From IMG/VR virus record IMGVR_UViG_3300042568_001178, positions 1-22,377 of that record: a stretch of 22,377 bases of DNA; one strand, written 5' to 3'. Shown here one piece after another: positions 1-22,377 of the stretch. How positions within the stretch are numbered: the first letter of the stretch is position 1; each line of letters starts with the position of its first letter. The translations under genes and the position numbers were made by a program. The DNA comes from a virus. Under the pieces are notes generated by a model. It worked only from the letters and a program-made list of their open reading frames with translations, was not told where the DNA came from and searched no databases.

Positions 1-516
1 GCGCTTGCCCTTGCGGGTGAGGGGGATGAAATTCGGGCCCTCGGTCGAGAATCCGAGCTCGTGGAAGATCCCGTACAGGGCCCCGGAAAGCGTCACCTCG
101 AGCTTGGTCGGGCCGACCTTGGCCGCTCGAGCTCCGATGCTGCGCTGCAGGTTCCCGGTGTCGCGGAGGGGCTGCCCGCCGGCGCGGTAGCTCTCGCCGG
201 CAATCAGGTACTCGGTGACCTTCTCGGTGACCACCTTGACCTTGCCGTTGGCGGTCTTGCGGGTCTTGGTGACCAGCCGTTCCCTCGTGGCCTTGGGCTC
301 GACCCCCTTGCGGGGCTTGCGGCTGGTCCAGTACTCGGCCTCGACCGCCTGCAGGGGCGCCAGCAAGGCCGGACGGCCGCCGGCGCCGCGTCCGGTGCCC
401 GTGGCGATGTGGCGCTTGGCGTAGGAGGCGATGGCCTGTGCAATGCCCCTCTGGACGTCCTCGCTGGCGAGGGCCTTCGATACGCGTCGCTGCCAGCCGT
501 CCCACTGCGGGCGCAC
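1..516 (-). CDS. HK97 gp10-like / phage virion morphogenesis protein (partial, runs off left edge)
   Basis: This is a head-tail joining or tail-completion protein of the HK97 gp10 / Mu G-like (virion morphogenesis) type. The first 172 codons are present and the frame is open to base 1. The start is GTG at 516, five bases past the stop of the DUF1320 gene, with GGGAGG six bases upstream. Reading from there gives VRPQWDGWQRRVSKAL at the N-terminus. The family hallmark follows near residues 124-160: LRDTGNLQRSIGA, then LYGIFHELGF, then a FIPLTRKGK stretch (an L-R-D-T-G-x-L-x-x-S segment followed by a Y-x-x-x-H-E-x-G segment). The middle has an unusually basic insertion (TRKTANGKVKVV). Longer open frames on the plus strand here are shadows. 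The gene follows DUF1320, as in Mu-type head modules, which supports the call. The C-terminus is missing. Confidence 0.8.
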   Translation of the reverse strand, partial: MRPQWDGWQRRVSKALASEDVQRGIAQAIASYAKRHIATGTGRGAGGRPALLAPLQAVEAEYWTSRKPRKGVEPKATRERLVTKTRKTANGKVKVVTEKVTEYLIAGESYRAGGQPLRDTGNLQRSIGARAAKVGPTKLEVTLSGALYGIFHELGFSTEGPNFIPLTRKGKR

Positions 517-518
517 CG

Positions 519-1013
519 TCAGCCTCCCGGCATCGTGTTGGGCTTGCGCGGCGGGAAGAAGGAGCTCGTGGAGACGTTGTTGTAGTAGGCGAACGTCTGC
601 AGGGGGGTGGCGCGAACTTCCGGCAGGCCCGCGTTGGCGGCCTTGGCGAGCGCTCCGAAGATCATCTTCCCGTCCCGCAAGGCCTCGAGCATGGAGTAGG
701 CACGCTTGAGGCGCTCGTCGACCGCCGGCGTGAGCTTCATCGCTCGGCGCTGGAACAGGAATTCCACGGCCAGATCGACCACGAGGGTGACCAGCAGCGG
801 GTCGTGCGCCGCTGCGAGCTGCGTCAGGTCGAGGTCGGTGTAGATGCTGCCCACGCGGGCATAGGCGGCCACGATGCCCGAAGCCCTGTCGAGGGCGTGC
901 GTCGTGACCGGGTTCGCTCCGAGCATCGGGCTACCGAGATCGCTGCAGAGCTGGGCAATGACCTGTGCGTCGAGGGAGGCCTCGAGGTCGGCATAGGAGG
1001 CATATGCGGTCAT
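519..1013 (-). CDS. DUF1320 (Mu gp36-like) head completion/adaptor protein
   Basis: The 164-aa product matches the DUF1320 pattern. It has an N-terminal YASYADLEASL segment and helical repeats that include an A-x-x-x-A-S-G-I-x-A-A-Y-A-R stretch. Then comes an LLVTLVVDLAVEFLFQRR helix, and an ERLKRAYSMLEALRDGKM region that is typical of the family. In Mu-like phages this protein sits directly after the capsid gene and is thought to act at the connector between head and tail. The start ATG at 1013 has a good SD (GGAGG, six bases before). A very stable hairpin lies just upstream, between this gene and the capsid gene. The C-terminal 35 residues are less conserved in character. Confidence 0.8.
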   Translation of the reverse strand: MTAYASYADLEASLDAQVIAQLCSDLGSPMLGANPVTTHALDRASGIVAAYARVGSIYTDLDLTQLAAAHDPLLVTLVVDLAVEFLFQRRAMKLTPAVDERLKRAYSMLEALRDGKMIFGALAKAANAGLPEVRATPLQTFAYYNNVSTSSFFPPRKPNTMPGG

Positions 1014-1030
1014 GGCGTTCCTCCGAATGG

Positions 1031-1067
1031 CACGGGAGGGCAGGGGCCGAAGCCCCTGCCCCCCGTG
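1031..1067 (-). other. Stable hairpin with UUCG loop between capsid gene and DUF1320 gene
   Basis: On the leftward transcript, bases 1067-1031 fold into a perfect 6-bp stem, one bulged base, a further 10-bp GC-rich stem, and a TTCG tetraloop (CGAA on the plus strand at 1048-1051). No U-tract follows. The DUF1320 SD begins a few bases downstream. It could be an attenuator, an RNA-stabilising 3' end for the capsid message, or a translation-damping element that keeps connector protein below capsid protein. Confidence 0.6.
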
Positions 1068-1082
1068 CGCGGCGAGGGAGAA

Positions 1083-2120
1083 TCAGGCGGTGACGTTGGC
1101 GACGAGGACGCCACTGACCGGCGCGACCAGCTCCGAGGTGGAGTTGTCGATCACGCGGCCCTTGATGCGGCGGTTCTCCGGGTCGTCCCAATTCTCGACG
1201 GTCATGTCCTCGAAGGCGAAGATCTGGGTGGTCGAGAAGCTCGTGCTTCCCTCGACCCCGATCAGGCCACCCGGACGGCTGACGAACACGGCGCTGTTGC
1301 CGTAAACGTAGCCGCTGGTGAGCGACGCGGCGCCCTTCTTCGACGTGACCTTGACCGAGTCGTCGACGACCAGCTGCACACCGAAGAGGTTCGGCGGGAG
1401 GCCGAACTTCGAGAAGGTGTCGGCGCCCTGCAGGAAGGGCAGCGCGGCGGGGTAGTTCTTGACGTAGTCACGAACTTCCGAAGTCTGCGAGAGCAGGTTC
1501 GCCACCGTCGGGCTGATGACCATCATGATGTCCTCGCTGCGAACCGCGCCGGCCGTAGCGAGCGAGATGCGCTGGAGGGCCGTCTGGATGCCCTTCTGGA
1601 TGATGTTGGTCGTGGAGCCGGTCCACGCGGCGCCCGAGATCGCGGTGCCCGTCGCGTAGTAGTTGCCGACGGCGGTGAAGGCCGAGACGGCAGCAGCGTT
1701 GGTCAGCGCGGTGGCCGTCCGCATGGTGCGGGCGGTCATGGCGAGCTGCGCCTTGCTGCGAGCGTGCTGCGCGACGATGTCCCACGCCGCCTGCTTGACG
1801 GTCTCGTTGGGAACGTAGAACGGGAAGGCGCGACGGATGCAGGAGAACGGCACGAAGTCGTGCTGGTTCGTCTTGCCGACCGGAGCATCATTGCCGAGCG
1901 GCCAAACGAACTCGTTCTCGTCGGTGACGCGAACGTTGTCGTTCGGGTCGAGACGGAGGTAGTAGCCGGTCATCTGATTGGCCGGAACGAGCTGCGCGTA
2001 GCGCGTGATGGCGAACGTGTTCACCGCACGGGTGAACTCGACCTGAAGAGCGCCCGTTGCGAGGGCGTTGGTGGACGGGACGTAGGTATTCAGTCCGCCA
2101 CCGACTGCGACGTAACTCAT
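1083..2120 (-). CDS. Major capsid protein
   Basis: This 345-aa protein is the best candidate for the HK97-fold major capsid protein. It lies after the protease-scaffold and decoration genes and before DUF1320. The strongest SD in the head block precedes it (AAAGGAGG, seven bases before ATG 2120), as expected for the most abundant product. Sequence features seen in this class include SCIRRAFPFYVPNETVKQ near residues 94-111, long Ala/Thr-rich helices at about 120-180, an SEDIMMVISPTVANLL segment near 214-229, and a C-terminal ENWDDPENRRIKGRV strand region. Residues 6-15 (VGGGLNTYVP) match a peptide in the protease-scaffold protein almost exactly. The identification rests on position and composition, because capsid sequences diverge strongly. 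Confidence 0.85.
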   Translation of the reverse strand: MSYVAVGGGLNTYVPSTNALATGALQVEFTRAVNTFAITRYAQLVPANQMTGYYLRLDPNDNVRVTDENEFVWPLGNDAPVGKTNQHDFVPFSCIRRAFPFYVPNETVKQAAWDIVAQHARSKAQLAMTARTMRTATALTNAAAVSAFTAVGNYYATGTAISGAAWTGSTTNIIQKGIQTALQRISLATAGAVRSEDIMMVISPTVANLLSQTSEVRDYVKNYPAALPFLQGADTFSKFGLPPNLFGVQLVVDDSVKVTSKKGAASLTSGYVYGNSAVFVSRPGGLIGVEGSTSFSTTQIFAFEDMTVENWDDPENRRIKGRVIDNSTSELVAPVSGVLVANVTA

Positions 2121-2148
2121 GGTGTGACCTCCTTTGGGTCAGATGTGA

Positions 2149-2532
2149 TCAGAGCGCCTTGGTGGCGGGGAGACGGTAGGCCCAGAAGATCTGCCCGGAG
2201 GCAGCGGCTTCGAGAGCGACGAAGAGCGGCACGTTGCCCGAACCGGCAGCGGTGATCGCAACGCCGCCCGTCGAGGCAATCAGGCCGAGACCAGCGGTGA
2301 TGTTGCCGCCGGCCTCGATCTGCACGCAATTCGAGGGCTGCAGGCTGATGGGGTCGCCAGCGGCCGCGTGCACGGACGCGTCGAACCGACGAGTCGAGCC
2401 GTCGGTGACGCCGACCACGTAGTCCGCAGCTGCGGTGGACGCGACGCCGGTGAAGGCGGTCGTGTCCATCTTGACGATGCGGAAGGGGTTGATGTCGCCG
2501 CCGGCGACGAGGTTGGGAGAGAACTGGAGCAT
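2149..2532 (-). CDS. Head decoration-like protein (DUF2190-type)
   Basis: The 127-aa protein is rich in small residues and beta strands and resembles phage capsid decoration or DUF2190-type proteins. It has an N-terminal GGDINPFRIVK strand, an ADYVVGVTDG segment near residues 36-45, and a VQIEAGGNITAGLGL segment near 69-83. The last matches the family habit of a V-x-x-G-G-x-I-x-x-G repeat. It sits between scaffold and capsid genes, as expected for a protein that stabilises the expanded shell. The start ATG 2532 has an AAAGGAA SD. Assignment is by pattern and location only. Confidence 0.65.
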   Translation of the reverse strand: MLQFSPNLVAGGDINPFRIVKMDTTAFTGVASTAAADYVVGVTDGSTRRFDASVHAAAGDPISLQPSNCVQIEAGGNITAGLGLIASTGGVAITAAGSGNVPLFVALEAAASGQIFWAYRLPATKAL

Positions 2533-2554
2533 TTCGAGTGGTTCCTTTCGCGCT

Positions 2555-3163
2555 TCAGCGCTTGTTCATGCGGGCGTTGATCGCCTTGGCAAACTCTTCG
2601 GGCTTGCCGGCGAACTGCTTGACGAGATCGGCCACGTTCCCGACGTCCGCGGAGCGGGGCAGGGAGGCGCGGCTCATGTCGATCTTGGTGCCGATGGGGT
2701 CGCGGGCGAACAGGTCGCGCCACGACTCGATCAGCGAGACGGGATCACGCGAGGCCTGCAGCTGCGCGACGAGGTTGTCGCGCTGGGCCTCGGGAATGCG
2801 GTACCCCTCCTGCTCCATGAGGTCGATCTCGCGGGCGAACTTCTCGCGCTTGATCTCGGCCTCGAGGCGGCCCATGCGGGCCTTCAGGCGGGCGTTCTCG
2901 GCACGGATGCTGTAGGTGCTGCGGGAAGCAATGACCTCCTCGGCCTCCTCTTCCTCGGGCGCCTCGACGTCGTGACTCTCGATGTCGATGTGGACCTGTC
3001 CGTCCTCCTCGGCCATCTCGTCCTTCTCGTCGGCTTCCTCGGCCATCTCGTCCTTGCTGTCGTCGGACTCGGCCTCGCCGAACTTCTTCTTCATCATCGC
3101 GGTGAGGTCGCCGATGGCGTTCTTCATCGCCTCGATTTCCTCGCGGATGTTGTCGGATGCCAT
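2555..3163 (-). CDS. Nested scaffold protein from an internal in-frame start (Mu Z / lambda Nu3-like)
   Basis: An in-frame ATG at 3163 (residue 296 of the protease-scaffold) begins MASDNIREEIEAM and would give a 202-aa free scaffold with the same C-terminus. It is preceded by a near-ideal SD, AAGGAGGAGG, ending five bases before the ATG. These bases also encode Lys-Glu-Glu. The protease gene itself lacks a good SD, so the internal start should be the stronger one. Lambda C/Nu3 and Mu I/Z use the same arrangement to make scaffold in excess over protease. The start falls exactly at the domain boundary. Confidence 0.65.
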   Translation of the reverse strand: MASDNIREEIEAMKNAIGDLTAMMKKKFGEAESDDSKDEMAEEADEKDEMAEEDGQVHIDIESHDVEAPEEEEAEEVIASRSTYSIRAENARLKARMGRLEAEIKREKFAREIDLMEQEGYRIPEAQRDNLVAQLQASRDPVSLIESWRDLFARDPIGTKIDMSRASLPRSADVGNVADLVKQFAGKPEEFAKAINARMNKR

Positions 3164-4048
3164 TGAGGCCTCCTCCTTGGTGCTGGCCGGGACAAAGGTG
3201 TTGAGCCCTCCTCCGACCCCGGCAAGGTCGAAGTTGGACTTTGAGCAGGTGATCTTCTGTCCCTTGCGGGAGAAGTGGGTGTCGGGCAGCGGCCGGCGCG
3301 GGGTCTCTCGACCGAGCAGGGCCACTTCCGAGAGGTGATTCGACTCAGACCAGATCTCGGCCGACCGACGCGGGAACGCGTTGGTGGCGATGAGCTTGTC
3401 GAAGATGTCGCGGTTCACCTCCATGTCGCCGACAATGTATCCGATGCCGTTCCTCTCCTCATAGGAAAGTCGCGGGATTCGGCCGACGGCGCTCTTAGGC
3501 TCCTTGCCGTCCTTCTCGTGCATGATGACGAGCTGGGGGTAGGAGCCGCGCTCCATGTGCTTCCGCGTGCTGGCGACAATCTCCCGAAGGCGCTTGTTGT
3601 CAAAGCGCTTGAGCTCGGGGTCGTTCTCGCCGTCGTCGATGGCCGGGTCGAAGGCCATGAACAGCTCGACGGCTTCGATGGTGACCTTCTCGCCGTCCTC
3701 GTTGACAGCGTGCGATGTCTTGGCGTTCACGTTCTTGTCCTCCTTGCGTTCGAGCTCCTCGACCTTCCGCTTGGCCCACGCCTGTCCGGCGTCGCCGCCC
3801 CAGAGCAGCCAAGCGATGTAGCCGGCGCTGTCCTTACCCCAGCCTTCGCCCTTCTTGTCGACCTCGTGCCGGCTGAAGTACGAATGCATCCGGCGGACGG
3901 TGTCCGGGGACAGGTTCTTCCGGTTCTTGAGATCGCGGGCGCGGGCGACGCCGATCTCGGTGCCGCCGCGGCCGTGCTTCTCCCGCAGCTCGAGGCCGCG
4001 GGTCGCGTTGGACGCCATTTCTACCGTCGGCTTCAGGTCGATGTCCAT
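2555..4048 (-). CDS. Prohead protease fused to scaffold (Mu I/Z-like)
   Basis: This 497-aa protein has three parts. Residues 11-100 form a conserved phage module with GRGGTEIGVARARDLKNR, RMHSYFSRHEVDK and AGYIAWLLWGGDAG. Residues 118-260 look like a Mu I/XkdF-type herpesvirus-fold serine protease: a strand with His177 in the LVIMHE motif, then Ser229 in the PRRSAEIW motif, then LSEVALLG and a Pro-rich end. His177 and Ser229 are the candidate catalytic residues. Residues 296-497 are a helical, acidic scaffold with twin DEMAEE segments (about 333-347) and a basic coiled coil at 382-412. The protein would degrade scaffold and mature the procapsid. The start overlaps the preceding stop (TGATG) and has no clear SD, so translation is probably coupled. 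Between protease and scaffold (278-287) lies VGGGLNTFVP, which is also found near the capsid N-terminus. Confidence 0.8.
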   Translation of the reverse strand: MDIDLKPTVEMASNATRGLELREKHGRGGTEIGVARARDLKNRKNLSPDTVRRMHSYFSRHEVDKKGEGWGKDSAGYIAWLLWGGDAGQAWAKRKVEELERKEDKNVNAKTSHAVNEDGEKVTIEAVELFMAFDPAIDDGENDPELKRFDNKRLREIVASTRKHMERGSYPQLVIMHEKDGKEPKSAVGRIPRLSYEERNGIGYIVGDMEVNRDIFDKLIATNAFPRRSAEIWSESNHLSEVALLGRETPRRPLPDTHFSRKGQKITCSKSNFDLAGVGGGLNTFVPASTKEEASMASDNIREEIEAMKNAIGDLTAMMKKKFGEAESDDSKDEMAEEADEKDEMAEEDGQVHIDIESHDVEAPEEEEAEEVIASRSTYSIRAENARLKARMGRLEAEIKREKFAREIDLMEQEGYRIPEAQRDNLVAQLQASRDPVSLIESWRDLFARDPIGTKIDMSRASLPRSADVGNVADLVKQFAGKPEEFAKAINARMNKR

Positions 4049-4353
4049 CAGATAAATACCCGGTACGGGACCGTCGGGAGCGGGGAAAAGACCGGCAGGA
4101 GATCCTCTTGCGCCTTATCCAGCGTAAATGACACACGGATGTTCGCGTGATAGCGGTTGTCGCCGGGACGAAGAATCACGCCTTCCTCGTCCACCTGTGC
4201 CGGGATCGCACCGATCCGGTCAATCGCCACCCCTTGAACGGGCAGGACGGCAATCTCACCTCCACCGATATCGCATTCTTGCGCCACGCCGGCGGCGATC
4301 AGCGCATCGTCGAGGTCCGATTCGGTGAGTGATCGAAGGAAGTAGTCGATCAT
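4048..4353 (-). CDS. Conserved-type small phage protein of unknown function (101 aa)
   Basis: This is a small acidic protein beginning MIDYFLRSLTESDLDDAL, with a beta-rich middle that includes VQGVAIDRIGAIP and a C-terminal ANIRVSFTLDKAQEDLLP segment. The start at 4353 overlaps the stop of the spike gene (ATGA), and its stop overlaps the protease start (TGATG). It is therefore translated in the head block between spike and protease. The fold is not recognised. The position suggests a partner of the spike or fibre protein, or another minor virion component, but this is inference. Confidence 0.7.
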   Translation of the reverse strand: MIDYFLRSLTESDLDDALIAAGVAQECDIGGGEIAVLPVQGVAIDRIGAIPAQVDEEGVILRPGDNRYHANIRVSFTLDKAQEDLLPVFSPLPTVPYRVFI

Positions 4354-5597
4354 GTCGTGATGCCTCGCAGGGTTGCGTCAGCCAAGGTGCTCGGCCAGTA
4401 CTTCACGGTCTTGATCGTGCCGCAGGGGAAGAACGCACCAAAGGTTGCCCGTCCGATTGCGAAGATGTCGGCAGCGGTGGTGGCCGTCAGTCCCGTTGCG
4501 GACGACGAAACCACAGAAGCTCCGTTGAGTGACACTCGCACTTCGCCCGTTGACAGCGCGGCGTCAAATGCCGCAGCAAACCGCACTTCCGTGTTCAAAG
4601 TGATCGGAACGGATATTTCCGGAGCGCCAGAAGGCCCTCTGGCTGCCGAGAAAATCGAGGTTGCGTTGGTGAAGATCTCAAAGGTCGGCAACGACGCGCT
4701 TGTTTGGAAACCAACGCGAGTCGGGAACGATGAAGCGTTGATTTTGGTGAAGGTGCCCGTGTAGAGAAGCGTGCCGTTCGTCGTGCTGTACAGCAGTCCA
4801 GCGATGTTGTTCATCACCGCCAGATCTTCGATTCTGTTCCCCGTGCTCGCGCCAGTGGGGATCAGGCTGCTTGCTCCGGTTCCGAGTTCAAGTTGAGCTC
4901 CCCAGATGTACATGACATCCGAGGTCGTGCCTGTCGGTCGGCTTACCACGTAGATAAAGACATTCACCGGACCTGTTGTTCCGGTCGTGAATGTGATCTG
5001 CACTCGCGTCCAGCCGGTCGTGCTATAAGTGAGGTTGGTCTGCGCAACAAGATCGGCGCCCGCTGTGACAGAATAAACGCGCTGCTGATTTCCTGCCGTT
5101 CCGCGAATCCAGTACGAGAACGTATAGGTGGTGCTGGCAGCAAGACCGGAGATTGACTCAAATCGCGAGCAGTAGCTCGTTGAGTTCAGCGCGACCTTTG
5201 CGGCATTGTTGGTGCCGTCTGGAGACAGAACCTCGGTTGTGTTCGGAGTAAGCGTCGTGTTTGCATTGCCTGCCCATCCAGCTTGTAGATTCGAGTACGT
5301 CGCTAGGTTGCTAGCGCTTCCCTCAATCAACAGCCCACGAGGCTGGAGCGTGACCGCGTCGTAATCGAACCGCGGCTGATTAGTCGTTGCGTATTGAATG
5401 AATCCGTTCGAGCCGACATAGGTCGGTCCGTTCAGAATTCCCGATCCGCTTGCACGGGTAAAAGTCAGACGCGAGTCGAGCACGCCGGTGGTGAAGTCAA
5501 GCGTGAGCGTCGAGCCGTCGCCCGACCGCGTCATCGCTCGACTCGCGTAGGACGAGCCGGCGATGCGCGATAGCCTTGGACGGTTCGCCCGGTTCAT
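4350..5597 (-). CDS. Head spike/fibre-like protein with carbohydrate-binding-type domains
   Basis: The N-terminal part (about 44-102) carries the pattern of the phage head spike/fibre domain: LTFTRASGSG, then PRFDYDAVTLQPRGLLIEG, then SNLATYSN. Residues of about 110-240 look like a jelly-roll carbohydrate-binding module (a TYTFSYWIRG strand, a TTGWTRVQITFTTG strand, and a final MYIWGAQLELG). Residues of about 258-415 resemble a concanavalin A/LamG-like domain ending GTIKTVKYWPSTLADATL. The protein most likely decorates the virion and binds surface sugars. The start overlaps the previous stop (TGATG). Its GC content is visibly lower than its neighbours (one sampled 60-base line is 55 percent against about 82 percent in the methyltransferase gene), which suits an exchanged receptor-binding gene. 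Confidence 0.7.
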   Translation of the reverse strand: MNRANRPRLSRIAGSSYASRAMTRSGDGSTLTLDFTTGVLDSRLTFTRASGSGILNGPTYVGSNGFIQYATTNQPRFDYDAVTLQPRGLLIEGSASNLATYSNLQAGWAGNANTTLTPNTTEVLSPDGTNNAAKVALNSTSYCSRFESISGLAASTTYTFSYWIRGTAGNQQRVYSVTAGADLVAQTNLTYSTTGWTRVQITFTTGTTGPVNVFIYVVSRPTGTTSDVMYIWGAQLELGTGASSLIPTGASTGNRIEDLAVMNNIAGLLYSTTNGTLLYTGTFTKINASSFPTRVGFQTSASLPTFEIFTNATSIFSAARGPSGAPEISVPITLNTEVRFAAAFDAALSTGEVRVSLNGASVVSSSATGLTATTAADIFAIGRATFGAFFPCGTIKTVKYWPSTLADATLRGITT

Positions 5598-6145
5598 CAG
5601 ATGGTTGCCCAGAAGGCGCCCATGTCCGGCGTGCCGCTCGACTTGAACTGCGCGGTGACGTACTGGGCGCCAGCGAGGTCGATCAGGGCGAACGCCGGCT
5701 CGACGTTCGCAGCTGCGGCGGTCGCCGGGGAGTAGAGGTTCCCGCTCGGCGTGCCGGCGACCTGCGTGATGCCGCTGAATGTGCGCGTGTTGGCGATGCT
5801 GTCGATGGTGTAGTTCGGCACCGTGCCGCTCGTGAAGGTGAGCGTCAGGTCTGCGAGCACGGTCGGCACGTACCAGAACGTGGTGCCGGCGGCCTCGAGG
5901 TACTTGCGCCAGCCGATGATGCGCATCCCGATGCCCGTCTGGGCGGTGGTCGCAGAGACGAGGAACGGCATGACGTAGAGCAGCGAGGGGCTTTCGCCGT
6001 TGACCGAGGCGCTGTTGACGTCAAAGAGCAGGCCGGTGGACGGCGCGGTGGACGTCAGGACGGCGTTCGCGGCGGTGTAGGTCGAGGCGACGGACGCCGC
6101 GGTGACCTTGCGGAAATTCTGCTGGGGGGTCGTGATCGGGGGCAT
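5597..6145 (-). CDS. Phage virion-associated protein of unknown function (182 aa)
   Basis: This is a Thr/Ala/Ser-rich, beta-strand-type protein beginning MPPITTPQQNFRKVTAAS, with no signal peptide, membrane segment or catalytic motif that I can see. The middle has an IGMRIIGWRKYLEAAGTTFWYVP stretch (about residues 73-95), and the C-terminus is hydrophobic (FALIDLAGAQYVTAQFK). The SD is GAGGAGA before ATG 6145, and the stop is coupled to the spike gene. The composition and place suggest a minor structural or spike-base protein. The family is not recognised. Confidence 0.65.
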   Translation of the reverse strand: MPPITTPQQNFRKVTAASVASTYTAANAVLTSTAPSTGLLFDVNSASVNGESPSLLYVMPFLVSATTAQTGIGMRIIGWRKYLEAAGTTFWYVPTVLADLTLTFTSGTVPNYTIDSIANTRTFSGITQVAGTPSGNLYSPATAAAANVEPAFALIDLAGAQYVTAQFKSSGTPDMGAFWATI

Positions 6146-6146
6146 G

Positions 6147-7703
6147 TCAGATTTCTCCTCGGCGCTTCATGTCGAGCGCGATGGCGACTGCTTGGTCCTG
6201 CGGCTTCCCCTCGGCGATGAGGGTGCGGATCTTGTTGCTGACCGCCTCGTCGGAGGCGGCCATGAGCTTGAGGCCGGCCTTCTGTTCCTCGGTCTCCTCG
6301 AGCTCGTTGGCGGCCATCTTGTACCGGGTGGCGAGCTGCTCGAGGCGCTTGCGGAGGCCGCCGGCGGTCACGGTGTCGTCGAGCGCGTCCTGCGCGGCCT
6401 TGATCCACTTGCGAGCGCTCTCGCGGTCGCCGCGGCTGATGGCCTGCTCGGCTCGGTCGACGTTCATGGCGACGGTCTGCTGGGCGCTCATGGTGGCCTT
6501 CGCGCCGGGGCGGGATGCCATGAGCACTGTGGCCTTCATCACCTTCTCCGGGCCGCCTCCCTGTCCCTTGAACCACCCCTTCTTGAGCATGGCGTCGGCC
6601 CACTGGCGTGCTGCGCTCTCGGTGGCGAACAGGAGATCGTCCTCAATCGTGACCGGCGGTCCGCCGAGGTACTGGTCCTTGCCGAGCTGCTTGGTGTAGG
6701 CCACGCGCCACTTGTAGCCGGCCTTGCGCTGCACGTCGGTCATCGCCATCTCGGCCCTCGCGCCGGGGCGGGAGAACCTGTTCGGCATTTCGCGCTTGAA
6801 CAGGCTGACAGCTGCGTCAATCGCGGTATGCAACGCGATGACGCGATCCCGCGTTTCCGGATCGGTTGATCCGGGGTCCTTGATCGCCTTCAGCTCGGCG
6901 ACGTATTTTTCGAGCTGCGCAGCTTGAGCCTGCAACATCTTGGCCTGCAGCTTTGCTTCGCCCGCCGCGTATGGGGCGCTACGGAGCAGATCGGCGGTGT
7001 GCGACACGAACCAATTTCCGAACTTCGCCTTGTTGCCGGTGCGGCTCGCGTTGACCTTGTCGAGCACGAGATGCCCGTTGCCGACCCACAGCTTGCCGTC
7101 GAGCTGGTAGTCGAAGAACGTGCCCCACGGCGTGTCCTGCATGCTGATGTCGGTGACCTTGTAGGTCTGCCCCTTCTTCATGCCCTGCGCGGCGACGCGG
7201 GAGACGACGGTATCGCCGACCTTGTATCGGCTGTCCATCGCCATCTCCGACTTGCCGTGCTTCGATCTGCTGACAAGCTGGCTGACGGTGTCGAGCAGGC
7301 TCTTGGCGTTGCGGTGGCTCCAATTGACGTCCGCGCCGGCCCAGATGAACATCTCGATGGGAATGTCGTCGCGGACGGCGGTGTCCTTGTTGTAGGCCGA
7401 GCGCAGCAGCGTCGCCCGATCCCCGCGCTGCGCGTATTCGAGGATGTTCTCGAGGCCGCCGGCGTCGTCCTCGAGCATCTCCTTCGTCTGCGGATTCTTC
7501 GCCTGCGCGGCTTCGCTCCGACGGCGCTTGATCGCCTTCTTGAGATCGCTCATCGCCGCGCTCGAGGGCGTGCGCTGGGCCTGAATGTAGTCGATGGCGG
7601 CGCGATACTTGTCGGGCGCGTCACCCCAGATGCCAAACGTCGCCTTCGCGGCGATGCCGAGACGGGACGCGATTTCCTTGCCGGTGTTGCTCATGGTGTT
7701 CAT
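6147..7703 (-). CDS. Modular 518-aa phage protein with repeated SRPGA linkers
   Basis: The start is ATG 7703, with AGGAGG ten bases upstream. The same frame stays open upstream, but that part is a shadow of the MuF gene. The protein reads as a string of small units: a helical unit (24-150) with a basic RRRSEAAQAK patch; an SH3/KOW-like beta unit (158-216; RYKVGDTVV, KKGQTYKVTDI, WVGNGHLVL); a helical unit (228-308); a compact unit (321-380; MTDVQRKAGYKWRVAYTKQL); a helical unit (405-465); and a C-terminal NKIRTLIAEGKPQDQAVAIALDM tail (490-512), a motif I recognise from other phage structural or scaffold-region proteins. Units are separated by look-alike junctions: KSEMAM (151-156), SRPGARAEMAM (311-321) and SRPGAKATM (397-405). 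The function is unknown; the place between MuF and the spike genes suggests an internal head or processed protein. Confidence 0.7.
   Translation of the reverse strand: MNTMSNTGKEIASRLGIAAKATFGIWGDAPDKYRAAIDYIQAQRTPSSAAMSDLKKAIKRRRSEAAQAKNPQTKEMLEDDAGGLENILEYAQRGDRATLLRSAYNKDTAVRDDIPIEMFIWAGADVNWSHRNAKSLLDTVSQLVSRSKHGKSEMAMDSRYKVGDTVVSRVAAQGMKKGQTYKVTDISMQDTPWGTFFDYQLDGKLWVGNGHLVLDKVNASRTGNKAKFGNWFVSHTADLLRSAPYAAGEAKLQAKMLQAQAAQLEKYVAELKAIKDPGSTDPETRDRVIALHTAIDAAVSLFKREMPNRFSRPGARAEMAMTDVQRKAGYKWRVAYTKQLGKDQYLGGPPVTIEDDLLFATESAARQWADAMLKKGWFKGQGGGPEKVMKATVLMASRPGAKATMSAQQTVAMNVDRAEQAISRGDRESARKWIKAAQDALDDTVTAGGLRKRLEQLATRYKMAANELEETEEQKAGLKLMAASDEAVSNKIRTLIAEGKPQDQAVAIALDMKRRGEI
6501..6515 (-). 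repeat. Linker repeat copy 1 (SRPGA coding)
   Basis: The 15-base plus-strand sequence CGCGCCGGGGCGGGA occurs here and again at 6759-6773, in the same reading frame of the 518-aa gene. It encodes the Ser-Arg-Pro-Gly-Ala junction before the last helical unit. Flanking codons are also similar (Ala/Thr/Glu-Met follow). Confidence 0.7.
6759..6773 (-). repeat. Linker repeat copy 2 (SRPGA coding)
   Basis: This is the second exact copy of the 15-base repeat. It encodes the Ser-Arg-Pro-Gly-Ala junction before the MTDVQRK unit. A further shared 12-mer, CATCGCCATCTC, lies next to it (6741-6752) and recurs near 7237, at the KSEMAM junction. Confidence 0.7.
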
Positions 7704-7732
7704 CGTAGCGTTGCCTCCTGTGATTTCCGCTG

Positions 7733-8815
7733 TCAAGCGTTCACGAAGCCCGGATCGGGCATCAGCCGTTCGTCCAGAACCGTCTGCATCGGCGCGTTGT
7801 GCCGGCGGATCGCCGCGTAGTCGAGCGTGCCATTCGGCCGCGTCCACCCCTCGTCGAGCGCCATCGCCGCCGGCACGGGGATCAGCGTGCAGCGGCAATT
7901 GAAGCCGCAGGGCGGCGCGATGCCCATGCGGTCGAAGTCTGCCATCGTCCCCACGTAGCCGTCGAGCGCCAGATGGGTGGCGCGGGTCCGGGGGTCCTTC
8001 GTCGCCGAGTACTGCACCAGCGGCACGAACGCCTGCACGCGCTCGTCGCGCAGGATCTCGGCGGTGCCCTCGGTGAGCGCCCGGTTCGTGTTGGTCCGCA
8101 GGACGGTCTCCAGCCGGGCCGTCGACAGCTCGGTGCCTGTCAAGACCTGCGCGGTGGTGACGAAGTCGCCGAGGTTCAGCATCCGGATCTTCTTGCCCAC
8201 CACCGACTTGCGGGGCTTCTCCTCGATGACCTGCGCGATGAGCTCTTGCACCTGCCGGGTCTGCTGGGCGTTCATGGCGGTGACGAAGAACGTCCCGTCG
8301 GTGATCCGCTTGACCTGACTGATGGCGCCGTCCGCCGGCCGGGTAACGCCTCGGAGCAGGGCGTCGAGGATCGGCGACCGCTTCCGCATATCCGGGAGGG
8401 CGTTCTGGCGCTCGTGGTCGGTCACGTCGCCGGCGCTGCGGCCGGCGGCCTCGACGAGCAGCTCCCAATCGCCCCGGCTGACGGGCACGCGCCGGCGAAA
8501 CCAATCAGTGATCGGCTTCATCCACTTCGTTCCGAAGCCCTCGAGGGAGAGCGGGACGTCCCGGTCGAACGTCATCGCCTGCCCGTCGGTGATGAGCCCC
8601 TCGAGCTCCTTGACGGGGATCTTTGCCTTCTGGGTGGCGTCCTCGGCCCCGAACAGCCACGAGGCGAACAGGAGGCCCGCCGCGGCCTCGTGGAAGGCCG
8701 CCCACTCGGCGGCGTCGTCCTGCCCTCGGACCTGCGCGGCGACGGCTCGGCGGTACGACTGCTGCGCTTCCCGCAGGACCGTCCGCAGGTGCTTGTCGAG
8801 CTCGGCGCGTGTCAT
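7733..8815 (-). CDS. Mu F-like / SPP1 gp7-like head morphogenesis protein
   Basis: This 360-aa protein carries the C-terminal MuF domain. Residues 228-260 (ELSTARLETVLRTNTNRALTEG) are the helix typical of the family. They are followed by RTRATHLALDG near 277-286 and the cysteine-rich end PPCGFNCRCT at 301-310 (the usual R-x-x-H-x-x-L-D-G and N-C-R-C pattern). Members are minor head proteins bound to the portal, and some are injected with DNA. The start ATG 8815 overlaps the portal stop (ATGA), so the two are translationally coupled. No toxin domain is fused at the C-terminus: the protein ends 50 residues after the Cys motif. Confidence 0.9.
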   Translation of the reverse strand: MTRAELDKHLRTVLREAQQSYRRAVAAQVRGQDDAAEWAAFHEAAAGLLFASWLFGAEDATQKAKIPVKELEGLITDGQAMTFDRDVPLSLEGFGTKWMKPITDWFRRRVPVSRGDWELLVEAAGRSAGDVTDHERQNALPDMRKRSPILDALLRGVTRPADGAISQVKRITDGTFFVTAMNAQQTRQVQELIAQVIEEKPRKSVVGKKIRMLNLGDFVTTAQVLTGTELSTARLETVLRTNTNRALTEGTAEILRDERVQAFVPLVQYSATKDPRTRATHLALDGYVGTMADFDRMGIAPPCGFNCRCTLIPVPAAMALDEGWTRPNGTLDYAAIRRHNAPMQTVLDERLMPDPGFVNA

Positions 8816-10344
8816 CGGCGCTTCTTGCGGACGGCGACCACCTTGGGTGCCTGCGGGGCGGGTTCCTGACCCTCCGGGGCATCATTTCCCATGCCCAAAA
8901 TCTTGGACAGGGGATTGTTGGAGCTTGCAATTGACTGCGCGGCAGTAGTACCGCCAAGGATCGCATCTCCATCGTTCGGCTCGGTCAGACCGAGCAATTC
9001 TCGCACGGAGCGTTCGCTCACACGACCACCGATTGCAATGAAGTCACGGATGGCAGCCATCTGTTCCTTCACATCGGGACGAGAAGGAGCAAACACAAAC
9101 CGGATATCACGGGCCTCCTCCTCGCTGGCGCCGAGCATGCCGGCAATGACGCGCACGAGATCGGTCGTGAGGCTTTCGGCGAGGGCGTCGGCGTGATACC
9201 GAATGACGCGGGAGAGGGTGTCGGCGTGCAGGTCGGCGACGCCGGACCCGAGGCCCGTGCTGCCGGCCTCGCTCGAGAGCGACTGCCCGAGGATCGCCTC
9301 CTTGAGCTTCCCCGACAGCCAATTCACGAGGTCCATGAAGATCGAGGCGCGGCCGGCGTTCGCGTCCTTGATGTCGATGTCGTAGAGGCTCTCGTTCGGT
9401 CCCGTGCGCGGGAGCACGACCGAATTGTCGTTGACGAGGTTCTGCAGGACCGTCAGCATCTCCGACTTGGCGGCGTCGTTGCCGGACGGGTAGTAGCCGA
9501 CGCGGATGCCGAGGGCGTAGCGCTCCGCGTAGGCAGCGGCGTTCTGCAGGATCTCCTGCTTGAGCAGCCAGATGTACCAGCAGACGTCGCGGGCGCCGAC
9601 GCCGCGGTAGATCGCCTCGGAGGTGTTGGGGTCGATGAAGTTGGGCGCGGTCGTGAAGACGCGGTGCAGGACGATGGCGCGGCGCTCGTTCTCGTCGAAC
9701 AGGTGCACCAGCGAATCGAAGCCGAGGTCGGTGACGCTGGGCTCGTTGATGTACGCGCTGCCGACGCGCATGGCGAGGTTGCCGACTTGGTCAAAGGCCA
9801 GCGTGTCCGAGGCGAGGGGCTGCCACTCCTTGATGCGAACGCCGAGCTTCGGGTCGCGCTCGTAGACGATGTTGGCGGCGCTGCAGCCGTACCAGACCGC
9901 CTCGTGCAGCGCCCGGAACAGGTCGCTGCGTCGCGGTGCGTTGTCGATGATCGCGGAGATGCGTTCGGCCAGCGCGACGAGGCGCGGGTTGTCCTCGTCC
10001 TTTGCGAGCACGTTCCACTCGAGGCCGCCGAGCGTGACGAGCAGCGACCGCAGCACGCCTTCGATGTCTGCGTCCGCACGCATCATCGCTTGGTAGTTCG
10101 GGTCGAGCCGGTACGCGAGGCTCGAGTTGCGCAGCATCAGGCTGGCGGTGCGGAAGAACGACCGCTGCACTTCGACGGGCAGCGCGAGGGGGCTGGTGAG
10201 CTTGCGCTCGATGGGCGCCGGGAGCGGCTTCCTCGGCCGGCTCTTGGGCGGGAGGCCGGTTCCGGGCACGGCGTTGGGCATGATGGGATTCTGGCCCTGT
10301 GCCATCAGCGCCTTCGCCTTTCCGGATTGTGCGCGTCGCGTCAT
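8812..10344 (-). CDS. Portal protein (DUF935, Mu gp29-like)
   Basis: The 510-aa protein forms the ring through which DNA enters and leaves the head. It shows the DUF935 pattern: a D-A-D-I-E-G-V-L-R-S-L-L-V-T-L-x-G-L-E-W segment near residues 91-110, an EAVWYGCSAANIVYE strand-helix near 150, and the family-typical GQSLSSEAGSTGLGSGVADLHADTL region near 355-380. A helix with DALAESLTTDLV follows. The first 50 residues are a basic, proline-rich extension and the last 12 residues are basic (VVAVRKKRR). The length is normal for the family. The start ATG 10344 has only a weak SD and lies 19 bases after the large terminase stop. The stop overlaps the MuF start. Confidence 0.92.
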   Translation of the reverse strand: MTRRAQSGKAKALMAQGQNPIMPNAVPGTGLPPKSRPRKPLPAPIERKLTSPLALPVEVQRSFFRTASLMLRNSSLAYRLDPNYQAMMRADADIEGVLRSLLVTLGGLEWNVLAKDEDNPRLVALAERISAIIDNAPRRSDLFRALHEAVWYGCSAANIVYERDPKLGVRIKEWQPLASDTLAFDQVGNLAMRVGSAYINEPSVTDLGFDSLVHLFDENERRAIVLHRVFTTAPNFIDPNTSEAIYRGVGARDVCWYIWLLKQEILQNAAAYAERYALGIRVGYYPSGNDAAKSEMLTVLQNLVNDNSVVLPRTGPNESLYDIDIKDANAGRASIFMDLVNWLSGKLKEAILGQSLSSEAGSTGLGSGVADLHADTLSRVIRYHADALAESLTTDLVRVIAGMLGASEEEARDIRFVFAPSRPDVKEQMAAIRDFIAIGGRVSERSVRELLGLTEPNDGDAILGGTTAAQSIASSNNPLSKILGMGNDAPEGQEPAPQAPKVVAVRKKRR

Positions 10345-10363
10345 GGCGCAAAGTCTACCGCTG

Positions 10364-11887
10364 TCATCCGAACATCCTGCGACGCATCGGACGCGAATCG
10401 AAGATCCGGCCCGGCGAGGCGTTCACGGTGACGGCGCCGCCGGCGGTCATGATCGTGCCCGCCGCAGCTGCCGCGCACAGGTCGACGACGCAGTCGACGG
10501 TGTCATCGTGGGCGCCGGCTGGGAAGGCGAGCATCTCCTCGACGACCACGGCGAAGGCGGGGTCGACCTGCCCGTCGGTCCCCTTGGGCAGTGACAGGCG
10601 GCCCTGCTCGACGAACGGCTGGCTGCCGGCGGCGCGGAGGTGCTTGTCGGCGGTGCGCTCGACGGCGACGAGGGGCTGCCGGCACTCGGACCGGAACTGG
10701 TCGAAGACGCCTTTCTGGGGGCCGTTGGCCTCGGCGAAGACCATCTGGCATCCGCGGCGCTCGACGAGCTCGCGGGCCATGCGCTTGAATTCGGGGAAGC
10801 TCTCGCGGACCCGGAGGATGTCGGTCAGGTAGGCGCGGCGATCATGGTCGATCTCGGCGACGATGCAGACGCTGTAATCGGGGTCGTCGCGCTCTTGGCG
10901 CTTGCGTCCGTAGCCCCAATCGACCGCGGCGATGGTCTTGCTGCCGATGGGGATGTCGCCGCGGCTGTGGTACTGCAGCCATTCGGGGCGGAAGATGAGC
11001 AGGTCGGTCGAGATCGGGACCAGCTCGTAGGCGCGGGCGTAGGCCATCGGGCCCATCTTGCCGCGCCAGTAGGCGAGCACCTCGGGCGTGAAAACCTCGG
11101 GCCACGGGCTCTCGAGGCCGCGGCACGGCCGGCGGTAGAGGGTGCCGTCGGCGGTGCATTCCCGGCGCCAGTCGGCGGTCAGGTCGTCGGTGTGGAAGGG
11201 CGTCGCGGTGCGCCAGAGGCGGCTCTTGTGGGCGGCCGACGGGTCGAGCATCGGCAGCCAGACATTCGCGTAGGCCTCCTTGACCTGCCCGCGCAAGGCG
11301 GGCTGCAGCACGGAGTTACGCAGGTCGCAGATGTCGTCGAACCACTCGATGTCGGCGCGGCCGCCGGTGCGACCGAAGATGCCGGCGCCGTCGACGGTCG
11401 GGTCGCGCTGGGGCGGCATTCCCTTGGCGACGACGCTCCACGCGGTCAGGGTGTTCTCGCCGGGCTTGAGCTCGACGTGGGGGAAGATCAGGCGGAACAG
11501 CGGCAGCTGAACGATGTCGCGCATGAAGCGGGTGCTTCTCGTGGCTTGGTCGTCGTTCTGGCTGATGACCTTGACGCGCAGGTTCGGGCGGTGCCCGATG
11601 AACCACGGCGCGAGGTAGGCGAGGGTGCTGGTCTTGGCATGGCCGCGGGGCAGCTCGGCGTACCACGAGGTGTGCCCGAGGGCGTGCGCCAGCAGGCCGC
11701 GCTGCAGGTCGGAGACGGACCTGCCGAGGCAGAGGGCGATGAAGGCGACCGGGTTCTCGCGGGCGGCGTTGATCGCGTAGGTGCGCTTCGAGCGCCCGAG
11801 GGCGGTCAGATCAACGGGGGCAGGTTCGGGGGCGGGGTGCGCTTCGTCTGCCGGCTCGAGCTGGAGGGCTTCTTCGAGGTCTTGCAC
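10364..11887 (-). CDS. terL: Large terminase (packaging ATPase-nuclease)
   Basis: The product is the packaging motor and headful or end-cutting nuclease. Visible motifs are: an adenine-motif-like AFIALCLGR; a variant Walker A at 81-87 (RGHAKTS); a Walker B-like ADIEWFDD ending at 185; a coupling-type TATPFHTDD near 228-235; and the RNase H-like nuclease with Asp323 (AAVDWGYG), Glu386 (FAEANG) and Asp461/462 (AHDDTVD). The best start is GTG 11887, inside the end of the preceding gene (82-base overlap) with a weak SD. No ATG occurs before the ATPase core. The 507-aa length is normal. The downstream portal and MuF genes confirm the packaging module. Confidence 0.93.
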   Translation of the reverse strand: MQDLEEALQLEPADEAHPAPEPAPVDLTALGRSKRTYAINAARENPVAFIALCLGRSVSDLQRGLLAHALGHTSWYAELPRGHAKTSTLAYLAPWFIGHRPNLRVKVISQNDDQATRSTRFMRDIVQLPLFRLIFPHVELKPGENTLTAWSVVAKGMPPQRDPTVDGAGIFGRTGGRADIEWFDDICDLRNSVLQPALRGQVKEAYANVWLPMLDPSAAHKSRLWRTATPFHTDDLTADWRRECTADGTLYRRPCRGLESPWPEVFTPEVLAYWRGKMGPMAYARAYELVPISTDLLIFRPEWLQYHSRGDIPIGSKTIAAVDWGYGRKRQERDDPDYSVCIVAEIDHDRRAYLTDILRVRESFPEFKRMARELVERRGCQMVFAEANGPQKGVFDQFRSECRQPLVAVERTADKHLRAAGSQPFVEQGRLSLPKGTDGQVDPAFAVVVEEMLAFPAGAHDDTVDCVVDLCAAAAAGTIMTAGGAVTVNASPGRIFDSRPMRRRMFG

Positions 11888-12363
11888 GCGGCGGGCTTTC
11901 TGGGCTTGCGGGTCGGGGCGGGCTTGGCCGCAGGCGCGTCGGCAGGCTCGAGGGGGGTCTCGGGCGCCTCGATGGCCTCGGGCGCCACGTGGGGCAACGC
12001 CGGCGGCCTGCTCGGGCGGCTGGCGAGGCTGCGGGCGACGGCTTCGAGCTGCTGGTCGGAGATGGCCTCCATGAGCTCGAGGCGGTCGGTGGCCTGCCCG
12101 GCGTCGAGGCGCTGCATCCGGTCCTCCTCCTTCGCGGCGTCGAGAGTAAGGCGCTCGATGGCGAGGAGGGTGGACGAGGCGCGTGCGACGTCGCGGGCCT
12201 TAGCGTCCGGGTTGGCGAGGATGCGGGAAGCTCGGCCGACGATGGCGCCCTTGATGACGGGGTCGATGACCCAGCCGGCGCGGATCGCGGACATGACCAT
12301 GCGGAGGTCGTTGCGAGGCCTCCCCTCACCCTCCCAGCGGGACGGGTCTACCGGGTGTTGCAT
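11806..12363 (-). CDS. Probable small terminase subunit
   Basis: The 185-aa protein is encoded directly upstream of, and overlapping, the large terminase, the usual place for the DNA-recognition subunit. The N-terminal half is helical (MVMSAIRAGWVIDPVIKGAIVGRA near 22-45, then an ASSTLLAIERLTLDAAKEEDRM helix near 82-103). The C-terminal third (about 130-185) is disordered, with Pro/Ala then Lys/Ser/Arg-rich stretches that could bind DNA or the large subunit. The start ATG 12363 has AGGAG seven bases upstream. I see no textbook small-terminase HTH, so the call is from position and shape. Confidence 0.6.
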   Translation of the reverse strand: MQHPVDPSRWEGEGRPRNDLRMVMSAIRAGWVIDPVIKGAIVGRASRILANPDAKARDVARASSTLLAIERLTLDAAKEEDRMQRLDAGQATDRLELMEAISDQQLEAVARSLASRPSRPPALPHVAPEAIEAPETPLEPADAPAAKPAPTRKPRKPAACKTSKKPSSSSRQTKRTPPPNLPPLI

Positions 12364-12389
12364 CGTGTCTCCTGTCGCATCTTACGCGC

Positions 12390-13676
12390 TCATGCCGGGT
12401 TGCGGGTCGCCTTCTGTCCGGTGAGGGTTTCCCACCGGCGGACGATGACGTCGACGAACCGGGGGTCGAGCTCCATGCCGTAGGCGGTGCGTCCGAGCTG
12501 CTCGGCGGCCATGAGGGTGGTGCCGCTGCCCATGAACGGGTCGTAGACGGCGGCGTCGCGGGCGCTGCTGTTCTGCATGAGGTAGGCGAAGAGGGCGACG
12601 GGCTTCATGGTCGGATGGTCCTCGCTCTTTGCCGGGCGGTCGAAGTACAGCACGGTGGTCTGCTTGCGGTCGCTGTTCCACAGGTGCGCGGCGCCCTCGG
12701 TCCAGCCGTAGAGGGCGGTCTCGTGCTGGCGCTGGACGGTCTCGGTGAGCTCGGCCGGCTCGGGGGTCTTGGCCCCGTACAGGCAGGGCTCGTGCTGCCA
12801 CTGATAATCCTGCCGGCCCATCACGAGGGCGTTCTTCACCCAGATCAGGCACTGGCGGGTGCGCTGGCCGCAGTCGCGGGCGGCGGCTCGGAAGTTGAAT
12901 CCCTCGCTGTCGGCGTGCCAGATGTACCACGCGGCGCCGGGCTTGAGGGCCTTGAAGGCGGGCGCGAGGGCGTCCTTGAGGAAGGCGCGGAACTTCTCGT
13001 CGGGCATGGAGTCGTTCTTGATCTTCATGCCCGTGCCGCCCTCGTAGTCGACGTTGTACGGGGGGTCGGTGAGCAGGAGGTCCATCTTGGCGCCGGCGAG
13101 GAGGCGGTCGACGTCGGCGGGCTTGGTGCTGTCGCCGCACAGGATGCGGTGCCGGCCGAGGGCCCAGAGGTCGCCGGGCTTGCTGATCGGGTCCTCGGGG
13201 ACCTCGGGCATCTCGTCCTCGGTGACCTTGGGGCTGACGGCGCAGTCGAGCTCGGCGAGGTCCTTGGCGTCGAATCCGGTCGCGGCGAGGAGGTTCTCGT
13301 CCTCGATGGCGATGGCGGCGAGCTGCTCCCGGAGGGCGGCGTCGTCCCATTCGGCGAGCTCGGCGGTGCGGTTGTCGGCGATGGCGAAGGCGGTCGCCTC
13401 GGCGCCGATGAGGTTGGTCCGGACGGCTTTGACGGTCCGCCAGCCGAGGGCCTTGGCGGCGGCGAGGGTGCCGTTGCCGGCGACGACCACGCCGCGGGCG
13501 TCGACGACGATGGGCTTCTGCTGGCCGAACCGGGCGAGGCTGCCCTTGATGGCGTCGAGGTTGCGCTCGGGGTGCCGGCGGACGTTGGCGGGGTCGAAGG
13601 CGAGGGTGTCGACGGCGATGTCCTCGATGGCCATCGTCAGGCCGGCCTCGAGCTCGGCGGCGGGCTTCTTGCTCAC
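12390..13676 (-). CDS. ParB-like domain fused to DNA methyltransferase (beta class, N6-adenine or N4-cytosine)
   Basis: This 428-aa protein modifies DNA bases, probably protecting the phage from restriction. Residues of about 15-110 form a ParB/sulfiredoxin-like domain (IAVDTLAFDPANVRRHPERN, then QKPIVVDARGVVVAGNGTLAAAKALGW). Residues 170-420 form the methyltransferase: CGDST near 180-184, catalytic DPPY at 204-207, HPTMKP at 354-359 and the AdoMet-binding DPFMGSGT at 379-386. The order DPPY before FxGxG is the beta class. The start is GTG 13676, overlapping the stop of the HTH gene (GTGA) with GGGAG seven bases upstream. An internal ATG at 13634 has worse spacing. The frame is open further upstream, but that part is a shadow. 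The target sequence cannot be read from the protein. Confidence 0.9.
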   Translation of the reverse strand: MSKKPAAELEAGLTMAIEDIAVDTLAFDPANVRRHPERNLDAIKGSLARFGQQKPIVVDARGVVVAGNGTLAAAKALGWRTVKAVRTNLIGAEATAFAIADNRTAELAEWDDAALREQLAAIAIEDENLLAATGFDAKDLAELDCAVSPKVTEDEMPEVPEDPISKPGDLWALGRHRILCGDSTKPADVDRLLAGAKMDLLLTDPPYNVDYEGGTGMKIKNDSMPDEKFRAFLKDALAPAFKALKPGAAWYIWHADSEGFNFRAAARDCGQRTRQCLIWVKNALVMGRQDYQWQHEPCLYGAKTPEPAELTETVQRQHETALYGWTEGAAHLWNSDRKQTTVLYFDRPAKSEDHPTMKPVALFAYLMQNSSARDAAVYDPFMGSGTTLMAAEQLGRTAYGMELDPRFVDVIVRRWETLTGQKATRNPA

Positions 13677-13960
13677 TTGGCGGCTCCCTTGGCGCGGGTG
13701 CCGGGCTTGCGCTTGGGGACGAGGACGAGGTCGTAGCCGGCGAGGTCCGCGAATTGGATCGCGGTCTGGAGGGACGGCGCTCGCTGGCCGGTGCTCGTGG
13801 TCGGGTCGGCGAGGAGGCACTCGGCGGTGTGCTGGGTGCAGATGCCCTCCTCGACGGCTCGGCGAACGAAGGCGTATCGGCTCATGCCGTGGTCGGCGAG
13901 GCGGGTGGTGATGGCCCCCTTCCACGCGACGTGGTCTGTCATCGAGATGCGCTTGGTCAT
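13673..13960 (-). CDS. Small helix-turn-helix protein (XRE-like)
   Basis: The 95-aa basic protein has a helical N-terminal core (AWKGAITTRLADHGMSRYAFVRRA, residues 12-35) and then an LQTAIQFADLAGYDLVLVPKRK end. The latter resembles the last helix and strand of many XRE-type regulators. It lies between the replication and methyltransferase genes. Its stop overlaps the methyltransferase GTG, so both are made together, and it may regulate the operon or guide the methylase. ATG 13960 has no SD, unlike nearly all neighbours, and a promoter-like GTGACA-N16-TACCCT (13994-13967) would start RNA at about the ATG, so a leaderless message is possible. Confidence 0.65.
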   Translation of the reverse strand: MTKRISMTDHVAWKGAITTRLADHGMSRYAFVRRAVEEGICTQHTAECLLADPTTSTGQRAPSLQTAIQFADLAGYDLVLVPKRKPGTRAKGAAK

Positions 13961-13990
13961 GATCGTAGGGTACGCGATTTCCGGCGGCTG

Positions 13991-14917
13991 TCACGAGGCG
14001 GTTGCGAATTCCTCGGCGGCGATCCTGCCGCGCCAGACGGCGGCGATGTTTCGGACCGCCTTGTCGGCGAGGTCGTTGCGGAGGGAGACGGTCGGGGAGT
14101 CGCCGCCTTGGGTATGGTCGCGCCACCAGCGCCACCAGAGCTCGTGGGCCTCGTCTGGGTTGAGGCCCTTGGCCTCGACCTTGGCGATGACGGTGGCGCG
14201 TTCGGTGCAGATGCGCTCGGTGGCGTCGGCGACGGCGTCGGCGAGCACTTCCTCGACGGTGACCGGGAATCGGCTTCCGTCGTCGAGCTTGCGGAAGAGG
14301 TCGCCGGCCTCGGCCCGCTCGAGCTTGGTCGCCCACGCCGGCGTCGCCTTGGCGAAGCGCTCGGCCATCGCCCTGTCCGGCTTCCATTCCCTGACTGCCT
14401 TCTTCCCCCCCCCAATGGTGCGGGTCGCGGTCGGGGCTTCCTTGGCGGGGGGTAGGGGGGTGGTATCTCTGGTTGTGGTTGTGGTTGTAGTAGCCATCAA
14501 TTCGCCATTGGCGTTGCCATTGGCAGGGCTATTGGCGTTGCCATTGGCGACCCCATTCCCGCGTCCCCAGCGGGCCTCGGCGCCTCGGCGTCCGTTCTCG
14601 GCGGCGGTGGTGTGTCGCTCCTGCACGCGTGCTCGCTCGCGCTCCATGCGCGGGTTGATGAGGGTGGCCATTGGGGTGGCCATTGGCCCTGCCATTGGCG
14701 TTGCCATCGAGGTGAAGCGGCCTCGGACAGCCTGCCAGTCGGCCTCGGTCATCGGGCAGCGCGTCAGGGCGGCGCAGGCGTCGCGGTCGTCCGGCACGCT
14801 GCCGTTGGTCCATGCGTACATCAGCAGCTGGGTGTAGGCCCATCCCTGTGTCGGCGTCATCGTTGCCGTGCTGACGAGGAAGTCGGTCGGGTACATCGGG
14901 AACCAAGGTGTCGACAT
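13991..14917 (-). CDS. DUF1376 (YdaU-type) phage replication protein
   Basis: The 308-aa protein has the DUF1376 N-terminal domain (residues 4-60: WFPMYPTDFLVSTATM, GWAYTQLLMYAWTNGSVPDD, ALTRCPM), a family linked to phage replication initiation next to O/DnaC-type genes. A basic MERERARVQERHTTAAENG helix (91-109) and GAEARWG follow, then a low-complexity linker (121-150; Asn-Gly-Asn-Ala and Thr repeats), then a helical C-terminal domain (170-308) rich in Trp (WWRWWRDH). ATG 14917 has GGAG eight bases upstream. The frame continues upstream for 79 codons with no protein-like content. Two DNA repeat blocks inside the gene could be the phage origin. It is the first gene of the leftward block. Confidence 0.75.
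   Translation of the reverse strand: MSTPWFPMYPTDFLVSTATMTPTQGWAYTQLLMYAWTNGSVPDDRDACAALTRCPMTEADWQAVRGRFTSMATPMAGPMATPMATLINPRMERERARVQERHTTAAENGRRGAEARWGRGNGVANGNANSPANGNANGELMATTTTTTTRDTTPLPPAKEAPTATRTIGGGKKAVREWKPDRAMAERFAKATPAWATKLERAEAGDLFRKLDDGSRFPVTVEEVLADAVADATERICTERATVIAKVEAKGLNPDEAHELWWRWWRDHTQGGDSPTVSLRNDLADKAVRNIAAVWRGRIAAEEFATAS
14469..14493 (-). repeat. Hexamer repeat coding a Thr tract
   Basis: About four copies of GGTTGT on the plus strand encode the Thr-rich stretch (residues 143-149) of the replication protein. It lies just beyond iteron block 1. It could be slippage-prone, or could be the more easily opened side of an origin. Confidence 0.5.
14504..14551 (-). repeat. 12-bp direct repeats, block 1 (candidate iterons)
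   Basis: There are four head-to-tail units of 12 bases. The plus-strand consensus is GCCATTGGCGTT, with units starting at 14504, 14516, 14528 and 14540, plus a degenerate fifth. In the gene they encode Ala-Asn-Gly-Asn units. The same repeat occurs in block 2 in a different reading frame, so the DNA rather than the peptide seems to be conserved. Confidence 0.75.
14667..14707 (-). repeat. 12-bp direct repeats, block 2 (candidate iterons)
   Basis: Three units start at 14667, 14679 and 14691, plus a partial fourth. The orientation and 12-base period are the same as in block 1. Here they encode Met-Ala-Thr-Pro units. The exact 17-mer GCCATTGGCGTTGCCAT at 14691-14707 is identical to 14504-14520 but is shifted by one reading frame (187 bases apart). 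Confidence 0.75.
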
Positions 14918-14940
14918 CGTTGTGTCTCCGTGGGACCGGG

Positions 14941-15014
14941 GCGGGGCGGGGAGCGGGTGCAAGCTGACCCGCCCCGCCTCCGGTTGTCGAGATGTTGAGC
15001 AGTTGCACCCGCTC
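14941..15014 (-). promoter_or_regulatory. Competing hairpins in the leader of the replication gene
   Basis: Two perfect inverted repeats cross each other. The 12-base GAGCGGGTGCAA at 14951-14962 pairs with 15003-15014. The 10-base GCGGGGCGGG at 14941-14950 pairs with 14968-14977. In leftward RNA the arms come in the order B5', A5', B3', A3' with no bases between B3' and A3'. Both full stems can hardly coexist, so the leader could switch between two folds. The A stem ends about a dozen bases before the SD of the DUF1376 gene. Alternatively the repeats are protein-binding sites in DNA. Confidence 0.5.
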
Positions 15015-15023
15015 GTGACGCGC

Positions 15024-15052
15024 AGGATACCGACTGTCGCGCTTGGCAGCAA
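15024..15052 (-). promoter_or_regulatory. Leftward promoter candidate
   Basis: Reading leftward: -35 TTGCTG (15052-15047), 17-base spacer, -10 TATCCT (15029-15024). Predicted RNA start is about 15017, at the edge of the first arm of the leader inverted repeat. It would drive the replication gene and possibly the late block. Its -35 overlaps the -35 of the rightward candidate. Confidence 0.5.
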
Positions 15053-15071
15053 GCCTGCGCTGACGTAGGAT
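15043..15071 (+). promoter_or_regulatory. Rightward promoter candidate
   Basis: TTGGCA (15043-15048), 17-base spacer, TAGGAT (15066-15071). Five of six -35 bases and four of six -10 bases match the sigma-70 consensus. Predicted RNA start is about 15079, leaving a leader of roughly 310 bases with two hairpins before the first rightward gene. It overlaps the leftward candidate, so the two should compete. Confidence 0.5.
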
Positions 15072-15089
15072 GTCGGCGCTCGCTTGCGA

Positions 15090-15130
15090 CCCGGCGCCGC
15101 TGTCATGTCGACGGTGGCGCCGGGCTCTTT
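15090..15130 (+). terminator. Hairpin with short T-rich tail in the rightward leader (attenuator candidate)
   Basis: A 9-bp perfect stem (CCCGGCGCC 15090-15098 with 15116-15124) and 17-base loop are followed by CTCTTT on the plus strand. It lies shortly after the predicted rightward RNA start and could act as an early terminator relieved by antitermination. The T-tract is weak. Confidence 0.35.
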
Positions 15131-15140
15131 CACCAACGAA

Positions 15141-15170
15141 CGAGCCCCGGCCATTACAGCTCGGGGCTCG
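15141..15170. repeat. Inverted repeat in the control region
   Basis: CGAGCCCCG at 15141-15149 pairs perfectly with 15162-15170 around a 12-base loop. No U-tract follows on the plus strand and only a weak T-containing stretch follows on the minus strand. It may be an RNA hairpin in either leader, or an operator. Confidence 0.4.
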
Positions 15171-15238
15171 CTTCCGGGGGCAAGGTTGCGGGCGGCGAAG
15201 GCTTGCCCATCGGGTTCGCAGTGCCGGCCCGCGCAATG

Positions 15239-15266
15239 ATCCTACCGCCTTGCAGGGGAAATGCAA
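15239..15266 (-). promoter_or_regulatory. Second leftward promoter-like site
   Basis: Reading leftward: TTGCAT (15266-15261), 16-base spacer, TAGGAT (15244-15239). The -10 hexamer is identical to that of the rightward candidate. It would make a longer leftward leader through the control region. Confidence 0.35.
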
Positions 15267-15296
15267 GAGCTCGGTCGAAATTTCTGCCCTTCGCCC

Positions 15297-15325
15297 TTGA
15301 CGGGTATCGGTCGCCCGTTTACCGT
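15297..15325 (+). promoter_or_regulatory. Promoter-like site before the rightward operon
   Basis: TTGACG (15297-15302), 17-base spacer, TACCGT (15320-15325). The pattern TTGACG-N17-TAYCGT recurs before the recT gene at 19287-19315, which raises confidence in both. The first gene starts about 55 bases after the predicted RNA start. Confidence 0.4.
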
Positions 15326-15386
15326 GCCCGCGTCGAGCACGTCGCTCGGCCCGTGCCGCCCGGCTGGCGGCGCAAGGAGCACACGA

Positions 15387-15755
15387 ATGGATCGTGATTT
15401 CTCGAAGCCCACGTCGCGGCGCGTCAGCGTCGACGAACTACCGGAGGACGTCCGCGAGCAGCTCGCCGGCATCCGGGCGGCCGCCCCGAACCGGATCTGG
15501 CTGGTCGTCCCTGTTGCCGTCGTCGAGCGCCTCGATGACAAGGACGCCGGCGTGACGGAGGAATTCTGGCGGGTGCACGCGTATGTCGGCGGCGACCTTG
15601 ATCGCCCGGTCAGCCTGTTCTCGTCCCGCGTCGAGGTCGGCGTCGGCGACGATGCCCGGTCGGTGTCGGTCGACTTCACCGAGCTGATGATCCGGGTGGT
15701 CGAGGAGACCTGCCGCATCATGGACATGCTGAAGGAGGACCGCCATGAGGGCTGA
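15387..15755 (+). CDS. Unknown 122-aa protein, first gene of the rightward operon
   Basis: The start ATG 15387 has AAGGAG eight bases upstream. The frame is open earlier but has no good start or sensible sequence. The protein is acidic, with an N-terminal helix region (SVDELPEDVREQLAGIRAAAP), a core of alternating hydrophobic strands (RIWLVVPVAVVERL; FWRVHAYVGGDL; VEVGVGDDARSVSVDF) and a C-terminal helix (ELMIRVVEETCRIMDMLKED). No family is recognised. Its end overlaps the CsrA-like gene by 11 bases, so they are made together. First-gene position suggests an early host-directed or regulatory role. Confidence 0.75.
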   Translation: MDRDFSKPTSRRVSVDELPEDVREQLAGIRAAAPNRIWLVVPVAVVERLDDKDAGVTEEFWRVHAYVGGDLDRPVSLFSSRVEVGVGDDARSVSVDFTELMIRVVEETCRIMDMLKEDRHEG

Positions 15756-15939
15756 ACTTCCCCCGATGGTCGGATGCGTCGTCGTGACGCTGCGCGAGAA
15801 CGAGGATCGGCTCCTCCTGAAGTCGGCCGACGGCGACATCCAGATCGAGGTTCATCCGATCTCGATGTGCCGTGCGAAGGTGGTCGTCCGGGCCCCGAAG
15901 TCGGTCGAGGTTCGCCGGCAGAAGGCAGGTGACGAATGA
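15745..15939 (+). CDS. CsrA-like small RNA-binding protein
   Basis: The 64-aa protein aligns by eye without gaps to the second half of CsrA. Residues 32-59 (IQIEVHPISMCRAKVVVRAPKSVEVRRQ) match the CsrA strand order ending in the signature A-P-K-x-V-x-V-x-R. Arg58 is in the place of the RNA-contacting Arg44 of E. coli CsrA. The first half (VVVTLRENEDRLLLKSADGD) fits the strand-1 V-L-x-R-x-x-x-E part loosely. It has an N-terminal extension of about 10 residues. CsrA dimers bind GGA in hairpin loops and at SDs. The SD (AAGGAGG) lies inside the preceding gene, and the stop overlaps the next start (ATGA). A phage copy could retarget translation of phage or host mRNA. Confidence 0.65.
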   Translation: MRAELPPMVGCVVVTLRENEDRLLLKSADGDIQIEVHPISMCRAKVVVRAPKSVEVRRQKAGDE

Positions 15940-16205
15940 GGCGCCGCGTTCGCCGTTCGACCGAGGCGTCGGTGTCTCGGCTGTTCGACCTGATCTCGGA
16001 GCTGCATCTGGGCGGCTGCCCGACCCGGCAGGAGCTCGCGGTCCGCTGGCGCTGCACGCCGCGGGCGGTGTCGCACCTGCTGGCGACCGCTCGGGAGCGG
16101 TTCGGCGTCCGCATCGAGGCGGATGTCTCGCTGGCTGCTCGGGGCTATCAGCTCGTCGACTCTGGGGTCTTTGACGCCGCTGCCGTGGCGAGGAGGGTCG
16201 CATGA
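15936..16205 (+). CDS. Winged helix-turn-helix protein (89 aa)
   Basis: This basic DNA-binding protein has N-terminal Arg-rich residues (MRRRVRRS), a helix (SRLFDLISELHLGG), then a typical HTH (TRQELAVRWRCTPRAVSHLLATARERFG, 29-56) and a wing-like strand pair (VRIEADVSLAARGYQLV). It resembles the HTH of DeoR/HTH_11-type regulators without a ligand domain. The start ATG overlaps the CsrA-like stop, and the stop overlaps the next ATG. It is probably an early transcription regulator of the phage, and the control region just upstream is an obvious target. Confidence 0.7.
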   Translation: MRRRVRRSTEASVSRLFDLISELHLGGCPTRQELAVRWRCTPRAVSHLLATARERFGVRIEADVSLAARGYQLVDSGVFDAAAVARRVA

Positions 16206-16528
16206 ACCTCTTCGATGCTGCCGAGGCTGATCGCCGGAAGGAGGAGGGGCGCCAGCGGGCTGCCGCGGCGAATCCGTGGCTGCTGGCGACCGCGCAGCGC
16301 TGCGCTCGCCGGGTGGCGGAACGGCTGGGCTCGGTCTCGATGGACGACGTCGCGCTCGAGCTGGCGAGCGCCGGCGAGGACGTGTCTCGGCTCGGGAACG
16401 CCGCCGGCAGCGTGTTCCGCGGCGAGGAGTGGGAGTGGACCGGTCAGGTAGTCCGCAGCGCCCGTCCCTCGACACACGGCCGGATGATCCGGGTCTGGCG
16501 CCTGCGCGGCGCGGGAGGTGCCTCGTGA
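16202..16528 (+). CDS. Small phage protein with winged-helix-like fold (108 aa)
   Basis: The protein starts MNLFDAAEADRR, has an AANPWLLATAQRCARRVAERLG helix, an SMDDVALELASAGED segment, then LGNAAGSVFRGEEWEWTG and HGRMIRVWRLRG at the end. I recognise this pattern (start in NLF-x-A, end in S-H-G-R-x-x-R-x-W) as a common small phage protein of unknown function, often near early or replication genes. The predicted fold is winged-helix-like. It is coupled by ATGA to the gene before and by GTGA to the gene after. Confidence 0.7.
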   Translation: MNLFDAAEADRRKEEGRQRAAAANPWLLATAQRCARRVAERLGSVSMDDVALELASAGEDVSRLGNAAGSVFRGEEWEWTGQVVRSARPSTHGRMIRVWRLRGAGGAS

Positions 16529-16872
16529 CTGACGAAGGCATCGTGGAGGTGCTTCGCCGGCTGGCGGAAACGCGCCGGCGGGGGCACAGCGTCCACCCGT
16601 CCATCCTGCGGGCGGCGGCGGACGAGATCGGCTCGCTCCGGGAGGACATCGCGTTGACGCACGAGGACCTGCAGGAGCTCGGGGCTCGCCTCGAGCGGCT
16701 TCGGCAGGCGGTGCTGCGCGTCGTCGACCGGCAGGCGCTGGAGTCGGGTGCTCCGGGGAACGCTCCGGGGCACCGTCACCAGCATCCGCCCCGCTGGGAT
16801 GGCTCCGAGGACGTATGCGAGTGGTGTTTGAATTGGTCCGACATGACGAAGGAGGCTCGTAATGACGATTGA
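16525..16872 (+). CDS. Coiled-coil protein with possible metal-binding C-terminus (115 aa)
   Basis: The start is GTG 16525, overlapping the previous stop (GTGA), with GGAGG six bases upstream. Open frame upstream is a shadow. Residues 32-70 are a coiled-coil-like helix (ADEIGSLREDIALTHEDLQ, then ELGARLERLRQAVLRVVDRQ). The C-terminal part has clustered His83, His85, His87 and a CEWC pair (98-101), which could bind zinc. Function is not recognised. The A-A-D-E-I-x-x-L-R segment is common in small phage early proteins and recurs at 17475. Confidence 0.7.
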   Translation: MTDEGIVEVLRRLAETRRRGHSVHPSILRAAADEIGSLREDIALTHEDLQELGARLERLRQAVLRVVDRQALESGAPGNAPGHRHQHPPRWDGSEDVCEWCLNWSDMTKEARNDD

Positions 16873-17179
16873 CGTGCTGGAACGCCTGCGGGCGTGTCGG
16901 GTGACCGACGTTCAGAAGACCTACGACGAGGAGACGAAGTCGACCTTCGTCGAGGCGACGGTGGCGTTCCGCTGCTGGTCGGGCGACCCCAACGGGGCCG
17001 CTGGCATCATGCTCGGCGACGCTGCGCAGGAGATCATTCGCCTGCGCCTCGAGCGCGATAGGGCGCGGCTGGAGGTGTGCAACCTCACCGGCGGCTGGGT
17101 CACTCGATACGGGCGAGAACCACAACGCCTTGCTGCCGAGCGCGGCTGGGATTACCTGTTCAAGGAGGACGGGAAGTGA
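16862..17179 (+). CDS. Unknown 105-aa early protein
   Basis: ATG 16862 follows GAAGGAGG and overlaps the previous gene by 11 bases. The sequence begins MTIDVLERLRACRVTD, has a strand pair (TFVEATVAFRCW), a segment with DAAQEIIRLRLERDRARLEV (helix, about 53-72) and a Tyr/Trp-containing end. The D-A-A-x-E-I-x-x-L-R helix is shared with the neighbouring small proteins, hinting at one helix module reused in several genes. No family is recognised. Confidence 0.7.
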   Translation: MTIDVLERLRACRVTDVQKTYDEETKSTFVEATVAFRCWSGDPNGAAGIMLGDAAQEIIRLRLERDRARLEVCNLTGGWVTRYGREPQRLAAERGWDYLFKEDGK

Positions 17180-17478
17180 CACGAACCACCCGCAAAATCA
17201 AGCCTGTGGTCATGCTCCAGACCGCGCCGAAGGAAACAAAGGCGCTCGCTGCCGTCGTCGGCAAGCTCGCCGCGCACGCCGACTACGACCGCGTCGCTAT
17301 GGAATGGCACGGGCCGAAGGCGGTCGAGATGGCGAAGCGCGGGCGCAGCCTTCGTGAGCTCGCACGCGCCACGGGCCTGTCGACCACCTACCTGTCGCTG
17401 GTGGCGAACGGTCGCCAGCGCATCAGCCTGTACGCCATGCACGCGCTGCTGTGTCAATGCGAGGGGATGCAGCCATGA
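17176..17478 (+). CDS. XRE-type helix-turn-helix protein (100 aa)
   Basis: The start is GTG 17176 (GTGA overlap with the previous stop), with GGAGG seven bases upstream. The N-terminus is basic (VTRTTRKIKP). Residues 62-90 form a Cro/C1-like HTH (RGRSLRELARATGLSTTY, then LSLVANGRQRISLYAM). It is the best candidate for a Cro-like regulator in the operon. It lacks a dimerisation or cleavage domain, so it is not a LexA-type repressor. Confidence 0.75.
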   Translation: MTRTTRKIKPVVMLQTAPKETKALAAVVGKLAAHADYDRVAMEWHGPKAVEMAKRGRSLRELARATGLSTTYLSLVANGRQRISLYAMHALLCQCEGMQP

Positions 17479-17726
17479 GCGATCTCGTCCACCGACTGCG
17501 TCTGATCGTGGCCGAACCGGAGGCTTGGTGCAAGACCGACGTCGAGTACGTCGAGGATGCGGCCGACGAAATCGAACGCCTTCGCGCCGAGTGTGATCGG
17601 CTTGCCATGCGGAACACGCATCTGGTCTTGGAATGCGAACGCCTGAACGGCAATCTCGCCGAGGTGAAAACGCGAACCGTCCGGCTTCTCTCGCAGCTAC
17701 AGGAATTCGAGGCGAGGGAGCAATGA
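17475..17726 (+). CDS. Coiled-coil protein (83 aa)
   Basis: ATG 17475 overlaps the previous stop (ATGA), with GAGGGG upstream. Residues 26-80 are almost continuous heptad-like helix (EYVEDAADEIERLRAECDRLA, then LECERLNGNLAEVKT). The first 20 residues (MSDLVHRLRLIV...CKTD) are the type common in small phage proteins that share the D-A-A-D-E-I-E-R-L-R segment. Function is unknown; it may dimerise with a related neighbour. Confidence 0.75.
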   Translation: MSDLVHRLRLIVAEPEAWCKTDVEYVEDAADEIERLRAECDRLAMRNTHLVLECERLNGNLAEVKTRTVRLLSQLQEFEAREQ

Positions 17727-18004
17727 GCGACATGATCTTGCTGGCCGACGGGTTTGAGGATGCGTTCATCGGCATCGGCACCCAGTTCAACCGCCACTTT
17801 GCGATCTACGACCGCGAGGCATGTATCAAGGTCCTGATGGATAGGGACGGCATGAGCAAGGAGGACGCTGAGGATTTCTTCAATTTCAACGTCGTCAGTG
17901 CATTGGTCGGTCATGGCGCACCGGCCTTCGTTCGCCGCATGGTGATCGAGGATGCCAGTGACGTAATCGACGAAATGCAGGAATTGGATGGGAAGGAACA
18001 ATGA
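17723..18004 (+). CDS. Conserved small phage protein of unknown function (93 aa)
   Basis: The protein has the pattern DGFEDAFIGIGTQFNRHFAIYDREACIKVLM, then RDGMSKEDAEDFFNFNVVSALVG. I recognise this as a widespread phage family (D-G-x-x-D-A-x-x-G then F-E-F-N-V-x-x-A-x-V-G) with no assigned function. It is acidic and compact. It is linked by ATGA to both neighbours. Confidence 0.8.
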   Translation: MSDMILLADGFEDAFIGIGTQFNRHFAIYDREACIKVLMDRDGMSKEDAEDFFNFNVVSALVGHGAPAFVRRMVIEDASDVIDEMQELDGKEQ

Positions 18005-18273
18005 GCGATCAGCTACCTGCTGACATAACGCACGATGCGCTGGTCTCGGCGCTCGAGGCCAATCGGGCCTTGCGGGCCGAGCGTGACCGTGCGCTTGCCG
18101 AACGGGATGACGCCCGGCGAAGCGTGTGCTTCCTCATGGCTGCCGGCGTTGATCGGGTGTACCAGTACCACCACGGGAACTTCTGCTGGCAGGCATGGCT
18201 CGGGCAGCACGACGCGCTGGACGTCGCCAAACGCCTGCGCTGGGACTGCTTTGACCGAAAGGACCCCCAATGA
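18001..18273 (+). CDS. Small early protein with N-terminal coiled coil (90 aa)
   Basis: ATG 18001 overlaps the previous stop, with GGAAGGAA upstream. Residues 13-42 form a charged helix (ALEANRALRAERDRALAERD). The second half has aromatic residues (VYQYHHGNFCWQAWLG) and ends basic. No family is recognised. The SALEANRAL-type helix plus an aromatic second domain is usual for phage accessory proteins. Confidence 0.7.
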   Translation: MSDQLPADITHDALVSALEANRALRAERDRALAERDDARRSVCFLMAAGVDRVYQYHHGNFCWQAWLGQHDALDVAKRLRWDCFDRKDPQ

Positions 18274-18434
18274 TCGAGACCTTGCTGATCCTCGTGCTCG
18301 TGCAGCTCTGGCTGACCGACCGAACCATTCGCCGGCTGGCCAGTCGCCTCGAGCGCTTCGTGGAATTCCCGTGGCGCCCCGAACCGCCTGCGGCGACGGC
18401 CGTCCGGCGCGAGCTCTACCGGGGGGAGGGATGA
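18270..18434 (+). CDS. Small single-pass membrane protein (54 aa)
   Basis: ATG 18270 overlaps the previous stop (ATGA), and the stop at 18432-18434 overlaps the next ATG. The N-terminus ETLLILVLVQLWL (3-15) is a short membrane segment followed by a basic amphipathic helix (RTIRRLASRLERF) and a Pro-rich region. The hydrophobic stretch is short (about 13 residues), so it may be a membrane anchor or peripheral. Both junctions fit the operon pattern, which supports reality despite the size. A role at the membrane, such as exclusion or inhibition of a host complex, is speculation. Confidence 0.65.
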   Translation: MIETLLILVLVQLWLTDRTIRRLASRLERFVEFPWRPEPPAATAVRRELYRGEG

Positions 18435-18823
18435 CCGACGCCTTCCTGATTCTCCGGCAGCGTCTGCTGGCCGGCGGGGCTGGCGAGGTGCGTGTCCCGG
18501 CCGCGCTCCTCGCTCGGCTGCTTGACGAGGCCTCGGTGCTTCAGGGAGAGCGGGATGCCGCCTTCCGGCGCCTCGAGCACGTCGAGCGCCAGCGGCAGGG
18601 CTGGGAGGCGCATCTGCGCAGGGTCCTTGCTGGTAATCTTCCAGCTGATCTCGCCGATGACCACCGAGAAGCCCCGTCCCCGTCGCGCCCCGCTCAACGC
18701 CGAAACCGTGCAGGCGATCCGTCTGTGCAAGTCGCAGGGCATGAAGCAGTCGGTGATCGCGGCGCGGTTCGGCGTCAGCAACGCGGCCGTCAGCCTGATC
18801 GTCCGGGGACTACGACGCCGTGA
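18431..18823 (+). CDS. Small coiled-coil protein with an unconstrained C-terminal overlap (130 aa)
   Basis: ATG 18431 follows GGGGGGAGGG and overlaps the previous stop. The first 75 residues look real (MTDAFLILRQRLLAGG, VPAALLARLLDEA, a charged helix to LRRVLAG). The rest (about 76-130) is Arg/Gln/Pro-rich and is read in a different frame from the HTH gene at 18657, whose third positions are strongly GC while this frame's are mixed. The stop TGA 18821-18823 forms GTGA with the start of rusA, so translation to the end may serve to couple rusA. Confidence 0.6.
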   Translation: MTDAFLILRQRLLAGGAGEVRVPAALLARLLDEASVLQGERDAAFRRLEHVERQRQGWEAHLRRVLAGNLPADLADDHREAPSPSRPAQRRNRAGDPSVQVAGHEAVGDRGAVRRQQRGRQPDRPGTTTP

Positions 18824-18833
18824 GAAGCCCTGA
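18657..18833 (+). CDS. Small HTH protein (58 aa), overlapping out of frame
   Basis: MTTEKPRPRRAPLNAETVQ starts it, then AIRLCKSQGMKQSVIAARFGVSNAAVSLIVRGLRRREKP. Residues 15-50 are a clear resolvase/Mor-type HTH (V-x-x-I-x-x-x-x-x-x-G-x-x-x-x-x-I-A-x-x-F-G-V-S). The third codon positions are almost all G/C over the whole gene, which marks this as the coding frame in the overlap with the 18431 gene. There is no clear SD before ATG 18657. It could be a DNA-binding regulator. A frameshifted fusion with the upstream frame is an alternative. Confidence 0.65.
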   Translation: MTTEKPRPRRAPLNAETVQAIRLCKSQGMKQSVIAARFGVSNAAVSLIVRGLRRREKP

Positions 18834-19290
18834 CGCACGATCCTTCTTCGTGCATGGCCTGCCCGCGACGCAGGGCAGCAAGCGGCTCGTCCGCCTTCGG
18901 AACGGTCGCTCGGTGATGATCGAGAGCTCGAAGCATCTCGGGGAGTGGCGGCAATCCATCGCGATGATGGCACGCGGCGCCGAGGTGCCGCTGCACGAGG
19001 TCGACGTGCTCGTGAGCATTCAGGCGATCTACCTGCGCCCCGAGTCGCACTTCAAGCGCGACGGCTCGCTGCGCAGCTCGGCTCCTCCTCGCCCCGGCTA
19101 CGCCGACTGCGACAAGCTCGCCCGCGCCGTGTGCGATGCGCTCGCCGGCATCGCGTACCGGAACGACCGACAGGTCGCCCTGCTCGCGGTCGAGCGGATG
19201 TGGGCCGATGACGAGGCGCGTCCCGGCGCGTACATCTCCATCGCGCCGGCGCCGCCCGTCGGCGTCTGGGGATACTGGAAAGGCGCTTGA
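18820..19290 (+). CDS. rusA: RusA-type Holliday junction resolvase
   Basis: The 156-aa protein has the RusA start (FFVHGLPATQGSKRLV, residues 9-24) and the acidic site: Asp96/Asp98 in YADCDKLARAV (94-104), Asp106 in CDAL, and Asp116 in YRNDRQV (113-119). These fit the family pattern D-x-D-x-x-x-K/R-x-x-x-D-x-L and D-x-Q-V. It cleaves four-way junctions made in replication and RecT-driven recombination. The start GTG 18820 overlaps the stop of the 18431 gene; SD is weak, so coupling is likely. The end overlaps a promoter for recT. Confidence 0.88.
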   Translation: MRSPDARSFFVHGLPATQGSKRLVRLRNGRSVMIESSKHLGEWRQSIAMMARGAEVPLHEVDVLVSIQAIYLRPESHFKRDGSLRSSAPPRPGYADCDKLARAVCDALAGIAYRNDRQVALLAVERMWADDEARPGAYISIAPAPPVGVWGYWKGA

Positions 19291-19315
19291 CGTCATCGCG
19301 CTCGTAGGGTATCGT
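19287..19315 (+). promoter_or_regulatory. Promoter candidate for recT
   Basis: TTGACG (19287-19292), 17-base spacer, TATCGT (19310-19315). The predicted start is near 19322, about 49 bases before GTG 19371. The -35 overlaps the rusA stop codon. The spacer ends TAGGG, as does that of the 21032 candidate. Confidence 0.55.
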
Positions 19316-19370
19316 CGTGGGGGTGGTGGCAATCGTTGCCGCCGATCTCGCCATTGACGGAGTAGGACCC

Positions 19371-20378
19371 GTGGAAATCACCTCTATCGCTCGGTATGAC
19401 CAGTCGAAGATCGACTTGGTCGCTCGCACCATCTGCAAAGGCGCCTCGAACGACGAGCTGTCGTTGTTCATCGCCATCTGCGAACGCACGGGCCTCGACC
19501 CGTTCGCTCGGCAGATCTACTCCATCGAGCGCTGGGACTCGCAGCTCGGCCGGAAGGTCCGGCAGACGCAGGTCTCCATCGACGGCGCTCGACTGACCGC
19601 GCAGCGGTCCGGTGAGTACGCGGGGCAGGACGGACCGTACTGGTGCGGTCCCGACGGCGTCTGGCGCGACGTGTGGACCGAGGATTCGCTTCCGTTCGCC
19701 GCGAAGGTCGGCGTGCTGCGTCGCGGCTTCGCGCAGCCGTTGTACGCGGTCGCCGTGTTCTCGGAGTACCAGCAGACGACCAAGGACGGCAAGCTCACGC
19801 GGATGTGGTCGCAGATGCCGACGCTGATGATCGGCAAGTGTGCCGAAGCTCTGGCGTTGCGAAAGGCCTTCCCGGCCGAGCTCTCGGGTCTGTACACCGC
19901 GGAGGAGATGGGGCAGGCGGACGCCGGCGAGGCGCCCGTCCCGGTCCCGGTCGCCGTCCCTCGGGAGATGGCGGCCGCGGCGCTGCCCGCCCCGGCGCCG
20001 GCGGTCCTCGAGGCCGAGGTGGTGGCGTCGAGCTCGGTGGAGTCGGCCCTGCAGGCGTCGTCGGCCAAGCCTCGCAAGGGCAAGGCGCCGGCCAAGGCCA
20101 GCGAGGGGCACCTGCGCAAGTGGCCGGAGACCGGGACCGACGTCGTCGTCGCCGAGAAGGTGGTCGACCGCGGGAACAGCATCTCGGCGGTCCTGTGCTC
20201 GCACGCGACCGACGGCCGGCAGTGGGTGTCGGTCGGGCCGGACCTGATCGCCTCGGTGAAGCTCGACGTCCCGCTGGAGATGGATTGGCAGTGGGACAAG
20301 GCGGGCTTCTTCCGCGCCACCCGCATCAAGCCCGCCCCGGCGCCGGCGGCGGTCGCCGACGACGAGGTTCCGTTCTGA
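19371..20378 (+). CDS. RecT/Bet-family single-strand annealing protein with SSB-like tail
   Basis: The core (residues of about 5-190) shows the Bet/RecT pattern: LSLFIAICERTGLDPFARQIY, VRQTQVSIDGARLTAQRSGEYAGQDGPYW, FAAKVGVLRRGF, LTRMWSQMPTLMIGKCAEALALRKAFP. It anneals single strands in recombination. Beyond about residue 195 comes a Pro/Val/Ala linker, then a basic patch (KPRKGKAPAKA) and a beta-type domain (about 245-320), ending in ADDEVPF. The last six residues, DDEVPF, resemble the DDDIPF tip of SSB, which recruits partners. I chose GTG 19371 because an AGGA lies upstream and the frame before it lies at the predicted RNA start. It probably works with RusA and Gp157. Confidence 0.85.
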   Translation: MEITSIARYDQSKIDLVARTICKGASNDELSLFIAICERTGLDPFARQIYSIERWDSQLGRKVRQTQVSIDGARLTAQRSGEYAGQDGPYWCGPDGVWRDVWTEDSLPFAAKVGVLRRGFAQPLYAVAVFSEYQQTTKDGKLTRMWSQMPTLMIGKCAEALALRKAFPAELSGLYTAEEMGQADAGEAPVPVPVAVPREMAAAALPAPAPAVLEAEVVASSSVESALQASSAKPRKGKAPAKASEGHLRKWPETGTDVVVAEKVVDRGNSISAVLCSHATDGRQWVSVGPDLIASVKLDVPLEMDWQWDKAGFFRATRIKPAPAPAAVADDEVPF

Positions 20379-20408
20379 CGTTCCCCAGCTGAATCAAAGG
20401 AGAATCCC

Positions 20409-20918
20409 ATGAGCCTGTACGCCATCAAGACCGAATTGCTGTCCCTCACCGACGCCGCCATGCTGCACGGGCACGACTCCCCGGAGCTCGAGCAGGCGTT
20501 CGCCGAGCACCGTGCCGCGCTGGTCGGCGCCTTCGAGGCGAAGGCCGACGACTACGCGGCCCTCGTGCGCGTCTGCGAGACCCGCGCTGCGGCCCGGCGC
20601 GAGGAGGCCGAACGCATGAAGCAGCTCGCCGACGACGACGAGCGGCTCGCCGAGCGCCTGCGCTCGACGCTGCTCGATGCCATGCAGGTGACCGGGCTGC
20701 AGAAGGTCGAGACCGAGCACTTCCGGCTGGCTGTCCGCCGGAACGGCGGAAAGATCCCGGTCGTCATTCAGGACGAGGCCTCGATCCCGGTCGAGTACCG
20801 GGTCCCCAAGGTGACCGAGGTCCTTGACCGGGACGGAATCCGGGCGGCCCTCGAGGCCGGCACGGCGGTCCCCGGCGCGGTCCTCGGGGAACGGGGCAGC
20901 CGGCTGGACCTGAAGTAA
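20409..20918 (+). CDS. Siphovirus Gp157-family protein
   Basis: The 169-aa protein matches the Gp157 pattern. It has an N-terminal SLYAIKTELLSL helix, then a long helical coiled coil (EAKADDYAALVRVCETRAAARREEAERMKQLADDDERLAERLRSTLLDAM, about 43-93), a strand-rich segment with VETEHFRLAVRRNGGKIPVV (100-119), and IPVEYRVPKV (127-136). The family often sits by recombination genes such as RecT or Erf. Some members were linked to phage resistance or DNA handling, but the activity is not settled. The SD AAAGGAGA precedes ATG 20409. A strong terminator follows the gene. Confidence 0.85.
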   Translation: MSLYAIKTELLSLTDAAMLHGHDSPELEQAFAEHRAALVGAFEAKADDYAALVRVCETRAAARREEAERMKQLADDDERLAERLRSTLLDAMQVTGLQKVETEHFRLAVRRNGGKIPVVIQDEASIPVEYRVPKVTEVLDRDGIRAALEAGTAVPGAVLGERGSRLDLK

Positions 20919-20931
20919 CGCGCCTACTCCG

Positions 20932-20966
20932 GGGCCGAGGGCGCCCGCCGGCCCTCGGCCCTGTTT
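20932..20966 (+). terminator. Rho-independent terminator after the Gp157 gene
   Basis: A perfect 11-bp stem (GGGCCGAGGGC 20932-20942 with 20951-20961), an 8-base loop, then TGTTTCC. It sits 14 bases after the Gp157 gene and ends the recombination operon. Confidence 0.7.
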
Positions 20967-21031
20967 CCAAGGCCCCCATAACGGCTGGATCATCTTTTTT
21001 GCAATCTGGGGAGAATCATCTGCTTCCTGCC

Positions 21032-21059
21032 TTGCGCCTACGCCGACATAGGGTAATGT
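21032..21059 (+). promoter_or_regulatory. Promoter candidate for the terminal cassette
   Basis: TTGCGC (21032-21037), 16-base spacer ending TAGGG, TAATGT (21054-21059). The -10 part (TAGGGTAATGT) resembles that before recT (TAGGGTATCGT). Predicted start about 21066, 54 bases before the next ATG. Confidence 0.45.
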
Positions 21060-21119
21060 ACCACCCGTCGGGCAAGTCGCCCGCACCGAGGCCGCCGGAT
21101 GCGGCAGCAGGAGAGCAAG

Positions 21120-21440
21120 ATGACCAAGACCAACATTAACCTGATCGTGAACGGCACCAAGGCCTACACCCGCAAGACGACCGGCCGCCCCTACACGCAC
21201 GCGCTGGTGATGCACCGCGACGGGAAGTGGTCCATCATGTCGTGCTCGAGCAAGGGCCCGGCTCCGCTGCAGAGCATCATTAATGGCGCTGCAGAGTACC
21301 GTAACTATCTGGCTGCTCGAATCGCCAATGAGCCCGGAAGTGTTTATGTCGACTCGTGGCGATCCTCGGTCGCTTTCGCCGATGCCGCCGAGTACCGGAT
21401 CGTCGCAATCATCGACAACACCATCACCGTGAACGCCTGA
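21120..21440 (+). CDS. Unknown 106-aa protein of the terminal cassette
   Basis: ATG 21120 has AGGAG six bases upstream. An ATG at 21099 is possible but lacks an SD. The protein is basic at the start (MTKTNINLIVNGTKAYTRKTTGRPYTHALVMHR), then WSIMSCSSKGPAPLQS, a helix with AAEYRNYLAAR, and a strand-rich end (AEYRIVAIIDNTITVNA). Its Asn/Thr/Tyr use is higher than in its neighbours. No family is recognised. It has its own promoter and stands apart from the operon. Confidence 0.7.
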   Translation: MTKTNINLIVNGTKAYTRKTTGRPYTHALVMHRDGKWSIMSCSSKGPAPLQSIINGAAEYRNYLAARIANEPGSVYVDSWRSSVAFADAAEYRIVAIIDNTITVNA

Positions 21441-21448
21441 CCTCGCCG

Positions 21449-21473
21449 GGGGGCCGGCACGTCGCCGGCCCCC
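21449..21473 (+). other. GC-rich hairpin between 21440 and 21504 genes
   Basis: GGGGGCCGGC (21449-21458) pairs with GCCGGCCCCC (21464-21473) around a 5-base loop, with no T-run. It might partly terminate transcription or stabilise the upstream mRNA end. Confidence 0.45.
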
Positions 21474-21503
21474 TCACTCACCACCCCCAGCAAGGAGCCC
21501 CCA

Positions 21504-21956
21504 ATGAAGACCGCCAAGACCACCCGCAAGCCCCGCACCGTCGCTGATCTCGCCGCCCGCCTCGAGACGTCCATCGAGGCGCTGGCGACCGCCAAGCCCG
21601 CCAAGGCCCGCAAGGCGCCGCGCTTTGACCGCAAGCACACGGGCCCGGCAGCGCCCGCCCGCAAGGCCAAGCTTGCGCCGGCGCCCGCCCCGGCGCCCGT
21701 CGAGCCGGCCCCCGTCGCGCCTGCTCGGCGCATGAGCCTCGTCGGCGCCGCCGTCGTCATTCTGCAGCGCGACGAATGCCAGCTTCCCGTGCGCGAGATC
21801 CTTCGTCGCATCACCGAGAGCGGCCTGTGGTCGAGCCCGGCCGGCAAGACCCCGGAGCAGACGCTCTACTCCGCGATCATCCGCGAAATCGCCACCAAGG
21901 GCACCGATGCCCGTTTCCGCCGCGGCGACCAGCGCGGCGCCTTCCTCGCCGCCTGA
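21504..21956 (+). CDS. HARE-HTH domain protein with histone H1-like tail
   Basis: The C-terminal half (about 77-148) is a HARE-HTH domain, a winged-helix-type fold found in eukaryotic chromatin factors (HB1/ASXL) and bacterial restriction-type proteins. The pattern is MSLVGAAVVILQRDE, PVREILRRITESGLW, then GKTPEQTLYSAIIREI and a basic/Gly-rich RFRRGDQRGAFLA end. The N-terminal half is Lys/Ala/Pro-rich (KPAKARKAPR, then a Pro/Ala/Val run at 58-75) like an H1 tail, and probably binds DNA. The SD AAGGAGC precedes ATG 21504. In bacteria and phages this domain is suggested to sense DNA modification, which would fit the phage methyltransferase, but this is inference. Confidence 0.75.
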   Translation: MKTAKTTRKPRTVADLAARLETSIEALATAKPAKARKAPRFDRKHTGPAAPARKAKLAPAPAPAPVEPAPVAPARRMSLVGAAVVILQRDECQLPVREILRRITESGLWSSPAGKTPEQTLYSAIIREIATKGTDARFRRGDQRGAFLAA

Positions 21957-21970
21957 ACAGGAGACCACCC

Positions 21971-22294
21971 ATGCCCAGCACCATGACCACCACCATCGTC
22001 CTCTCCCCCGAGCAGGAAGTCGCCCTGTCCGCCATCCTGTCCGTCGCCGCGCAGGCGCTGGCCTCGGAGGCCGCCGCCAACGAGCGGCACCTCGAGCGCC
22101 TCGTGCAGCGCTTTCAGGGCGGCGACCCGTACATGGCAATCCCGGAGGCGGCTGCCCGCCAGCGTGAGCTCGAGGAGCTGCTCGAGCACCTGACCGCCTT
22201 TCGGCGGGTCGTCCGCAGCTCGCCGGCGCCGTCGGCGCCGCCGGCCGACGAGCCGCCAGCATGGATGGCCGGCCTGCCGGTTGAGCTCGACTGA
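21971..22294 (+). CDS. Unknown 107-aa protein with helical core
   Basis: ATG 21971 has AGGAG seven bases upstream. The protein starts MPSTMTTTIVLSPEQEVALSAIL, has long helices (SVAAQALASEAAANERHLERLV and ARQRELEELLEHLTAFRRVV) and a Pro/Ala-rich acidic end. It could be a helix-bundle partner of the HARE-HTH protein. No family is recognised. A terminator follows 24 bases later. Confidence 0.65.
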   Translation: MPSTMTTTIVLSPEQEVALSAILSVAAQALASEAAANERHLERLVQRFQGGDPYMAIPEAAARQRELEELLEHLTAFRRVVRSSPAPSAPPADEPPAWMAGLPVELD

Positions 22295-22317
22295 CGCTGT
22301 CCCCCAATCCTCCGCTG

Positions 22318-22361
22318 CCGCCGCCCCGCGCCCACGACGGACGCCGGGGCGGCGGTCTTTC
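22318..22361 (+). terminator. Rho-independent terminator at the end of the terminal cassette
   Basis: A perfect 11-bp stem (CCGCCGCCCCG 22318-22328 with CGGGGCGGCGG 22345-22355), a 16-base loop, then TCTTTCC. It closes the 21120-22294 cassette. Confidence 0.7.
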
Positions 22362-22377
22362 CTGCCCCGCTGAGCGG

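Follow-up and report, generated by a model that had tools for sequence, protein, structure and literature searches.

The window, i.e. the whole stretch of 22,377 bases analyzed here, comes from an uncultured virus record of IMG/VR and harbors a head module on its minus strand (Table 1). With a portal of the Mu type and relatives of F and gp36, the module resembles that of phage Mu with its genes I, Z and T. The cement or decoration protein is assigned by phrog_673 (E 7.2e-12) and by Pfam Phage_cement_2 (E 7.4e-4, under the curated cut-off).

Table 1. Head module genes and features of the peptide pair in the window
Feature	Position	Strand	Basis or remark
Terminase	10364-11887	-	Head module
Mu-type portal	8812-10344	-	Head module
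Mu F-like minor head protein	7733-8815	-	Head module
Protease-scaffold gene P0001, 497 aa	2555..4048	-	ORF, relatives and model of residues 109-310
Junction copy VGGGLNTFVP	3188..3217	-	Residues 278-287 of the protease-scaffold
Shine-Dalgarno-like AAGGAGGAGG	3172..3181	-	Five bases before the internal ATG at 3166
Putative scaffold-alone product from internal ATG (Met295), without the peptide	2555..3166	-	Statistics of the Shine-Dalgarno-like core
Cement/decoration protein gene	2149..2532	-	Between protease-scaffold and capsid genes
Major capsid protein P0002, 345 aa, predicted HK97 fold	1083..2120	-	Foldseek and phrog_29
Capsid copy VGGGLNTYVP	2076..2105	-	Residues 6-15, N-terminal arm
Mu gp36-like gene	519-1013	-	Head module

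P0001 shows a modular layout with an N-terminal domain (residues 1-108), a protease-type domain (residues ~109-270), a linker, and a scaffold. The model of residues 109-310 is of moderate quality (pLDDT 63, pTM 0.65), and the predicted fold of the protease domain resembles T4 gp21 and the herpesvirus assemblins (UL26/UL26.5). VIA-align ranked T4 gp21 on top (Z 8.3, rmsd 3.2 over 120 residues), with all chains except two under Z 8; the best 20 of 50 rows consist of T4 gp21 and then herpes assemblins (Z up to 7.4), capsid-assembly proteases throughout. Phage maturation proteases were also matched in BFVD, including the capsid maturation protease of Gordonia phage Jumbo (E 1.6e-6). Foldseek on the PDB returned nothing at E<=0.001 for this model, Pfam, PHROG, and PDB-sequence searches gave no convincing match for the protease part, and no significant sequence homology to Mu I or JBD30 gp37 was detected by hhalign. 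His177 and Ser229, the candidate catalytic residues judging from the alignment, do not vary among 38 sequences, nor among 17 others that are more divergent (H69 and S121 in fragment numbering).

The junction peptide is located in the disordered tail or linker of the model (pLDDT ~30-40). In 19 of 37 lineages, the first ATG downstream of the junction peptide is preceded by a Shine-Dalgarno-like core, compared with 66 of 341 later in-frame ATGs (Fisher p 4.6e-5), and such runs are retained in relatives. Since this core lies at the internal ATG, the scaffold is probably also made alone and would then lack the peptide.

P0002 has, as far as the model (pTM 0.73) can be trusted, an HK97 fold: Foldseek retrieved 3bjq (E 6.7e-12) along with many phage capsids, phrog_29 was matched at E 2e-4, and a PDB sequence search returned nothing useful. 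Residues 1-34 fall under pLDDT 50 in the monomer model, as expected for an N-arm. This low-confidence arm is all that precedes the fold in the monomer model, so that a delta (scaffold) domain of ~100 N-terminal residues is absent. The architecture, with a protease-type domain, a linker and a probable internal scaffold start in P0001 and an N-arm in the capsid protein, agrees with the sequence-only reading, which had placed one copy of a shared peptide between the protease and scaffold domains and the other at the capsid N-terminus.

The two copies are identical in 9 of 10 residues, and the sequences flanking them are partially alike, both as claimed earlier; of their bases, 23 of 30 are identical. 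A best 10-mer with at least 9 identities was reached in one of 2000 shuffles of both proteins. No third copy was detected in the window by a six-frame scan with a relaxed pattern, which matched the junction and capsid copies only.

Among close relatives, none of the 134 records comprising both genes (the window plus 133 loci) has lost either copy; at L017 and L091, which are one contig, the capsid copy reads CGGLNT. When IMG/VR was scanned blindly for DNA that encodes GGGLNT(F/Y)(V/I/M)P, at least 120 stretches matched. Among the 80 stretches listed, 59 contain two matches, usually separated by 1.1-1.2 kb and on the same strand, and the matches inspected in L199-L263 all lie within a protease-scaffold or capsid gene, down to 42% protein identity. 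Residue variation was counted in 96 distinct pairs from 342 loci: position 3 (G) and position 10 (P) of the peptide are invariant in either copy, while position 6 is N, S, or D, position 8 F or Y, and position 9 V or I. DNA identity between the copies is no higher within genomes (0.786) than between genomes (0.781), and third codon positions are 45% identical in both comparisons, which argues for selection acting on the protein. The match is not the product of chance, recent duplication, or a DNA signal. Scanning of 13 lineages revealed no further copy of the peptide, and the scaffold there is without an extra one.

Two further scans reached lineages with capsids ~35-60% identical to the queries. 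Here the motif is altered, and both copies are altered together. Capsid and junction copies read PSPTNVAVPD and PAPGNVAVPE in L398, YPGPFSVHVP and FEGPGNVHIP in L521, PSQYNTYLPS and PSGTNTFLPS in L514, LPGGSNTYVR and LPGGGNTYIR in L480, VPESSNTFVP and SPESGNTFVP in L507, AVGQSNTFIP and AVGASNTFIP in L399, and NVFVPSHE and NVFVPDHE in L403; in L395, the shared half reads ITPQYPSGYN in the capsid and IAPQAPGAYN at the junction.

To score this agreement, the capsid N-terminus of each lineage was compared with the protease-scaffold of that lineage and with those of all others, and the highest BLOSUM62 score over 10 residues was taken. Had the two peptides evolved independently, own and foreign pairs would be of equal age, and no excess of own pairs would be expected. 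In a first set of 20 lineages, the own-pair excess was matched in none of 20,000 shuffles. For 13 new lineages a prediction had been written beforehand; 12 of them lay above the cross mean (0 of 20,000 shuffles), with 42 of 78 loci parsed and 36 dropped (6 without a protease match, 30 through pattern failure or a short junction). A laxer pattern parsed 67 of the 78 loci in 20 lineages, 16 of which lay above the cross mean (0 of 20,000 shuffles), at least four lineages of this set (L480, L490, L507, L508) being anchored in the wrong place. Finally, one rule was applied to all 38 lineages, with 260 protease-scaffold residues scored from before the Ser motif onwards and 112 of 120 loci used; L403 and L513 were dropped as short due to an ORF frame shift, and six loci for want of a protease ORF. 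The own sum amounts to 1324, compared with 972.7 +/- 36.0 in shuffles (maximum 1169; 0 of 50,000), and 33 of the 38 lineages lie above the cross mean, the exceptions being L299, L396, L404, L467, and L473.

The excess is specific to this pair of segments, as seven other capsid segments and the final 150 residues of the protease-scaffold, used as controls, gave z values of -1.9 to 1.4 vs 9.8. It persists without the GGG-type lineages (33 left) and after thinning to 28 or 15 less related lineages, in each case with 0 of 20,000 shuffles. The strictest thinning, to four lineages only, was matched by 826 of 20,000 shuffles, and the six GGG-type lineages alone carry a weak signal (1079-1279 of 20,000). 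In 37 lineages (L399 is out of register), the covarying block encompasses 12 residues, positions -7 to +4 relative to the core N, corresponding to capsid residues 4 to 15 of the window. It ends sharply: covariation is absent at +5 to +8, though the capsid is still conserved there. The core N itself shows little covariation because it is largely invariant. Independent variation of the peptides in relatives, which the sequence-only reading had named as speaking against a functional link, is hence rejected for the peptide as a whole by the co-variation across 38 lineages; single positions, on the other hand, are not locked, as F/Y and V/I differ freely between copies and group 3 pairs PGVGNVFVP with GGGLNTFVP.

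One lineage departs from the pattern: L404 (L404-L423, L427, L428, L459 and relatives) has retained both the protease and the capsid motif, yet lacks a junction copy. In exploratory partial Mantel tests, run without L404 (no copy) and without L399 and L473 (wrong register), the capsid peptide is linked to the protease when allowing for the capsid body (r 0.286, 0 of 2000), while the junction peptide is linked to the capsid body when allowing for the protease (r 0.259, 1 of 2000) and not to the protease (r -0.059).

Comparison with known systems shows that each ingredient is already known; the precedents cited here are taken from excerpts of the respective articles. Mu encodes a protease-scaffold with an in-frame internal start, as the window probably does, and Z is made beside I according to the Mu record. 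Unlike the window, no peptide is shared between I and T, and T starts at its encoded start, a note in the record stating that the capsid start was confirmed by sequencing. No peptide match between protease-scaffold and capsid was found in Mu, JBD30, or P2 either, and in HK97, searched over 130 residues, the best match scored 30 vs a shuffle maximum of 34. In herpesviruses, UL26.5 is made beside UL26, and the release site of UL26 lies between the protease and the internal scaffold start, the same place as the junction copy in P0001; the other site in herpesviruses is close to the C-terminus of the scaffold, whereas in the window the second copy is on the capsid (PMC4498786). P2 gpO, like P0001 a protease-scaffold fusion, removes 31 residues from the capsid protein gpN in addition to cleaving itself (PMC7552001). 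Residues 1-14 of gpN are ordered on the inner side of P2 procapsids, at trimer interfaces; the authors weighed an origin of these ordered residues from gpO and, in the excerpt, report no similar motif there (PMC7552001). In 80alpha, Prp removes 13-14 residues at a short N-terminal sequence that capsid and scaffold protein have in common (PMC5744158). As in the window, one sequence is thus common to both proteins; in 80alpha, however, the protease Prp is of the host and the motif is N-terminal on a separate scaffold, whereas the window encodes a phage-borne fusion with an internal motif (PMC5744158).

The position of the junction copy at the place of the assemblin release site, that of the capsid copy where P2 gpO cuts, and the 80alpha precedent led us to put first, tentatively, that the peptide is a recognition element of the head protease encoded by the phage itself and is common to two substrates of this enzyme. 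We infer that the P0001 protease cuts at both places. P0001 would be made as protease-linker-scaffold, and the scaffold alone would also be produced from the internal start. Inside the procapsid, the protease would cut itself off the scaffold at the linker copy, like at the UL26 release site, and would use the capsid copy to trim the N-terminal arm by ~11-15 residues, thereby allowing maturation. The bond may be N11|T12 or P15|S16, the latter being suggested by 80alpha with its shared sequence at the cut. If cut, the capsid N-terminus in virions would be TYVPSTNALATGALQVEFTR or STNALATGALQVEFTR; if uncut, virions would contain SYVAVGGGLNTYVPSTNALATGALQVEFTR.

Recognition by the protease is favored by an own-pair similarity above all 50,000 shuffles in 38 lineages, with rare states appearing in both copies, by the copy in a disordered linker between a gp21/assemblin-like domain and the probable internal start, by the link of the capsid peptide to the protease in the exploratory Mantel test, and by Mu, whose sequenced capsid start goes along with the lack of a shared peptide. 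Against it, Pro is the commonest residue at +4, and Pro would be an unusual P1 residue. The junction peptide follows the capsid body and not the protease, the L404 lineage manages without a junction copy, and the scaffold bears no further copy in the lineages scanned. In P2, moreover, both cuts are made with no shared peptide being detectable, and a covarying block of 12 residues is long for a head protease, given that gp245 of SPN3US recognizes A-X-E (PMC10052503, excerpt).

Several of these observations suit a docking role better, which the sequence-only reading had offered beside protease recognition; it follows close behind and is nearly as likely, i.e. a serious possibility. The capsid N-arm would bind a groove on a neighboring capsid subunit, the linker copy would imitate it and dock the protease on the shell, and cleavage or expansion would pass the groove to the capsid's own arm. 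As only the protease-bearing form has the linker copy, docking would determine the number of proteases that enter and their location. The shared block is the very N-terminus of the capsid protein, and its length of 12 residues and abrupt end at +4 would be suitable for a binding peptide; the L404 lineage has maintained its capsid copy in the absence of a junction copy, and the junction peptide follows the capsid body once the protease is allowed for (exploratory). In JBD30, the capsid N-arm reaches the neighboring capsomer and refolds at maturation (PMC11445458, excerpt), and the ordered gpN residues at trimer interfaces of P2 procapsids point in the same direction (PMC7552001). Docking fits less well with the inferred free scaffold being without the peptide, with the junction copy being placed where assemblin release sites are, and with the disorder of the peptide in both monomer models.

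Recognition and docking may also be combined: the protease-scaffold would mimic the capsid N-arm, dock in the arm groove, and then be cut free, the real arm replacing it. This hand-off is rather unlikely in its entirety. The crosswise Mantel result would suit it, yet is exploratory and too weak to rely on, and the same test makes no decision between cleavage and docking. If true, mimicry, docking, and cleavage would be one step timing head maturation, and widespread uncultured tailed phages would use a private two-copy address tag that drifts between lineages while its copies stay matched.

A further reading, in which the two peptides are bound by another factor co-evolving with the phage (e.g. 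a host chaperone or a portal factor), is improbable. The authors of the 80alpha study suggest that a common chaperone or a regulatory role underlies the sharing of the N-terminal sequence (PMC5744158), but a candidate partner is missing here and each scanned lineage that has the pair contains only two copies. Recent duplication, gene conversion, or a nucleic-acid signal is barely conceivable: the 23 of 30 identical bases are offset by one copy lying just after a start codon and the other before one, and the within- and between-genome identities given above led to rejection of duplication and conversion.

To our knowledge, how head proteases reach, and are timed on, the right bonds in a procapsid is only partly understood. 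A protease-scaffold copy of the capsid's first dozen residues in a large group of uncultured phages points to an undescribed step in shell building or maturation, and searches of an open-access library gave no description of a pair encoded by a phage whose copies remain matched as they drift through dozens of lineages. As matched pairs occur naturally by the dozen, co-evolution can be used to look for the partner surface.

In 50,697 GenBank phage records, tblastn detected no relative of the six capsids tried, nor of three of the four protease-scaffolds tried; for the fourth, P0001, the matches were confined to its first 132 residues (best 60 of 90 records). A profile search of genome contigs with the capsid alignment retrieved nothing, and the one with the protease alignment four loci, among them L394, which led to the distant group. 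In phages that have no known relatives, the peptide pair serves as a marker of capsid, protease, and scaffold.

One lineage of related viruses in IMG/VR (the loci L404-L423, L427, L428, L459 and their relatives) has a short linker between protease and scaffold and retains the capsid motif at the capsid N-terminus, e.g. FPSGTNTYIP, and no junction copy was found in the protease-scaffolds examined. This lineage, carrying the capsid motif without the junction copy, thus constitutes a natural test case for protease recognition and docking alike. The protease-scaffolds of L425 and L426, examined likewise, have no motif-like copy at the junction; their sole one (GAPGGGNTFPPG) is displaced into the scaffold part.

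In the protease-scaffolds of L395-L424, a recurring [E/R][K/R]Y[S/T/A] motif directly precedes the junction peptide, and KYE/QYE-like motifs lie downstream of it. These flanking motifs may correspond to the protease's final strand or to additional sites. At L403 (3100-3700), the protease reading frame shifts immediately upstream of the junction and the junction peptide is encoded in a different frame, which may reflect a sequencing error or a programmed shift.

Separate domain of the protease-scaffold P0001
Feature	Window	Residues	Location	Match
N-terminal domain	3725-4048	1-108	upstream of protease	phrog_2859, E 5.4e-17

The function of phrog_2859 is unknown. Among the matches listed, many Vibrio phages carry this domain too, as do Roseobacter phages, where it falls under features with a capsid or portal annotation. 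Some relatives seem to lack it; their match begins at residue 106-112.

Elsewhere in the window, the ORF at 19317-20378 presumably resembles a RecT-type annealing protein, and the ORF at 12390-14387 a fusion of ParB/DNA methylase type.

Follow-up and report, generated by a model that had tools for sequence, protein, structure and literature searches.

A phage DUF1376 gene as a putative replication initiator gene with a probable lambda-like origin read in two frames

Introduction

Iteron plasmid initiators of the RepA/RepE type and RctB are winged-helix proteins that bind repeated sites beside an unwinding element, the iterons normally being located outside the initiator gene. In lambda, the origin lies in the middle of the initiator gene O, with iterons that are inverted repeats and an unwinding tract adjoining them (PMC7466680, PMC6022878). 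The origins of Stx phages contain six iterons, and added iterons show up as added amino acids (PMC6022878, PMC7466680). The Rac prophage carries the origin oriJ, which is active but normally repressed (PMC3945230).

DUF1376 is a family of 'function unknown' encoded by many prophages, including Escherichia coli ydaU. The titles and abstracts of the DUF1376-mentioning papers in the library searched contain no link between this family and a replication origin. Should the reading proposed below be true, DUF1376 would gain a function, namely, initiation at an intragenic origin, its odd low-complexity linkers would be explained, and there would be a simple way to find candidate origins in phages known from sequence only, as well as a system in which a DNA site and its protein reader, sharing a single sequence, are coupled in their evolution.

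Results and discussion

Comparison with lambda-type origins

The window, i.e., the whole stretch of 22,377 nt analyzed here, is an entire virus record (IMGVR_UViG_3300042568_001178) and contains a DUF1376 gene with two blocks of a 12-bp repeat (Table 1). We consider it probable (about 0.82) that this is a phage replication initiator gene with a lambda-like origin inside itself; the preliminary description had already taken the repeats for a candidate origin, and the comparisons reported here support that reading. The support comes from the conservation of DNA in two frames, co-variation of the repeat unit between the blocks, confinement of the repeats to the gene, a conserved tract and replication-type neighbours in relatives. 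New are the frame and codon evidence, the joint switch of the unit, the assignment of one block to a predicted wing and the extension of the reading to further members of DUF1376.

The parallel with lambda O/ori drawn earlier holds in anatomy: as in lambda and the Stx phages, the array is intragenic, is composed of putative dyad iterons and has an adjoining low-G tract, and several DUF1376 relatives also display the lambda order of initiator followed by a P-like loader, whereas neither the window nor the relative L052 was seen to have a loader adjoining this gene. Repeated dyads that appear to be conserved as DNA are located inside the predicted initiator gene, as in a lambda-type intragenic origin. 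Unlike the lambda iterons, the DUF1376 words are shorter, follow a 12-bp spacing and form two separated blocks in two frames, one of them in a predicted wing, and the adjoining tract, instead of being simply A+T-rich, is composed of G-free hexamer repeats. In the mechanism that we envisage, the near-palindromic words would be iterons bound by the winged-helix domain of the same gene, with the initiator binding two clusters, one in its own wing-coding and the other in its linker-coding sequence; the adjacent G-free hexamer tract would then melt, and helicase would be loaded at this tract by a neighbouring or host loader. Gain and loss of sites would be tolerated by the open reading frame, since the protein segments concerned are flexible and the changes come in multiples of 12 bp.

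Table 1. Positions of the DUF1376 gene and of the features located within it (window coordinates).
Feature	Position	Strand	Remarks
DUF1376 gene, predicted replication initiator, host of the repeats	13991..14917	minus	308 aa; ATG at 14917, stop at 13991; PF07120 E 7e-8; phrog_9327 'primosomal protein' E 1.5e-11
C-terminal helical domain of the DUF1376 protein	13994..14374	minus	residues about 183-309 of P0001
C-run (14405-14413) and G-runs (14447-14452 and 14455-14460) beside the tract	14405..14460	plus	weak hairpin potential, z -1.5
TGGTTG hexamer tract, candidate unwinding/loading tract	14470..14493	plus	gene strand: poly-Thr, G-free
Repeat block 1: four units and flanking half-site GGCGACCCC	14504..14559	plus	gene strand reads N-G-N-A
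Predicted wing hairpin (strands E69-71, E85-87), loop formed by block 2 repeats	14657..14713	minus	AlphaFold2 model
Repeat block 2: three full 12-bp units and a partial one, core GCCATTGG(C)	14662..14707	plus	gene strand reads P-M-A-T/G
Segment matching the Pfam DUF1376 profile, inside the predicted winged-helix domain	14723..14908	minus	residues 5-66

The DUF1376 protein and its predicted fold

The window protein belongs to PF07120 (33.2 bits in a Pfam scan, against a curated cut-off of 30.1), and the PHROG families matched by its N-terminal domain are named primosomal protein. All 62 aligned relatives match the DUF1376 family at E ≤ 1. The Pfam scan of the window protein returned DUF1376 alone, with no match to Phage_rep_O, the profile of the lambda O protein, which was equally absent from the profile matches of the 62 relatives at E ≤ 1; by sequence, the two are different protein families, with the DUF1376 protein lying outside that of lambda O. 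A sequence search of the PDB with the DUF1376 protein yielded no relative, and no sequence relation to RctB or the initiators of the RepA/RepE type was found by this search. The C-terminal domain is present in long forms of the protein and missing from short-form relatives, which have 158-180 residues and end just past the tract.

An AlphaFold2 model built from 62 aligned domains (mean pLDDT 86) predicts elements arranged as in a winged helix, the strands being residues 69-71 and 85-87. Block 2 is predicted to encode the wing tip, i.e., the loop between these 2 strands, and block 1 encodes a disordered linker past the last helix of the DUF1376 domain. Foldseek searches gave no match at E ≤ 0.001, domain 1 of RctB being a weak, nonsignificant match, and the VIA-align matches, with Z up to 6.3, included winged-helix as well as several other common folds, so that the assignment to a fold class depends chiefly on the order in which helices and 2 strands are predicted. 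Neither Foldseek nor VIA-align showed lambda O to be a structural relative.

Two repeat blocks read in two frames

On the gene strand, the unit consists of the core CCAATGGC and four variable bases, with a period of 12 bp in both blocks. Units of the consensus GCCATTGGCGTT start at 14504, 14516, 14528, and 14540 in block 1 and at 14667, 14679, and 14691 in block 2, where a partial unit follows at 14703. Together with the half-site, the units of block 1 give the gene-strand dyad GGGGTCGCC-AAT-GGC. The codons are CCA ATG GC. (Pro-Met-Ala) in block 2, which encodes the peptide MATPMAGPMATPMAT, and.CC AAT GGC in block 1, where the core is Asn-Gly and the encoded peptide is NGNANSPANGNANG. The 12-bp repeat with its two blocks and two frames, as first reported, was reproduced in its positions, as was the exact 17-mer GCCATTGGCGTTGCCAT at 14504 and 14691, the spacing of which (187) places the copies out of frame. 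The word GCCATTGGC is present in 5 copies in the 22,377-base record, all inside the two blocks (mean 0.21 and maximum 2 in shuffles). The longest word common to both blocks of the window gene, 17 as observed, was at most 11 in 500 codon redraws that preserved the protein, and out-of-frame identical 10-mer pairs numbered 17 in this gene versus a null mean of 0.4.

Conservation of the repeats among relatives

No relatives from the window's own clade were found in a first scan of genome contigs. Scans of IMG/VR provided 27 and then 56 loci, and the 41 distinct genes, including that of the window, constitute the clade. Since the clade genes are related, counts across them do not represent independent events; so read, 28 of the 31 CCAATGG copies in the wing block are in frame 0, and 62 of the 64 copies in the linker block are in frame 1. 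The number of exact cores per gene varies, with a maximum of four in each of the two blocks, and the spacers differ among genes yet tend to match between the two blocks of one gene, the common spacer being CCAATGGCGGGG in L014 and L018, CCAATGGCCACC in L004, and CCAATGGCAACG in the window. The observed shared word was never attained by the protein-preserving null in 10 of 19 nonredundant genes, and more than half of the clade (23/41) reached the smallest attainable p (0.003) for out-of-frame identical 10-mer pairs. The wing block is missing in the relatives L006, L061/L062, L069, L071, and L076. In the CCAATGGC branch, the conserved linker NGVANG spells GGGGTNGCC-AAT-GGC, a dyad related to the AGGGTGGCT unit of the second branch described below.

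Codon usage separates the word from the residue. Within the word, Asn is encoded by AAT 98 times and by AAC once, whereas Asn after Gly in the same linker repeats is encoded by AAC 29 times and by AAT once. In the wing, the codon for Pro preceding Met-Ala is CCA in 25 of 35 cases (82/666 elsewhere), and ACG, which is used for 230 of 731 Thr residues elsewhere, is never used in the tract (0/250). That one residue in one protein segment is spelled differently depending on its position in the DNA word is the plainest evidence. As judged from frames and codons, it is the DNA of the repeat words, not the peptide, that is conserved, in two frames. Selection on DNA over the peptide had been suggested in the preliminary description, along with a comparison of homologues for a 12-mer kept as DNA while the peptide varies; the outcome was favourable, with two fixed frames kept among relatives while copy number and spacers change, and with codon choice tracking the DNA word, not the residue.

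The comparison set comprised 78 DUF1376 genes outside the clade, taken from phages and bacterial genomes; neighbouring ORFs at the same loci served as controls. A plain repeat count that does not separate frames is inflated by dipeptide repeats in the broad family, and frame-aware and control tests were therefore used. Out-of-frame 9-mer repeats at p ≤ 0.01 were detected in 27/41 clade genes, 15/78 DUF1376 genes outside the clade, and 0/200 neighbouring ORFs, and a 10-base word with at least four copies (1 mismatch, either strand) in 35/41, 19/78, and 0/120 (controls), respectively. These results bear on the alternative that the blocks are products of slippage and intragenic gene conversion in disordered segments, with no DNA function and with the likeness of the blocks reflecting concerted evolution. 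Such a history would fit the changes of copy number in multiples of 12 bp and the location of both blocks in low-confidence loop or linker regions. However, it is at odds with frames that are fixed yet different between the blocks over divergent phages, with the codon contrast within the same repeat, and with the absence of significant out-of-frame repeats from all 200 neighbouring genes tested; moreover, some genes carry inverted copies, and slippage makes no inversions. We thus regard this alternative as improbable.

A joint switch of the repeat unit

The genes L032 to L045 form a second branch, without CCAATGG. Instead, both blocks contain the dyad AGGGTGGCT-CA-AGCCACCCT, in full AGGGTGGCT-CA-AGC(C/A)ACCCT (AGCMACCCT), with one copy in the wing and about four in the linker, which is read alternately as RVAQATL and GGSSNP. 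The unit of L068, which shares its contig with L021, is of the AGGGTGGCT class too. In four records of 17-40 kb, all matches to the AGGGTGGCT unit fall within 233 bp inside the gene. A joint change in wing and linker is what would be expected for sites read by one protein, and it strengthens the claim of a DNA-level repeat made in the preliminary description. In L037 (gene nt 201-433), linker dyads of this class are spaced by 23, 34, and 23 bp, about two or three helical turns. The L061/L062 branch has a third unit, about GAGCATGCC, in three linker copies, with no copy in the wing.

It is possible, if doubtful, that the DNA-binding wing of the clade is encoded by its own binding sites, so that site and reader share the same letters, and that the linkers of the family are origin DNA. 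Were this true, a change of the iteron unit would necessarily rewrite the wing, and the wing and linker blocks would switch together, amounting to a built-in specificity lock for phage origins. The low-complexity linkers PSPSPS, TTTTTT, SQSQSQ, and NAPSNAPS of the wider DUF1376 family would then be origin DNA read as protein.

Repeats in the wider DUF1376 family

Word sharing between domain and linker was found in just 8 of the 78 other DUF1376 genes at p ≤ 0.05, so that few others share the two-block design of the window's clade; in most of the remaining genes, repeats are confined to the linker or were not found by the tests applied. Weaker versions of the repeat design are nevertheless recognizable by sequence in other DUF1376 genes, including E. 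coli K-12 ydaU. In L138, a 23-mer of the domain-coding part recurs inverted in the linker, and in L140, a 20-mer is repeated out of frame. The Rac prophage resembles the window in that ydaU is a DUF1376 gene, has the DnaC-like ydaV next to it and contains repeated TGTTCAAACA words in its linker, followed by A-rich and C-run sequence, but its repeat unit differs from that of the window.

The hexamer tract and the C/G runs

The hexamer tract and the C/G runs beside block 1 (Table 1) did not figure in the preliminary description. In the window, the G-free tract spans 24 nt and is nonsignificant on its own (p 0.21). In all 41 clade genes, the longest G-free run of the coding strand is found in the linker, adjoining the repeats, and runs of at least 25 nt are present in 35 of 41 clade genes; the corresponding numbers are 29/78 for DUF1376 genes outside the clade and 8/279 for control ORFs. 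The 36-mer with the lowest GC content falls at gene nt 330-500 in 40 of the 41 clade genes. The hexamer itself is ACAACC in the clade (poly-Thr) and TTCACC, TTCATC or CAATCA in other genes (Pro-Ser, Ser, Ser-Gln). The repeats thus appear to lie next to a strand-asymmetric and probably easily unwound tract, as in a lambda-type origin.

C-runs often come after the hexamer tract. At the site of the C/G runs, several relatives carry CCCCCCT...AAGGGGGG, a possible hairpin or G-rich structure beside the putative origin, and in the DUF1376 gene of Acinetobacter pecorum (L172), the G-free tract has grown to 140 nt of TTCACC/TTCATC repeats. The near-palindromic, weakly folding words might also suggest that the repeats act as messenger RNA hairpins, or they might serve purely as protein repeats. 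However, folding is weak for blocks and C/G runs alike (z of just -1.5 to -1.7, DNA parameters), and a role confined to the protein leaves both the codon choice and the out-of-frame reading unexplained, which renders either version highly improbable.

Gene neighbourhood and other origin signals

Replication-type neighbours are found in relatives: a gene for a loader (DnaC-like or P-like) or a helicase follows the DUF1376 gene in Rac (ydaU-ydaV), Pseudomonas phages, a cyanophage, and an Acinetobacter phage, and a DnaA-like gene does so in two Rhizobium phages. No helicase, loader or primase was recognized among the window genes scanned by profile. The turn of the GC skew near 14500-14710, proposed earlier as a check, did not materialize, as the cumulative skew climbs through this region and turns near 20.2 kb only; in a fragment of 22 kb, GC skew is weak evidence. 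Even when one mismatch was allowed, no DnaA boxes (TTATNCACA) were found in the window, which thus lacks this mark of a DnaA-dependent origin.

Directly downstream of the DUF1376 gene, a minus-strand gene (12390-13577) encodes a ParB-like N-terminal domain fused to an N6/N4 DNA methyltransferase (phrog_498, PF01555). Given this adjacency, the sites could be bound by another protein, either a repressor or this fusion protein, as an operator or partition site. Yet the arrays accompany DUF1376 in many different neighbourhoods, often with no ParB-like or methyltransferase gene annotated nearby, and the unit switches while the linkage to the DUF1376 gene persists, making binding by another protein very improbable. 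The narrower idea of a ParB site was rejected because the arrays track DUF1376 across unrelated neighbourhoods. On the strand opposite to the DUF1376 gene, a recombination cluster (18820-20918, plus) encodes a RusA-like resolvase, a RecT-like annealing protein, and a Gp157/Mu Gam-like protein.

Follow-up and report, generated by a model that had tools for sequence, protein, structure and literature searches.

In the established structure of CsrA, strands β1 and β5 of each protomer pair with the other chain. The bacterial CsrA/RsmA/RsmE proteins (PF02599; PDB 1vpz, 2bti, 1y00, 2jpp) carry an arginine, Arg44, that is essential for RNA binding (PMC7366521). Homologs encoded by phages are already known: a 2020 survey by Sobrero and Valverde (PMC7366521), which relied on resemblance to the cellular protein, listed them in 30 of 2517 phages, and 98 records of the phage collection searched here matched E. 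coli CsrA (tblastn, E up to 10).

Besides bacterial CsrA itself, three phage proteins and one plasmid protein are the closest points of comparison. Gp28 of Escherichia phage PTXU04 is a clear PF02599 member (47.5 bits) that keeps Arg6-Arg7 and is encoded after the holin and endolysin genes; its knock-down led to smaller plaques in a 2025 study, which makes it the only phage CsrA copy with a reported phenotype that we found in the literature (PMC11879866). Gp35 of BcepMigl (Bcep22-like phages, phrog_8397) is a short, divergent CsrA with Leu at the Arg6 position and the Arg44 equivalent kept; it passes the PF02599 cut-off (32.4 bits), and its gene precedes the major head gene and is not part of the recombination operon. 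Gp26 of Vibrio phage VvAW1, encoded in an operon with exonuclease genes, shares 57% identity with E. coli CsrA in the region that aligns and has a long C-terminal part. Finally, RsmQ is encoded on a plasmid and closely resembles the Rsm proteins of chromosomes; it binds GGA by means of the motif that contains Arg44, and this binding was weakened by the R44A change (PMC9928087). The branch described here is divergent and apparently unannotated.

The CsrA-like gene and its operon

The window, i.e., the whole stretch of 22,377 bases that was analysed, is an IMG/VR virus record whose minus strand encodes the terminase, portal, and major head proteins. The plus strand carries a rightward operon including genes for a RusA-like Holliday junction resolvase (18820-19290), a RecT single-strand annealing protein (19317-20378), and a Gp157-like protein (20409-20918); to judge from these three, the operon is probably an early one. 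It is separated from a leftward DUF1376 gene (with its start placed at 14917) by a divergent control region (14918-15386), inside which a single sigma-70-like site was found (15043-15071, plus strand). The first gene of the operon (15387-15755, plus strand) encodes 122 aa with a weak match to a ribbon-helix-helix family (PF07878, E 0.005, below the cut-off).

The CsrA-like gene (15745-15939, plus strand) comes second and encodes a protein of 64 aa, MRAELPPMVGCVVVTLRENEDRLLLKSADGDIQIEVHPISMCRAKVVVRAPKSVEVRRQKAGDE. Its ATG at 15745 overlaps the 3' end of the first gene, and its stop codon lies at 15937-15939. A Shine-Dalgarno sequence rated as good (AAGGAGGA, 15732-15739, plus strand), containing AAGGAGG, was observed close 5' of the ATG. 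The predicted RNA fold around this start was unremarkable (z -0.3), with an energy no better than that of shuffled sequences. The gene is directly followed by one encoding 89 aa without a family match, with homologs in relatives (15936-16205, plus strand), and then by one encoding a conserved phage protein of unknown function (16202-16528, plus strand; 108 aa). The latter protein had 122 confirmed relatives in viral contigs and no Pfam match, and was a good marker for finding the clade.

Other features of the window were also recorded. Two strong inverted repeats rich in G+C, CCCGGCGCCGCTGTC/GACGGTGGCGCCGGG (15090-15124) and CGAGCCCCG/CGGGGCTCG (15141-15170), lie within the leader of about 300 nt that extends 3' of the rightward operon's sigma-70-like site; neither has a T run, and their loops contain no GGA. 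An N6/N4 DNA methyltransferase fused to a ParB-like domain is encoded at 12390-13547 (minus strand), and a small protein with a HARE-HTH domain, which is more familiar from eukaryotic chromatin proteins and restriction systems, at 21504-21956 (plus strand; PF05066, E 1e-8). No Rfam families or tRNAs were found in the window.

The family in related viral contigs

When used alone as a query, the window protein retrieved nothing from the viral contigs or the phage collection. Relatives were reached through viral contigs with a related RecT, which had CsrA-like ORFs at the equivalent location on the 5' side of RecT, then through contigs carrying the gene found at 16202 in the window, and by an iterated profile. 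It returned 44 non-redundant matches; the last one accepted had E 2.6e-13, and the next, at E about 1, was rejected. About 42 distinct proteins were thus obtained, including that of the window, i.e., about 41 further homologs in IMG/VR contigs. No convincing family member was found in five bacterial genomes with related RecT genes. Within the phage collection, the window protein and those of contigs L007 and L165 matched no record, and a member from L074 had one chance-level match.

The CsrA-like gene was on the same strand as the RecT/RusA operon in all 57 loci having one, and was present at 27 of the 33 loci with the gene at 16202 and 5 kb on either side (a few loci share contigs). RusA, RecT, and Gp157 were its constant companions in the closest relatives. 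The original prediction had placed it right after the control region, as the second gene of an early operon. Its location downstream of that region in a rightward recombination operon is supported; second place is true of the window but peculiar to it, as the position varies among relatives and several rightward ORFs come ahead of the gene in L003. The dN/dS ratio was mostly 0.04-0.3 for close pairs and 0.3-0.55 for pairs involving L025; two pairs from the L136 group gave 0.8-1.0, with too few changes to tell. The gene is under purifying selection in most groups, and is a regular part of the recombination operon in this clade of uncultivated phages.

In two contigs (L093:4716-5015 and L094:6989-7306; 100 and 106 aa, respectively), the CsrA-like domain continued in frame into a coiled-coil-like C-terminal part resembling other small operon genes, among them the one at 17475 in the window.

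Match to CsrA and predicted fold

PF02599 was the sole Pfam family reported for the window protein (E 3e-4; E 9.8e-6 when searched against the window record alone). The match expected from the original prediction was therefore found, but its 21.1 bits fell below the cut-off of 27, and the top family member, with 26.6 bits, was also below it. Since this curated cut-off was tested and missed, we do not claim PF02599 membership and refer to a CsrA-like homologous branch. With the NCBIfam CsrA model (E 0.0055; 16.7 bits, cut-off 73), residues 30-59 corresponded to model positions 16-45 over equal lengths, which confirmed the ungapped alignment proposed earlier. Neither the window protein nor the relatives tested matched the CsrA-like PHROGs phrog_8397, phrog_9500, and phrog_5527, whereas the BcepMigl, PTXU04, and VvAW1 proteins do match CsrA-like PHROGs.

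The relatives pointed in the same direction. Among 29 diverse members, 15 matched PF02599 at E up to 1, and any other Pfam family was matched by at most three. A family profile built without CsrA and searched against all PDB sequences ranked CsrA/RsmA/RsmE entries first to seventh, with individually weak E values (0.055-0.14); RsmF and RsmN were also among its 14 PDB matches. In a local test, none of 20,000 shuffled CsrA sequences scored as high with this profile as the CsrA proteins of VvAW1, BcepMigl, and E. coli. Single scores of the profile are weak, however, as the best shuffle (15.1 bits) exceeded PTXU04 gp28 (14.3 bits) and B. subtilis CsrA was absent from the top matches listed. A profile-profile comparison of the family with a four-sequence CsrA alignment gave a probability of 51% and E 1.6e-4; it was not counted as evidence, since of these four the E. 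coli sequence alone was checked (identical to PDB 1y00).

The structure was predicted by AlphaFold from the 29-sequence family alignment, which contained no CsrA (pLDDT 84.4, pTM 0.61); this superseded an earlier run with 10 sequences, which was poor (pLDDT 60). Five strands were predicted, at residues 12-17 (β1), 23-27 (β2), 30-38 (β3), 44-49 (β4), and 54-58 (β5), the limits of β1 and β5 being set by the CsrA alignment. In the monomer model, β2, β3, and β4 were paired together, while β1 and β5 remained extended and free of pairing, in keeping with pairing to a partner chain. The first 11 matches of a Foldseek search against the PDB were all CsrA/RsmA/RsmE. Seven such entries gave VIA Z scores of 4.1-5.6 over 49-53 residues, and all others at most 2.9; values below 8 are not strong on their own, and the result is convincing because of the gap to unrelated entries, the full coverage, and the sequence evidence together. 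In BFVD, the best named matches were annotated as CsrA-like (Klebsiella phage LASTA, Serratia phage Parlo, and uncultured Caudovirales).

By AlphaFold, Foldseek, and VIA, the predicted single-chain fold is thus that of CsrA, and the CsrA-like identity first proposed for this gene is borne out by profile, synteny, selection, and fold. The CsrA match of the window protein, sub-threshold when taken alone, is secure through its syntenic relatives and its fold. By homology, an intertwined, strand-swapped dimer would be expected.

Conserved residues, RNA targets and alternative readings

The window protein shares with bacterial CsrA the predicted five-strand fold, an ungapped β3-β5 part, the A-P-K-x-V-x-V-x-R signature, and the equivalent of Arg44. 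It differs by an N-terminal extension before β1, a longer β2-β3 hairpin, and the lack of a predicted C-terminal helix after β5, with six residues beyond Arg58. Arg58, the Arg44 equivalent, was invariant in 29 of 29 members, the only other invariant residue being Met1. The APK of the signature, present in the window protein as originally noted, was replaced before β5 by APR, AGK, ADQ, AEQ, or VDR in several relatives; in the joint alignment, Arg6 of CsrA (β1) was replaced by Leu and Arg7 was kept. RNA binding may therefore be altered.

Our preferred reading, which we consider likely, is that of a divergent, helix-less CsrA homolog of a phage clade that acts as a GGA-binding dimer and reshapes translation. 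The protein would be made together with the recombination genes and, by homology, form an intertwined CsrA-type dimer with two RNA-binding faces, composed of β1 and β5 around Arg58. It would then bind GGA-containing sites where translation of phage mRNAs, host mRNAs, or both is initiated, and would repress or reshape that translation. The computation establishes the gene, its family, the synteny, purifying selection in most groups, the fold, and the invariance of the Arg44 position, whereas we infer the dimer, RNA binding, GGA preference, timing, and targets. Against this reading stand the single-sequence scores, all below curated cut-offs, the Leu in place of Arg6 and the loss of APK in several members, and the lack of a GGA-loop signal at gene starts across the clade.

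GGA motifs at gene starts gave an indirect view of possible RNA binding. Upstream of the Shine-Dalgarno sequence of the CsrA-like gene, we observed two candidate hairpins with GGA in the loop: GGTC-GAGGA-GACC (15698-15710, plus strand), formed in the predicted fold with an energy that was not unusual, and GCAT-CATGGAC-ATGC (15715-15729, plus strand), absent from the minimum-energy fold. At the gene starts of the window, 17 of 57 GGAs fell in possible hairpin loops, about twice the proportion in shuffled sequences (30% versus 14%). No such enrichment was found in the relatives (185 of 1354 GGAs, 13.7% versus 13.6% in shuffles), where gene calls were crude; the window-only enrichment is unexplained or due to chance. 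Of 100 GGAs in the sequences preceding the csrA-like genes, 19 were in loops, versus 9.4 (SD 3.2) in shuffles. This excess is suggestive only, because several of the sequences are nearly identical and the 13.7% at all starts is not clearly exceeded. In the L122 group, the L111 group, and L025, the GGA of the Shine-Dalgarno sequence itself can fall in a hairpin loop. Host-translation takeover or GGA-dependent control of phage leaders, as first suggested, is plausible in view of the invariant Arg44 equivalent; the takeover is offered as a conjecture, since the loop enrichment is confined to the window and the local fold is unremarkable.

The changed β1 face (Arg6 to Leu) and the missing C-terminal helix, in a protein with the same fold as CsrA, could also suit an antagonist that would form mixed dimers with host CsrA or compete for its RNA, thereby relieving repression of host genes. 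We regard this as unlikely, because every member retains the arginine that RNA binding requires, contrary to the needs of a decoy that does not bind. It is rather improbable that the CsrA fold was kept for a role in recombination, e.g., in binding single-stranded DNA beside RecT and RusA: the steady presence of RusA, RecT, and Gp157 nearby in the closest relatives, the similar location of the VvAW1 gene among exonuclease genes, and the in vitro binding of GGA in single-stranded DNA oligos by a plasmid CsrA homolog (PMC9928087) are in line with such a role, but membership of one operon is not in itself proof of a common function, and other phage CsrA-like genes adjoin head or lysis genes. That an unrelated small beta protein resembles CsrA by chance through an APK..V.V.R string, as sub-threshold single-sequence scores and the missing APK of some members might suggest, is nearly refuted by the independent profile, the fold, and the PDB-wide rankings, all of which place CsrA first.

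As a regular gene of the recombination operon, the divergent CsrA homolog probably tunes protein synthesis early in infection in this phage clade. Since the family lies below curated cut-offs and matches no CsrA-like PHROG, phage CsrA-like regulators are probably more common than has been counted. It is quite possible, if somewhat short of probable, that annotation has overlooked a large, sub-threshold clade of phage CsrA homologs: near-core in these uncultivated phages, pared down to the fold and one invariant arginine, in some members without APK, and with an RNA specificity that may have changed; such proteins may also escape those antagonists of CsrA that target its C-terminal helix. The approximately 42 sequences sharing one invariant arginine provide a natural test of the minimal RNA-binding core of CsrA, and the family also bears on the use of translational control by phages during infection.
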